NCBI GenBank assembly: GCA_022497155.1
Contig: MU385712.1
Span: 1 to 64,000 of the forward strand
Reading direction: 5' to 3'
Length of the DNA: 64,000 bases
Origin: Whalleya microplaca
Lineage: Eukaryota > Ascomycota > Sordariomycetes > Xylariales > Xylariaceae
Shown piece after piece: positions 1-64,000 of the stretch. Numbering within the stretch: the first letter of the stretch is position 1; the number at the start of each line of letters is the position of its first letter. The notes under the pieces were generated by a model. That model was not told the DNA's origin and did not search any database. It was given only the letters and a program-made list of their open reading frames with translations. The translations under genes were made by a program, and so were the position numbers.

Positions 1-1267
1 ATTAAAAAAATAAAAAAACCTTTAAGTTTTTTTTAAAGATTTATTATTTTAATAATAAGTAAATTTAATAATAATATAAGTTATTTTTAAATATAGCTAA
101 AAATATTTACTAATTTTTACTGTTTATTTAATAAAATAATTAAAAATTAATTGCTAATAATTTTTAATAGTTTTTTTATTAAATAAAGCTTTTTATAAAA
201 AAATAAATAATTAGCTATTTAAAAATTATTTATAAAGTCGATAATTTTTATAATTATTATAACTTTTTTTCGCGCTTTTTTTTAATGCCTTTTTAGCTAA
301 TATAATTAATAGCTATTATATTTTATTATAAACTAATTCCGTATTTTTAAATACGGCTTTTTTTAAATCTTTTTTAATTTATTATAATAATTATAATATA
401 TATATATATATTTAAAAACTTTAAAGCTAAATAAAAATATATTAAAAATATATATAAATTAAGTAATATAATTAATTATAATTATATTATAAAAAAGCGG
501 GATAATATATTTTATATTATTATTAAATTTACTTATTATTAAAATTTATAATATTTTATATTTAATAATATTATTAAATTAAATAATATATATATAAAAT
601 TATATATATTAAAAAATATATATAAAATTTTATATAATAAAATAAAATTATTAATTTATTTTTATTACGGTATATAATAATTACTAAAAATAAGGCTTTA
701 ATATTATTAGCTATTATATTAAAATTATAAAAAAAAAAAAATCTTTTAAATATATATTAAAAAAATTTATTTAAAAAAATCTTACTAAATTAATTTTAAT
801 AAATAATTAATATATATATAAATTATATATTATAAATAATTTATATAAATTATAACTATTTTAATAATAATAAAAAAATTTATTATTATTTTATATATAT
901 TATATTATAATTTTTATTTTATTTTATAATAATTTATATTTATATTTTTTAATTTAATATATATATAAATTATTATAATAAAAAATAAAATTTTAATATA
1001 AATATTAATTATATATTTATAAATAAATAAAAAAATATTTTTAATTATAAAAATTATTTAAAAAAACTTAAACCAAATATTATATTAAATAATAATTATT
1101 TAATTATTATTAATTAATATATAAAAATATATAATAATAAATAATTTATATATATTTTATTAATATATATTTTTTATAATTATTTATATATATATTATAT
1201 TATTTTATTTATATAATTTTTTTTATAAAAAAGTAAAAATATTTAAATAAATAAATCGAAAAAAAAA

Positions 1268-1520
1268 ATTTTTCCCGGCCCGAAAATTTTTTTTGACAGG
1301 TAGCGGGCGGCCTGGCGGCGTGATCGACAAGGTCGCGTCGCGGCTGGCGGGTGGCTGGCGGAATGGTCGTCGGGAGATATATATCGGGGCCGCGAAAAGT
1401 CGTGTAGCGGGTTCGCGCGTTCGGGCCGCCTTACCTAAAAATAGTCGTCGGGCTATCCCGCCGACCGCGTTATACATCCTAAGCTAAACTAGCCTGCCGA
1501 TTACGTTATATATTTTAAGT
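1268..1520. other. GC-rich island inside the AT-rich block
   Basis: About 250 bp of strongly G+C-rich sequence, with many CG, GGCGG and TCGCG strings, is embedded in DNA that is otherwise nearly pure A/T. Both edges are abrupt. Two short overlapping open frames (64 codons plus, 84 codons minus) exist, but both look like by-products of base composition. It still contains CA and TG dinucleotides, so it escaped RIP. It may be a late insertion or a single-copy fragment. No family was recognised. Confidence 0.6.
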
Positions 1521-2299
1521 TTTATTTAAAAATAATTAATAAATTAATTATAAAATTAATAAATAATTTATTATAAAATTAATTCGGAATAAATAATAAT
1601 TTTAAAAGCTTTTTTTTTTAATTATATTATATTATTTTTTTTATAAATATTATAATTTTTATAAAAATATTTTATAAATACCGATATTTTAAATTAATAA
1701 AATATTTTTAAAAATATTATTAATATATTTTTTTTTAAATATTTTATTAAATATAAATTATAAATATTTTATATTAAAATAATATAAAATAATTTTTAAT
1801 TAAAGATTTAAATATATTTATAAAAATATTATTAACTTTTATTATTAATATTATATTTTAATAACGATATTTTTATATTTAAGTTTTTAAAAAATATTTG
1901 GTTTTTTTAAATTATTACTTTTATTACTCGCATGTAATTTAAGTTTTTTACTATTTTTATATTTTATAATAATTATAAATTCTTATATTTAAAAAATTTT
2001 TTATTTTCCGGGATATTTTATTTATATAATTAAATATATTTTATTTTAATAATTTTTATTTATTTATATTTTTTAAGTTATATATAAAATAATTATTTCT
2101 TTTATAATAATTAAAAATTTTATTTTTTATATTTTTTATTTTATATTTTTTATAATAAGTTTTATTTATATTATAAAAAAACATTAAGTTTAATATTTAA
2201 ACATTTAATATAAAATTTTAATCGGAAATTAAAGCGTATTAATTTTTTTAATTAATATATTTATCGCTTAAAAAGTTTTTTAAAAGTTATAAAATATTT

Positions 2300-3881
2300 T
2301 AAATTTTTATAATTAAATAAAATTATAAATATTAAAGTTATGTTTTATAATTTTACGTCTTATATTTATAAATAATTTATAATTATTAATAGCTTTTTAT
2401 TATAAATTTTATAATTAACTTTTACCGGAATTAAACATTTAAAATAATAAATTATAAGTAATAAAATCTTTTACTTATTATATTATAATAAATACTTTTC
2501 GTAAGTTTATTTTAAATAGTTTATTTTAATTACTGTTTCCCGTTCGGGATTTTATTATATTAAAGCCGGTTTTTTTAAAAACGCTTATTTAAAGTTCTCG
2601 AACGCTAGATTTTCCGAAAGCTTTTATTAAAACGATATCTCTTTTTTTATAAATGCCGATAAAAAAGTAATAAAATCTATATAGTTTTTAATAAAATTCC
2701 GGTAAAAGTTCGCAAATTTTAAAAAATTACAGATTTTTTTAAACGTTTTAAAAAGCTTCCATTTTTTAATTACTTATATTTTAGCCGGATTTATATAAAC
2801 TTTTTTTTTTATTTCAATAATAAATCTTAAATATTTCGTAATAGTTATTACAAATTTATATTTATTTATATTTAAACTTAAGCCTGCTATTTTTAAATAT
2901 TTTAATACTTTTTTTACTTTATCGATATAATTTTTTTATATTTTAAAAAAATAAATTAATATATTATTTATATATATTAAATAAAAAATATTTAAATATT
3001 TTTTTAATATACCGTTTACGTAATGTTAAAACGTTATAAAAATATTTATTAGGCTAAAAAAAGTTATAAATTACTCGAATAGTTTAAAGCGGATATAAAA
3101 AGCCGTTTTTATTTATTTCCTTTTTTAATTTTAATTTTATAAAAAGCCAACTTAATATTTACCTTAAAAAATTATTTTATTCCCGAAAGAGTTTTAAACA
3201 TTTTCTATATAAATAAAAACGGGTATTAATTCCGCTAAATAATATTATTTAATATTTTATAATTATAATAAAAACGGAATCCGTTATTTAATTTCCGGAT
3301 AAAAAATATATAAGCTTTTATAAGCGAGCTATTTATATAAATATTGTTATGGGGCTAGTGTGCCGTGGCATATATATATCGCTTGTCTTTTTCTTTTACT
3401 TTCAGACAGAATATATACAGCTCGGACGGCCTTGTCGCCGATAATAAACACATCTCTCCTTTCGATTAATCGCCGTTATAAGTAACTCTTTTATTTTATC
3501 GCCTTGATTACTTCCGATCAGTTAAGCCATAAAGTGGCACCTCCTTTACCCCGACACCCTATTTTAAGACAATATACCTTTTATTTAATAGCTTAGTTAA
3601 TATTTTTTATAACGCTAATAATTTTTTCCGGAATATATTATATAATAGCCCCTAAAAAGTAAATAACTTTTTGCTTATTTTATTACGATTTACGTTAATT
3701 TTATAATCGGCTTTTAGGCGATATAGCAAAAGATTTTTACTTTTTTTTTTCTTAAATAACTATTTCTAACTTTTTAATTAAAAAGGGAAATTTTCTCAAA
3801 CGTTAGTTTTTTTTTAAACGCTAAAGCCTTATTAATATCCGTTAATATAATAATAAATATAGCTGTTTATTAAGTTATTAT
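2300..3881 (-). mobile_element. Ty3/Gypsy retrotransposon pol relic (RT-RNase H), RIP-degraded
   Basis: Minus-strand translation, read through many stops, follows the order of a Gypsy pol. An upstream part resembles the region before the RT fingers (about 3,880-3,575). Next comes a stretch like KTAFYIRFKLFE, then HYVNGILKKYLNIFYLIYIN followed by NILIYF (degenerate YxDD box near 2,950-2,980). After that are GLSLNINKYKF and FLKFANFYRNFIKNY (thumb/connection). A trace of the segment leading into RNase H lies at about 2,640-2,550. The D-to-N changes and in-frame TAA/TAG fit C-to-T mutation. The relic is split by a later solo LTR at 3,345-3,571. It is certainly non-functional. The limits are approximate, and integrase was not recognised. 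Confidence 0.75.
3345..3571 (-). repeat. Solo LTR, family 1
   Basis: A 227-bp sequence running TGTTATGGGGC...TTTTAAGACA. It is the reverse complement of the copies at 7,814-8,040 and 19,078-19,307 and is the least mutated of the three. It has a TATATATA stretch near one end and an ATAATAAACA stretch mid-way, as expected of promoter and processing signals in an LTR read on this orientation. The flanks match by 4 bp (atat), or 5 bp (aatat) if the last base is counted as target. It interrupts the Gypsy pol relic, so it inserted later. Confidence 0.8.
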
Positions 3882-4091
3882 TGTCACGTGTTACAAGGAT
3901 TAAGGTGGCTTGGCGACCTAATTCCTGTGTATTTTATGTAATCCTAAAATGGAGGAAAAAAGGAAGGAATCTAAGCTAAAAAGGTCGGCCGAGAAATTTA
4001 CCATACATGTCAGGTGTAAGGCTTAAGCTGTGATTACGTAATGCGCACAGACCACACCTTAAATCCCGTACCTAATCCCTATGCCATAACA
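3882..4091 (+). repeat. Solo LTR, family 2, with 5-bp target duplication
   Basis: A 210-bp sequence that starts TGTCACGTGTTACAAGG and ends TATGCCATAACA. It is bounded on both sides by attat (3,877-3,881 and 4,092-4,096). A second, more mutated copy lies inverted at 34,802-35,009. The TG...CA ends plus a perfect 5-bp duplication support a solo LTR left by recombination between the two LTRs of a retrotransposon. No internal sequence remains here. Confidence 0.85.
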
Positions 4092-4891
4092 ATTATTTAT
4101 TTTTTTAGCTTTTTTTATTTCTTTTATAAAATATATCGTATTAATATAAAGTGTCTCCCGAGCTTTACGGACTTTTATAATTTTTAAAAAGTGTTTTTTT
4201 TTTATATTTTTAAGTTTCCGGCAACTTTTATATATAATATATATTTATATATTACGTATATTATTTAGTTATATTTTATATGGGGCTTTTTTAATATTAT
4301 AAAATAATTTAATTTTAATATAATATATATAAATATTTTTAACTTATATCTATTAAAATTAGCTTTTATATAAATTATCTCGCAAATTATACCCGAAACG
4401 TTTAATCCTTTTTTATATATAGCTTTTTTTATTATTTTTTCCCGGATAAATATACGCAATAATTTTAAACGTTTTATTATTTTTTCGTTAATAATAATAT
4501 AATATTTATATTTTAAATTTATAAAAATTTTTATATATAATTATTAATTTAAATATATATCGATTATAAAAAATTTCCCGTTTATAAACTATTCGGTTAT
4601 ATTAATTTTTTTTGCTATTATATTAAACTTTTAAGCGCGATTTTATTTAAAAACTATTCGTTTTCTTATTTTTTTAGTATTTTTTCGGCCTTATCTTTTT
4701 TTAATTTATAGCCTATTATTACGTTAACCTTAATACGGGTAAATAATTTTATAAAACGATAGGCATACTTTTTAAACAGGTAGCTTTTTTTTTTTATCGT
4801 AAATATTTTCCGCGTTTTATTTAAGCGTTTCGTTTTTTGTTTATTACTTATTTAGCCCGCTAGTTTTTTATTAACGTAATTATACCGGTTA

Positions 4892-6212
4892 TTAATATAT
4901 CGCTTTTATAATTAATTTTAAAGCAATTAGGGATAAAAAGTAATAAGCCCGGAAAGGGTAATTTATTTGGCGCAGTTCCGTTTTTTAAGCTATTTTTGCT
5001 ATAATAAAATAGCGACTTTTTAAGTCGGGCTATAATACTTATTACTTAATAAATCTAGTTTTAGTAAATATTTAATAGCGCTACTAAAACTAACGCGTTT
5101 TTAAGTTTATCGTTAATCGCTTTCTCGATAAATATAAGTTTCGCTTTATTATTTTATATATTACCCCCTATTTTTATTAATAGTTACTCGAAATTAATAT
5201 AAAAAGATATAAAAGTTTAATTAACGGACTAATAGCATTTATATAATTTACCTCCCGCTTTAATAACTTTATTATAGTTTTTATAAATATTCGATAAATA
5301 TTAAAAAAAAATATTAAATTATATATCTTATTAGGTTTTTTTATAATATAATATAACTTTATTACGCGTTATATATTATTTTCGAGCCGCTTGTAAATAT
5401 TATACTACTTATTCCAGTCCCTTTTTATAAATTCCGTATTTTTTTAAAACTTATACTTTATTAATATTTCTTATACGAGATAGCGGTTACGTTTGCCCCT
5501 AAACTTCTCGGGCTATAATAATAGCTTACGTTTAAATACCGGAGCTATAGTAATTACTAAAGCAGGTATTAAAAATATTTAAAGGTTTTTTAGCTAAGGG
5601 TTTTTTAATTAAAGATTTATACCTATTTAAGCTAATTATCTTTAGGATTTTTAAAAATCCCGAAAGTTTTATATAAAAGCATTTTTTATTATATTTACAT
5701 TTTATATAATTAATAGGTTAAAATTCTTCCGTAACTATATTTTTAAAACTGCCTAACGTTATAATAATTCGTCCTATTGTTTTTTTAGTTTTTATTTATA
5801 AGCCGCTCGTTTTAATTATTATTTTTCCGAATTATTTTTTAATACCGCTTTTAATATTATATATATTTACTCGAAACGGGTATAAATCTAATAGACCTAA
5901 ATATTTAATACTTTCGCGTATTTCGCTAACGGTATCTCCGGATTATTAAAGGGCTATTTTAAAGCTTCTCCTAATATTTTAATCTATTTTAATACAATTC
6001 GGGAGTTAGTAAGTTAGAAAATATATAAAAAGCCGTTACGCTAAAATGTAATTTTATAATACTAAAATAAATGTTTATTTTCTAACTAAAAAAAAAAGAA
6101 AATTAAAAAGATATATCGGCATAGCTCGAAAGTATTTATACTAGCTTTTAAAAGTTATGCTATTATATCGGCTTATAATTGCCGATATTCTCTATTATAG
6201 CACAGCCCATTA
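4892..6212. repeat. Long direct repeat, copy 1 (unidentified element)
   Basis: The stretch from a TTAATATATCGC start to the CACAGCCCATTAC end recurs in the same orientation at 19,362-20,982, with differences that are largely C/T and G/A. Shared landmarks are AATAAGCCCGGAAA, TCGGGCTATAATA, GCGTATTT and ACGGTATCTCCGG. The family was not recognised: translation shows only fragments broken by stops. This copy lacks the 320-bp insertion present in copy 2 and so shows the uninterrupted state. Confidence 0.7.
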
Positions 6213-7813
6213 CATTTAATTTTTATAAAAGCTAATATAATTATATACTAAATATAAAATAACGCGCGTTATTAGCTTTTAAATTATAAAACTAAATATA
6301 CCGAAAGAAATATATAACCGGTTTTATATTAAGGTTATTTATTGCGTAAAAAATAATCCCCTGCTTTTTTAAAAAAACAAAAATATATAACCTCCCTTTA
6401 TAATTAGTAAAAAAAGAAAGGAAAAAATAAAATAACAAATAAAGGAAATTATTTAAATAATTATTAAGCAGAAAAAATAAAGGAAAACTAAATAAATATT
6501 AATAAAATAAATAAGTTATATAGCTTTAATATAAAAACCGCTCGAAAACCTAAGAAATACCGAAATAATAAACCGTTTTAAAAAAAATTATAGCGATATA
6601 AAAATAAATAATAAGCTTAAAAAAATTAATATAAAAAAAAGGGCGAAAGCTACGCTCGCGCGGCTTTCGCAAAATTAATAAAATACTAGTAAAATATAAA
6701 AACGAAAAGATATAAATAAAATAAAAACATATTACGGGAGATTATAAATCTTTTATTATTATAAATAACGCGAACGTTATTCCTAAATAAGTAATAAATA
6801 ATTATTTTTATTTATATAATTTTTTTAATAAATTAATAATTAAAACTATTATAAAACCGACCGAAAAATATAATAAATTTAACTAAACGGCATATTTATA
6901 TTAGCTAGGAACTAATAGTTTAACTTATTTTTTTTATTATTTTTTTTTCTTTATTTATATTTATCGCTTCCTTTTTTACTTTTACGGGAAAAAATTTAAA
7001 AAAGCGGCTATAATTATAACAAAAATTATTAACGGAAGTAAAGAAAACGCGCGGGCAAAAATTACGCGAATAAAGGCCCGAGCGAAAAATTTATAATAAT
7101 AATAAAAGCGGGCGGGACAAGCTAAAAAGAAAAACCGGAGGCGGAAATACGCATATAAGCCGTAAGCGCGGTATTATTTATTATAAAACATATAATAACT
7201 ATAATATTACTAATATTATTAGCGATATATTTAAGCGGGCAAGCGACTTTTTTAAATATAGTTATAAATTATTTTTATATAACGTATAAACTAAAAAAAA
7301 TTACAAAAAAATAAAATAAAAACTTATATATTACTTTTATTATTATTAAACCCCGGCCCGGCTTAAAATTATAACGCCTACTTTAATACGCTCGAAATAT
7401 ATAATAGCGTTAATAACGCGTTACACGCGTATTTCGGCCGACTTTTAGGCAGTAATAAAAACTAAATAAAAAAAATAAGTAATAAAAACACTATAAAAAA
7501 ACGCAAGAAAACAATTTACTAAAGTTCGAGCTATTATAAGCTCGATAAATTTTTATTAAAATAATAACGAAAAAGCAAACTTTAATACTTATAAGCAGTT
7601 ACGAAATAAGGTTAAAAAATAATACTCGAATAAAAAAAACAAGAAATAATTTATAATAAAATAATTATAACCTTTGATATATTTTATATACTGTATATTA
7701 TAAATAGGTAAATATAATTAATATTATATTTAAAATATTTTAATATATAAAAAAAAAAAAGAAATTTATAAGTTTAATCGGAATAAAAAGCGGAAGGGTT
7801 TTTAGTTATATAG
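6213..7813. repeat. RIP-eroded sequence, unclassified
   Basis: A/T-rich sequence with scattered higher-GC strings and no readable gene. A stem-loop GCGAAAGC...GCTTTCGC occurs near 6,640-6,670. Nothing allows assignment to a transposon family. The last bases (atag) form one side of the possible target duplication of the LTR element that begins at 7,814. Confidence 0.5.
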
Positions 7814-8040
7814 TGTCTTAGGATAGGGTATCGGGGTAAAGGAGGTGCCACTTTATGGCTTAACTGATCGGAAGTAATTAAGGCGATAAAATAAAAGAGT
7901 CACTTATAACAGCGATTAATCGAAAAAAGAGATATATTTATTATCGGCGATAAGGCTGTCTGAGCTATATATATTTTATCTAAAAGTAAAAAAAAAAAAC
8001 AAGCGATATATATATATTATAGTATACTAGCCCTATAATA
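7814..8040 (+). repeat. LTR, family 1, left copy
   Basis: A 227-bp sequence, TGTCTTAGGATAGGG... to ...AGCCCTATAATA, matching 3,345-3,571 reversed and 19,078-19,307 directly. It is preceded by atag, and atag also follows the right copy at 19,307. It therefore probably forms the left end of one degraded LTR retrotransposon about 11.5 kb long. Promoter-like and processing-like signals read better on the minus strand, so the element probably runs right to left. An AGGAAAGA purine tract on the minus strand abuts this copy, as a polypurine tract would. Confidence 0.7.
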
Positions 8041-11000
8041 TCTTTCCTAGATTTTGTTATAAATATTTTTATTATAAAAAAATCTAATTAATTAATACAA
8101 ACGTAAAAAATATTTACCTTATTTATTTTTTAAAAGCTTTCGCTTTAAACTTAACTGCCCTTTTTTTTTTATTTAGTTTTATATATTTTTTAATAAACTT
8201 ACGTCGTCTTATATGTTTTAATTAATTAGGCTTAGTAGAAAAAAAAGTTCTCTATCGATTAATAGTAGCTATACGTTTTTTATAATTTACCTAACTATTT
8301 TATCCTATAAGAAAAATAGGCTATAGTCGTTTTTCTAGCGTAATAAACTTATTTCTTATCTATTTATATAAAATATAAGCTTTTTTATTTCGATAAGTAG
8401 CTTTTTATCGTTCTCTTAAAAAAAGTTAATGTTAATCGAGATTTAAGAGACTTATATAAGCTTTATATAGTTTAAGCTAACGTCGGGATATCTTTTTTGT
8501 TTAAAATAAGCTAGAAGTAAAAATAAGCTTAAGTTTGGGTTCTTATTTTAATTTATTAAAGCTATCGGGTTAATTAATAACCTTATAAATTACTATTTAT
8601 TTTATTTTTATAATTCAGTTTTTTATTTCTTGTTTTTTGTTAATAAAATAAAGATTTTTATAAAAGCGAAAAAATATAATAGGGAAGCAAAAAAAGCGAA
8701 AAATCAAATAAGCTATTTAAAAGCTGTAATTAAACCTATCCTGTTATTATACCGTTTAAACAAATCTAATATAAATAAAAACTATATTATTTTATTAAAC
8801 CTAAACCTAATGTAATCGATTAAAAATAGCCCAAGTTTTCTTTTTATTACAAATATTTATAAAGTTAAATAAAAAAGTAATATAAGTTTTTACTAATATA
8901 ATAATTAAAAAAAAGTAAGGATTGCCTTTCTTTTTAACGTTAGTAGCTATAAAGTCGCGTAAATATATAAATGCCGTTAATATAAGAAACCGGGGGTTAT
9001 TTAAAACAATCCGAAAAAAAAATTAGTTGTTAATTTAGGTAATTTTTTAATTAAGTTTTATAGTAGTCCTAAAATAAACCTCCGTTTTAATAAATCCTTC
9101 CTTAAAAATAGCAATACTTATTTAAATTATAGCAGCCATAAAAGTAATATCGTAATATTAACGCCTATAATAAATAAAAAAAGCATTATATAAATTTAAT
9201 ACTCCATTTACTTTTTATTTATTTTTATTATAACTAGAAGGGGCGTTTCGATTAGAAGTAATTTTAAGTACTTTATCGCTTTTAACTAATAAAAAATTTA
9301 TTTCTAAGAAATCGATAATTTATTTAATTTCTTACCTTAAATACTATAGCCTATTTTTAGTCTAAAATTTAAATCCGTATATCTTAATAAAAAGGCCGCA
9401 AAATTAATTAATAATACAGAAATTAATATTAGCTGCTATAACGAACGTACCAAAATCTAAAAAAAAAAGCTACTTTTATAAAAACAAATTAATAAGTAAG
9501 ATTATTCTAGCCTTATATTCAGGGTTAAAATTAGCCGCAAACTTAATTTCAGCCTTATTTTTAAATGCAGCCTTAAACTTATTATTAGCTTTTAAAATAG
9601 GCTTAAAGTTTTTACAAGCCGCTTAATTAACTTTCTTATTTTTGTTCCAATTTTTATACCTATTTTTCCTTTTTTTAGGTAATTTTTTAAACTATAATAG
9701 CTATAATAACATTTTAATATATAAAAAATAAAATTTAAGGTATAATATTATAGCGATAAGTTAATATAAAACTATAAAAAAACTAAACTAATTAATTAAA
9801 AACAATAAAAAATAAAAAAAAAAGTTAACAAATAATTAGGTAAAAATTATTAATAAATTAATATAAAAAAAACTTTTCTACGCTAGGTTTTAATTTATAA
9901 CAAATAAAAGTAAATTAAAAAGTCCTTCCTATTTCTAATTAGTTATTTAAATTTATAATAAGCTAAATATTAAATATAATAAAATATTTAAATCGTTATT
10001 ACTAATTTTAAAAGTCGGCTTACTCGATTTAGCCTTAATACACTTTTTAAGCTACTTATTATACCCTTTATTTATTTTATCTTTATATTTTATACCCTTT
10101 TTTTCTTTTAATAATTATTAACTTAATTATTTATCCTTTATTTTTACTTTATAATATTTACTTAATTAATTATTTGCAATTATATTATAAAACTTATTAT
10201 TATATAAAAAACAGAAAAGAAAAAAAAAACTCCTTTTATTAGGCCTTTACGTAAGTCGTTTATTCCCTTTTTTTCTATAAAGGGTCTTATATTTAAAAGT
10301 TAAATCCCTTATTGTAATAACGTTAATCGAAAATTAAGTAACTTTAAACGTTTTTATCGGGTTATAATAGTTTGTTAAAATCTAATAAATATTTAAAATA
10401 AAACGCGTATTAGTAATCCTTCTTTTAAAACTCGTAAAACAAATATTAAACCCCCGCTATTTAATCGAGTTAAATCTTATTAAAATAACCCTAATTTCTG
10501 TAATCTTTTTTCTCGACTTTTTTATCCCGCTTTATTTTATTATCGCTTCCTTTTTAAAATAAGTAAATTAGCTATATAAATAGCTAAAAACTTTTATTAT
10601 TTCTTTTCTCCTATCGATTTATACCTTAATATTAAGCTCCTTTTATATCCTAAATCTATCGTTTTTAAGTAATCGAAAACTTTTAACTCGATAGTAAAAA
10701 ATATTAATTATATCCCTAATTCCTATTTTAGCATTAAACTTAGTCGCCTTAATTTAAAAATTAATAAAAATAAGCTGCTTTAATTCTGGAAAAATAATAT
10801 AAGCCGCTACTTTTTAAAAGCTAATATAACAAATAAGTTTATCCGAATAAGTTTTTTCCTTATTTAACGTATATAATTTCTGCTAATTAATATAAAATAA
10901 TTCGACTAATAAAAATTAAACTCTTTAATAGTTTTAAAGAAAGTCGGTATTATATTTAGGAATTTATAATTTCGAAATTCTATCGTAAAAATTAAATATA

Positions 11001-14000
11001 AAAGCCTGCCCTAAAATATATTAAATACTTTAAAATAACAAAATACTCTCTTAATTAATAACACCTTTTTTTTATCGAAATCTATAAAACTAACTTTATT
11101 AATAACTTAATATTTCGCTTAATTAAAAATTGCTATATATAATTTGGAGTTTTTATTTAAAAATATAATACCTATAATAAAGTTTTTTGCCGGCTTTATA
11201 AAAATTAGTTTATTAGTTTTAAAAATAAACGTTATAATAAGATATAGCTATTTTATAAATATCGATTAATAAAAGGCTAATTCGGAAGTTCGTATAAAAA
11301 TTATATAGTCGGTATTTAAGCAAATAAATATTCGTTCCGGAATAAAAAATATGCGCATTTATAAACTTGCCGATCGAAAGATCCTTTTTTTAATAGCGAT
11401 ATTAATTACGACAATTTTATTTTAATAAATTGTTTTATAAATAATATATATCTAGGCTAAATTATTAGGGAAATCTGTCCTTTTTTACCGAAATTGTAAG
11501 CGGCTTTATTTATAGCTCGCAATAATTTCTTTCGTTTAATTAATTAGTTATATATTAAAGTTTATAATTATATTTTTTAATTTAAGCTTCTTTTTTTTTA
11601 TTACTTTTTTATATCTGCCGTAACTTTATAAAACCTTATTTCTATAAAATATTAATTTATATAAAACGTAAAAAAAAAAAATAATCCAATCTATTAGTAC
11701 TATTTCTCTAATACTCGATTATAAGTTTCTCGCTCCGCTAATAGTATTCTAAATAGTCTAATTTTAATTATTCCTTTAAATATTTTATTTTTTATAATCT
11801 TTTAATCTTTATTAGGCTTAACTTTTTTAGTTTAGCTATAAGTTACCGGGCTTTTTTATATATTTTTATTTTAATATAGCGTATTATTGTCTGCTAATTT
11901 AAAGCTTTTTTAATTATCCCTTATTTTATTATAGCTACCTAACTAATAGTTATTATAAAGTTCGCTAGGTTTTTAGTACCTTTTTATGTCTCGAATAAAT
12001 CCTTTTAGTCGATTAGAAAAAAATATTCCTTATAATATTACCCCGTTTAATTTTTTAAAGAAAAACCTGTTTTATTTTTATTTTTTCGTAATTTAATAAA
12101 GCCTTATTTACTTATATTTTAGTTTTTTGCTTTTAAATATATCGATATCTTATATTATATTATAAAATAAAACTAGGCTGCCTTATTTTAATAGTTTTAA
12201 CCGTCTTTTTAATAGGTATTATCGATTATTTCGTTCCGCCGCTTTTTTTCGTTTTTTTATTAAAATTTATGCCACTTTCGCGATATCCTCGTTTTATCGT
12301 TTAAACATCCTTACTTTTTTAGTAATAAGATCTTCTTTATTACAGATATCCGACTAATTAAAAACCCGCTAAAATAGTAAAACTATTTCGATTAATATAA
12401 TAAATTTTTTACTATAAATTAATTCGTATAATATAAACCTATATTTTTATATAAACGTTTAATTAGCCTAAAATATAGCTTTAAACTTTTTAATTTATAA
12501 TTTGCTAATTTTTCCTGTTATATATATAAAGGATTTTATAATCGGTCGATAGCTTATTTTTATTTATTTTTATATCTAAGAGTAATATATAGGTCCGATT
12601 TATATTTTAATACCTAGTTATATAGCACTTTTAGCTACCTTTACCTTATTTTTTAAGCCTTTATTACATTTAATTATTATAGGGACACTATAATTAGTAT
12701 AGATATAGTCCTAAAAGAATTTTTATATTTTAATTACTATAGCATTTTTTAGTGCCTTAGCTTTAGGCTACCTTAATAGCTTATTTTTTGTTTTAATAAT
12801 AGCTAAATATTTATTATTGTTCGGGAAAAACTAAACATTAATAATCCAAATAGTTAATAACTATTTTAGCGTTAAAAAAAGTCTTTAATCTCTAAATTGT
12901 CTATCTGTAAAAAGCTGGCATTTTAAGCAATATTTAACGGCAGTTTAAATTTTCTAATATATCTTTTTCTAGTAGTAAAATTTAATTATTTTATTATAGG
13001 TTAATTCACGTTTTCGATATATTTTAATTTTCGAGTAATAATTTTTAATAATACGCTTTCGTTAATTAATATTATTAACGACACGCCGTTAGCTATATTT
13101 CTTATAAGGTTTCCGCTATAAAATTTCTTTTTAGATTATATATTTAATAGCTTTATTCCGGAAGCTTATTTTTGTACGATATTATCTTATTATATTAGAA
13201 CTTTTTAGTCGATTAGGTAGCTTTAGGGTATTAAAGTATATTACGATCTTTTAAAAAGCCTTAAACCAGTTTTTTAGCGGGTATAAAATAACAGGTAATA
13301 AAAAGAATTCCGGTATTTCTTATATTAGTTTATTTAATCGAGATATTTTTACTATAAAGATATTAAACTAGATATTAATAAAATTATTAATTTTTCCTTT
13401 CTATTAATTATTTAGTTTATCGGACGGCTTTAATAGTTTGCGTAATAAATTATCCGTTATTTAATATTGTTTTTTAAAGATATATTTTATTTCGAAATTA
13501 AATATTTTAATAAAAGCTATTTATTAGGTTAATATTACGCTAAATAAATTAGAAAATCTATTATTTAATTAAGCAATTAAAACTTTAATATTAGTTTCGA
13601 GAATAAATCTCGTGCTGTAAAAGTAATTTCGTAATTGTCGAAAAAACTTAACTACTTTAAAACATTTTTATTTTGTAATATCGTAATTAAGTTTTAGCTT
13701 TTTTTATATACTAGATTTAAATCTCGCAAATTAAACGTATCTATTAATTTCTTATTCTAATATATACCTTTATTTAATATTTAATATATTAATTTTAAGC
13801 TAAATAATATATCCGTTTATATAATCGAGCGTAATTAAATAAGGTATATTAATTAACGCTATTTTAAATTTGTTTATAGCTTGCTATTACTTTATTTCCT
13901 ATTTCTAATTTACGTTTTTCCGGAAAAATTTTATTAGTAATAAAGTAATTAACGCATAATATATAATTTATATATAATAATAAACTATAACTTTTAGGAA

Positions 14001-17000
14001 TACCCGCATTTTAAAAACATTATTATAAAATATTTATTCCGTAATTTTAATAACCTTAGCTTAATTAAAAAAACAATTATTAGTATTATATAAATAGCCG
14101 ATAATAACGGTAGCGTTTTTATACCAATCGCTTTTTTCCGTATTAATTATAGCTCCCGCTAATTTAAAATTAAATAAAACATTATTAATATTCTTTAAAT
14201 ACTTATAAATAAATTGTCTTATTTTTAGTATAATTTTTTAATTATTGTATCTCGTTTTTAGCCTTTTAATATTAATATTATCAAAAAATAGCTCGCACTT
14301 ATCGGGTATAAAATCGAACAAAATCCGGGTAATAATACGTAAAAATTATGCTACCGAATTAGTCCTTCCTTATAATAAAGTTGTTATCCGGAAAAGCCCG
14401 ATCGGCATTAAAAATATAGTATAATTTCTGCTAAATATAAATAATAATATTTAATTATATCCTAAAAAAAAGTCCACTATAGAAATTATTGCCCGCATAA
14501 TAAATTTTTCCGCAAATTCGTTATAATTATTCGGAAAAAAAACGTCTCGTATTTATATAGCGTTTAATTTTATAGCCGAATTAATTAACCGAAAGCTTCT
14601 ATTTTTTTTCTTAACTATAAATTAAATATTGCGGTATAAAATATAAAATTCTTCTAATATTTTATTCTTAAACCGACTCTATAGAATATTTAAAACCCGT
14701 ATTTTTAGTAGCGCTAAAATAGGAATTAATTTAGCTTATTATATATTATATAATATTATTTTAATTTTATATAAAAAAAATATTTCTTTCTTAATTCGGC
14801 CGATTTCTATAAAGTTTTAGGCTAATGTTATTTCTCGTCGATAAAAAATCTCGATTAGTATTACTTTCTTTTAATTTATAAGCTCTATATTTAATAATTT
14901 TATTTTAATAATATCTAGGCGTTTTTTCGTTAATCTGATATTTCGCGGCACGGAAGCGAAACGTAAAATAATACTTTTATATTTCTTGTTTATTTTAGAT
15001 ATATTTTAAAGTTCGAAATTCGGCTTTATATTTTATAATATCGCTTGCTTCTAATTAATCGACCCTAAAAAAATTATACTATCCGATTTAATATTATCGA
15101 TTAAGTAAACTTTTTATGCCTTTAATTTATACATTATATATAGCTTAATTTCGTTTTTCCGTAATATTTTTTTACGATATAATATTAGATGCCGTATCGC
15201 TTATTTAAATTCCTTTCTAATAATTTCTTATAGTAAGCCTAATAAATAATTATTAAATAATAAAACTTATACTTAATTACTATTTTAAAATATTTTATTA
15301 ATAGCAATTTTTATCTGTTTATTAATTTATTTTAAACTTAAGTTATTTTAAACTATATTTTTAAATTTCGTTAGGTTTATTATTATTGTAATATTTTAAG
15401 GCTTTTATTTACTATCAACTTAGCCCCTAATATTAACAGTTATTAGTTTTCCGAAAAATTAATAACGTTAGCTAAAGTTTGCTTAGCTAGCTTATTATAT
15501 ATAAAAAATACTATAATCTTAATACCTCCGAAAAACATTAAAGCTATTAATAAGCCTCTTTTAAAATAAATTATCATACGCGATTAAAAAATAAAATTAA
15601 AGCCGAGAAATAACAAAAATGCGGCCTTAAAATTTCTAACCATATAAATCGGTAGCGGCAAGCTATAGCTTACTAACTATATAAATTTTTCGATTAAGCT
15701 AAAGCTTCTAGTTTTATTATTTACTAATATATTAAAGCCGGATTACGTAATCTTAATTTTTTATATAAATATCTAATACTTAAAAATATATAATTATATA
15801 ATAATACTTAACTAAATACCTGTATTAATAACTGTAATAATTAAGTCCTTATATTTTTTAAAGCTAATTCTTATAGTCAATCGGGGCAATAGTCGGATAT
15901 ATATTTTAATATCCCGGATAAATACCGGCAGAAATGCTATAATAATTTAAATAGCGTTACCGGGTATTATAAAAACATTATTAATCGATATATTTATAAA
16001 GCTATTTTAAAATCTACTAGACGTAAAAACTAGCTATAATATGCTTAATATAAAATTAGACTAAAATTGCTATCCTTATTGCTACTAATTAATTATTTCG
16101 GCTAAAAAAATATAAATTATTTTATAAAACTTTCGATTTATTTTACCCGCTTTATTAAATAGGTATTAAAATAATGCCTTACTAAATTTCGTATAGTATT
16201 TAATTAAATTATTCTATAAAACTTTAAATCTTTTCGCCGCATTTTTAAAGATTCTCTTTTTTTAGTATTCCGAAATTAAAGCTAAGGCTAGTTAATTAAA
16301 TATAATACTTTTTGGCATATTAATCTAGGTCTATTTTGGCGTTTTTAAAACTATTAAAAATAAAAGGTTTAGTTTTAATAACACTTTATCGATTGTTTTT
16401 TTTATAGATATACTGCTGTCTATATTTTTATATTTTTTTAATATTAAAATGTTAATTTTATTTTTACCTTTATATTAAAATAGCTTAATTATTACTTTAT
16501 ATATAAAATTCCCGCTTTTATTAATAATTAATTCTTCCTAAAAGTAATTTTATAAATTTATAAATTTGTAAAAAGTATTACTTTTTAAGCTCTTTATTTT
16601 AATATTATTAACTTTTAAATTTATAGCTAATATTATTTCCGGATTACGATTTTATAAATCAGCCGTTAATCGAATAAAATTATAGTTTTATTTAAACTTT
16701 ATATTTTTTTTAATCTTATTATATTTATAAAGGTAATAATAAGTTAATTTCCGAATTTAAGTACCGTATACCCTTATTTTATATAGAAATTATAAGTAGG
16801 CTTAAATAATACCTTTTTTATTTGTTTTGCCTTCGGTAATTATATACTTAAAAAATAAAATATTCCTAATTTTAAAAACAGCTTAAAAACTTCCGATAAA
16901 ATATTCCCTAAATTAATTATTATATTACATTACGTTATTACGGCTTAATAACGCTATTAGGAAATAGATAGTAAAAAAATAGCTTAATTTTCCGCAAAAA

Positions 17001-19077
17001 AAACAAATATCTTAATTATACCCTTAAAATAATATCGGTTATAATATATATCGATTATTTTAATCTTATCGGCTATTATACTTTTTATATCCTTTTTTTT
17101 TATTTAAAAGCCTGGCGTAATAAATATTAAAAAATATATCCCCTACTTTACGTCTTTAAACATTTTGCTAAACAAAAGTTTCTTTTTATAAAATATAATA
17201 TTTTAATTTCGGTAATATTAATTAAAATTTTTTTATAAATATAATAAAATTTTCGTTAGTTTTAAACTATATAATAAATATTTATTTTATAAACTTAATT
17301 AAATCCTTTATTTCGTTTAGCTAAAAAAATGGGGTCTCTTTTTTTAAAATAACCTTAAGCTGTTTTAGGCTTACTAATAATAAACGGAACTAAACCAAAC
17401 GTTAATAATTAACCGATTTATTCTTATACTATTAATCGGGCGAAACCTATCGGATATTACAGCTATTATAATTTATTAAGCTAATTATAATATCCGCCTA
17501 TATATATATAACGTTCTAGGCTTTTTTATAATCCAGTTCGAAAAGCTCGTTATATAATTTCGAGTAAAATTATATAATCCGCTTAATAACCTTTTAATTA
17601 ATCTTCTGCTATAAACCACTAACAAAAATAGCGTTTTATCCCTTAATTTTCCTTTACTTCCGGACGTCCTTTACCCGAACCAAATAATCTAAAATATAAT
17701 AATAAATCTTTATCAGTCCAAATAATTTATTACCTTTTTTTAGGTTTTTTAACCGTTCTATAAAAGTTCTTATTTACTTTAAGTCACTAATTTTAAAATA
17801 TCGCTTTAAAATTGCCTTTACTTTTTTCCAAATAGTAATACCTTTTAATAAAGCTTTAATCCGTTACTTATTAGTTTAATTATCTATTTAATATAATATT
17901 TCCCTAATTTTAATATTATTTTTTAAGCCGTATTTATTAAATATATATATTATATTTTCGATCTAATTTATAACATTATTTCTATTAAATAAAAGCTATA
18001 AATAGCTTCGAAAGTCTAATAACGCAACTGTTATTATAAACCTAATTTCTCCAGTTATAATAAGTCGCTTTTAATCGGAAGCCATATTTTAATCCGTAAG
18101 CTTTTTATTAACTTATATGTCTTTTGTTATACTAAAAAATAAAGTCTTTTAGCTAATTATTTTTAATTAAATATTCTAACTATATAATACCGAATCTCTC
18201 TTATCTTATTAGTACCCTTAATTAATAATAAGGTTAATAGTCCCTTAATTATCGGTTAGTCGGAAAAATCCCTTTTTAACTATATTTAATATAATTTAAA
18301 ATATTTTATCGTTTAGCTATTTTAATTCTTCAGTTATACTTAATTTTAAAAGAATATAATCTATTTTTTTTAATTGTACTAAATTATAATCTTATAATAC
18401 TTTAAATATAAAATTATAACTATCCCTTAAAACGCTAATAATAGCCTTAAAGGTTAAGAAACTTTCAAAAAAAATCTCGATAATAAGTCGCCAACCTAGC
18501 TATCGTATTACATTAATTAATTAATTACGTAATAAAACTACTTATAAGCCAGTTAGAAACTCGGATATTATTTTCGTTACTTAAATTCCACCCTAATCCA
18601 CTCTATAAGTTTAAACCGTAATACGTTTTCGTATATTATTTACTATATACTTTATAATTTTCTAATCCTTCCTAATTTTTCGTACTACTAATTTTCTCGT
18701 ATTTAATTTGCTTTATTAAAACTTATACTTTTCTATATCTTTATATTACTATATTTTCGTACTTCCTATACTTTATATTCTTTATATTTCTATATTTCTA
18801 TATTACTAGCTTATTAATATATATTATAAATCTCTTATAAGTCTCTTTATTAATTTATTTATTTTTAGCATTACTTTTTTATTTTAAATAATTATTTACC
18901 GTTAGTTCTTTTTTTTAATTAATACTTCTTTTTTATAAGTTCGGTTAGTTTAATGGTTTTAGGGGTTTTATTAAAGTCCTTTTTTTTTAATCCTATCTTA
19001 CTGCTGCCTTTATTTAAACTATTTTTCTCGATTAATCAAAAAAGCGAAAAAGTTAAAGCCTATCCGGAAAAGCTAAA
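8041..19077. mobile_element. Interior of a RIP-eroded LTR element, probably with nested insertions
   Basis: Eleven kilobases of A/T-rich DNA between two direct family 1 LTRs. It is long for a single Copia or Gypsy interior, so nested elements are likely. Every frame is broken at short intervals, and I could not recognise gag, integrase or reverse transcriptase motifs with confidence. Homopolymer A runs and C-depleted or G-depleted tracts alternate, as expected when RIP acts on either strand. No gene is supported. Confidence 0.45.
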
Positions 19078-19307
19078 TATCTTGGGATAAAGTATCGGAG
19101 TAAAGGAGGTGCCACTTTATAACTTAACTAATCGGAAGTAATTAAGGTAATAAAATAAAAAAGTCACATATAACAGCAATTAATCGAAAGGAAAGATATG
19201 TTTATTATCGGCGATAAGGCCGTCCGAACTATATATATTTTATTTGAGAGTAAAAAAAAAAAAACAAGCGATATATATATATGCCATAACACACTAGCCC
19301 CATAACA
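19078..19307 (+). repeat. LTR, family 1, right copy
   Basis: A 230-bp sequence, TATCTTGGGATAAAG... to ...AGCCCCATAACA, a direct repeat of 7,814-8,040. Each copy keeps bases the other has lost: this one ends in the intact ATAACA, while the left copy starts with the intact TGTC. It is followed by atag, matching the 4 bp before the left LTR. If the leading T is counted as target, the duplications read atagt and atagc, which differ by one RIP-type change. Confidence 0.7.
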
Positions 19308-19361
19308 ATAGCTAACGCAAAAGCGGCATAAGATATAATACGTAAAAAAAAAAAAAAGCCG

Positions 19362-20982
19362 TTTAATATATCGCTTTTATAATTAGTTTTAAGGTAATTA
19401 AGGGTAAAAAATAATAAGCCCGGAAAAAGTAATTTAAATAATATAATCCCGCGTTTTAAGTTATTTTTATTATAATAAAATAACGACCCTTTAAATCGGG
19501 CTATAATATTTATTACTTAATAAACCTAATTTTAATAAATATTTAATAACGCTATTAAAATTAACGCATTTTTAAATTTATTATTAATTATTTTTTTAAT
19601 AAATATAAGCTTTACTTTATTATTTTATATATTACCCTTTATTTTTATTAATAATTACTTGAAATTAGTATAAAAAATATAAAAATTTAATTAACGGATT
19701 AATAATATTCATATAATTTACCTTTTATTTTAATAGCTTTATTATAATTTTTATAAACGTTTAATAAATATTAAAAAAAATATTAAATTATATATTTTAT
19801 TAGGTTTTTTTATAATATAATATAACTTTATTATATATTATCTTAAGATAAGGTGTCGGGGTGAAGCGAAAGTGAAATATATTAAGTTGAAAATAAGTGT
19901 ATATAGCTATTAAAGCTATTTATGTGTGACTATGTGATTATCTGTGACTATGTGTTTATTTGTGACTATGTGTGACAATCTGGTGAGGAAAATGTAAGGG
20001 AAAAAGTCAGCTATATATAGGTATGTGATCCACTGTAAATTGCCCTATGGAGTGCCCTATAAATACCCTGTGAAGTGCTTTATAACGTGGCTTTAAGGGG
20101 CTTTTAGTGGCTTTTAAGCTGCTGCTAATACCCGTAATCCCTTGCTTTATTATAATATTATACGCTATTTTTAAGCCGCTTATAAATATTATATTACTTA
20201 TTTTAATTTTTTTTTATAAATTCCGTATCTTTTTAAAATTTATATTTTATTACTATCTTTTATACGGAATAATAATTACGCTTGCCTTTAAATTTTTCGG
20301 GCTATAATAATAATTTATATTTAAGTACCGGGGCTACGGCAATTATTAAAACGGGTATTAAAAATATTTAAGCGTTATTTAATTAAAAGTTTACATTTTT
20401 TTAAACTAGTTATTTTTAAAGTTTTTAAAAAACCCGAGAGTTTTACGCGAAAGTATTTTTTATTATATTTAAGTTTTATATAATTAATAAATCGAGATTT
20501 TTTCATAACCGTTTTTTTAAAACTGCTTAACGTTATAATAATTTATTTTATTATTTTTTTAATCTTTATTTATAAGCCGCTCGTTTTAGTTATTATTTTT
20601 CCGAATTATTTTTTAATGTTATTTTTAATATTATATATATTTTTTCGAGACGGGTATAAATTTAATAAACTTAAATATTTAATGCTTTCGCGTATTTTAT
20701 TAACGGTATCTCCGGATTATTAAGGGGCTATTTTAAAGTTTTTTTTAATATTTTAATTTATTTTAATATAATTTAAAAGTTATTAAGTTAAAAAATATAT
20801 AAAAAGCTATTATGTTAAAATGTAATTTTCTAATATTAAATAAGTGTTTATTTTTTAACTAAAGAAAAAAAATCAAAAAAGTATATCGCTATAACTCGAG
20901 AGCATTTATATTAGCTTTTTAAAGCTATATTATTATATCGGCTTATAATCGCCGATATTCCTTATTATAACACAGCTTATTA
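19362..20982. repeat. Long direct repeat, copy 2, interrupted by an insertion
   Basis: Second copy of the 4,892-6,212 repeat, starting 55 bp to the right of the right-hand family 1 LTR. It keeps the same landmarks but is more strongly mutated. It is split by about 320 bp at 19,839-20,158 that is absent from copy 1. The function of the parent element is unknown. Confidence 0.7.
19839..20158 (+). repeat. Inserted LTR-like element with TGTGACTATGTG repeats
   Basis: About 320 bp with much less A/T bias than its surroundings, inserted in copy 2 of the direct repeat. It opens TATCTTAAGATAAGGTGTCG, which resembles the start of the family 1 LTRs. It then contains four close copies of TGTGACTATG (about 19,925-19,975) and ends near a TTATAATA. 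The flanks tatat and tatac could be a target duplication with one RIP change. It is most likely a solo LTR of a related family. The exact ends are uncertain. Confidence 0.55.
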
Positions 20983-21299
20983 TAAAGAAAATTTTAATAA
21001 CGTACCGATAAAAATAGCTAGCTTAATTAATTATTAATAAATATAATTAACGATTTTAAAAATAACGCTATTAATTATTAATGTATATAATTAACTGCTT
21101 AAAATAATTTAAAAAAACCTTATTATTATAAAATTAAAAGTATTATAAACGCTTAATAAAAAAAAAGCTAAGCGTTAATAAAGTGTTAAATATTATATAA
21201 TGACTTAATAAATAAAATTAGCTAAATTTAACGCTTAAAAACCTTATAATTATATAACGGCTTAAGGAAAAAAGCGGCGCGTGCTAAATAATAAATATA

Positions 21300-22596
21300 T
21301 ATTACTATAAAATTATAAGGTGAGGAGTAAAAGGTCAGCTAATTGCTATATAACAGCCTGACCTGAAAAAACCTCCTTACCTGGTTATCTAAGCTATCTG
21401 ACTAAGCAGGTTACGTGTGAGGGGTTAGTGGGGTATGCTGCAGCTATAGGGAGCTTAGGGAGCTGTAGGGCACCCCACAGGCCCTGTGCCGTGACAACCT
21501 GTGGCTACGCCACCGAGAGTGTGTACGGCTGCAGGCCTGACAGCCGACCTTGATATTAGACATGCTTTTGTGGCCACGCCGTCACAGGTGCATTAACAAT
21601 TAACGCTAGCGAATCAGTTGCCTCCAAGCAAGTGCGTGGCGAAATCAGTTTCGGTGAGTAAACCACAGGTTGTCTCATGCAGGTTGCCTGGCGTGGTTAT
21701 AGCGCGTGATTGGTTCATTGCGAAACAAGGCAGCATAGTCGGAGCAAAATACAATATCTAGGGAAAATGATGATAATGCTATATTACATGATTGGAAGAT
21801 AAGCATAAACATACGTAAAGGAAACAATACCGCCGCAAGTACTTTATTGCAGCCTGAGAAAAGTAGGACGATGATAATGTTACAATGCGCACCTTGTGCC
21901 GATATCCCACGGAGCTGAAATATTGGCGCTTGATTACAATTGTTACAGTACCATTAGTGTTCGCTGCTAAACAAGGACTGATCGGTGACCAGAGTGTAAC
22001 GGATGATGCTCCAGATCTAACTCGCAATCCAATTAGATATCCTGAAACTACAATCTAATAAGTCTGGGAATCAATGTTCTTAAGCATCTTGCAGGCATAG
22101 CCGTATAGAAGCATTTATGTCAAGTGTTTGCCACCACTGAGCCAGCAATAACTGATCTCCGTGCAGGTTTCAGAAGTGGCGTCTTTGTATCTATTGGTTG
22201 ACGATAAGCTGTGACAAGCTGCATTACATAGCAGCTAAAAGAAGGGTAGTCCCCAAACCCATTCCTTCGATACCAGAATACCTTTTGTAATGAAATAGGC
22301 TAGTTCAGAGTGAAGAGCAGAAGCCATCAGATTATCATTGGTAGGCAGCATAGCTAGTATATAATAGAACTATAAATACTTGCTCTTCCCAACTATCTAG
22401 CGTGGACCGAAGCTCCCTCCCTTTACATATGCCAGGCAAATGGCCCGGGGATGATTAGTGTCACCCACCTAGCTTTTATTTAGTCCAAAGACATAATTTT
22501 CACCAGTACAATTGTGAATCACATATATAACCAATTTTATCATCCCGAGTCAGATCTGAATCACCAGTTTTAGCATGATACAAGTGCTTCGTAACA
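21300..22596. other. Transition from AT-rich block to genic DNA; no gene seen
   Basis: Base composition returns to normal within about 100 bp of 21,300. A 12-bp perfect inverted repeat GACAACCTGTGG / CCACAGGTTGTC sits at 21,493-21,504 and 21,663-21,674, enclosing 182 bp that may be a small foldback or MITE-like insertion. Target duplications are not clear. The part nearest 22,597 should hold the promoter of the HET gene. Short open frames on either strand carry no recognisable domain. Confidence 0.45.
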
Positions 22597-24670
22597 ATGC
22601 AGTACACGTATGATGACATCGGCACTAGAGACTCTTTTCGGATACTTCGACTACATGGCAGCAGTGACCACGAGTCCGCTATTCATTGTGATTTGGTTAA
22701 GAGATCACTATATGACCAAGAGCCTGCCTATGAAGCCTTGTCTTATTGTTGGGGTGGTCAGACTTTGAGTCAGACAGTATTCTGCAATGGACAGCGTCTT
22801 GGTGTGACTAAAAACTGCGAATCTGCCATGAGAAGATTTCGCCCAGTAGCTGATAACTCGAAGCGTTTTATATGGATTGATGCAATCTGCATTGACCAAT
22901 CAAACCCCGAGGAGAGAGGCCACCAAGTGCAAATCATGGGCGACATTTATAAAGGAGCTTTTCGAACCCTGGTATGGCTGGAAAACGAGAGTCCGCCGAT
23001 TGAACAAGCCAGGATACGAAGCCGCGAATTTCATGTTAAAAATATCTCTTGGCTGGTCAGACTCGCAGAAGCCACACTCCCTAGTGACTTCCACCAGAAA
23101 GAAACCCAACTTCTGCGAGTAGCAGAAGAGTTGAACGAGGGAGAAAATGATGTAACTGCTGCAAGTAAGTCAACTTGTCTCTTGCCTATACTTCACGTTT
23201 AAATTATTTTAAAATTATTGAACCTTGGCTGATTGATATCTAGGCATCAATGAAACTTTGGTTTGCTTGCCTTGGTTCAAAAGACTGTGGATTGTTCAGG
23301 AAGTGGTGCTTAGTAAAGAAGCAACTATGGTCTATGGTAAACAAGAAGTATCGGTACCTGCTATAATCGAGGTCAGAGAAATCCTCTCATCTATGAAGGA
23401 ACGGGGATACCATAGTGTTGGGGCCGCGATGGGTATTCTGTGGAATCTCTTCGGCATTCAAATCTTCGGGAAAAGGCTCTTGAAATCATCCCAAGCTGGT
23501 AGAGCACAGCTCGACAAAGCCCTAACCTCCTTTATCGGGGAAGTGAAATATTCAAAAGCCACGGACCCAAGAGACAAGGCGTTTGGGTTGTATGGTCTTC
23601 TGAGGGATTCTGGTATAGCGGTGCCAACACCGGATTACAACAAGCCCGTAGCTACGGTCTATCGGGAAACATTAGTTGCTATGATGGCCGCAACAAAAAG
23701 TCTCGATCTCATACGGCAGGTTGATGGCCTAGGATCGCTGCCAAGTCGATCGTCTTGGGTACCAGACTGGTCATCTTCAAGACATAGCATCGGACCAACT
23801 GCGGGTCCTTGTTATGCAGTAGAGAACTCACAGCCTCTTTTCCGCCTTTTGGAAGGTTCGTCGATGTTGGCCCTCAAAGGGTTTAAAGTCGATGAGATAA
23901 TTAGCCGCTCATCTTTATCATACATGCATATTGACGAACGGCTTGGGAAGCCAGAAGAATATACGCATTGGAACAGAAACTCTCCAATTCTGGATCAGGT
24001 TGTAATGCAGAAGCTCAAACAACAACCAGAGTATAGCGCTGCTATTCTTTTTCTCTGGAATGTCAAGGTTCTTCGCGACTTTGTGACATTTGCCCTGGGT
24101 ACAAACCTCTCTGCAGCAAGCAAGGAGTCTATACTTGCCCTTTACTGTGCCTTGTTGAGTCAACGAGGAGATTACAATAGTACTCCGGAGCTTGGCCTCG
24201 AAGATCTAGATGTTGGGGAGCGCCGAGCTCGAGATTTCTTTGCAGTGCTTCTTGACAATATCGTTGAAGATGAGCAGACAGAAACAGACGATGGTTGGAT
24301 TTTTGATCAGAGTTTTTCCCTTAGTGACTCTAAGGGGCGGGTGTTACTTGACATACAACATTCGCAGGAATACGCTATATTGCGACGCATTTCCCAGAAT
24401 CCCGTTCGAAGGTCAATTTTCGACTGCATTAGCAGAATACGGTATATGACTGTTTTCAAAACCAAGCTAGGTCGCATCGGCATCGCAACATGGCCTATCA
24501 AACCTGGAGATGAAATAGCGTTGTGTTCTGGCTTAGGGCTCCCAGTAGTGATGCGACGAAACGGAAGTAACTTCAAGCTCATTTCATGCGCATACGTCGA
24601 CAGTATTATGCACGGTGAGGCGTGGTCACACCATCAAGGACAGGAACTACGCGAACTAATATTTGTCTGA
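22597..24670 (+). CDS. Heterokaryon incompatibility (HET) domain protein
   Basis: Predicted 664-residue protein from two exons, 22,597-23,164 and 23,244-24,670. The 79-nt intron has a GTAAGT donor and a TAG acceptor and restores the frame exactly. The three blocks of the HET domain are present. They are AYEALSYCWGG (residues 44-54), FIWIDAICIDQ to IMGDIYKGA (91-121), and, just after the intron, WFKRLWIVQE (200-209). Downstream are the usual DPRDKAFGLYGL and SWVPDWS motifs and a C-terminal GDEIALCSGLGLPVVMR segment seen in many HET proteins. Members of this family trigger cell death when genetically different hyphae fuse, although most have no known partner. No NACHT or repeat domain is visible. 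It lies about 1.3 kb from the RIP-eroded block, a common position for fast-evolving genes. The frame is intact. Confidence 0.93.
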
Positions 24671-24920
24671 TGGGGATTTGGTTAAGGACCTTCGATATGA
24701 CATATGGTCAGCTCTCTACAAGATCCCAATGTCAAGTAGGCGATTTTCTAGGAGGGAGGCTAATAACTAATCCAGGGCTTGAAATCAGTTGAAATCCGCG
24801 CCCTTATATTTACACGAAATCACCACAATGTCACACTTCCCCTTTCTTTGCAAACATCAGTACATCGGTACATCATTACGATTATATCTATATAGAACCT
24901 ACGAAGTGCCCTTATATAAA
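24671..24920. other. Spacer after the HET gene
   Basis: A short gene-free stretch between the HET stop codon and the first unit of the GCGAGCAAGATCT array. A TATATAAA string ends immediately before the first motif. Nothing else is recognisable. Confidence 0.4.
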
Positions 24921-25690
24921 GCGAGCAAGATCTTAGTAACGCGATATAAATCACCGAGCAATATTGTAGCAAGCGCTTTTGTACTCTCAACCTGATATTA
25001 ACATTCACTATAACTTGCCTTGGGACAAATACTGATCAAAGCATCAGTAGGAACTACCAGCCGTTTGGTAGTAAAAGAAATGAGGTGAAAGTGTAAGTGC
25101 GAGCAAGATCTACGACAGTCTGATAAAAGTCACCGAGCAAGATCTTAACAATAGCTTCACTCTTTAAAATATATATTCACATTTTATAGCAGCCGTCTTT
25201 TGCCCGTGACATACTAAGATACGTCCGAAACTTAGCATTGACTTAATTATAGGTCCAGGAATAAATATTACAATTAATTGCGAGCAAGATCTACGGCGGG
25301 GTCATGTATATTAGCGAGCAAGATGTTAACACAGTATTATATGGTCTCAAATAGACATTGATATGTACTAGGAGACTTTTCAGACTGAATTTAAGTACAG
25401 TAGCTGCAGCGATTAATACCCGATTAGTAGCGGAAAGAAAGATTCGTATTGGAGTTTAGCAGCGAGCAACATCTACAACGGGCTCTTATAAATCAGCGAG
25501 CAACATCTCAGCAAGTAGTTTTACCATCCCAAATAGACAGTTACATTTACCCAGACTTATGATAGATCCGAATGTTTATGAAGACAACCTCATGATTCAA
25601 TATCGGCTTGGTTGTAAAAGAATTCTAGTTGGAAACTCTTCGCGAGCAAGATATACGTCCAGTCCATATAAGCCAGCGAGCAACATCTCC
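24921..25690 (+). repeat. Left array of paired GCGAGCAAGATCT motifs, ~180-bp period
   Basis: Five units, each with two copies of GCGAGCAAGATCT or a close variant. First copies start at 24,921, 25,099, 25,280, 25,462 and 25,642 (steps 178-182). Second copies start at 24,954, 25,133, 25,314, 25,496 and 25,676 (33-34 bp after the first). Between the two copies most units carry a TATAAA-like string. Outside the boxes the units have diverged strongly, so only the boxes and their spacing are conserved. The same motif in opposite orientation and with the same spacings forms an array at 31,313-32,330, on the far side of the divergent gene pair. Confidence 0.85.
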
Positions 25691-27099
25691 CGCGACCTCA
25701 CGAATTACGCTTTAAAGCCAGGCACCCTTCAACTACCTTGCAATTGTCATCGTTGATACGCGTACTCTTCCCATATCATCATACCGTGCTAGCTGCATCG
25801 CAAGGTTACCTCATTGAAACTCAGGGGTAATAGGGTTTGGAGTGACTTTTAGTTCAGCTATTCCAGAGTCGCGAACTGCCTGCTATACACAGTGCTACGA
25901 TGTGACCCATATCAACCCCTTGCCCTCAAACGAAGATACCCAGTTCACCCATCCCCTAAGCGGTACACGTGAACGGGGACGAATCTAAATGGCCCCATAT
26001 AGAATGCTAAACATACGTCTTGCTAGTCTTGGGGAATAGCTACGCCTCGCAATGCATCTCTGAGGTGTGACTGGAACCTCGATGCTACCTATACGACCCA
26101 GAGCATATGCGACTCTTACATATAGAATGACGTCGGTTGCCGCGTTCGACTATCTCCAGCATGCCATATCATCTCACAGTGGTAGCAACAATATCATAGA
26201 AGGAGCAAACTTCACTTGTCGCAATGAAACAAGATCGTTTGCTGCGGTTGGTGCCTCCTGAAATGCAGGATGTGTGCGACATGTTGCCCCCATCGTAGCG
26301 AATCTTTCCCCTGCGTGGAGTTTATGATATCCTGCCTCCGCAAACCGCTCCGGAGAGGGGAAAATGTTGGCCCCGTCTCTAGGCTGTACAATTGATGCCA
26401 CTGGTTTTCTTCGCTGATACAGCATCGCATTAGACAGTGGAATGTGGATATTTCACACTTGATATTACACTAGGCTTGTGTTCTCTGTAGATATCACCTG
26501 ACATTGTCAATATTGTACAAAGTAGTGAGGTGCATAGTGGTTTAATTAGTACAACGTGGAGGTCATGAAAGAGGCAGCAACCCCTTTTATATCTCGCCGA
26601 GTCTAAACGACCCGCATATCTACCACATACTCTGGCCAAAATAGTCACTGTATTTGCGCTACACTTATAATACTATCTGATATCCATGCTGGCTTGTGTT
26701 ACTTGTGGCTGAGGTGAGAATATGACGACAGTCGATGCAGGGCGACCTGTGAAACCTCTGATCGGCCAACTGCCTTTGCACGAGGAGGTGCTGCTCATTG
26801 ACACCCATGGGACACAGACGATGGCGACATGTGGGCTGTGGGGCGTATCCTGGCAAGCATTCGATTTAAACTTCAGCCTCAGATGAACAGTCCAATCAGA
26901 ACTAACCAGCTTGCCCGATACGGCAGCTCGCGTAAAAATACCCGAAGACCCACCCTCAATAGCGCCGGGTCCCCTACTACAAAGATCACCTGGTGGTACC
27001 TCCATAGTTCAAGTAGGCAACGTGGACTCACTGATTACATCGAGATCAAAGGTTCGTGATAAAAATGTATTAGGTAAAAGCACATGCTCACTATCCAAT
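25691..27099. other. Gene-free stretch between left array and minus-strand gene
   Basis: About 1.4 kb of ordinary composition. Several short overlapping open frames on both strands (up to about 110 codons) lack domain signatures and look like chance. The array motif does not recur here. It would contain the 3' end region of the minus-strand gene at 27,100. Confidence 0.4.
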
Positions 27100-28835
27100 C
27101 TACTCTACCTCGTCTTCTAGAGGATCTAACGCCCGGCCTGAATAATTGACTCTCAGGCCCAGCATTATCCCAGCCGCTCCAGCCGGCAGCCTCCGATCCC
27201 CGAAAAACGGGAGCGTTCGCCGAAGTGCCGAAGTCAGGGGCAGGTGCGGCAGATTCCGTGACCGATAGCTGTGGGTATAGTATGGCCTGTCCGCAAACTG
27301 AGCTCCCAAGCCTTCTCCCTCCAGCACGGAAGGAACGGCTTCGGGTCCGTCGTCCTTTAGCAGGTCTTCGGGCGCCGGAAGAGGGCATGACAGGGCATCT
27401 GGGATATTGATCCCATCACCGGCGGTAGACCCAGGGGATAGGATGTCTGCATCGGCCATCACTACGTCAGGGCCGCCATCATCATCATACTGGCCTGTGG
27501 TAGGGGAGTCGGACTCATCTTCTTGCGAAGCTGCGGGCTCATGTAGCCCGCGGCGCCGCATCTCAACGGTCCTCTCCTCAGCCAGATATAGGGCCTCGCG
27601 CAACATCCTGATGTCGCTTGAATCTTCGGGGAAGTCGGTCCTCTTGTGAGAAAAGAGCGCCAACGTATGCTCCACCCGCGGGAACCGGGGCCTCCCGCAC
27701 AGCTCGCACCCGTCGAAGGCCTTCTCCAGGTTATGCAGGTCCTCCGTTGTCACAGGATAAACCTCGAGGGGCTCTCCGCGCGTCCGGCTGGGTGGGGTCG
27801 AATCTCTGTACGCGAGCTTCTCCAGGTTCCGCATCACGTCGGAGTACCAGGGTATACCAAAGCCCTTGGCCCTCATCCTACCTCGCACCTTCTTGTGGAC
27901 TTGAGCGACGGAAAGCCTGAAGTCGGCTCGCTTCTCCAGTCCGGCCGCCATCATCTTCAAGAAGGCACAGTTGCTGTCTCCGCGCACGCCGAGGAAGGGA
28001 AACCGGCCATGGTCGTTAAGACGACAAGCCACGGCGTAGCGTATGAACAGGGCCAACAGATCCACGTCACGTCCGCAGGGGCCACCAAGAGCGACCGCAA
28101 GCAGCCTGTGACAGAACCTGCCGTGCCAGTTAGGGTTGGGTCTCTCCCTACCATCGATAGTGACGGTCTTCACGCCGTACACCAGACAGGTCTTGCGTCC
28201 CACTATGTCGGTCGGGGCGCATTGCAACACCTTGCATATCTTCTTCCACATGGGCACAAACTGGCTATTCTGTGCGGCCGCCGGTAGCCCTAGGCTCTTG
28301 ACGTACCGGTAGTAAGGGTCGTCGTTCAGACGTTGGACCAGATCTCGTTCGTCGGCCTTGCTCCATCTGTAATCGAACTCGACGTGCTTGATACGTCGCA
28401 CGTAGTCTTGAAGAGAACGGTGGGATTCCTGTTTCTCAATCCGGGCGTTTGTCTCCTCGGACAGCGAAAGCAAGGTCTCGGACACGTCTGTTATGACGGT
28501 GCGAAGTCTCTTACCTGCAAGAGTGGCTCCGAGGTTGTCGAAACTCTGGATTACCCGCTGCTTGTTGTCAGTACCGCTGCCGCGGCCCCCTCCAGTATCC
28601 TTTAATGCGAAAGGAACGTCGGATTCGTCTGTGAAGTCTTCATCGGATTCGACCGACCCATCCACTGTAAAGGGGTCCTGTTCCTCATCAAGGAACGGGT
28701 CCTCCTCGCTAGTGTTGGGGGCGTCCGCATCAGCTGGTGCTGAGCCAGTGGCGTGCTCAGAATCATCAGGGGGCTAGTAGCCTTTCTCTTTGTGCCCCTG
28801 GCAGCGTTGGTGGAACGAAGTACGCGATCGCTCAT
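27100..28835 (-). CDS. Uncharacterised acidic protein of the divergent pair; one frameshift near its 5' end
   Basis: A long minus-strand frame is open from 28,773 to the stop at 27,100 (about 557 codons) but has no ATG in its first ~170 codons. Another frame starts with a good ATG at 28,835 (MSDRVLRSTNAARGTKRK). It joins the long frame only if one base is gained or lost in the run of five C at 28,769-28,773. No GT-AG intron fits, so this is a frameshift or a base error. The protein would begin basic, then be very acidic (SEEDPFLDEEQDPF, SDEDFTDESD). The mid part is conserved-looking and rich in aromatic residues (NPNWHGRFCHRLLAVALGG). A CELC-x9-H-x6-H arrangement follows and could bind metal. 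I do not recognise the family. It is divergently paired with the gene at 29,298. Confidence 0.65.
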
Positions 28836-29297
28836 TTTGGAGGCTTGTTTTGTTGAGCGATTTGACGTGGTGAAAATATTACGAAAGGGAGCGGTGGGGT
28901 TGTGATGAAGGATGACAGAAAACCACTTTTTCCGGGAATACCTTTAAATAACGTGTTGCTGTTTATTAAACTTTTTATTATATATCTTCAAATCTATGCC
29001 ATAAATTAAGTAAAAATCTATTTATAAAATAAAGTTATAACTGAAAATTATATTATATTTACTATGAATAATAAAATTAAGAAAAAGTAAATAGTTAATA
29101 TATTACATTATTACTTAGGATCTCTCCTGTCACTGGGAAGTCACTTCTAAATCCTCTGTGACGCGTTACACAAACTACGTATCTCCTCCCCACGCGCACC
29201 AGAATACTCTCTTTCGCACAACACGCCACCATCACCACACCCAGCAATCAAGAACTTGCCCAACAACAACAACAAAAGGAAAAAGTTCACAATCACG
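28836..29297. promoter_or_regulatory. Shared intergenic promoter region of first divergent pair
   Basis: A 462-bp gap separates the two opposite start codons. About 160 bp in the middle (28,950-29,110) is markedly A/T-rich, with TATAT and AATAATAAAA strings. The part before the plus-strand ATG is C/A-rich (CAACAACAACAACAAAAGG), as is common for fungal 5' leaders. Shared control of both genes is an inference from the arrangement. Confidence 0.45.
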
Positions 29298-30092
29298 ATG
29301 GCGGCCAACCTCGACGAGACCCTCAGCGAGATCATCGATGGAGGCAAGGGCAACAAGCGCGGTCGCGCTGATACAGCTTCGTCTGCCGCCGTTGATGACG
29401 ATGGTAGCGGAGAGTATCAGGTGGCCAAGCGAGCCAAAACCGTCCCCACCGAGCTCGTCAAAGGCTCGGATGTGGGTTACATCCGACGTGGCGGCCGCGT
29501 TACGGCCACCTACAACATGAACGACCCAGCCAGCACTGACTGGGCTGCCGTTGGCCCCCGTGTCACTACAGGCATGGCCTCGAACGAGGAGAACCTCGAC
29601 GACGCCGTCGAGGGCTTTAAGGAGCGGGCCAAAGCCGCCAATAATGGCTCGGTCGGTCTCGTTGCCTTTTCGCTCGCCTCGGTGAATCCGCTCGCGCATC
29701 GTCGACGTGCGCGCATGGCGGGGGAGCGTATCGCGGCCCAACCGAATTGGGCCCAGGGTGCTTCCCTTCGTGGTAATGCTCCTGCCCTTCCTCCTGTGGT
29801 TCCCGCCCATGAAACTCCTACCACTACCACTCCTGCTTCTACCATTCCTGCTGCCACTCCTGCCCCCGCTCCACAGCCCCAGGGGAAGAAGAACAATAGA
29901 AGGGGAAGGAAGAACAAAGGGAAGGGCAATGCCGGTGGCGGTTCAGGGTCTGACGTGGCCATTGCGGACATCGATGCTATCTGGAAGAAGGATAGCAAGC
30001 TGCGCACAGCATCAGAAGAAGCGGCGCTCCTCTCCTCCTTGGATGCCGAGATGGACGACTTCATGGCCAAGTCGGATGCACCTCCGGCCTAA
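29298..30092 (+). CDS. ALY/REF (Yra1)-like protein with N- and C-terminal helicase-binding motifs, no RRM
   Basis: Predicted 264-residue, intron-less, low-complexity protein. The start is the ATG in CACGATGGCG, since the frame upstream lacks ATG. The N-terminus MAANLDETLSEIIDGG followed by a basic KRGR has the form of the UAP56/Sub2-binding motif that opens ALY/REF mRNA-export adaptors. The C-terminus SLDAEMDDFMAK matches the second such motif. In between are a bipartite basic stretch (KRGR...KRAK), a Pro/Thr/Ala-rich linker and an RG/RK-rich patch (KKNNRRGRKNKGKGN). A recognisable RRM, normal in ALY proteins, is missing. Nuclear RNA export or remodelling is therefore likely by motif, but unproven. 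It is divergent from the acidic-protein gene and lies between the two inverted motif arrays, which is an unexpected setting for a housekeeping export factor. Confidence 0.6.
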   Translation: MAANLDETLSEIIDGGKGNKRGRADTASSAAVDDDGSGEYQVAKRAKTVPTELVKGSDVGYIRRGGRVTATYNMNDPASTDWAAVGPRVTTGMASNEENLDDAVEGFKERAKAANNGSVGLVAFSLASVNPLAHRRRARMAGERIAAQPNWAQGASLRGNAPALPPVVPAHETPTTTTPASTIPAATPAPAPQPQGKKNNRRGRKNKGKGNAGGGSGSDVAIADIDAIWKKDSKLRTASEEAALLSSLDAEMDDFMAKSDAPPA

Positions 30093-31312
30093 AGGGTCAC
30101 CTTAATGAGGTGATATTTGGCTTTTTTGCTGTGTGTACGTGCTTCCTGGGACTGCATGACCTTCTAATCTACCTGTCTTCATCCGGGGCGATGACAGGAG
30201 ATTGGCCCCGTATTCGTTCCTGGCTTGGACATGCCATCCTTGAAAGAATAGGGGTTTTTTATCAAGTAAGCACCTTTGTATATAGGAATTAAATCAATCC
30301 TATTGTGTGTAATAGTTTTTTCCGGCGATGCTGTGATTGTGACTAACTTGTTAACGTGAAATCTGCTGGCCGGCTCCCGCAGTCGTAGACTCGTAGACAT
30401 TTTTAGGGCACTGGAATTGCTTCGCCATTTTCAGTACTTTGGGACTACCACGATACTTTGCTATTCCACGACCACTTAAAGCCGCCTTAGACTGACGCAA
30501 TAACTACTCTATGACTTTGAAGTTTAACATGTAGAATGCACGCCCGTTAATTATCGTGAAACCTGAGGTCTAGTGGATCTTAAGTCTATTTCAAAATTTT
30601 AGTTACAAGGTCGCATTAAAACTAGCATAATCCATAAAATGCCGGTAGACAAACAACAAACTGTGATCGCTAATCAAGATAAGCTTGTCGACTTCTGGGT
30701 GTATCCATAGAACATAGAATGTCTATGCCGCACATGGCTATTATTAAAGAAGAGCTAATGTATCGCTAGTCATATAATATCCTCCGCTCCCACTAGAACT
30801 CAACTCATTACCCACCACTAGTATATCGACTAGGATATGTCGGGAGAGCAGCTAGAGATATACTAGAGTCAATTCCACTTGTTACCCTACGGCCGCTATA
30901 GACATGCCACGTAGGCAGTATCGTGATATAGCCGCCGGGAGCAATGCGACAATGTAACATCGTCGATAAGGCGAAACATAATCACGGTCTGCTTGGCATA
31001 TTATACTATAACCGATAGTGCGAGTCATAAAGTTATTACAATCTCCGCCATCGGGCCCTTTCGCCTAGGATAACGTTACACTCGGTGTGAGATTTCTTAC
31101 TTCGTAGTCCACCCAATGTCGTGGCCAGCTAGGCCAGCATAAAGAACCAATGAAAAGTAGCTCCGTGCCTCAATCCCACGGTTAATAATAATGGCTTATA
31201 CATATAATCTCGGTCATAACGCTTAACTGTATAACATACCATAAGAGATAGGGGCCAAAAGGTTTGAAAAGCCAGGTAGCGTTATTATAAAACCCGATTG
31301 CGTTAGTCAAGG
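30093..31312. other. Gene-free stretch between ALY-like gene and right array
   Basis: About 1.2 kb of moderate composition without a convincing open frame. It is the counterpart of the 1.4 kb gap on the left side, so the gene pair sits nearly centrally between the two arrays. No transposon signature was seen. Confidence 0.4.
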
Positions 31313-32330
31313 AGATCTTGCTCGCTCGTTGGTATGAGTCGCAGGATAATGTTGCTCGCTGGTTCATACACCGCAATCGTTATGCTCGCTAGATAATATA
31401 AACCCTACAATGATGATACTGCTCGCTGCCTAGTGAAGGGTATCAGGTAAGATTACCAGCCAGTTAATCTAAAGCTTATAATTATCTTGCTAGCTCATAT
31501 ATATAAGTTCACCCTATATCTTGCTCGCACTTCACCGCTGCTCATATAAACTTACAACCGGCTTTGAACAATTGTTAGGCTCCTTAATATTGATCAGGAA
31601 ACGAGATATGTGACTAAAGTGTATCATAGAACGTTCATTTACGGCAACATAGCAGTCTGAGATCTTGCTCGCTAGTTTATATGAGCCTACCAAAGACCTT
31701 GCTCGTGCATTATATGTTCGCTGTCTAGAGTTATCTGCAATATAAGATGATCATCTAAGAATCTCTGCAATGCTTGCTTCTGGTAGCTACATACAGGCCT
31801 ACGTCGATCTGTATAAAGAGTATCTTAATGTTCGTTCGGTCTCACTGACCGAAACATCACTGGGTGTATGCCTCGTTACGCCGGCCCTGCTCCATGACCG
31901 AACATTGCTCTGAATGATCACCACATATGTTACTTAGCCAACAAAGCTGTACAAAAAGAAGAAGAAAACCACTAGGCTCAAAGCAGCGGTGTTTTTCCAT
32001 CCGACTTTTATCTTTGGCGAGTGTTGTCTTAGGGAAGATGTTACTCGCTATTTCTTATGCCAATTGCGATAATCTTGCTTGCTATATGATTTAGTGATTG
32101 TAACGTAATAAAAGATTATCATACTGACATACAATAACGTAAATAGAGTCAGCCACAGATGATTAAGACGAGTATACATGACAGAACTTAAAATATACCT
32201 ACTTGGCTTGTATGCAAGTCTTGCTCGCTAGAATATATGGCAATCACTGACATCTTGCTCGCCAATATATATAGCGGTTACAGACATCTTGCTCGCCGGT
32301 AGATGTGCGGGTTACAGATATCTTGCTCGC
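31313..32330 (-). repeat. Right array of paired motifs (AGATCTTGCTCGC), inverted relative to left array
   Basis: TTGCTCGC cores, some with one change, start at 31,318, 31,352, 31,382, 31,419, 31,487, 31,521, 31,665, 31,699, 32,041, 32,075, 32,221, 32,255, 32,289 and 32,323. Pairs are exactly 34 bp apart at six places, and unit starts are about 169-188 bp apart. One unit is missing near 31,845, where a stretch with TTCGGTCTCACTGACCGAA occurs. The last unit is doubled to four copies at 34-bp steps. A TATATAA-like string again lies between paired motifs when read on the minus strand. The array mirrors the one at 24,921-25,690. Confidence 0.85.
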
Positions 32331-32674
32331 TGCCATAAGACAACCATATTCACTTTATTTCTTTACATGATAAGTTATATAGAGCTACATGCAGACCTGT
32401 ATAGCCACCTCCACTTAAACGTTATATCATAGCACCATAATTACTGGTCCCGCACGCTACTCAAGAAGGACTCATATTACTTGCCTCATAACTATAGGAT
32501 AGAGGTCAGTATATATTATGCGAAAAGCTGAATACGTATGCTAAGCCCTGACTCAATGGAACCTTGTTGTCTTGTGGATGTCACTGGCGCCCTGGAACCT
32601 CATAGTTGTAACAGGTGGTCTAGCGCGGGAACCAGCTGTACCATCACCCATTAGTTCCTGACCATCCTGGTTTC
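32331..32674. other. Spacer between right array and TIR element
   Basis: About 340 bp of normal composition, without an open frame or recognisable signal, up to the left terminal inverted repeat at 32,675. Confidence 0.35.
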
Positions 32675-33359
32675 ATACCATGGATCCCGACCATTCGGGA
32701 CACCCTAGGTGCCGGGACCGCAAAAATCAGCGATCATCATATAAAACCCTCCACTTTTACTTACACATTTCTTAGCCATAATTTAATATAATAAAACGAG
32801 AGTTTTTATAGCTTTAAATAATTATATAAATATTAATATATATTTTTTCTAAATTTTTTTAAGTAACGGAAAGTAATTAATTAAAACTATTAATAAGATA
32901 TTTTTTCGCGTATATATCGTTTTTCCACTTACTTTAATTTTAACCCTAGATATTTTAATATTATAAACCCCGATTATAATACCCTTTTATATAAATATAA
33001 ATATAGCTATAACTGTTATAAATATTTAAAAAAATAATTTATTAGTTTATATATTAAGTTAAAAATAAGGTATTTTATAATCGACCTTTTTTATATGTAT
33101 TTATAGCAAAATATCAGCAACTAAATTTAATTATAACAATTATTTTATAAAATAATAAAAAAAACGGCTTATTAAATAGATTTTTAATTAAAAAATATTA
33201 AGTTATGCTTTTTTATATTTAAATATACGTATTATTATATATTATTACGGGGTATACGCCTATAAAAGACAGGGCTTAAGATTTAGCTATATTATTAGTA
33301 AAATTATTAACATGGGGAAAAAAGGAAAAAAAAAAGCAAGCCTAATAAGGCCTGTTAAA

Positions 33360-33490
33360 AATCACTATGTACGCAAGGTGGGGTAGCTTAGTCATCTGAG
33401 TGATTACAGCGTTTGCGTACTTCACTTAATCCTGATTTTAATCTTAATCTTAACCCCAGTCCTAACTAGTCCCGATTCGGCCGTAACATA
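33360..33490 (+). other. RIP-spared patch with tRNA-like A box, possible SINE remnant
   Basis: About 130 bp of normal composition in otherwise eroded DNA. It contains GGTAGCTTAGTCATCTGAG, which resembles a tRNA/SINE A box. An 8-bp inverted repeat GTACGCAA...TTGCGTAC encloses that segment, and CCCGATTCGGCC about 90 bp downstream is a poor match to a B box. A full tRNA cloverleaf could not be drawn. The SINE idea is tentative. Confidence 0.3.
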
Positions 33491-34801
33491 TACGTTATAA
33501 TTAATACTCTAACTTTCCTAAGCAAAAACTAGACTTAAGGCTTTATATAACGTAATCTTTCGATATTAATTAAAATTAAATAGAAAGTTAAAGCCTTACG
33601 TTTTAATTCGTTTATTTTAAAAGCTATTAACTAATATTTCTAGGTTTAAAAAAGTAAATATAATTTTATTTTTTTAAGCTAATTTATAATATAAATAAGG
33701 GTAGCTTAATAGCTATATATAATATATAAGCTTTTATTATTTAAATTTAACGTTAAAATATTAATTACGTGCTTTAAGTCTCGATTGTTTAGTTTTAAGC
33801 AGTTTAATAATAAAACGAGCGTTTTTAAAAAGCCTTTAAAGCTATATATAAACCTTTTTTTTTAAATGCGTTAGCGTAATTAGCGTTACTTTTAAACCAG
33901 GTATTATTTTTAAAGGTAAAAAGCTTTAAATAACCTAATTTATAAAACAATTTTTAAAAACAGCTCTTTAATATTATATTACCTTAAAAAAAGTTAAACT
34001 AATAATAAAATTACTATTAACTAGCTTAAATAAATATTTATATTTTAAATTAAACCTTTTATTAATAACCGAATAAAACTATAGCTAATTATTTTTGATA
34101 AATATAAAAGTTATAAAATAGTAAATTTATTCGATTTTTTATTTATTTCAATTAGTTTTATATTTTTCCGATTTCTTTTAAATTTATTATAAGCTAATAT
34201 TAAAGTATATAACTAACTTTATTTAACTAAAATACCTTTATAACTACTTACTTTAAATATAATATTTTCTTTTACTTTTTTTAACATATATTTCTTATAG
34301 CCTTTAACTATTAAATAATAATCCTTTTAATTAGCTTAAACGCCGATATTAAAATCTTTTAAAAAATATAACTATTAAATTAATTTAGTTCCGGTAAATA
34401 AATTAAATTTTATAAGGACTTATATTTAAATTAAAAGTGAAACTTTTATTATAAAAAATATTTACTTTAGCTTTAAAGTTATAAAAACCTAGCTAATATT
34501 AAAAAAAAGCTTTAAGTTATTTAAAAATTTAAAAAAATAAAAAGGAGGTAAATAAAACTAAATTTTAATAAGCTTATATAAATATAATTTTTATATTAAT
34601 TATAAAGTATTAAATTAAAAATTTAATTAAAAAACGTATATTAAATTTTAATTATAAAATCCGTAAGTTTATTAATTATGTAAAAGAGTTAAATATAAAT
34701 TTATTATTAAAACATAAAGAAATTAAATGTTTAAAAAAAAAGTTAAACGTTTAAAGCTAAAAAGAAAAAAATAGCGAGTTTTTAATTTAAACTAACACTT
34801 T

Positions 34802-35009
34802 TATTATAACATAAGGATTAAGTACGGGATTTAAAGTGTGGTTTATGCGCATTACGTAATCACAGCTTAAGCCTCACACTTAACATATATAGTAAATTTC
34901 TCGGCCGACCTTTTAGCTTAAATTCTTTCCTTTTTCCTTTATTTTAATATTATATAAAATACATAGGAATTAAGTCGCTAAGCCACCTTAACCCTTATAA
35001 TACGTGACA
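34802..35009 (-). repeat. Solo LTR, family 2, with 5-bp target duplication
   Basis: A 208-bp inverted copy of 3,882-4,091, running TATTATAACATAAGG... to ...ACGTGACA. It is flanked by acttt on both sides (34,797-34,801 and 35,010-35,014). The differences from the other copy are nearly all C/T or G/A. It is nested in the TIR element, so it inserted after that element and was itself subject to RIP. Confidence 0.85.
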
Positions 35010-35384
35010 ACTTTTAAACACTTTAAAAAATCTAAAAAAAAAATTAAAAAACTAATAAAGCTATAAATAATACTTTAAAAAAATTATAATTATTATAAAT
35101 AATATAGAAAAAAAAATTCCGAGAAAAAAAATTCCGAAAAAAATTCCTTTATTTAAGTTTTATTTACACCTATAAAATAAACTCGTTCTAATAAAATAAT
35201 TAAAATGCCAAATAAACTAACAAATTAATTAAAAGAAATACTATTAAACGGTAATTTTTATTTTTATTTTAAATAAGTTATTAATTTTCTATTATTATTT
35301 AAATATGGTAACTTTTATATGGCGGAATTTAGTTATTGCGGTCCCGGCACCTAGGGTGTCCCGAATGGTCGGGATCCATAGTAT

Positions 35385-35822
35385 CTCAATGCTCGGCAGC
35401 CCATCCTCCTATTCTTCAACACGCCTGACGAAACCTGGGATCAGATTCTAAGGGTTCAATGCGGTCGACGATATGTACGGTCGGCTTTGTTTCCAAAGAC
35501 TCAGTGCCTACATATGTATTAGCCTACTTCAGTTCATGATTCAACAAGCGTGATGATATCCGCATGGGCCGTAGCTTTCTTGACTCTCGGAGATTCGATA
35601 TGCTCCTCAAGGACTTAGGTACGTTGCAATAGTTTCAGGTCTAGAAGGGAATTGGAAATAGCCGTTGCGCTAGGGGTTTTAATAAATAGGCAGAATTCCA
35701 GTGCTCCCCATACATGTCAAGAGTTCAGAGGTCTAGTATGAATGTTTGAACACTTAATATTACACATTATTTAAGCTACAAATAAAGATAGCAAGTCTCC
35801 AGCTACCGTGCCGGACTCGCTG
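35385..35822. other. Gene-free stretch after the TIR element
   Basis: About 440 bp of normal composition leading to the stop codon of the minus-strand gene at 35,823. No GCGAGCAAGATCT-type motif and no recognisable signal was found. Confidence 0.35.
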
Positions 35823-36962
35823 CTATGTATTCACAACCCCCATCATCTTCTGATACTTGAGTTCCCAGTCGTTGGGCCTCTTGGGGACTTCTGGAGCCAG
35901 ACGGTGGAGCCTGCTGGCCGGCTTGGTCATCTGCCTATCGTTCGCCAAGGAGTAGTACACCATGTACGAGGTGCCAGGCGTGCCGAACTTCCAGTCGTCC
36001 AGCTGCCAGGCAAAGTCGGCCGGGCCACTTGTTTTGGGTCCGTCGACCATGTACGTTCGGATCAAGTCGTGCTTCTGCTCATCGTCTCTGAGGCGGACGA
36101 CGGCTATCACGCTGTAGAGCGACTCCTGGAATCGGCTCAGCTTGACGTCCTTTCCTGGGGCGCTTGTACAGGTCAGCACCGCTCCGTTGATCCTGATAGT
36201 ACGAATATGGTTGAAGGTCGGGGGTTTGTAGGCCGGGTCGCTGTCCTTGGGGACCTGGCAGAGGACCCGGATGACAGCTGGCTCGTTGAATTGGTAGTAG
36301 TACCGCCTATTGTCCCCTCGAGACGTGAAACAGCCGAATTTAGCGCTGATGAAGCCGCCCAGGTTGCCACGGCAGTTCCATGTAACCAGGCTGCTTCTCG
36401 CCCATTCGCTCGGCGGCGGCGGGTGTGTCACGATGCTCCACGTCTCGGGCCTGTCCAGCGGCTGCGAGAGAACCGGCTGGCGGTACAGCTGGAAGGGGCG
36501 GCGCTTCCACAGCGTCTCGAGCATGATGTCGCTCTCGGTGAGCGCTCTGAAGGCCATGCCGGTGGTGGCTGCGGGATAGCCGTCCTGCAGGAAGGCGTCA
36601 ACGATATCGTGGCGTATGATATTCTGCATTTGTCTGCAGACTTCGGTATCCGCCAGATCGGCCCAGGCAAGTAAGAGGAGCGGGAAGCGCGCCTCGTCCC
36701 TTCTGATCTCATCAAGGTCGTCAGGGATGGGCTCTCCCTCCTCTGGCTCCATGCCTCGGTACTCCTCTTTTAGCTGAAGGTAGGCTTGGCGGATAACCAC
36801 GGTCAAGACATCCAAGCCGTTCATATCACGCACAGCGTGCTTCCTAACCTCGATGTCCAGCTCAGAATACGTTGCGGGATACTGGTACGCTAGTAGTACA
36901 TCTTGATTGAGGTAATGCTGGTTTCGGACATCGGCCAAGTTGGGGCGTTCGTTAGAAGCCAT
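35823..36962 (-). CDS. Uncharacterised 379-residue protein of second divergent pair
   Basis: Intron-less frame starting at the ATG of MASNERPNLADVRNQ (the frame extends further upstream but has no ATG). It is rich in charged and aromatic residues, with no signal peptide or membrane segment. A short acidic Pro-containing segment (EPEEGEPIPDDLDE) lies in the first third. The C-terminal third has alternating strands ending YSVIAVVRLRDDEQ and GTPGTSYMVYYSL, which loosely recalls the C-terminal fold of ubiquitin-specific proteases, but no catalytic Cys/His boxes can be assigned. I do not recognise the family. Its partner on the other strand is the broken helicase gene. Head-to-head layout, normal composition and lack of introns are shared with the pair at 27,100-30,092, which suggests a common origin. 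Confidence 0.65.
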   Translation of the reverse strand: MASNERPNLADVRNQHYLNQDVLLAYQYPATYSELDIEVRKHAVRDMNGLDVLTVVIRQAYLQLKEEYRGMEPEEGEPIPDDLDEIRRDEARFPLLLLAWADLADTEVCRQMQNIIRHDIVDAFLQDGYPAATTGMAFRALTESDIMLETLWKRRPFQLYRQPVLSQPLDRPETWSIVTHPPPPSEWARSSLVTWNCRGNLGGFISAKFGCFTSRGDNRRYYYQFNEPAVIRVLCQVPKDSDPAYKPPTFNHIRTIRINGAVLTCTSAPGKDVKLSRFQESLYSVIAVVRLRDDEQKHDLIRTYMVDGPKTSGPADFAWQLDDWKFGTPGTSYMVYYSLANDRQMTKPASRLHRLAPEVPKRPNDWELKYQKMMGVVNT

Positions 36963-37316
36963 CGCGTTGTCGTCGTGGTTGCCTGTGTCGAAGGTGGGGA
37001 TGGTCACGATTCTGTCCACGTAGTCAACTTTTGCCCAGGCGAAGTAAATCAACAGAGCGTAGAAACGGAGAGGAATGATCAATGAACTTATTTGGAAAGA
37101 ATCAGAACCAAGATACGATAGAATATTTGCTTTTACTGGATTATGTACGTGAATAGAATATAATATAGAAATTTGGTTCTACTACTTCACCTGGCCCTCA
37201 GCTGAATTGCGTAGACCGAGATATTTTTTTCTATGGCAGAGGAACCAGCATTGAACTTGGCTCCTGCCTCCACCCAACACACTCGCCACGACCAACAACA
37301 ACAGCCTAGTTCCAAG
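36963..37316. promoter_or_regulatory. Shared intergenic region of second divergent pair
   Basis: 354 bp between opposite start codons. The middle is A/T-rich, and a C/A-rich leader (CACGACCAACAACAACAG) precedes the plus-strand ATG, much like the leader before 29,298. A bidirectional promoter is inferred from the layout. Confidence 0.4.
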
Positions 37317-38482
37317 ATGAGTGACAACGCCCAAGCTCCCATCAGTCATATCTCCGCGTGGCGTGCGAAGCAGTCCGAGATCGAGACGTTTCTGACCGAA
37401 AGCCAAGGCCGCGATGCCACCTCGACCGCCTATATCCATGCCGCACACGCCTCGGGAAAGAGTACTTCGCTTTTGGCTCATGTTATTGACATGTTCCAAA
37501 GCGGCAAGATCGGACCCGTAGTGTACGTGCTGGCCCGACCTAGCGATGCGAAAAGCCTCTGTAAATGCCTACAACTCGACGTACATGCTTGGCCAAACGC
37601 GCCGTGGATCAGAGAGCATGTCTCTACCCAATTAGGCCAGGGTCCCTTAGTTCTGAGTAGCTACAAGAGCTTCTCGAGCTGGGTCCAGGCCCAGGCGAAC
37701 AAGCTGCACCCTCGCACCACGCTGCTGGTGGATGTGGAGCTCAGGGCGACGGTCGATGGGGAATTATTCTTTGGATCCCTATTCGAGATGGCTCAGCCGT
37801 CCCGGATCCCCTTGACCATCGTCTGTCTAGCTGCGCATCTCTCGACCCGCCGACCGTCATCTCCGTGCCCGACGTGAATCCAAGGATCCCGGTCACCCAC
37901 CTCGATGAAGGCAACCAGCGGGGCCAAATTGATGCGCTAGTCAGCGCTCATCTCACCAAGTTCAAGATCGATAAGGTCCTGATCGGCTCCCAAGAAGGGC
38001 GCGATAGCTTGGATAACTCCTTGCATATATCCGACGACGAGACAATGGACTTGCTTGTCGACTCGAAGGACGGCGGGAGTACCGCGTCATCACAATGGAC
38101 CCCGAACTGGCTTTATCGGAGTCCATCTGTGGCCTGACCCTCTACGTATCCACGGGGATAGTTGTATCCAAACTCTTCGACGAGCGGACGAGTCAAGTTG
38201 TCGAGATGGACCGGTATCTCACTGAGCCCGAGATCCTCCGGGAGCAGTCTTTCCTTATAAAGACCAACATGCCGCTGGCCGATAATAAAATATATCACCG
38301 GCTTAAGCCCAGCCAAGTGAAAGAATCTACAGGAATCGGTCGATCCCAGAGGGCCAGCCTGGAACGAGGATTTACTGCGCATAGCCCTCGAATGCGTGGG
38401 CAAGTGGCCGGCAGTCCACATTGGGTCGTGGCCGATTCGCTCGCCGGTGGATAAATATGCCTTCTCTGATGCCCTGCTCTAA
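37317..38482 (+). pseudogene. SF2 (DEAH-like) helicase gene broken by three frameshifts
   Basis: The reading frame starts at the ATG of MSDNAQAPISHISAW and shifts near 37,845, 38,070 and 38,330. The final in-frame stop would be at 38,480-38,482. The pieces line up in helicase order. Walker A is AHASGKST, motif II is in LLVDVELRATVDGE, a motif III-like IVCLAAHLS follows, and there is a second-domain motif V region (ALSESICGLTLYVSTGIVVS). Where DEAH helicases carry the arginine-rich motif VI, this has an aberrant EILREQSF. No GT-AG introns explain the shifts. The compact size (about 390 residues) and the Walker A form recall small helicases of RNA viruses and mobile elements more than cellular DEAH proteins, but the origin is unproven. 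It is the divergent partner of the gene at 35,823. Confidence 0.65.
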
Positions 38483-38929
38483 CTAGAGAGACTACGCTAC
38501 ATCAGAATGCGTGTACCCAACAGCCACAAGCCAACCCTGCGGGATCACGCAACACTTGAGCTTCTGTCGGTTATTCCATTCCAGGGGAGTGGCGAAAATC
38601 TGAGTCATAAACTGACCAACAAACACAAATAAACAGTCCACCAACCAACATTGGCGACAATTTTGCACTGGCTGTCTGAAATCAGACAAACAAAGGACAT
38701 TACGCGAGTACCGTTGGTACAACCAACATATGACTCCCAAGATAAAGGGGCTTGGCTAGACCACACCTCGCTTACCTGGAAGTTGACTCACCCGGCTACT
38801 TGATTGACATTGGCTATAAAATTTACAAACCGTCTGCTTCTATCGACCGGTTTCATTTGTGTTCTAACAGCAGATTCATCAAAACACTTTAGCTTGAATC
38901 TCTTCGCGCGGCAAGATCAGACCGACACT

Positions 38930-39862
38930 ATGCCGCATACTATTGCCCGCTCCATCCATGAGAACGATAATGAGCCGATTTGGAACCTTCCACAGCTCCT
39001 TTATCTCGAAGACCCCGATATACATGAGCGGATTCTAGTCACGGGTGGTGGCATAGTCCATTACAAAGAAACGTACTATATCTTGACAGCGAAACCTCCT
39101 CATGCGAGAAAATGGCGTCATCATGACGGTACCTCCCATTACAACTGCCATCGCCTTTCGAGCCCGCCGATAAATGAAAGTAATTCTCCTCAGCCGGGGA
39201 GGATCATTGGGCAGATTTCCTATGATAGCGAAACTTTCGCCTACGTCCTGATCGCATTACATGTAGACCTGTATCGTGGCCATGAAGAGAAAATCCAGCA
39301 GGTTTCAATGCAAGTAGTATATCATCTCACCGAAGAAAACGACATCAGCATCGAGCCGATCAAAATAACGCTGCAAGGAGCAGGAGACCTGAGTGATGAC
39401 AATGAAATCAACCTTGTAATTAAAACGACTAAAGGTCACTCTATGCGCTTTTATTCGGGGGATTGTAGCACTTCGGATCACTACTGCCACGAGGAAAACT
39501 TTCGCTTCGATAATGGAACCTTCCGGGTTGCCATTTGCGATCCCACAATTGCATACGACTGCGAGGAAGAAACGCCTAAACCTGAAGACTGCGGGAGTTG
39601 GATCTACAAAGTGGATGATAAAGATGCCATATCGGAACCGCATAGACCATATGGCATGCTATTCTCTCATATAGAGGACCACAGAGAAAAATATTTCAAA
39701 ATCATAGAGTTCGGCAAAAACCCCGTAGCAACGGATATTGGGGTTCAAGTCCTGAAACTGGGCGGAGGCATAACCGAAGACGCGCTTAGGGATTATGATA
39801 GCTCGATTGCTGGCACCTGTGAGCAATACTATGTCATGAGTCGACTTGAGTCACTTGAATAG
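38930..39862 (+). CDS. Hypothetical protein, 310 residues
   Basis: Single-exon frame beginning at the ATG of MPHTIARSIHENDNEP. The same frame is open for 42 further codons upstream and looks hydrophobic there (LLLSTGFICVL), but it has no ATG, only a TGA followed by TTG. The body is beta-rich, with a Cys-rich stretch (YSGDCSTSDHYCHEENF) and a DCGSWIYKVDD motif followed by PYGMLFSHIED. That resembles the (D)SGSW...GH pattern of a trypsin-like-fold domain common in fungal hypothetical proteins, but a catalytic triad is not evident. If an unseen upstream exon exists, the protein could be secreted. Confidence 0.55.
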   Translation: MPHTIARSIHENDNEPIWNLPQLLYLEDPDIHERILVTGGGIVHYKETYYILTAKPPHARKWRHHDGTSHYNCHRLSSPPINESNSPQPGRIIGQISYDSETFAYVLIALHVDLYRGHEEKIQQVSMQVVYHLTEENDISIEPIKITLQGAGDLSDDNEINLVIKTTKGHSMRFYSGDCSTSDHYCHEENFRFDNGTFRVAICDPTIAYDCEEETPKPEDCGSWIYKVDDKDAISEPHRPYGMLFSHIEDHREKYFKIIEFGKNPVATDIGVQVLKLGGGITEDALRDYDSSIAGTCEQYYVMSRLESLE

Positions 39863-41926
39863 TGGTTATATCTACCCCGCAGTACATTTTACTACAAGAC
39901 GGAAGGCTTTTTTCTGTTCTTCTTTCCCCTTGTGAGAATTGTCTCCTCACTTGTCCATTATTCGTTATAACTAAAACCATAAACCTTCTTGGAGTGTGTA
40001 GTATAGAGGTCAGCTGTTAATCATCCTTTAAGGAGCCTTGGCTTACCTCGATGGGTTTAGACTCGGTTCAGTTGATGAATCCCATACACGTCATGGCCCC
40101 TATGCAATCCCCATAGATAGCCCCGGGGCACAGAAAGACCCGGATAGTGCTATGTTTGAATTTGACTCGGGGAAGGAGTCTGGGCGAGCATCATTGAGCC
40201 TTACATTGTAAATAGGGGCTGGTGGTTCTGTCGGATTACGGAGATATGTGGCTGGTAATCCAGGTGGCTGGGACACCCCACAAGCTGTGGCTTTATGTAT
40301 TAGTGGCTCTTCCCCCAAGGGCTCTGGTAATGATACTTTCTCTAGTAACGACTACGGATGACACTCGTAACTTGCGTGTATTTCATCAGGTTCAATGGCC
40401 TGAAGAATTGGACTAAACTTTTCCGGAAATTTTCTAGTATGCACCGGGTTTCGAAAGTATCGCCGCCAATTCAACTTTGCCCCCCTAACTTGCTGGTATT
40501 GCAATCATCGTTACCTTGATAGAGATAGATGTCCTTACAGAAAAAAGCTTTAGCATATCCTGCTTAAGAAGCCCGCTTAATAAAGGGGCAAACAATTCGA
40601 CAAGCAACTGTACATTTTCAATAACTTTGACCAACACTTGTGTCGTTTTCCCTCTGGCAGCTTTTTACGGTATATCATGTCTAGCTACTACATTAAAGAG
40701 ATAACCCACCTTTTCCCTTACTCTTTGCCGTATCCTTTACAAGAGGGCTATCTGCGAGGGACAAAACGCATTCCATTGCCAATCTCGAGATATGATAAGT
40801 GACATCTAGGTGCAAACTTTCTGTTTAACGTTAAAGTAAACTACAAAATTCAACTTGGCCGCGTTAGGCCTAAGCATATATCTCCCGAAAAGTTTATTTT
40901 GACGACAGTCAAGGCTCTCGGGCAAAGAGCAACCTGGTCAGGTTAAGTGGCTTTCGAGCGACAACAGCAGGCGTAGCCTTGGCCGCACCGAAAGGACAAC
41001 AAATATCCCTGGCTACCCATCACCTTCAGAACGAGGATCCTGTGATAAAGAGCCACTTGCATTAGGTATTCTTTACTCCTCTACCTATTCTATTAACTAT
41101 GAGCATGCATATAACAACAAGATGCAAGAGCTGATGAATCCCTTACTCTTATCGCCAAGATGCTGCTTCAGTATCTCCCAAGTAATATTTCGTGTCAGCT
41201 ACGCCAGAGGCTACCAAAAGAGCTGTATGTTCTTGGTGCTAACGGCCACCTATCGTTACAAAACAGCCCATATGTACAGCATGTAGATAACAAGTTCGCT
41301 GCAATGAGTAGGTATCTCGGTAAAGCAACGCGCACGGCGACTTTTTTACTGCCAAGATTGGGGCCCCAATCGCATTCATGCAGCTGCGCCTGCCGAATGC
41401 GAGCGTTTGTTACGCATGCGTGCGAATGCGAGCTCCGCCGCAAGTTAGCGACAGCTTCCTATCCAGCGTCAGTCAATAGCGGCGGCTTCGCTAGGGCTCG
41501 ACCTCGGTAAACCGCCAAACCCTTCATAATATAGGTTATCGTTCTATTCAGCGAGGTGTAACAGTTGTTCATAGAGTTTTACGACTGCTTTGCCGTCGAG
41601 ATGCTGCGGTACATTGGCCCATATTGATTAGGCATCAGCCACACAAGGCCAACCAATATCAGGCTGTTGGCTCAGTAGGGTTCGGTCGTCATGATAGATT
41701 CGGTGTAAATGGCGCCCGGTTCTATCATTTAAATAGTAGAGGCGACCGTGACATCGTAGGCGTTCTTGCAGACATACACTACTGCACTTTCATTGATGAT
41801 CGGAGCTCTTAGCGACATCACCTCTTCCGATATTGGCTTGTCATTTTCGCTCGTCAGATTCTTCTTCATTCAGGTTCCCTCTGTTCAGCCCTTCCACTCT
41901 CCCGTCAGTTTAGACACGGTATCGAA
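39863..41926. other. Gene-free stretch
   Basis: About 2.1 kb of moderate composition with scattered short frames on both strands, none with a recognisable domain or sensible codon use. No repeat pairs were noticed. The last 150 bp, rich in C/T (TTCTTCTTCATTC, CCACTCTCCCG), fits a 5' leader or promoter for the RTA1-type gene. Confidence 0.35.
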
Positions 41927-43004
41927 ATGTCTCTGCCTCCCGGCGTGGTCACCTTCGGGCCCGATGCTACCTGTACGCTAGATACCTGTCCCATCGAGTG
42001 GAGTGTCTACGGATATCGGCCGTCTCTCGCTGCCAACATCACCTTCGTAGTCCTATTTGGTCTAGGGGGTGTCGTGCATGCGGTACTTGGGTTCAAACGG
42101 AAGACCTGGTGGTTCATATGCTGCATGATCGTGTGTTCCATGAATGCTTGTATCGGCTACGGCGGCCGTGTCTGGCTATGGTATGACCCATTCAGCTTCG
42201 AGGCATTCTTGATGCAGATGAGTCAGTTTACACATTGTCTCGGTGTTTCTCGGCAGACTCACGTTGACATTAGCGATACATAGTTTGCATCACAACTGGC
42301 CCGGTGTATTACTGTGCTGCCACCTACGTAATTCTTGGCCAAACGTGAGTCGGACCTTGAAACATATCCGGAGTGCCAAGATGCTTAACGCCATGAACTT
42401 TCCATTGTGCAGTATCGCCTATTTTTCGCCAACCATAAGCCGTCTGAAGCCAGCCTTCTTCTATTTCGGCTTCGGTACCTGCGATATTATATCCCTAGCA
42501 TTACAAGCCGCTGGAGGAGCCATGTCAAGCTCCTCTGCCGGGTCGAGCGACCTGGATACTAACCTCGCCCTCGCGGGGCTAGCCTTCCAAGTTGCTACCA
42601 TTTTCACCTTCTGCAGTTTCCTTTTCGACTTCATCATTCGATACTTCCGGTCCCCTCAGGGACGTATTGCCATCTCCAAGATCGGATCCCAGTTGAAGCT
42701 TTTCTTTGGATTTATGTTCCTTGCCATGTTTCTAACCGTCGTGAGGAGTGTGTATCGGCTTGTGGAGCTGCGCGAAGGATATAGCGGTGACCTAATCAAG
42801 GAAGAGCCTCTGTTCATCGCTCTGGAAGGAGTGTAAGCGAACTCTGACCTCTTCCATTTTGCCTGACTAACAATTATGAGACTCGTTGTCTTGTCGTTCT
42901 ATTGTTTATCTATTGGCCACCTAGGACTACTATTCAAGGAGAACATCAAGGACAGACTGAAGGCTAATACCGAAGAAGATACGGAGCTACGATATTACCC
43001 ATAG
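41927..43004 (+). CDS. RTA1-family seven-transmembrane protein
   Basis: Predicted 299-residue membrane protein from four exons: 41,927-42,221, 42,284-42,344, 42,413-42,832 and 42,881-43,004. The introns are 62, 68 and 48 nt. All junctions keep the frame and join conserved blocks. The second and third introns contain CTTAAC- and CTAAC-type branch sites, and the first donor is GTCAGT. Family signatures are the N-terminal Cys-rich lumenal segment (TCTLDTCP), ITFVVLFGLGGVVHAVLG (TM1-2), YGGRVWLWYDPFSFEAF, YYCAATYVILGQT, FGTCDIISLALQAAGGAMS and LTVVRSVYRLVELREG. RTA1-like proteins act at plasma or ER membranes and are tied to lipid translocation and resistance to toxic amphiphiles. The third acceptor (ATGAG) is unusual, so the last intron is the least certain part. 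Confidence 0.85.
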
Positions 43005-44816
43005 GCCCTGTACTTGTACTTTATGTGTAAGAAAGTAATACTGGTGTTTGTTACAGTCTGATAATACTATGGGGCTACGTGAGGGGGTTAGTCTCAAGGG
43101 GTTACGGTATTGATAGGGGACTTCGTAAAATTTCTATGAAGCTTATTGACAACGAAAAGGGGTACATATTGGAGGTTATTCTACCCTGAGTAGGAGGAAA
43201 GTAGAGATCCATAGCGTATTTAATCGGACGTATCATTCTCAATTTGCCTCGCAAGTATCACCGTTCCACAAGTCTCGAGTCCTTAAGTAATAAGCAAATA
43301 TTTATTTAACAAATGCGACAATAAATATTCTACTGGCTCTGAGTTTATGAATTTTCAGTTAGAGTATTCATGAAGTAAACAGGTATTACGTGTTCTGATG
43401 GTTGTTATAGAGGAAGTATTATATCTGGAATACTTGGGGCCAAAGCCCCTAAATATATGAAGGTATAACTGATAAGGATTGGGATCATTACCCACAGATG
43501 CCTGTAATGCGTTTCAAACTATGAATATATGATAGGTTTCTCCTTTAATTACTTATGGTAATCCCATTCTACCATATAAAGTAACTTTTTGAATTACCTA
43601 TAACCCCTCATAGCCTGCCTAACAAGGTAGCCAAGGATGGCTCAGAAACAAATTGCCGTTAGTATTCCATTGCCTCTCTAAGCAGGGGCCCTAACGTAGC
43701 ATCATACAATGCCTATCAAATCAACAAACCGTAGCATATATTGGCTTGGCTCGAAGTTGCACTCTAGAGTTATATTAATGGTTACTTCCTGTCGTGCTTC
43801 CTCAACCAATTGACTTTGATCTACCTGACCTGCCAAGCGGATGCTCAGATAATTACCTTATGCTGAGGTAATCGTTGTATCATACTGTTGAACCTGGAGG
43901 CTTGAAGATAAAACTAGAGTGGGCATCTACTTTCAACAGTTGCTGGGTTATCCTTGCTGACACTCGGGGTAGAGGGGTGTGATTTATATAGACATGTACG
44001 CTATAGCAAATTCTTGCTGTCCGTATCTTCATGAAGCTACATATCCTTCGCTTTGTGCAGTAGTCAAAGTTTAAAGAAGCAGCGATAAGGAAGGTAGTAG
44101 TTATGTGGCACCTATATTGCAACGCTGCCGGGTCATATTGCATTTTCCGTCAGTGTTTAATTTATTCTGTGGGTTCTAGTGGTCTATTAATATGAGTTCA
44201 GGCAAACATTCTGGCATCAGTTCCCATGGTTAGAATAGAAAAGCACCCCAGCCAGCACGTCAATTTTGTCAACCATCCCATGTGGGATGCGGAGCGAGCC
44301 GCTGCCTTGCATGAAAATGCAATAGTAAAGTCCAGGCTGCGTAACTAGAGATGTCAAGGTGTTGAACCGAAATTTGGTGTGGTGCTACCAACTGCCGAAA
44401 TATACCGGCTCTGATGGAATAAATGGCCTGCAGGCCGGTCAACGTCCTAATATAAGGAGTCACACAACATGGCTGATATGACATTGGACTATTCTCTTCC
44501 TTGTCCCCGGTCATCCGTGTGGTTTATTGTTGCAAGGCTACGGACATGCTTCGGACTGTCAACCTACACCCCTACACCTGCGAAAACACAGAGTAAAAGC
44601 CTACAGGAACTCATTCTGTATCTGGTTGCCTGAGGGCTTCTAAATGCATGTCGATGATCGGATCTTGTAGCATGTGAAACAGTCATCTCCCAAAGAGCTA
44701 TCTAGAAATATAAAATACTCCTAGATCAACCGTGCGGGAATGGCCGAATTGGGAATTCTCTCCTATACACTCCGAGATCGTTTGTTGTTGACAGAATAGC
44801 GTTGCTTACTTGCACA
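43005..44816. other. Gene-free stretch
   Basis: About 1.8 kb of moderately A/T-rich sequence with no supported gene, no clear repeat and no transposon ends. Short frames on the minus strand near 43,900-44,500 lack any recognisable feature. Confidence 0.35.
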
Positions 44817-46992
44817 ATGCCATCTCTAGCATCCCCTGAACCAAGCGTCGAAACTAATAACATGGATCCTACTCCAACTGAAGCGACTGTCCACAGTGCC
44901 AATTCGCCCACAACCGACGAAAGCACTACCAACCAGGAAAGCCAGGCCAATAAAGCCGAGTCCACCTCCACCGTCCAAGCCCACGCACCAGAGTCTCAGG
45001 GACCTGGACGACGACGATGGAAAACCCTGTGGGTATGCTTTAAAACCCTGTGGGTATGCTACAAAACCCGATATGGCTTTCCTTCTCTCATGTGTGCGTT
45101 CGCCCTCCTCGGCTTCTTTGGAGCACTCGGGCATCATTTTTACTACGAACGCCTCCACGGGCAAGAGGTGCAAGATTCACAGTGGCCCAGTAGATTCGGC
45201 ATTGCACTTTCCTTCTTCGTGAAAACTTCCCTCGTTCTATCGGTTGAGACAGCTTATAAGCAGCAAGTTTGGGTGAGGCGAATGATCACCTTGCCATACA
45301 GTTCTGTCTCAATATGCGGATACTGACACTCTTATAGCTTACGGTTAAAAGACGAGACTTCAAAGTCTCCACACTCGATACACTTTTCTCGGTGAGTATG
45401 ATGGTTGCCTTCTTCAACGCTGGGTAGTTCGTCCACCACATCTAGTTGCTCACTCATGCATTCAGGCATGCTCCAATCCTCTTAATATATTTGATAAGCA
45501 GCTCGTCTCTGGGGCATCCATTGCTTCTCTCCTAGCAGTACTTCTCTGGTTAGGCGCCTTCACTCTCTCTCTATGTATCCCGTTCTGAAGTAGGTTAGGT
45601 GCTTGCCTCTTTGTGCTATTGCCTCCCCATCCACACTCACCATCCAAGATGGTGACAAGATACGATCAACGACTTGCGATAATGTCTCCATGATTGACTT
45701 CGCTCGCGAAAACAAGTGGGGGCTTGACTCGGACGACCAGGAGCGAGCTGGAATGTCATATTGGGATACGGGTCGAGAAGATGGGCTCTATACCTACGCC
45801 ACGCCAAGTTCAGAACTCCAGCGGATATTCAAATTATCCATCCTATCCGTCACCGGCCCACTAAAGCCCCCAAATCCATGCCCGTCGACGAAATCATGCA
45901 CATACTCCATGGATCTTTCTTTTCCTGTATATCAATGTGAACGTCGCCGCCAGTTTGGAGGCAGCAACCCTTCAGCCTACGGAAGGTCTCAATTCGCTCC
46001 TAACGGCTCGCTATTGTACGCCAGCTACTCCTCGATCGACGAAAACGACGGCGGTAGACCTCTGACATGGGACAACATAACATCCTCGACACAGGAGCCC
46101 GGGGTTTTCACCGAGATTCCATCGCTCTGGATAGGATGGGTCACTGACGCCGGCGGATACCAGCCTCACATCGTGGAGTGTTTATTGCACAATGCGACAT
46201 CCGTCTACGAGGTGACATTCTCGGGGGACGACATGACGGTGAATCAGACAACGGTTGTATTGGGCCCTTTGCTCTTACCCAACGGTAGTGTAAAAGCGCC
46301 ATCGGATGACAATTACCAGCAATTTTCGTAAGACTCACATGCATTGCGTAAATTGGACCCTCAGCTTGCTAACAACAGACAGTGGCTACCATGCTGCAGG
46401 ATATTTATTCCGTACTTTCTTGTCCGGGAACATCACCTCGGATCCGGTAGAAGTCTACGTTGACGCGACAGAACTACTACAAAGCGATCTGGTCATACAC
46501 ACCGATGCACTTCACATACCAGACAACTTTGAGACTGTCATCGAAAACCGTTTTAAGGATGTCTTCCTGTCCATGCTCAGCGACACGCAATTGCATTCCC
46601 AGTTCGACTTAACCACCTCATGCTCGATTACCGAATCCGTACTTGTATGGCATTATGAGCCATTTTGGCTTGCCTTGTCGTATATAGTGGCGGTATCCCT
46701 AACAGCAGCCGCTGTTGTTGTTGGTGCATATGGCTTCCATAGAAACGGTCGTTCTATGAATACATCGTTTAGCAACTTTATGACTACGACAAGAAGTCCG
46801 GATTTGGATAAATTGGCAGAGGGGCATTGTTTAGGGCAGTGGCCGATGTGCAAGAGAATAGCGGATGCGAAGCTCAGATTTGGGGAGCTGCTAGTGTCGT
46901 CGAACCAAGATGACGATGATACGACACCACACGCCGCATTTGCATTTCCTAGCAGTGTTCAGGAAATCAAGAGTGACAAGAATTATGCGTAG
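44817..46992 (+). CDS. Multi-pass membrane protein of a fungal-specific family
   Basis: Predicted 643-residue protein from five exons: 44,817-45,272, 45,338-45,391, 45,466-45,548, 45,599-46,327 and 46,383-46,992. All four introns are 50-74 nt with GT...AG, and the exons join in frame. The N-terminal ~70 residues are Ser/Thr/Pro-rich and disordered. Membrane segments follow near GFPSLMCAFALLGFFGALG, FGIALSFFVKTSLVLSV, ASIASLLAVLLWCLPLCA and, close to the C-terminus, YIVAVSLTAAAVVVGAYGF. Between the last two is a large probably extracellular domain with Cys and N-glycosylation sequons. The pattern VETAYKQQVW...RRDFKVSTLDTLFS...LLWCLPL...PSTLTI is shared by many ascomycete proteins of unknown function. 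A 21-bp tandem duplication (45,021-45,062) repeats seven residues, KTLWVCF/KTLWVCY. Confidence 0.8.
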
Positions 46993-47759
46993 TTAATGGT
47001 CTTTTAAGTACGTCTACCTTTACGAACTTATATCGGTACAATATCCAGACGGCTCCCATCCTCCGTAAACTTTGCTTCCCCCTTAACTACACGTTAGGCC
47101 ACTAAAGCAGCTATCCGGGAATTGAGGGTTAAGGACTGCTACAGTACAAGGCACGAATAGTAGCATTGTACATACAACAGGCCATCTGATACCCTGGAAT
47201 AGCTGAACCTTAAGTCAATCAAGTCTCATTTACCCTGTACTTCAGCAGCTATAATACTATAACACACACACACACACATGTGATATGTGTATCTTTCACA
47301 CGCTCACTACACGGTCTATTTTAGAATAGCCTCATAGATGATATAGGCAGCATGATAATTTCATAATGAGGCTCGATCAGGCAAAATGGATAAGTGTGTG
47401 TAGTTTCGGTGTTGCCATCCTGCAGAATAGTATTGGCAATCGCTGGCACCCAGAGCCTTATCCTTCGCCGACTGAGAGACCTGTACATCTGCAGTCCAAA
47501 TTCTGCCTAGCCATGGAGTGCAACTCTCCTTTTTGGCACTCATTGGTAGGACGGGCAGGACCGTATGCAGGCTGAGCTGCCGGTTACTAAGGCTAGCTGA
47601 CGGTGTTATTAAACGTTGAATTGCTTGATTCCACTGCCACGCCGGGTTTGTCCATAAATACTCGCACGGAATCATCTAGTGAAAGAGCTGAAGAGTATCT
47701 TCATCCACCCGAAGCGTAAAACTTCGATTTGCTCCTTCTGAAACTTTATCCATTGAGTT
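46993..47759. other. Gene-free stretch with an (AC)n microsatellite
   Basis: About 770 bp without a supported gene. A short AC dinucleotide run lies at about 47,262-47,278. The right part should hold the promoter of the glucanase gene. Confidence 0.4.
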
Positions 47760-48880
47760 ATGTTTTGCCATAAGCTTCTCACTCTGCTGGCATCAGCCAC
47801 TCTCTGCCACTCTCTAGCTTCACCTCGTAGCGCACAGCCCTGCTTTCCTTACGGAACAGCCGCTCTCCCCAAGGATCTCTCACGCCCCGATATCCGCCTC
47901 GAGGACTGGTGGTGTCCGCAGTCCATGGCGTACGGCTTTCAGGGGTTTTCCTATCCGCTCGAAGAGGCAAACTGCGCCAGCCCCGTCAACAGCTTCGAGT
48001 CCATGAACGCAGACTTTACGCGGATGAAGCGGGACTTCGGCGCGTCGATCGTGCGCCTGTACTACCCCGTCTGCCTCAATGCCTCGGTCTTCGAGAACGT
48101 GCTGAAGGCCGGGGTAGCGAATGACATGGCCGTCATCTTTCAGGTGTGGACGGATTTTGGAGAGAGTGTACATCCATCCTCATCTACCTAGGAATCAGCA
48201 ACAAAACCGGGCGCATTGACTAACCATTGACGTAGGACCAATGGAAGCAATCGCAGCAAGCCATATACGACGTGCTCGAGTCTTCTGAGTTCGGTCCTAT
48301 CGCGCCCTACGTCGTACACTCGGCTGACTTCGGCTCCGAGCCCATTACCGATGGCATGGACGGCGGCGGAGAGCAATTCATCGCAGACCTAGCGCTCTTC
48401 AGGGAGAAGCTAAATGGCTACGGGATCCCTGCCGGCATCAGCGAGACGTGGGACATGCCGGGCCGCATGAGCAGCGAGGACGGCTCTGAGCTCGGAGAGA
48501 TCGGTGCTGCCGTCGCGGCAAACAGCGATTACTGTCACGCCCACATTATGCCGTACTACCACAACAAGATACCTGTATCGGGTGCGTGGGACTACATCCA
48601 GGAGCAGATGGAATGGCTGCAGGTAGAGGTTCAATTACCGCTCATGATTACAGAGACGCAATGGGCGTGGGGGCCAAATACGCACAACTCAGGTAGGCCA
48701 GATGTTGGGATAGCGCAGTATGCCGCTTTCTGGAAAAGGTACGACGATGAGTGCGAGACGTTTAAGCAGTTTAACGTGGGGTGGTTTCTCCATACTTGGA
48801 GCGGGGAAGGGACTTTTGATATTATGTACGAGCATAATGCGTCGTGTGTGATGCCTTATTGGCGACCACGTACATGCTGA
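47760..48880 (+). CDS. Secreted GH17-like glucan 1,3-beta-glucosidase
   Basis: Predicted 350-residue protein from exons 47,760-48,167 and 48,236-48,880. The 68-nt intron has a TGACTAACC branch site and a TAG end. An N-terminal signal peptide (MFCHKLLTLLASATLCHSLA) points to secretion. The body has the order of the fungal GH17-like clade: CPQSMAYGFQGFSYPLE, then DFGASIVRLYYP, a strand ending VWTDFGES, then HSADFGSEP with the likely acid/base Glu near residue 171. ISETWDMPG and HAHIMPYYHN follow, then MITETQWAWGP with the likely nucleophile Glu near residue 276. Enzymes of this group trim beta-1,3-glucan in the cell wall. A GPI signal is not seen. A strong hairpin follows the stop codon. Activity is inferred from family motifs only. 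Confidence 0.85.
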
Positions 48881-48884
48881 AGCC

Positions 48885-48921
48885 CGAGCGACCTCCGGGC
48901 TTATGCTCGGGAGGTCGCTCG
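48885..48921 (+). terminator. Stem-loop just after the glucanase stop codon
   Basis: CGAGCGACCTCC and GGAGGTCGCTCG form a perfect 12-bp stem with a 13-nt loop, beginning 4 nt after the stop codon. Fungal genes do not normally end by hairpins, so it is more likely a structured 3' UTR element or a chance palindrome than a terminator in the bacterial sense. Confidence 0.4.
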
Positions 48922-49336
48922 ATCGAAACGAGCAAATGTTACGTACCAATTGCAAGGTGCGTATGAGGTGATGCTGTATCAATGCAATGTGTTTTTATTG
49001 GGAATACCAGCTTTCTGCTTAAATGACATATCATGATATGGTGCCATTAGGTAGGCTTTGGTGATAGGAGTTGCATTCACGACGCTGCAGACGGGTGTAG
49101 GTATCTGAGCGCGAGCTGAACATGATAATCTTCGATCCAGATCTGACTATAAAAAAGGCGACAACCATCCCATAGACTAGGGTAAATATGGCTATCACGG
49201 GAGCTGATTGTCCATCCACGAGGCCAGGGAGAATCGTGCCATGTAGATGCGGTTGTATCGAGCTTGACGATAGGATGAAGGTTCATGCATCTTTCGCAAA
49301 CCCACTGCTCAGGCAGTTCTCTAGCACAGCCAGATA
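48922..49336. other. Gene-free stretch
   Basis: About 415 bp between the glucanase 3' region and the solo LTR. Short minus-strand frames here carry no domain signature. Confidence 0.3.
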
Positions 49337-49554
49337 TGTTGAAATAGACTCAGGTTGTAAGTAGTATAGTAGTTATTATTAGAGAAGTATCACCACTAGA
49401 GTCTGGCGAAGGAGGCAGAGCCTCCTATATATAAGCCACAGCTTATGGGGCGCCCCAGCCACCTGAATTATCACAGCCATACATCTCTGTAATCCGTCAG
49501 TGTTAGTGTATCACGGTGTGTGATAATTGCTGGACTTAATGTTCTGAAATCGCA
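49337..49554 (+). repeat. Solo LTR with 5-bp target duplication (third family)
   Basis: A 218-bp sequence that starts TGTTGAAATAGACTCAGG and ends CTGAAATCGCA. It is bounded by agata at 49,332-49,336 and at 49,555-49,559. It contains a TATATATAAGCC promoter-like box at about 49,425-49,436. TG...CA ends, a perfect 5-bp duplication, a TATA box and the size all fit a Copia-type solo LTR. It is not RIP-eroded, unlike the LTRs on the left, so it may be recent or lone in the genome. Three abutting palindromes lie at its centre. Confidence 0.75.
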
Positions 49555-50463
49555 AGATAAGAAAGAGGAATAAATTTGCCAATGATTAGTGTACGGAGTA
49601 CGCATAAAAAATTCGTTTAAGAGAGCGATGTCGTTATACGGAGATTAAAGATAAGACCGAGTAAAAGCTATACGAGATGCAGGAATGCTATAGGAATATA
49701 TATATATATAACTACCTAACAAAAGGTATAGCAACCTAACGACGGCTACGTTAGCATGAGATAAGATATGTACTAGAAATATATACTACGACAGAAGGTT
49801 CATATAAGGGCCTATCGCCTCCCATTAGATCGAGAACAGCAAGTACCCTAAAGGCTATAGAGAAATTATTAGCAAATTGATTTATTCCAATCCTTACTAT
49901 AGCCCTTGTTACACTTAGCTATAGGAAGGTGGCAATACGCAGGCTCGTACTAGAATATGACAACTACTTGTAACGGACCCAAGGTCACTCTGCTAGTGAC
50001 ATTCTTAGGTTAAAACAGCGCATAAATGATTGTATTGAAGTGAAAAAATAATTAGTATTACCCAGTTGTGATAAGATCGAAAAGCGACAGTAAAGGAAAG
50101 TTTCATTGATAGGATTTGATGGCGATGGAGCTCAAACCCAAGCCTCAGTGCTAGTTGAACTTTGGGCCACGATCATCAACCATCATTCAGTGTGTCCCCA
50201 ATAGGTTTACCTGCCATCCAACCGAACACCCGCATGAAGTTTTCTTGGTCATTTCCGTGAGGAAGATCAAGGCTAATGAAGTTCGTCTTCTGAATATTCA
50301 CCACATGTTCACCATTGTTGGGGTCTTTGCCCATATAACCCTGCACAATTCGACCTCGCGTTCCCGTACAAGAGATAAGGGTTACCTTAAAACAGCCAAA
50401 TCAGTTACAAGGTGATCGTGGATAATTGCACTGTGACCAAGACGTAGGGAAGAGGTAAAAGGA
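49555..50463. other. Gene-free stretch
   Basis: About 900 bp, A/T-leaning, with a TA microsatellite near 49,690-49,712. No supported gene is seen. The last 400 bp could contain a downstream exon of the minus-strand gene at 50,464 if a GTGAGT at its end is used as a donor. Confidence 0.35.
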
Positions 50464-51236
50464 TTAGCTACTCACAGGCGTCGCTCGATGGTCTTGGTAG
50501 TCTAGATCCGCCGCTCTGGTTAGAAGGTAATTCAGGATGGTCCAAACTTCACTCCAGAGGAGCTTATCATTCTCGACCTGCTTCTCAACAAGTCTAATAT
50601 CCTGTCTCAGGCTGTACCCTCTGTCGATCAAAAGGAGGGTAACATGGGGCTTGGACTTGTCTCTGCTTACAAGGCCACCCTTGACAGCCCATATGTAGCT
50701 TTGGTCCTCATCTTGTGCCATCTTACGACAGGCCGGTTCCCAACTACTCAAGTGTCAGCTGTAAGCTCCTGGTAGGATGTATTCCCCTGGAGAAATCATG
50801 ATTTTTAAGAGATGCACAGACAAACATACGGAATACTCTCCCACCCGGCAGTCTCATGCAATGGGAGGAGTCCATCTCTCTCGGGTTTGTTGTCGTTTTC
50901 GGTAGAAGAAAACCATGTAGCGAGCAGCACACAAGTCCAGTTAGCTTCCCATATATCCTTAAAGTACTCCCGATTTGTGAAATCCCAGAATAACCAGGGT
51001 TTGTATTCATCAATTCTGCGTTTCGCTTCTTGCCATGGCATAACCTCGATGAATTGGGTACCGCCATTGCTCGGTTGGCCGTCGATATCAAGGTTTCGGA
51101 CCTTGATCTGGAGCGCATCTAGAATCGTTTGATTTAGGGTAACGTTCTCCGACTGTGGGAGCTCACGGAGAATTTTGATTTTTTCCCATATCAAAAGAGA
51201 GTGGGGAGGTGCCCCTGGGACATCTGGGACAGACAT
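50464..51236 (-). CDS. Hypothetical protein, 228 residues
   Basis: Two minus-strand exons, 51,236-50,830 and 50,743-50,464, are separated by an 86-nt intron (GTATGT...GAGTAG) that keeps the frame. The start is the ATG of MSVPDVPGAPPHS, and the frame upstream has only GTG. The product looks soluble, with conserved-looking Trp-rich stretches (KPWLFWDFTNREYFKDIWEA) and an amphipathic C-terminal helix (EKQVENDKLLWSEVWTILNY). No domain was recognised. A GTGAGT just before the TAA means that translation may continue into another exon at lower coordinates, so the C-terminus is uncertain. Confidence 0.6.
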
Positions 51237-51902
51237 TGTGTTTTGGTAAGAGATGGAGCCTTGCTGTGTCACTGGCGGAGGGCATAGACGTCTCTTGCTC
51301 GAACGTATTGGCTAGATTTATATATCCTCCAGGTCTTTCAGCATGGAAGAGTTGAGGCAAATGTTGGTGTTGTAATAGGTGGGTGTGTGTAAGAACATAG
51401 TTGTTGGTATGTTGCTTATCCGATGGTGTGGGCGTGATGGCGAAGCAGCACATCTGTTAGTGCGGATGGATTTTGGTTTAGTGTCCACTCTTGACCAGTC
51501 TACTACCTAGTCTGCTTTGTTGTATGTGCGTCTTCTCCAACCATTCATAATGCAAATCAAGTTCAGGAACCATATTATGGAGCAAATGGGGTTGTTAGTT
51601 GTAGTCCAACATTCTTGGAGGTCTACTATGTTGGATTATTTCACAACAGCGGTATCTGGTACAAGGATAGCACGTGATTCGGAGTATTTCGGGGACTGTT
51701 GCTTAGTACTGTAACTGGTGTTTTCTACAACGTTTAATATGATATTCTTGTATCTGCTACTATTAATCCGTACCTCACCCTTTATTCTAACATACTACAG
51801 ACCCAGTTGTAGTTGTGGGTCATTGTGGGTCCATTCAAGGATCAACTAACTAGGTACCTACCCGGGTGGGGATGGTTTTTGGACCGAGTTGTGTAAGGCT
51901 GT

Positions 51903-52005
51903 CCAGAAAAGCATGAGTTGTATTGATTAATCAGTCACACGCACAACTGGGTAAATGGTTGTGCGCGGAGCGCACAGACCATTTAGCCCAGTTGCTGCGT
52001 GTGAC
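51903..52005. repeat. Foldback/MITE-like hairpin, copy 1
   Basis: GTCACACGC...AACTGGG.AAATGGT..GTGCGC at 51,934-51,966 pairs with GCGCAC..ACCATTT..CCCAGTT...GCGTGTGAC up to 52,005. This gives a nearly complete 72-nt hairpin with small internal bulges. It is preceded by CAGAAAAGCATGAGTTGTAT, which recurs at about 52,353 in front of a weaker hairpin. A non-autonomous DNA element is likely. Target duplications are not clear. Confidence 0.6.
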
Positions 52006-52057
52006 CACTACAGCATCCTAGTAACCTAGCTGCTGTTAGATTCGAAAATGTGCACTG

Positions 52058-52099
52058 ACTGTTAGATACCAACTGCTAGATACCAACTGCTAGATTGCG
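52058..52099 (+). repeat. 14-bp tandem repeat, three copies
   Basis: ACTGTTAGATACCA, ACTGCTAGATACCA and ACTGCTAGATTGCG follow each other directly, starting at 52,058, 52,072 and 52,086. A further partial copy lies at about 52,032. Simple tandem duplication. Confidence 0.7.
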
Positions 52100-52352
52100 G
52101 GTGTACTCGCCTACCAGCCAACATCTAATCACCTAGAATTCCTCTTACAATGCCTAACAATAATGATGTAACATTGGAATTGCGCGACCTGCATTCTATG
52201 ATAGTTGCGAGTAGCTGAATTAAAGCCAGAGATTAATATCTATGGTATAAATTCACCTAGGAATTGCTATGCTCTACAAGAAGCATGGAGGCTTTGCGGC
52301 CAAATACCTAGATGTTTTAAAGAAATACATGACAAAGCAAGGCCAACACGGA

Positions 52353-52475
52353 CAGAAAAGCATGAGTTGTATTAAAACCTATGAGTAATACTGGTCACAC
52401 TGCGCAACTAGGTAGCTACGGATTGCAAGGAGAGGAATAGCTACTTGGTGCGTGCACAGACCACATCACAATACC
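52353..52475. repeat. Foldback/MITE-like hairpin, copy 2 (diverged)
   Basis: Begins with the same CAGAAAAGCATGAGTTGTAT string as copy 1. It then has GCGCAACTAGGTAGCTA paired imperfectly with TAGCTACTTGGTGCGTGC across about 20 nt. It ends with a CACAGACC string also seen at the centre of copy 1. The shared head suggests a common parent element. Confidence 0.45.
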
Positions 52476-53224
52476 CCTGACTAGCACATGATGATGAATC
52501 TGTTAACATCCAGGGGCTATCTACCTAAGTACATACCGACGCTGCTATGGCGTATGGGACGGTTAGAGTACCTCCTTGTGGGAGACAGAGCTAACGTTTC
52601 GCGTGACATAATGGCAAGAGTGTAACAAAGAACACATCAAGAAGTTGGAATGTCACATAGGAAAAGGGGTGCCCCCAAACCCTGCAGCGTGGAATTGTTG
52701 GTTTAAATCTCATAAGGCTGTCATGGGACATTGAACAATGAATTAGTTCATTTCTAAATCATGACCAAGATATCTTCTATAGCCAACGTAACTCCTGTAA
52801 CTTCCCTCCCGATATAACATGATATGGAGACGATACGTGGATCATTCACAAAATACCAATACAGCCGCAACCGGATGTTATTACTGTTGTTGCCTTCAGT
52901 CCAATGCAATTCATGTTGGGCTCACTATCAATTGACTCATCACAAGATGGTTGAACACACCGCAAGCGTGAATGAAATCAGTAACATCGAAACCATGTTG
53001 CAAGTTAGCAGCCTTGGTGGCGTTTACTGCCGGACGTATCATGTTTCTTCCCAAAGAAGTTGAGCACTTATCTAACAGAGAAACTCATATGCCTATAATA
53101 ATGGAAGTAGCAGCATTTCTATATACGGCATCACAATCCAGAATTTACATCGTTTTGTCGGAGCCTATAGTTCATTGAGCTTCGTTGTTCCCCTAAATAT
53201 TTGAAACCTTGAGCAGCCGATACC

Positions 53225-54396
53225 ATGGAGAAATCAGAGCACAGTTTGCCAACTTCTCTGCCAGCATTGTCCGAGAGGCTGAAAAAATGGGATCTGAGTA
53301 CAACAACAGTTAATCCAAAATCGATCAAGAATTCAGCGTCTAAACTCCGGGAAGAGGAGTACCTAGTGTTGCGAGCTGTCTGCACTCAATATAAAGCTTC
53401 TGATCTCCAAGATGCGTTTGCCTCCAACAGCCCTCCTAGGTGGCTCAACCGGAAGTACCTGGACAGCATTGGAGATGACCTGGGTGTCGAGTTTTACGGG
53501 TCTTCTTGGATGGATTATCTCCAGGAGGTCAGTCCTGTGTATGAAGGGGTGGTATATAGGCTCCCCAACTTGAATAATTTCGGTCTAATAATTTATCAAC
53601 AACGGGCCTGCCAGAATGCGGTCCAAGAAAGGGAAATCATCATCAACGAAGCCCAAGACCAGGAAGATGCATCGGAGGCCAAAGCTCGCAACGCTTTCGT
53701 TGAAGAATTCAGTGGTATGGACATCAATTTCTGGGTGCATTCTAATAAGGAGGATTCCAATAAGAAGACGGCTAAAATATTGCCGACGAAGGATGAGCAA
53801 ATTGTAAACTCCGCTTTGATTTTATTCCTTCAAGCTGTTACTGCCTTTAATGCCAATGTCAAAGGGCACTGGTCCATCGAACGGAAAGCATTTCATGCTA
53901 GAACGAAAGACGGGGAAAAAATCTACCGAGCAGACACAGACGGAATATTGGAATTATACTCGGGTCATATTAGTGCTTTGGTCGAGGTGAAGCGTTCCGA
54001 TCGCGTCGGTGTATCCGTGGCCAAAGAAATTAAGATGCAAGAGGTAGCTGAAATAGCTGCGTGGATCAGTGAAGACCCCCCAACCATGTCTCGTGGAAGA
54101 GACGAGGAATTCTAGTAAGTTTACTCATGCGCTCGATAGTCCAAAGCTTTTCTAACGTGTTTTATTTTTTATTTTTTAGTCGCTTCCACATTTCACAACA
54201 TCGCCATAGTATCTATATTACTATTGGCTCCTTCAATGAGCATTATGTCGATTACCTCCAAAACGGTAATTTGTCTAACAATCCCGTGCTGACTATACGA
54301 GAATACGGCCCTTTCTCCATAGACATCCGGGAGCACGTGGAATTTGTAGGAAAACTGGTGTTGGCATTTTCCATTCAAGAGTCTTCGGAGACCTAA
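53225..54396 (+). CDS. PD-(D/E)XK nuclease-like protein
   Basis: Predicted 368-residue protein from exons 53,225-54,114 and 54,180-54,396. The 65-nt intron has a GTAAGT donor, a TTCTAACG branch site and a T-rich tract before TAG. The start is ACCATGG, an ideal fungal context. The core YRADTDGILELYSGHISALVEVK (residues 234-256) gives D239, E254 and K256 in the spacing of the D...ExK active site. After it come QEVAEIAAWIS and, across the intron, RFHISQHRHSIYITIGSFN, a block typical of a large family of ascomycete hypothetical proteins with this fold. The N-terminal ~100 residues form a separate helical part. Relatives have been linked to degraded mobile DNA or self/non-self proteins; that role here is speculation. 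No kinase domain, as in Spok-type meiotic drivers, is present. Confidence 0.75.
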
Positions 54397-55125
54397 GAAA
54401 TGTTGCAAGGTGTTGGTGTGTGTCTTAAGATATCATGACACCTATTAATATTGGAGTTTCGAGTTTAGGCTGGAACTATATTTCTCATTAGATCTCACTC
54501 ATTTTATTTATCTTGGTGCTTTTTTATTTTTCTTTACTTGGTTTTTAACCTTATGGAAACTTTAAGGTTTTAAGAAAGTTTTACATCGTTTTATCTCGGT
54601 CGCTACTTAGATTAATTTATTAAATGAAGTTTTAAGGATTAATAAATCATTAATATCGCATAAAAATCTTTTTAACTTTATTAAATCGTAATTATTATAA
54701 TAATAGTTATAAATTTACGACTTATTAGCGTATAAGCTATAATATATATCTTAGTGTAAAATATTTAAGTGTTACCTTAAATATTAAATGCCATTTTAAT
54801 TATTTTTTATTTAATATAATATAATATCACCGTCCACTTGTCACCGGAATTCGGGGTAGCCATCCCATATATATATGCATACCTCCGCACTGAGGTAGTA
54901 TTATTCCCCATGAATATCTAGCTGCGGCAACTGGGTCGACAGTTTCTCGGCTTCTAAATCGACGTCTCAAGTTTACTGGCTCCCCTTCTTGTAACGGTGT
55001 TACGGTAATTCGTGCGACGATACGATTGTACGATCGTTCAGATTTGAGACGAGTAAGAACCACGAGAGTGAGCGCTGCCACTGTACCACAAACATTTTGG
55101 TCTAAGTCACCAACAACAATCGGCA
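54397..55125. other. Gene-free stretch with an AT-rich, RIP-like patch
   Basis: A block of about 350 bp at 54,480-54,830 is strongly A/T-rich (TTTATTAAATCGTAATTAT), with sharp limits on the right. It is probably a small eroded repeat fragment. The remainder up to 55,125 is the presumed promoter of the dehydrogenase gene. Confidence 0.5.
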
Positions 55126-56196
55126 ATGGCCTTGGTTGAAAGCAACACCCTACCCTCTTCAATAGGCTTCATAGGCCTTGGGGCCATGGGGAAGCCTATG
55201 GTCGTCAATCTCGTTAAGAGCCTCCCACCTCGAGCACAAGTATTCATTTATGATTTGGTAGAGGCCCTCGTGGACGAGCTCGTCATTTCTTTTCCCTCCG
55301 TGATCGTGAAAAGTGCTCATGCAAAACAAGTGGCCGAAAACTCCGTACGTTGATTCTTGGCATATTTTACTCTAGATGCTTCACTCGCTTCGCGCATGCG
55401 TCTGTATTAATAAACTGCATGGTCGCAGGATGTCGTACTCACTATGCTTCCCGAAGGCAGTCACGTCAAATCCGTCTACCTGAACTCAACCACCGGTATC
55501 ATCGCAGCACTGCCTGGCTCATCAACCCCTAAGATCCTCATAGACTCCTCTACCATCGATACTGCTACCAACCTACACATTAAGCAGGCACTCTTCGCCT
55601 CTTCGCCCACGACCTCTTTCTACGATGCCCCGGTTAGTGGAGGGGTTATCGGGGCAGTGAATGCGACCATCGCATTCTTCCTTGGTTGCTCGGTGTCTGA
55701 CACGAACATCCCTCATCTTACCGCTGTCTTATATACTATGGGTGGCAAGGTGATCCCCTGCGGCGGACCTTCACTTGGTCTTGCTGCCAAGCTATCCAAC
55801 AACTACCTCTCCGGCATCATCACAATCGCGTGCGCCGAAGCGATGGACATGGGAATGTGTGCGGGAATCGAAGCTGACGTATTGGCTTCGGTATTTGCCG
55901 CCGGAACTGCTCAAAACACCATATGTGACGTGTTTAACCCCGTACCGGGCGTCTGCCCTAAGGCGCCGTCGTCGAATGGCTACAGGGGTGGGTTTCGCGT
56001 GCAACTCATGAAGAAAGATATTGGACTAGCCGTTGATATGGCAAGGAGATTAGGCACGAGAAATGTCTTGGGGGCAAGCGGCTTGGGGTTGTATACGGCG
56101 GTCTGTGCGGCGGCGGATTGTAGAGACTTGGACTCGAGGGTCGTATACCGATATTTAGGGGGGCAAGAGGATTGGAAGAAACGTGATCCCTACTAG
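55126..56196 (+). CDS. 3-hydroxyisobutyrate dehydrogenase-like (beta-hydroxyacid dehydrogenase)
   Basis: Predicted 328-residue NAD(P)-dependent enzyme from exons 55,126-55,344 and 55,429-56,196. The 84-nt intron has a GTACGT donor and a GCAG acceptor. The Rossmann dinucleotide motif GFIGLGAMG sits at residues 14-22. The substrate-binding block DAPVSGG is near 139-145, the catalytic-lysine segment GLAAKLSNNYL has K194, and the C-terminal helix has the family's FRVQLMKKDIGLA. Length and motif order match the family. The enzyme oxidises a beta-hydroxyacid to the semialdehyde, in valine breakdown for the namesake. Whether this copy is the mitochondrial valine-pathway enzyme is doubtful, because no targeting peptide is evident and it lies near other catabolic genes. 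The substrate is unknown. Confidence 0.88.
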
Positions 56197-58710
56197 CAGT
56201 CGCGCACACGGAGTGGAGTTGTTTAGTTGTTTATAGTCCCACCAGCAACACCCCCGGTTGGTGGCTAGGCTAGGTAAATCTACAAGACCACGAATATGTA
56301 GGATTCTTTATCAGGTTAGGTTTTGTGTAAAGGTTTCTCGAACCTTTTAGTTAGTTATTTGTGTAATAACTGTATCCTCATGCGTTCACCTCGTGACACA
56401 AATGATTGTCGCACAGCCAAATAATTTGCTGCCTGGTTATGGTTAAAATGAGGGAACAAGTCACTATAAGAATCAGAGAGTTCATAGATATCTGAAGTTT
56501 GGAAACCTATCGTGATTTCTGTATTAATGGCTTCAGAACTCATAATTAAAAAACCACCACAACACTCCTACCCCCTCAATTGATCCTGGGTAATATAATA
56601 TATCGGCATCCAAAACTCTTTCGGGGCTACAATGGCAGCGGGCGGAGCATGGGGAGTATGACGCCTAAGGTGAGCTCTTTACGCGGGCACGACAGCGACA
56701 TTATTGGTGAAGTCCAAAGCAGTTTTTAGAAGCACCTGCTAGATTCCAAAGCTGCTATATGTATTAACTTGTATCTCAGAGCCATATTGCGATAAATTAT
56801 GGTGTCTTCTAACGATGTGGTTTCTCATGGGCAAGGACAATGGTGCTGGACGGTCCAGATTGCTATGATACATACGGTCTTCTTTTCTTCAATGGGGGGC
56901 TACTTATATGAAACAGGCCTGTCACATCGACCAAGGGGCGCAGAGCGCAGGCAGTGGTGAAGTCTCTGTAGAGCTGTCTTGCTCTATGAAGAGCGAACAT
57001 CGGAGACAAGCTACGTGAAATACTCAGGTGTCACCCGGGGCAGGGATTCTGGGTTCCAAATAGTTGCCATAGCCATACAATTCTTTGTTGGATTGACATT
57101 TTAGAAGCGATCCAAGATTTATGGCTTGTGTAGTTGTCACTGTATCATGTCCTCCTCAATATAACGTACTTTTGAGAGTTCAGGAAACTAATAAATGCAT
57201 TGAGTCTGCCCAAAACGATTGTAAGCTAATCGTTTGATTGTCAAGGATAGCGCGACCATTTTTCAGTTGACAATATTTTCTATGGGATTAATCTAAGGCC
57301 CTAGCTATGCACTTCGAAATATCTTCAGATGTCATCAATCTGTTACAACTCCTTCACGGTGGTTCAAGAGACTTATAAGGTGGGTACATAGCACTTGAAA
57401 CGGAGTCCAGTCATTCCTACAATATACAATTCTTGTAATAAAATGAGTAATAGTGATAGAATGAACTGCTTCTTTGTCTTCAAGTCTCCGTACACATGCT
57501 TCATAGGCTAGTGCGTATGACGACGTCATTTTGGTGGCTTCTATCTTTTCCAGAATGACAACCTTGATGACGTGCGCCTGCCGGGTTGCCTCCCGCGTCA
57601 CACCCAAAACATAAATCAACGACGTTGATCTTATCTAGATATTACCTATCAGTTTTCTCGGCATCATTATGGGAACCAAAATAGGCTAAAGGGAAGTATT
57701 GCTAGAACGTTAAGTGAGCCGCATTCAGGGGAGACGATGACACGATTGGGGGCCTCATAAGGTAAGCTGAGAGATGTTTCCTTTGGACACATATGAATTA
57801 GAATCGGCTTCATATTGAATATAAACATTTTGAGGTTTAGAATGTGCAGTTTAATATTCATTTTTTTCAAAACTCCAATTTCCTTTTCATTTCGTTATGA
57901 CATTACAAGAACCATCGTCACTTTAAAGGATAATTTAATCGAACTATCCTTACGGTCATTGCCGGGCATCTCCAGGCTCACCAGTACTCTCATCCCCTTG
58001 AACATCCGATACACATCCTATCCCAGACCTCCATTATACCGAGGAAAGGGAATTACCATACTTCCTCTGCCGTAGACCGGATTTACCCAAGGGTGTCTAG
58101 TTAGCTCACGAGAATATCCGACGCCAATAAATCTGGCTAGTAAAAGCGGTCTTGACATCCTATATGCGCAGGCTAGACAGACACTTCCTAGTCCTTACTA
58201 GCTACTACTAGGTATTAGGTAACATACGGGTGGCCCCGTCTATCTCTCTACGTATGAGACCCCAACCATTCGAAGAGTTCCGACCCCCTCATTGCTTTTT
58301 CTTGCAATCCTTCCCACTTCCACCTGCAATACTACGTATGCTGTTTACTTTACAGGGAGCGGGGTACTCGGCATATCAAATATTTACTCGATGTATCACT
58401 GTCACAACCGTGGCTACGTACGCATGAGGTACGCCGTCGTGCAAGGCCTGACTGAATGATAAGACAGCACGAAATATTCCGGAAACGTATTGGTAGCGCA
58501 CAGTATGCCCCTGGATAAAAGATACTAGGCCAGCCATGCGGGGTTGGGGGAGTGCTGTGTTGTCATGCACCGCCCTAGGTGGTATCAAAGTTGCATATCG
58601 AAGACAATGTTCAATTCTATACACTGATGGTGACAATCCTTAGGAAGACCTCTCATTTTTTTGGGTCAATCTAAAGGTTTGGTGAAATTAAAAAGCTGAA
58701 CAAGAAAGTC
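56197..58710. other. Gene-free stretch
   Basis: About 2.5 kb without a supported gene. Short frames on both strands (60-94 codons) show no domain. Composition is moderate, with no strong RIP signature and no repeats noticed. Confidence 0.35.
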
Positions 58711-59605
58711 ATGGCTCCTGGTCAAGATGAAGAAAAACTGAGGGAGCAATTCGTAGCCCAACTAGGAACCCAAGCCTTCCACCGTGGCTGGGAGTCGTTA
58801 CTCTCTCTTGATCCCACATTCTTCTCTGCGAGTCTGTCGCTGGCGTCTGTCCCGCGCCGGAAGTCTCACCTCTCGCGCAAGGACCAGTGCCTCATCTCTT
58901 TGGCGGTTGACAGCGCGGCTACGCACCTCTACGGCCCAGGGATCCGCGCGCATGTCGCGGCCGCATTGAACGAAGGTGCTAGGGTTCATGAGATACTGGA
59001 GGTGATTGAGTTAACAAGCACGCTGGGTATCCATGCCTGCAACATTGGCGTACCCTTGCTCGTCGAGGTGTTAAAAGAAGATGGCAAGTTTGGGGAGGAG
59101 ATAACAAAGCCGTATGATGAAAATCAGGAGAGACTCAAGAAGGAGTTTACTGAGAAGAGAGGCTACTGGCATGGCTTCTGGGAAGACTTTTTGCGGCTCG
59201 ATCCGGAGTTCTTCGAAGCGTACTTGGAATTCTCAAGTGTGCCATGGGTGAAGGACGTCGATGGAAGTCACCAGCGGAGAAAGGGAATCCTAGAGCCAAA
59301 GGTAAACGCCCGATGACCTTCCTCACGTGTCCACTATCTAGGGGAAACTGTACGACATTTATTGTTGCTGACTGGCGAGTTAGATGAAAGAGCTGGTATA
59401 TTGTGCGTTCGATGCCGCTGCGACGCATCTATACGTCCCTGGCCTTAAGCTGCATATGAGAAATGCCCTCGGCTACGGAGCCACCCCTCAGGAGATACTG
59501 GAAGTGCTGGAGATTGCTACTCAATTGAGTCTACACACAGTTCACGTAGCAGCGCCCATCATAGAGGATTTAATTTCTACATCTGGTCTGAAGCCAGAGG
59601 GGTAA
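58711..59605 (+). CDS. Double-domain carboxymuconolactone decarboxylase-like protein
   Basis: Predicted 270-residue soluble protein from exons 58,711-59,301 and 59,384-59,605. The 82-nt intron has a GTAAAC donor, a GCTGAC branch site and a TAG end. It contains two copies of the CMD/AhpD-type helical fold. The first has AVDSAATHLYGPGIRAHVAA followed by EILEVIELTSTLGIHA. The second has AFDAAATHLYVPGLKLHMRN followed by EILEVLEIATQLSLHT. Neither shows the CxxC redox pair of AhpD. The linker region (WEDFLRLDPEFFEAYLEFSS) repeats the N-terminal WESLLSLDPTFFSASLSLAS, so the whole protein is an internal duplication. A decarboxylase or hydrolytic role on a lactone or aromatic acid is possible; the substrate is unknown. 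It neighbours a carrier and a second CMD gene. Confidence 0.85.
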
Positions 59606-59817
59606 GATAGGTGTGGATATGCAGTTTTGTTTAATGGTGCATTCCCATGTATAATGGTAGACGAATGAATGGAGGGGAAATTGGACCCACTAGCCGATAG
59701 CCCTCCCTCCCCTTTCTGCGGATGCCAATTATTTGCGTAGGGACTTATGCATCAATATAGAGCTGTCGCACTAGTATTGAAGTGATGACTTCTGTCTATT
59801 ATCTCTTGATTACACGT

Positions 59818-61628
59818 CTAAATATGATACTTAAAGTTCAGGGCCCTGTCCGTATGCCCCCCTGAGCACGGCAGAGCGCCCTCAGAAACCGCCCTGTCTT
59901 TACTTGACTGGCGCATTATGTATATCCACCGAACCACCCACCATCCGAACCACGCAAAAGCCAAGCAGCCCAAGGACCACGCGTGTCCTAGAACGAACGC
60001 AGGACCAGCGTTGGACTGGTAGATTTGGCCCGAGACGACGCCGCCAACGTTTGTGAGACTAAGCAGGATCCCAAGGCTAGCAGCACGTTTCCCGTCGGGG
60101 GCACAGTTACCTGAGAGCCACGCACTATATCACACCTCATCAGCAACCCTCGCTATGGAGACGATGCGATTGTCCTCATTCTCCATGTCTCGTTATAGAA
60201 GGATCCGGGAGGGAATACTTACATGTTGCTTCCCGTGCAAAGAAAACAAGGAATGGCGATCAAATACGTGGCGAAATATTTTACTGCTGGATGTACATTG
60301 CAAAGCAGGATCGTGTAACCTACTATCCCAAAGGGGGCGCAGATTACCAATGGGAGAAAGCGCCGCTGATACTTATCAGACAGGAAGGCCCCGATGGCGT
60401 ATACCAATGCACCCCAGAGGTTGACGGGAATAACCAAGTACTGGGCTTGAACTGTCGAGTAGTAGAAGCCTTCCTTGATTATGATAGGTAAAAATGTGCT
60501 GAAGCCTGTTTTAAGAGCATCAATATCATCGTAGCCCGCGAGGCGGGATACCCACCGTAGAGAATAGTGACAACAGCTATCTGTATAACCCCATGTACCC
60601 AGCTCTTTATGTCTTTGGCGGCTTCTTTAATGTATTCCCTCATGTAGTGCCCGGAACCGCCGCTGTAGGGCTCCATCTCCTCAGCACGTCTCCTCATAAG
60701 AGCCTTCTGCTCCGAGTTCAGGAAATATGCCGTTTCATAGTTTTTAGGTACCACTATGGTGCAGCACCCAGCCCAAGCAATAGTGATGAGACCTTCAATG
60801 ATGTAGAGCCTACAATGACACAAGCGCGATTAGCGATATATGTGCCTGATATCTCAAAAGTGTAAAGCGCACCATCGCCATCCAGACAGGTTTGCCACCC
60901 CATCCATGCTGAGCATTGCCCATGCCAACATCCCCCCGAAGGCCCCAGAGAGTGCAGATGCGACTACCAGAAATGTTTGTTAGATACTCCATGATATATC
61001 AACACATCTAAGATTGGAATATTACAGCTTTACTTACTGAAAAGGAAGGCAACGCGCACTGCTAGCTCCTCGCGTTTATACCAATTACACAATAACAGCG
61101 TCATGGAAGGGAACAGACAGCCTTCAAAAAATCCAAGCAGGATGCGGACGATCACAAGAGGGCCGAACGACCGGATGAAGCCGGTACAGAGGCATACCAG
61201 ACCCCAGCAAAATGTAATTACGGGGATTACGCGGTTGAACTGTAGACGTTTGACCAAGATTGAAGTCGGAAACTCGGCGAGGATGTAGAAAATGTAGAAG
61301 ACAGACACAGAGGTCTCCGCTCATCACCGCAAGTCAGGCTCAACGACGGCATATAAGAGAAAGAGGATAGTTTACCTACATTCAGCTCTGACCCTTTGAG
61401 ATGAATATCAACCGTCATCCCCTGCGTTGCAGCAAATCCAATGTTTCCCCGATCCAAGTAACTGATGAGCATTAAAACCATCATAACCGGTGCGATGAAA
61501 CAGTCTAGTCGACGAACGAGAGCTTTTTCTTTACTTCTTCGTTCTAGATCGTCTACGAAACTTTGATTACTGGGAACAGAGTCGGCCAACTCGGCCCCTA
61601 CCTTCTCGTCTGAGACCTCCGAACGCAT
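59818..61628 (-). CDS. MFS anion:cation symporter (allantoate permease / Dal5 type)
   Basis: Predicted 486-residue carrier from six minus-strand exons: 61,628-61,380, 61,314-61,038, 60,963-60,873, 60,809-60,556, 60,505-60,223 and 60,124-59,818. All five introns (50-98 nt) have GT...AG ends, and the total is exactly in frame with a TAG at 59,818-59,820. Features of this family are the cytosolic N-terminus ending RRLDCFIAPVMMVLMLISYLDRGNIGFA (split here by description only: RRLDCF, then TM1 with YLDRGNIGFA). Also present are SVFYIFYILAEFPTSILVKR, the GFFEGCLFPSMTLLL helix, GLITIAWAG, a long central loop, WGALVYAIGAFLSDKYQRRF and AWLSGNCAPDGKRAAS. Relatives import allantoate, nicotinate, pantothenate and similar organic acids at the plasma membrane with protons. 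It is flanked by two CMD-type genes, so uptake of their substrate is plausible. Confidence 0.87.
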
Positions 61629-62465
61629 AGTCAATAGACGATATAGGCAAGGCTAACAAGAGGCATATGATAGATGGTCGGGAATTTTGAGTTGAAACTT
61701 AGAATAGAGTGAAAACCAATAAGGGTGGGGGACGTATCATGACGACGTGATACCTACTGGCTACGAGGTTGGAGACTATACTTTCTGGTCAGCCTGCTGG
61801 TATTGCTTGTTAATGGTACATCTAGATGGCTGGCTCCCTATATTACGAGCCCCGATGAGTGGACGAAACTGTACGCATGTCAGTCTTAGGTGGCCACCAA
61901 ATAGTACTCTTGAGTGTCATTATTAGTTTTGTTCGTTTTATTATTGCATCCCTGTAGATTTTATGGCAATCCACTGCAATTGAGTGGGCGAAAGATGGTC
62001 ATAAACAAGCGGAACACCCGAGGACGCTTACCGGCTAAAGGGAAAAGCCATTCATTCCCCAATGTTTCTGTCAAACCTGCTCCAAGCTCTCAGCAATAGA
62101 TCCTACATACTAATGTGACGAAAGAGCTTCGCCCGCATAGGACTACTGTGACGGGTAGAATGCGTTCGACTGGAGTGGTGTAGCATCACCCCCCTCTAGG
62201 AGGAGGTGGATGGAGAATTACCTGATAGGCAATGCCGGACCCGGTGCGGAGTAGGTAAAACCTAATCCAGCTTTACGACTTCGGGCATGACACCCAACGG
62301 TGCTTCAAGCTCTGCAATTCTTACTTGGGGCAAGTTGGGGTAGTGCACTTACTAGCTACGGTTTACCGCAACAACTCTTACGTGGACAATATTCATTTCT
62401 TCATCGGCACTTCCTTTTGCGGTCCCAATATCAACTACCATAAGACATCCAACTTCTGCCGCGAA
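61629..62465. promoter_or_regulatory. Intergenic region between divergent MFS and CMD genes
   Basis: An 837-bp gap between opposite start codons. It probably holds the promoters of both genes. No specific operator-like repeat was recognised. The frame of the CMD gene is open for 47 codons upstream of its ATG but without another ATG. Confidence 0.4.
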
Positions 62466-62912
62466 ATGAGTACGGACCCTAAATTCGACGCGCTGCACAA
62501 GCAGCTTTTCGACGAGGGCCTCAAGATGCGCCGTAGCGTTGTCGGTGACGCCTATGTTGAGCGTGCTCTCGCCAATGGCGCGACCGAGTTTTCCAAGCCG
62601 GGTCAGGAACTCGTTACTGAATGGTGCTGGGGATATGCTTGGACAAGGCCGGGTCTTGAAAAGAAGCAACGCAGTCTATTGAACATCGGGATGCTCATGG
62701 CGCTCAACCGCGCGCCCGAGCTCGCTGTGCACATCCGTGGAGCTAGGAACAACGGGCTCTCTGAGCTGGAGATCCGAGAGGCTATCCTACACTGCACAAC
62801 CTATTGCGGTGTTCCTGCTGGTGTGGATGCCATGAAGACGGCCGAGAAGGTTCTCAATGAGATGGCCGAAAAGAACGAGATAGCTAGAGAGCTGGGGAAT
62901 AAGACGGCATAG
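62466..62912 (+). CDS. 4-carboxymuconolactone decarboxylase family protein
   Basis: Predicted 148-residue intron-less protein starting at the ATG of [15 protein letters not shown]. Length and motifs match the PcaC-type enzyme. The N-terminal helix has [18 protein letters not shown], then [40 protein letters not shown] and the C-terminal [19 protein letters not shown]. The namesake enzyme decarboxylates gamma-carboxymuconolactone in protocatechuate breakdown; fungi use a different lactone route, so the exact substrate here is open. It is divergent from the MFS carrier and close to a double-CMD gene, which suggests a shared pathway. An upstream exon is possible because the frame stays open, but it is not needed. 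Confidence 0.87.
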
Positions 62913-63327
62913 CAGTAAAGAAGCACGCTAGGCACTCGGGGGTAAGGAGGGGATATGAGTGAAGTGACATTTACTTCACCCGTTAGTATCCTACAGGAGA
63001 GGTCCTAGCCTTATGCTCTGGAAACATAATTTCTTCTAGAAGACAAGCAGTATCTTCATAGGCCATAAGAAATTATGTTCCAATTCAATTCTGAAGCCGT
63101 TATGCCACATGCTAGCGTTTGCATCAATTTGCTGGCACCTGCGACGTCGAGATCTGTTGTGCAGGCTACTCGCTGATGGCTATGTGAATACGGTTTAGTG
63201 ACACGTAATGGGACTGAGACCATGGGCGTTCACGTCAGAGCGATCCAACCACATACGACAGTAGATATGGTAACTTGCATTAACTCGTCCCAAGGAAGTT
63301 TACTCCACGCGATCTATGTTGCTATCC
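62913..63327. other. Short gap between convergent genes
   Basis: 415 bp between the stop codons of the CMD gene and the minus-strand dehydrogenase. No feature was recognised. Confidence 0.35.
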
Positions 63328-64000
63328 TTAGTCTCCACTAGGTAGAGCCATGTCAATGACAAGTTTTCCACCCTCTCCTTTGTGGTACTCAGCCACCAAA
63401 TCATTCAATCTCGCGAGGGGAAATGCCTTGATCCTCGCCCGTACGTTATGCTCGCCTGCGAATTGCAGCATCTCTCTTAATGTCTTGTTGCTCCCTACGA
63501 GGCTGCCCACGATGGAGATATCACGGAACACGATATCTCGCGCCGAAAGATGAAATCCCTTTTCCGGGAAGGAGACGACGACACCCTTGCCGTGGTTCTT
63601 GAGGAGCGCGATGCCATAGTCAAAGGCTTTCTGGCTTTCAGGCAGAATGATGACCGCTTCGACACCCATGTCGCCCCTGTCCTGTTTCCCGTCCTTTGCC
63701 CCTAGCTGGGCCACCACGTCGCTTGCATCTTCTTTTCTAGCATCTACTATCCGTGCGCCCGTTGCAAGGTCTCTAGCTAGCTGCAGCGGTACATCCGCAT
63801 TGTCGACACCCACAACCGTCAGCCCCATATTTACGGCAAACTGGAGTCCTAGATGTCCTAAGCCCCCACCGCAGCCCATTATGGCAACACGCTGCCCAGG
63901 TTTCAAGCTGCATCGCTTCAAAGCGTTATATACGGTGACACCGGCACACATGAGCACGGCCGTATCAACAGTAGACATGCTATTCGGAATGGGCGCAACC
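63328..64000 (-). CDS. Zinc-type alcohol dehydrogenase (MDR), partial
   Basis: The minus-strand frame is open to the window edge, so the 5' part with the catalytic zinc site is missing. The visible part, about 223 codons, covers the coenzyme domain. It begins IPNSMSTVDTAVLMCAGVTV, the link helix typical of ADH1/cinnamyl-type enzymes. Next is the Rossmann motif GCGGGLGHLGLQFA and VVGVDNADV, whose acidic residue after the second strand favours NAD+. Then come FDYGIALLKNHGKGVVVSFP, the GSLVGSNKTLREMLQFA block and the C-terminal GKLVIDM. It would interconvert an alcohol and an aldehyde or ketone. It is convergent with the CMD gene and could belong to the same catabolic group. An insertion-like GAKDGKQDRGDMG segment replaces the usual short loop. 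Confidence 0.85.
   Translation of the reverse strand, partial: VAPIPNSMSTVDTAVLMCAGVTVYNALKRCSLKPGQRVAIMGCGGGLGHLGLQFAVNMGLTVVGVDNADVPLQLARDLATGARIVDARKEDASDVVAQLGAKDGKQDRGDMGVEAVIILPESQKAFDYGIALLKNHGKGVVVSFPEKGFHLSARDIVFRDISIVGSLVGSNKTLREMLQFAGEHNVRARIKAFPLARLNDLVAEYHKGEGGKLVIDMALPSGD

Follow-up and report, generated by a model that had tools for sequence, protein, structure and literature searches.

At the mat2/3 region of S. pombe, inverted elements (IR) with five TFIIIC B-boxes are described as a boundary flanking a defined domain (PMC4502379), the yeast 2-micron plasmid is described as carrying the proteins Rep1 and Rep2 together with the tandemly repeated STB locus with which they interact, all of them borne on the element (PMC3610928), and in the published account of the maize Ab10 drive Kindr is paired with knob180 and Trkin with TR-1, two repeats (about 180 and 350 bp) on each of which the product of its own linked gene acts (PMC11675298). 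The locus reported here lies in a window of 64,000 nucleotides (the whole stretch that was analysed, positions 1 to 64,000 of contig MU385712.1 of Whalleya microplaca, hereafter C3), and a paralogous locus lies on a second contig (C28). Like the S. pombe IR as described, C3 has inverted elements with several copies of a box, here a putative protein-binding one, flanking a domain; like Rep1/Rep2 and STB it has genes for two proteins and an iterated locus with which they putatively interact, this site being private to the element and adjoining its genes; and like Ab10 in that account the two loci have two repeats, each paired with its own linked gene, whose action on the repeat is putative here.

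The differences are equally clear. Unlike the S. pombe IR, the present loci use another box, the C28 array is one-sided and the B-box is not enriched, as its consensus GTTCGANNC occurs in neither C3 array and twice in the C28 array, where about two are expected. We know of no gene pair that is tied to the S. pombe IR elements. In contrast to the 2-micron plasmid the present locus is chromosomal and has a 34/147-bp layout, and searches of Pfam, NCBIfam and PDB with the C3 genes gave no significant match that would link them to Rep1/Rep2. The Ab10 genes are described as kinesins that are non-homologous to each other, with repeats throughout the genome, whereas a Pfam search of gene 1 and its paralogue found no motor domain. 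CENP-B-box satellites have a unit of nucleosome length whose protein-binding box is conserved while the sequence around it diverges. The present arrays share the nucleosome-length unit with a conserved box, but their boxes are paired, private to the locus and located beside a gene pair; the CENP-B core pattern is absent from the C3 arrays and occurs once in the C28 array (0.12 expected). Among the papers listed in literature searches for the layout, with thin coverage of subscription papers, none described it.

Gene pair and box arrays in the window

The original prediction, that two oppositely oriented arrays of a 13-bp box bracket a divergent gene pair, was borne out in coordinates, orientation and gene content. 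The features are:

24,921–25,688, plus strand: left array, 5 pairs formed by 10 boxes of GCGAGCAAGATCT, of which one is weak
27,100–28,665, minus strand: gene 1, 521 codons when counted from the first GTG, in a frame that stays open for 557 codons
28,836–29,297, no strand: AT-rich interval (34.6% GC) separating the two divergent starts
29,298–30,092, plus strand: gene 2, ORF of 264 aa without family match
31,313–32,330, minus strand: right array, 14 boxes, one of them weak, 34-bp units in runs and pairs

The divergent pair is present as ORFs and gene 1 is further backed by its paralogue; the GTG start of gene 1 is provisional and the nearest upstream ATG (28,835) sits in another frame. Searches of Pfam, NCBIfam and PDB gave no significant match for gene 1 or gene 2, and the latter was found once in the genome. 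The ends of gene 2 resemble what we take to be an export-adaptor motif, Pfam detected no RRM in it, and its terminal peptides, perhaps too short as queries, gave no REF match in PDB. The export adaptor ALYREF is described as having an RRM and binding UAP56 through N- and C-terminal motifs (PMC12823420). AlphaFold models computed without alignment reached a mean pLDDT of 36 and 45 and are too poor to use, and from pattern scans of IMG/VR, in which 28 and 5 stretches matched, none was confirmed.

The boxes form same-strand pairs 34 bp apart. In the left array the pairs repeat every 178–182 bp, with 33–34 bp within a pair and 145–148 bp from the second box to the next first box (33, 145, 34, 147, 34, 148, 34, 146 and 34 bp, weak box included). 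The right array, which has the opposite orientation, is less regular (34, 34, 34, 146, 34, 342, 34, 144, 34, 68, 37, 30 and 34 bp, weak box included) and shows runs of 34-bp units, four at 32,216–32,330 and about four at 31,313–31,426, as well as one step of 342 bp without boxes, so that the predicted repeat of about 180 bp holds for the left array but not for the right one. The weak boxes are located at 24,954 (9/13 letters) and 31,389 (8/13 letters). Allowing up to three mismatches we found 31 boxes in the window, compared with a mean of 10.63 in shuffles, none of which reached 31 (0/100); 22 of the 31 are inside the arrays (9 left on the plus strand, 13 right on the minus strand) and the other nine are at about chance level. 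All five exact copies in the window are located inside the arrays. The TATAAA-like string predicted for each pair is a partial feature only, as 8 of the 12 C3 spacers compared contain TATA.

Conservation, origin and specificity of the C3 boxes

Among the five left pairs the pairwise identity is 94% for box 1, 45% for the spacer, 63% for box 2 (a figure pulled down by the single 33-bp pair) and 30–32% for the flanks, and among seven chosen right pairs, three of which overlap, it is 81%, 46%, 83% and 28–29%, respectively. Between left and right pairs we obtained 86% for box 1, 40% for the spacer, 73% for box 2 and 27–28% for the flanks. The flanks are near-random while the boxes are retained, in agreement with the claim that box and spacing were kept as the sequence between them diverged, and this sequence comparison supports a constraint on boxes and spacing beyond that visible in the flanks. 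Selection had been proposed instead of simple tandem duplication; the constraint stands but not the proposed origin, because weak similarity persists between the left intervals (six comparisons, z 1.2–7.0, five of them at 2.9 or above) and the left units therefore probably descend from tandem duplication. Intervals of 131–135 bp are retained, and no clear sequence similarity was seen between left and right ones (|z| at most 1.5 in seven of eight comparisons, 3.6 in one). In a crude drift model the constancy of the four left intervals would arise without constraint with a probability of 0.4–25%. The suggestion that the step is close to a nucleosome repeat is supported.

A genome-wide search with the pair pattern gave 13 matches, 10 of them at the C3 arrays, and 2 with the reversed control; the suggested link of the arrays to the gene pair is supported. 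Array DNA from either locus matches its own contig only, and pattern and BLAST searches of the genome, which diverged boxes could escape, revealed neither a dispersed satellite nor arrays at many loci without the genes.

The paralogous locus on C28

In the 48-Mb genome a single paralogue of gene 1 was detected, with 36% identity and also with a divergent neighbour ORF, while a third match on C17 reached an E value of 0.63:

C28, 555,546–557,375 (stop not counted): gene-1 paralogue

The paralogue gave no significant match in PDB and the C28 counterparts gave none in Pfam. Homology of gene 2 and its C28 counterpart is not demonstrable by BLASTP (E 0.25); shuffle tests favoured it in global (0/300) but not in local alignment (15/300).

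The C28 array extends over about 16 kb and its box, AAAGGCAGCGGGC, is unlike that of C3. This box was chosen from the C28 locus itself, and the case for the array is made by box-specific counts: with up to two mismatches 31 sites are present in 559,800–577,138 and none in the preceding 18.8 kb, with up to three mismatches 51 versus 3, and 22 pairs are 31–35 bp apart versus 0.3 in shuffles. The pair pattern gave nine matches genome-wide, seven of them at the C28 locus, and two with the reversed control. Pair spacing is mostly 32–33 bp compared with 34 bp on C3, the steps are of nucleosome scale but far looser than on C3, and the units are 60–79% similar. Because the array is one-sided and its orientation changes in blocks at about 561, 566 and 574 kb, the inverted arrays bracketing the genes on C3 are not a common feature; what both loci have in common is a gene pair accompanied by paired boxes in an array private to the locus. 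Both detected members of the gene-1 family (2/2) have an array of same-strand paired boxes within 1.2–2.5 kb, with TATA-like strings near the boxes at both loci. The C28 pair is bracketed by direct repeats (L023:2009-2141 and 7952-8084), which were considered as element ends but turned out to belong to a dispersed repeat, for which at least 41 matches, these two included, were counted.

In a crude box-blind screen the C3 arrays score 18 and 34 in the 31–36-bp column, while C28 tiles score 0–10, which is not above two control loci (10 and 8). The small control set consisted of 22 loci of about 3 kb taken from other searches and not at random, two of them on C28 with one overlapping the array, as well as two telomere ends, where the repeats of the telomere itself overwhelm the screen, and the other window tiles. 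Only three of the 22 loci exceed 1 in this column, namely L042 (4), which overlaps the C28 array, L037 (8) and L019 (10), which holds a run of AGCGAGCA units. L037 was rejected as a third array, its AT-rich repeats being AT-rich noise.

Readings of the two loci

That a related gene pair is accompanied by an array of like design but with a different box suggests a self-contained unit of genes and protein-binding sites. We infer that the boxes are bound by a protein and that this reader is encoded at the locus: different boxes in the same format would be expected of a locus-specific reader, whereas with a host factor common to both loci a single box would be expected. Our preferred reading, to which we give a probability of roughly 40%, is a two-gene module whose private array of paired binding sites would be recognised by one of the locus's own proteins and would set up nucleosome-phased chromatin. 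The unit would consist of two back-to-back genes and the putative sites; a protein of the pair, most likely that of gene 1, would bind each box pair cooperatively at its spacing of 32–34 bp, and sites about one nucleosome length apart would phase nucleosomes and form a distinct chromatin domain beside the genes. Such a domain may keep the pair active in a heterochromatin-rich neighbourhood, or it may favour retention and transmission of the unit. Several points weigh against the module reading: no DNA-binding domain was recognised in gene 1 or its paralogue (best Pfam HTH_26, E 0.097, under the cut-off); boxes are nearly absent between the divergent starts, with none at up to two mismatches and one with three (29,244) on C3, and none on C28; homology of gene 2 and its C28 counterpart is not demonstrable by BLASTP; the C28 array does not stand out in the box-blind screen and its steps are far looser than those on C3; the constancy of the left intervals might arise by drift at the probability given above; and there are only two loci.

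The main rival, which we regard as somewhat unlikely, is a chromatin barrier in which host DNA-binding proteins on the arrays would stop heterochromatin of the AT-rich blocks (C3) or the telomere (C28) from reaching the pair, in the manner of the TFIIIC-bound inverted repeats of the S. pombe mating-type region. The positions speak for it: on C3 each array separates the genes from an AT-rich RIP-like block, one ending at about 21.3 kb and the other starting at 32.8 kb, and the C28 array stands between the genes and the telomere in which the contig ends, with an inner side (541.0–559.8 kb) nearly free of boxes at the counts given above. But the boxes differ between the loci, so a single host factor would not suffice, consensus words for the TFIIIC B-box, Reb1 and TTAGGG are not enriched in the arrays, a HET-domain gene sits in the interval that separates the left array from the AT block, and about 16 kb on C28 is long for a barrier. 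Subtelomeres often bear satellites, and two unrelated nucleosome-length satellites could also have come to lie near the paralogues by chance, their boxes being the remnant of the latest common unit or a product of biased gene conversion. The residual similarity of the left units and the 60–79% similarity of the C28 units indeed point to tandem duplication, and in the box-blind screen the C28 tiles do not rise above two of the controls. Such decay is nevertheless rather improbable, as boxes remain 86/73% identical between arrays with flanks at 27–28%, the spacing on C3 stays within a few bp, three of the 22 control loci in that small non-random set exceed 1 in the screen and chance arrays at both gene-1 loci seem unlikely.

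The mobile element of about 7.4 kb originally predicted, with the arrays as subterminal binding sites for a transposase or replication protein, would fit the opposite orientation and bracket layout on C3 and the lack of a known family for either C3 gene. We consider it very improbable: when the outer flanks (24,501–24,930 and 32,321–32,800, 430 and 480 bp) were compared for exact matches, the longest inverted match was 11 bp, which is the box itself, and no direct match of at least 10 bp was present; arrays and gene 2 were found once only and gene 1 has a single paralogue at 36%; Pfam and NCBIfam gave no transposase match for the C3 pair; and the C28 array is one-sided with switching orientation. 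Least likely of all, in our view, are small promoters, in which TATA and box would drive many short non-coding RNAs handled by gene 2. The TATA-like strings at both loci and the export-adaptor-like ends of gene 2 are in line with this proposal, but the window holds no tRNA or Rfam match, a third of the C3 spacers compared have no TATA and the orientation alternates on C28.

Returning to the module reading, a wider version of it is tentative and rather doubtful, namely that C3 and C28 represent two specificities of one family within a new class of fungal chromosomal element, a divergent two-gene cassette with a private paired-box satellite, in which reader and box would co-diverge and each copy would mark and maintain, or drive, its own region only. 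If the pair does encode the reader, these loci would offer a natural collection of DNA-binding proteins, each matched by its private satellite, and a case of a satellite and its reader evolving together, which bears on how satellites originate and come to be recognised, and on whether they are selfish. A paralogous gene pair next to a paired-box array with steps of nucleosome scale also provides a simple signature to look for in other fungal genomes.

The paired boxes around the gene pair of contig C3

The 1.55 Mb contig C3, whose first 64 kb form the window, belongs to a genome of 48.1 Mb in 114 contigs, and the window contains AT-rich blocks (about 7–27% GC in 1-kb windows) with a high TpA/ApT ratio of 1.28–1.39, the signature of repeat-induced point mutation. 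Two ORFs diverge here from an AT-rich spacer of 34.6% GC:

27,100–28,665, minus strand: gene 1, ORF
29,298–30,092, plus strand: gene 2, ORF

No significant family match was found for either of them. Upstream of gene 1 (window 28665–28835, minus strand), the nearest ATG, at 28,835, is not in the frame of the 521-codon ORF; possible explanations are a different start, a change of frame or a short intron. A HET-domain gene in two ORFs (window 22597–24670, plus strand), the first of which matches PF06985 at E 6.8e-27, lies directly outside the left array, and a 419-aa ORF with no Pfam match (window 35823–37082, minus strand) just beyond an AT-rich block. Taken together, the HET domain, the blocks with their mutation signature and the TTAGGG telomeres indicate a filamentous ascomycete.

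The box GCGAGCAAGATCT matches the window 31 times with up to three mismatches, a number that none of 100 shuffles reached (mean 10.63). As originally predicted, the spaced boxes form two opposite arrays around the genes, which hold 22 of the 31 matches, 9 on the plus strand at the left and 13 on the minus strand at the right. With the weak boxes at 24,954 and 31,389 included, successive distances are 33, 145, 34, 147, 34, 148, 34, 146 and 34 bp in the left array and 34, 34, 34, 146, 34, 342, 34, 144, 34, 68, 37, 30 and 34 bp in the right one, so that the basic unit is a step of 34 bp that is used at least twice, and the clusters mostly lie 144–148 bp apart, about one nucleosome core. When five left pairs were compared with seven chosen right pairs, three of which overlap, identity was 86 and 73% in the two boxes, 40% in the spacer and 27–28% in the flanks; it is thus high in the boxes and near-random outside. 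The left intervals retain weak common descent, and a TATA string is found in 8 of the 12 spacers. A drift model for interval length gave 0.4–25%, varying with the assumptions, and therefore the constancy of length alone is only suggestive.

Using the pattern CGAGCAAN{25,29}CGAGCAA we found 13 occurrences in the genome, 10 of them at the C3 locus (two for the reversed-pattern control), and all four genome-wide matches of a stricter pattern are located there. BLAST of the genome with either array returned only the array itself; diverged copies without recognisable boxes could escape these searches. This concentration together with the self-matches speaks against an ordinary dispersed satellite, the finding by which the original prediction was to be refuted.

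A second locus near a telomere of contig C28

Gene 1 has a single detected paralogue in the genome, on contig C28 (36% over 274 residues, E 3e-41; next match in the reciprocal search E 0.63), and both share a core with invariant runs such as PTDIVG and IPWxSDVMRxLE. The paralogue is adjoined by a divergent 252-aa ORF, whose putative homology to gene 2 gave E 0.25 in BLASTP, the alignment being reached by 0 of 300 shuffles in a global and 15 of 300 in a local test; searched against the genome, each of these two partners found only itself. A dispersed repeat of about 130 bp flanks the C28 pair on both sides (L023, a C28 locus, 2009–2141 and 7952–8084; C28:553,009 and 558,952), having at least 41 genome-wide matches including these two copies, the others at 79–85% identity. 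On the side without box array a 14-bp tandem repeat is located by the pair (L023:2463–2514, C28:553,463).

The C28 array, whose repeat units have diverged and carry the box AAAGGCAGCGGGC, extends from 2.5 kb beyond the paralogue to 1–2 kb or less from the telomere; the telomeres of this genome are TTAGGG. Allowing up to two mismatches, 559,800–577,138 contains 31 copies of the box and 541,000–559,800 none; at up to three mismatches the counts are 51 and 3. The array has 22 same-strand pairs with a separation of 31–35 bp (15 at 33 bp, 6 at 32, 1 at 31), compared to 0.3 on average and never more than 1 in 20 shuffles. Between boxes with at least 10 matching letters, other same-strand distances up to 400 bp fall at 6–55, 118–206 and 296–386 bp, and 310, 342 and 375 stand out as small peaks, making the spacing looser than on C3. 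Seven of nine genome-wide matches of the C28 pair pattern lie in the array (control: 2), and 5 kb of it gave six BLAST matches including itself, all on C28. The boxes change orientation by block (plus 559.9–560.4, minus 561.5–565.7, plus 566.8–573.5, minus 574.5–575.9 kb), with isolated exceptions. Inside the array, units of 300–318 bp (L024:1460–3074, C28:562.5–564.1 kb) have few recognisable boxes and keep other words, for example AAAGTCACTAT, so further conserved elements may exist. The 1.5 kb inside the C18 and C21 telomeres (L057, L068) are AT-rich at 13–15% GC, vs 52% in the array region near the C28 telomere.

In a box-blind screen with a small, non-random control set of 22 loci of about 3 kb, three of these exceeded 1 in the 31–36-bp column, namely L019 with 10 (a run of AGCGAGCA units), the AT-rich L037 with 8 and L042 with 4, which overlaps the C28 array. 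C3-array tiles scored 18 and 34 and C28-array tiles 0–10, so the C28 array does not stand out in this screen; it is established by box counts, with the box itself taken from that locus.

Possible roles of the boxes

In the one genome and two loci covered, C3 and C28 share gene 1 with its divergent partner and an array in which 13-bp boxes form same-strand pairs at 32–34 bp with nucleosome-scale steps, and they differ in box sequence, orientation and a one- or two-sided array. At up to two mismatches, the 36 kb of C28 contain a single C3 box; conversely, one C28 box lies in the C3 island and one more at 36–64 kb of the window. As far as examined, each box is private to its own locus.

The mobile element of about 7.4 kb with the arrays as its ends, as originally proposed, was not borne out, as neither ends nor further copies nor a transposase were found. 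A decayed satellite explains the origin of the arrays but leaves the retention of box and spacing unexplained. A chromatin barrier fits the positions, with the C3 arrays between gene pair and AT-rich blocks and the C28 array between gene pair and telomere, but B-box, Reb1 and TTAGGG words show no enrichment and the different boxes would need different factors. The closest known analogue of such a barrier, the IR elements of S. pombe, are described as containing five B-boxes (PMC4502379), the word not enriched here.

As the paired boxes are held while their flanks randomise, they argue for putative bound sites, and because they differ between C3 and C28, for a reader that would be specific to each locus. 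The natural candidate for this reader would be the gene 1 product, although no DNA-binding domain was recognised in gene 1 or its paralogue. That proteins can serve in segregation by acting on repeats of the element or haplotype to which they belong is shown by Rep1/Rep2-STB (PMC3610928) and by Kindr/knob180 and Trkin/TR-1 of maize (PMC11675298), which are functional parallels and not relatives of the loci described here. The stretch between the divergent starts holds almost no boxes (a single three-mismatch site on C3 and none on C28), so that they are unlikely to act as a simple operator and would better suit a role in chromatin or segregation.
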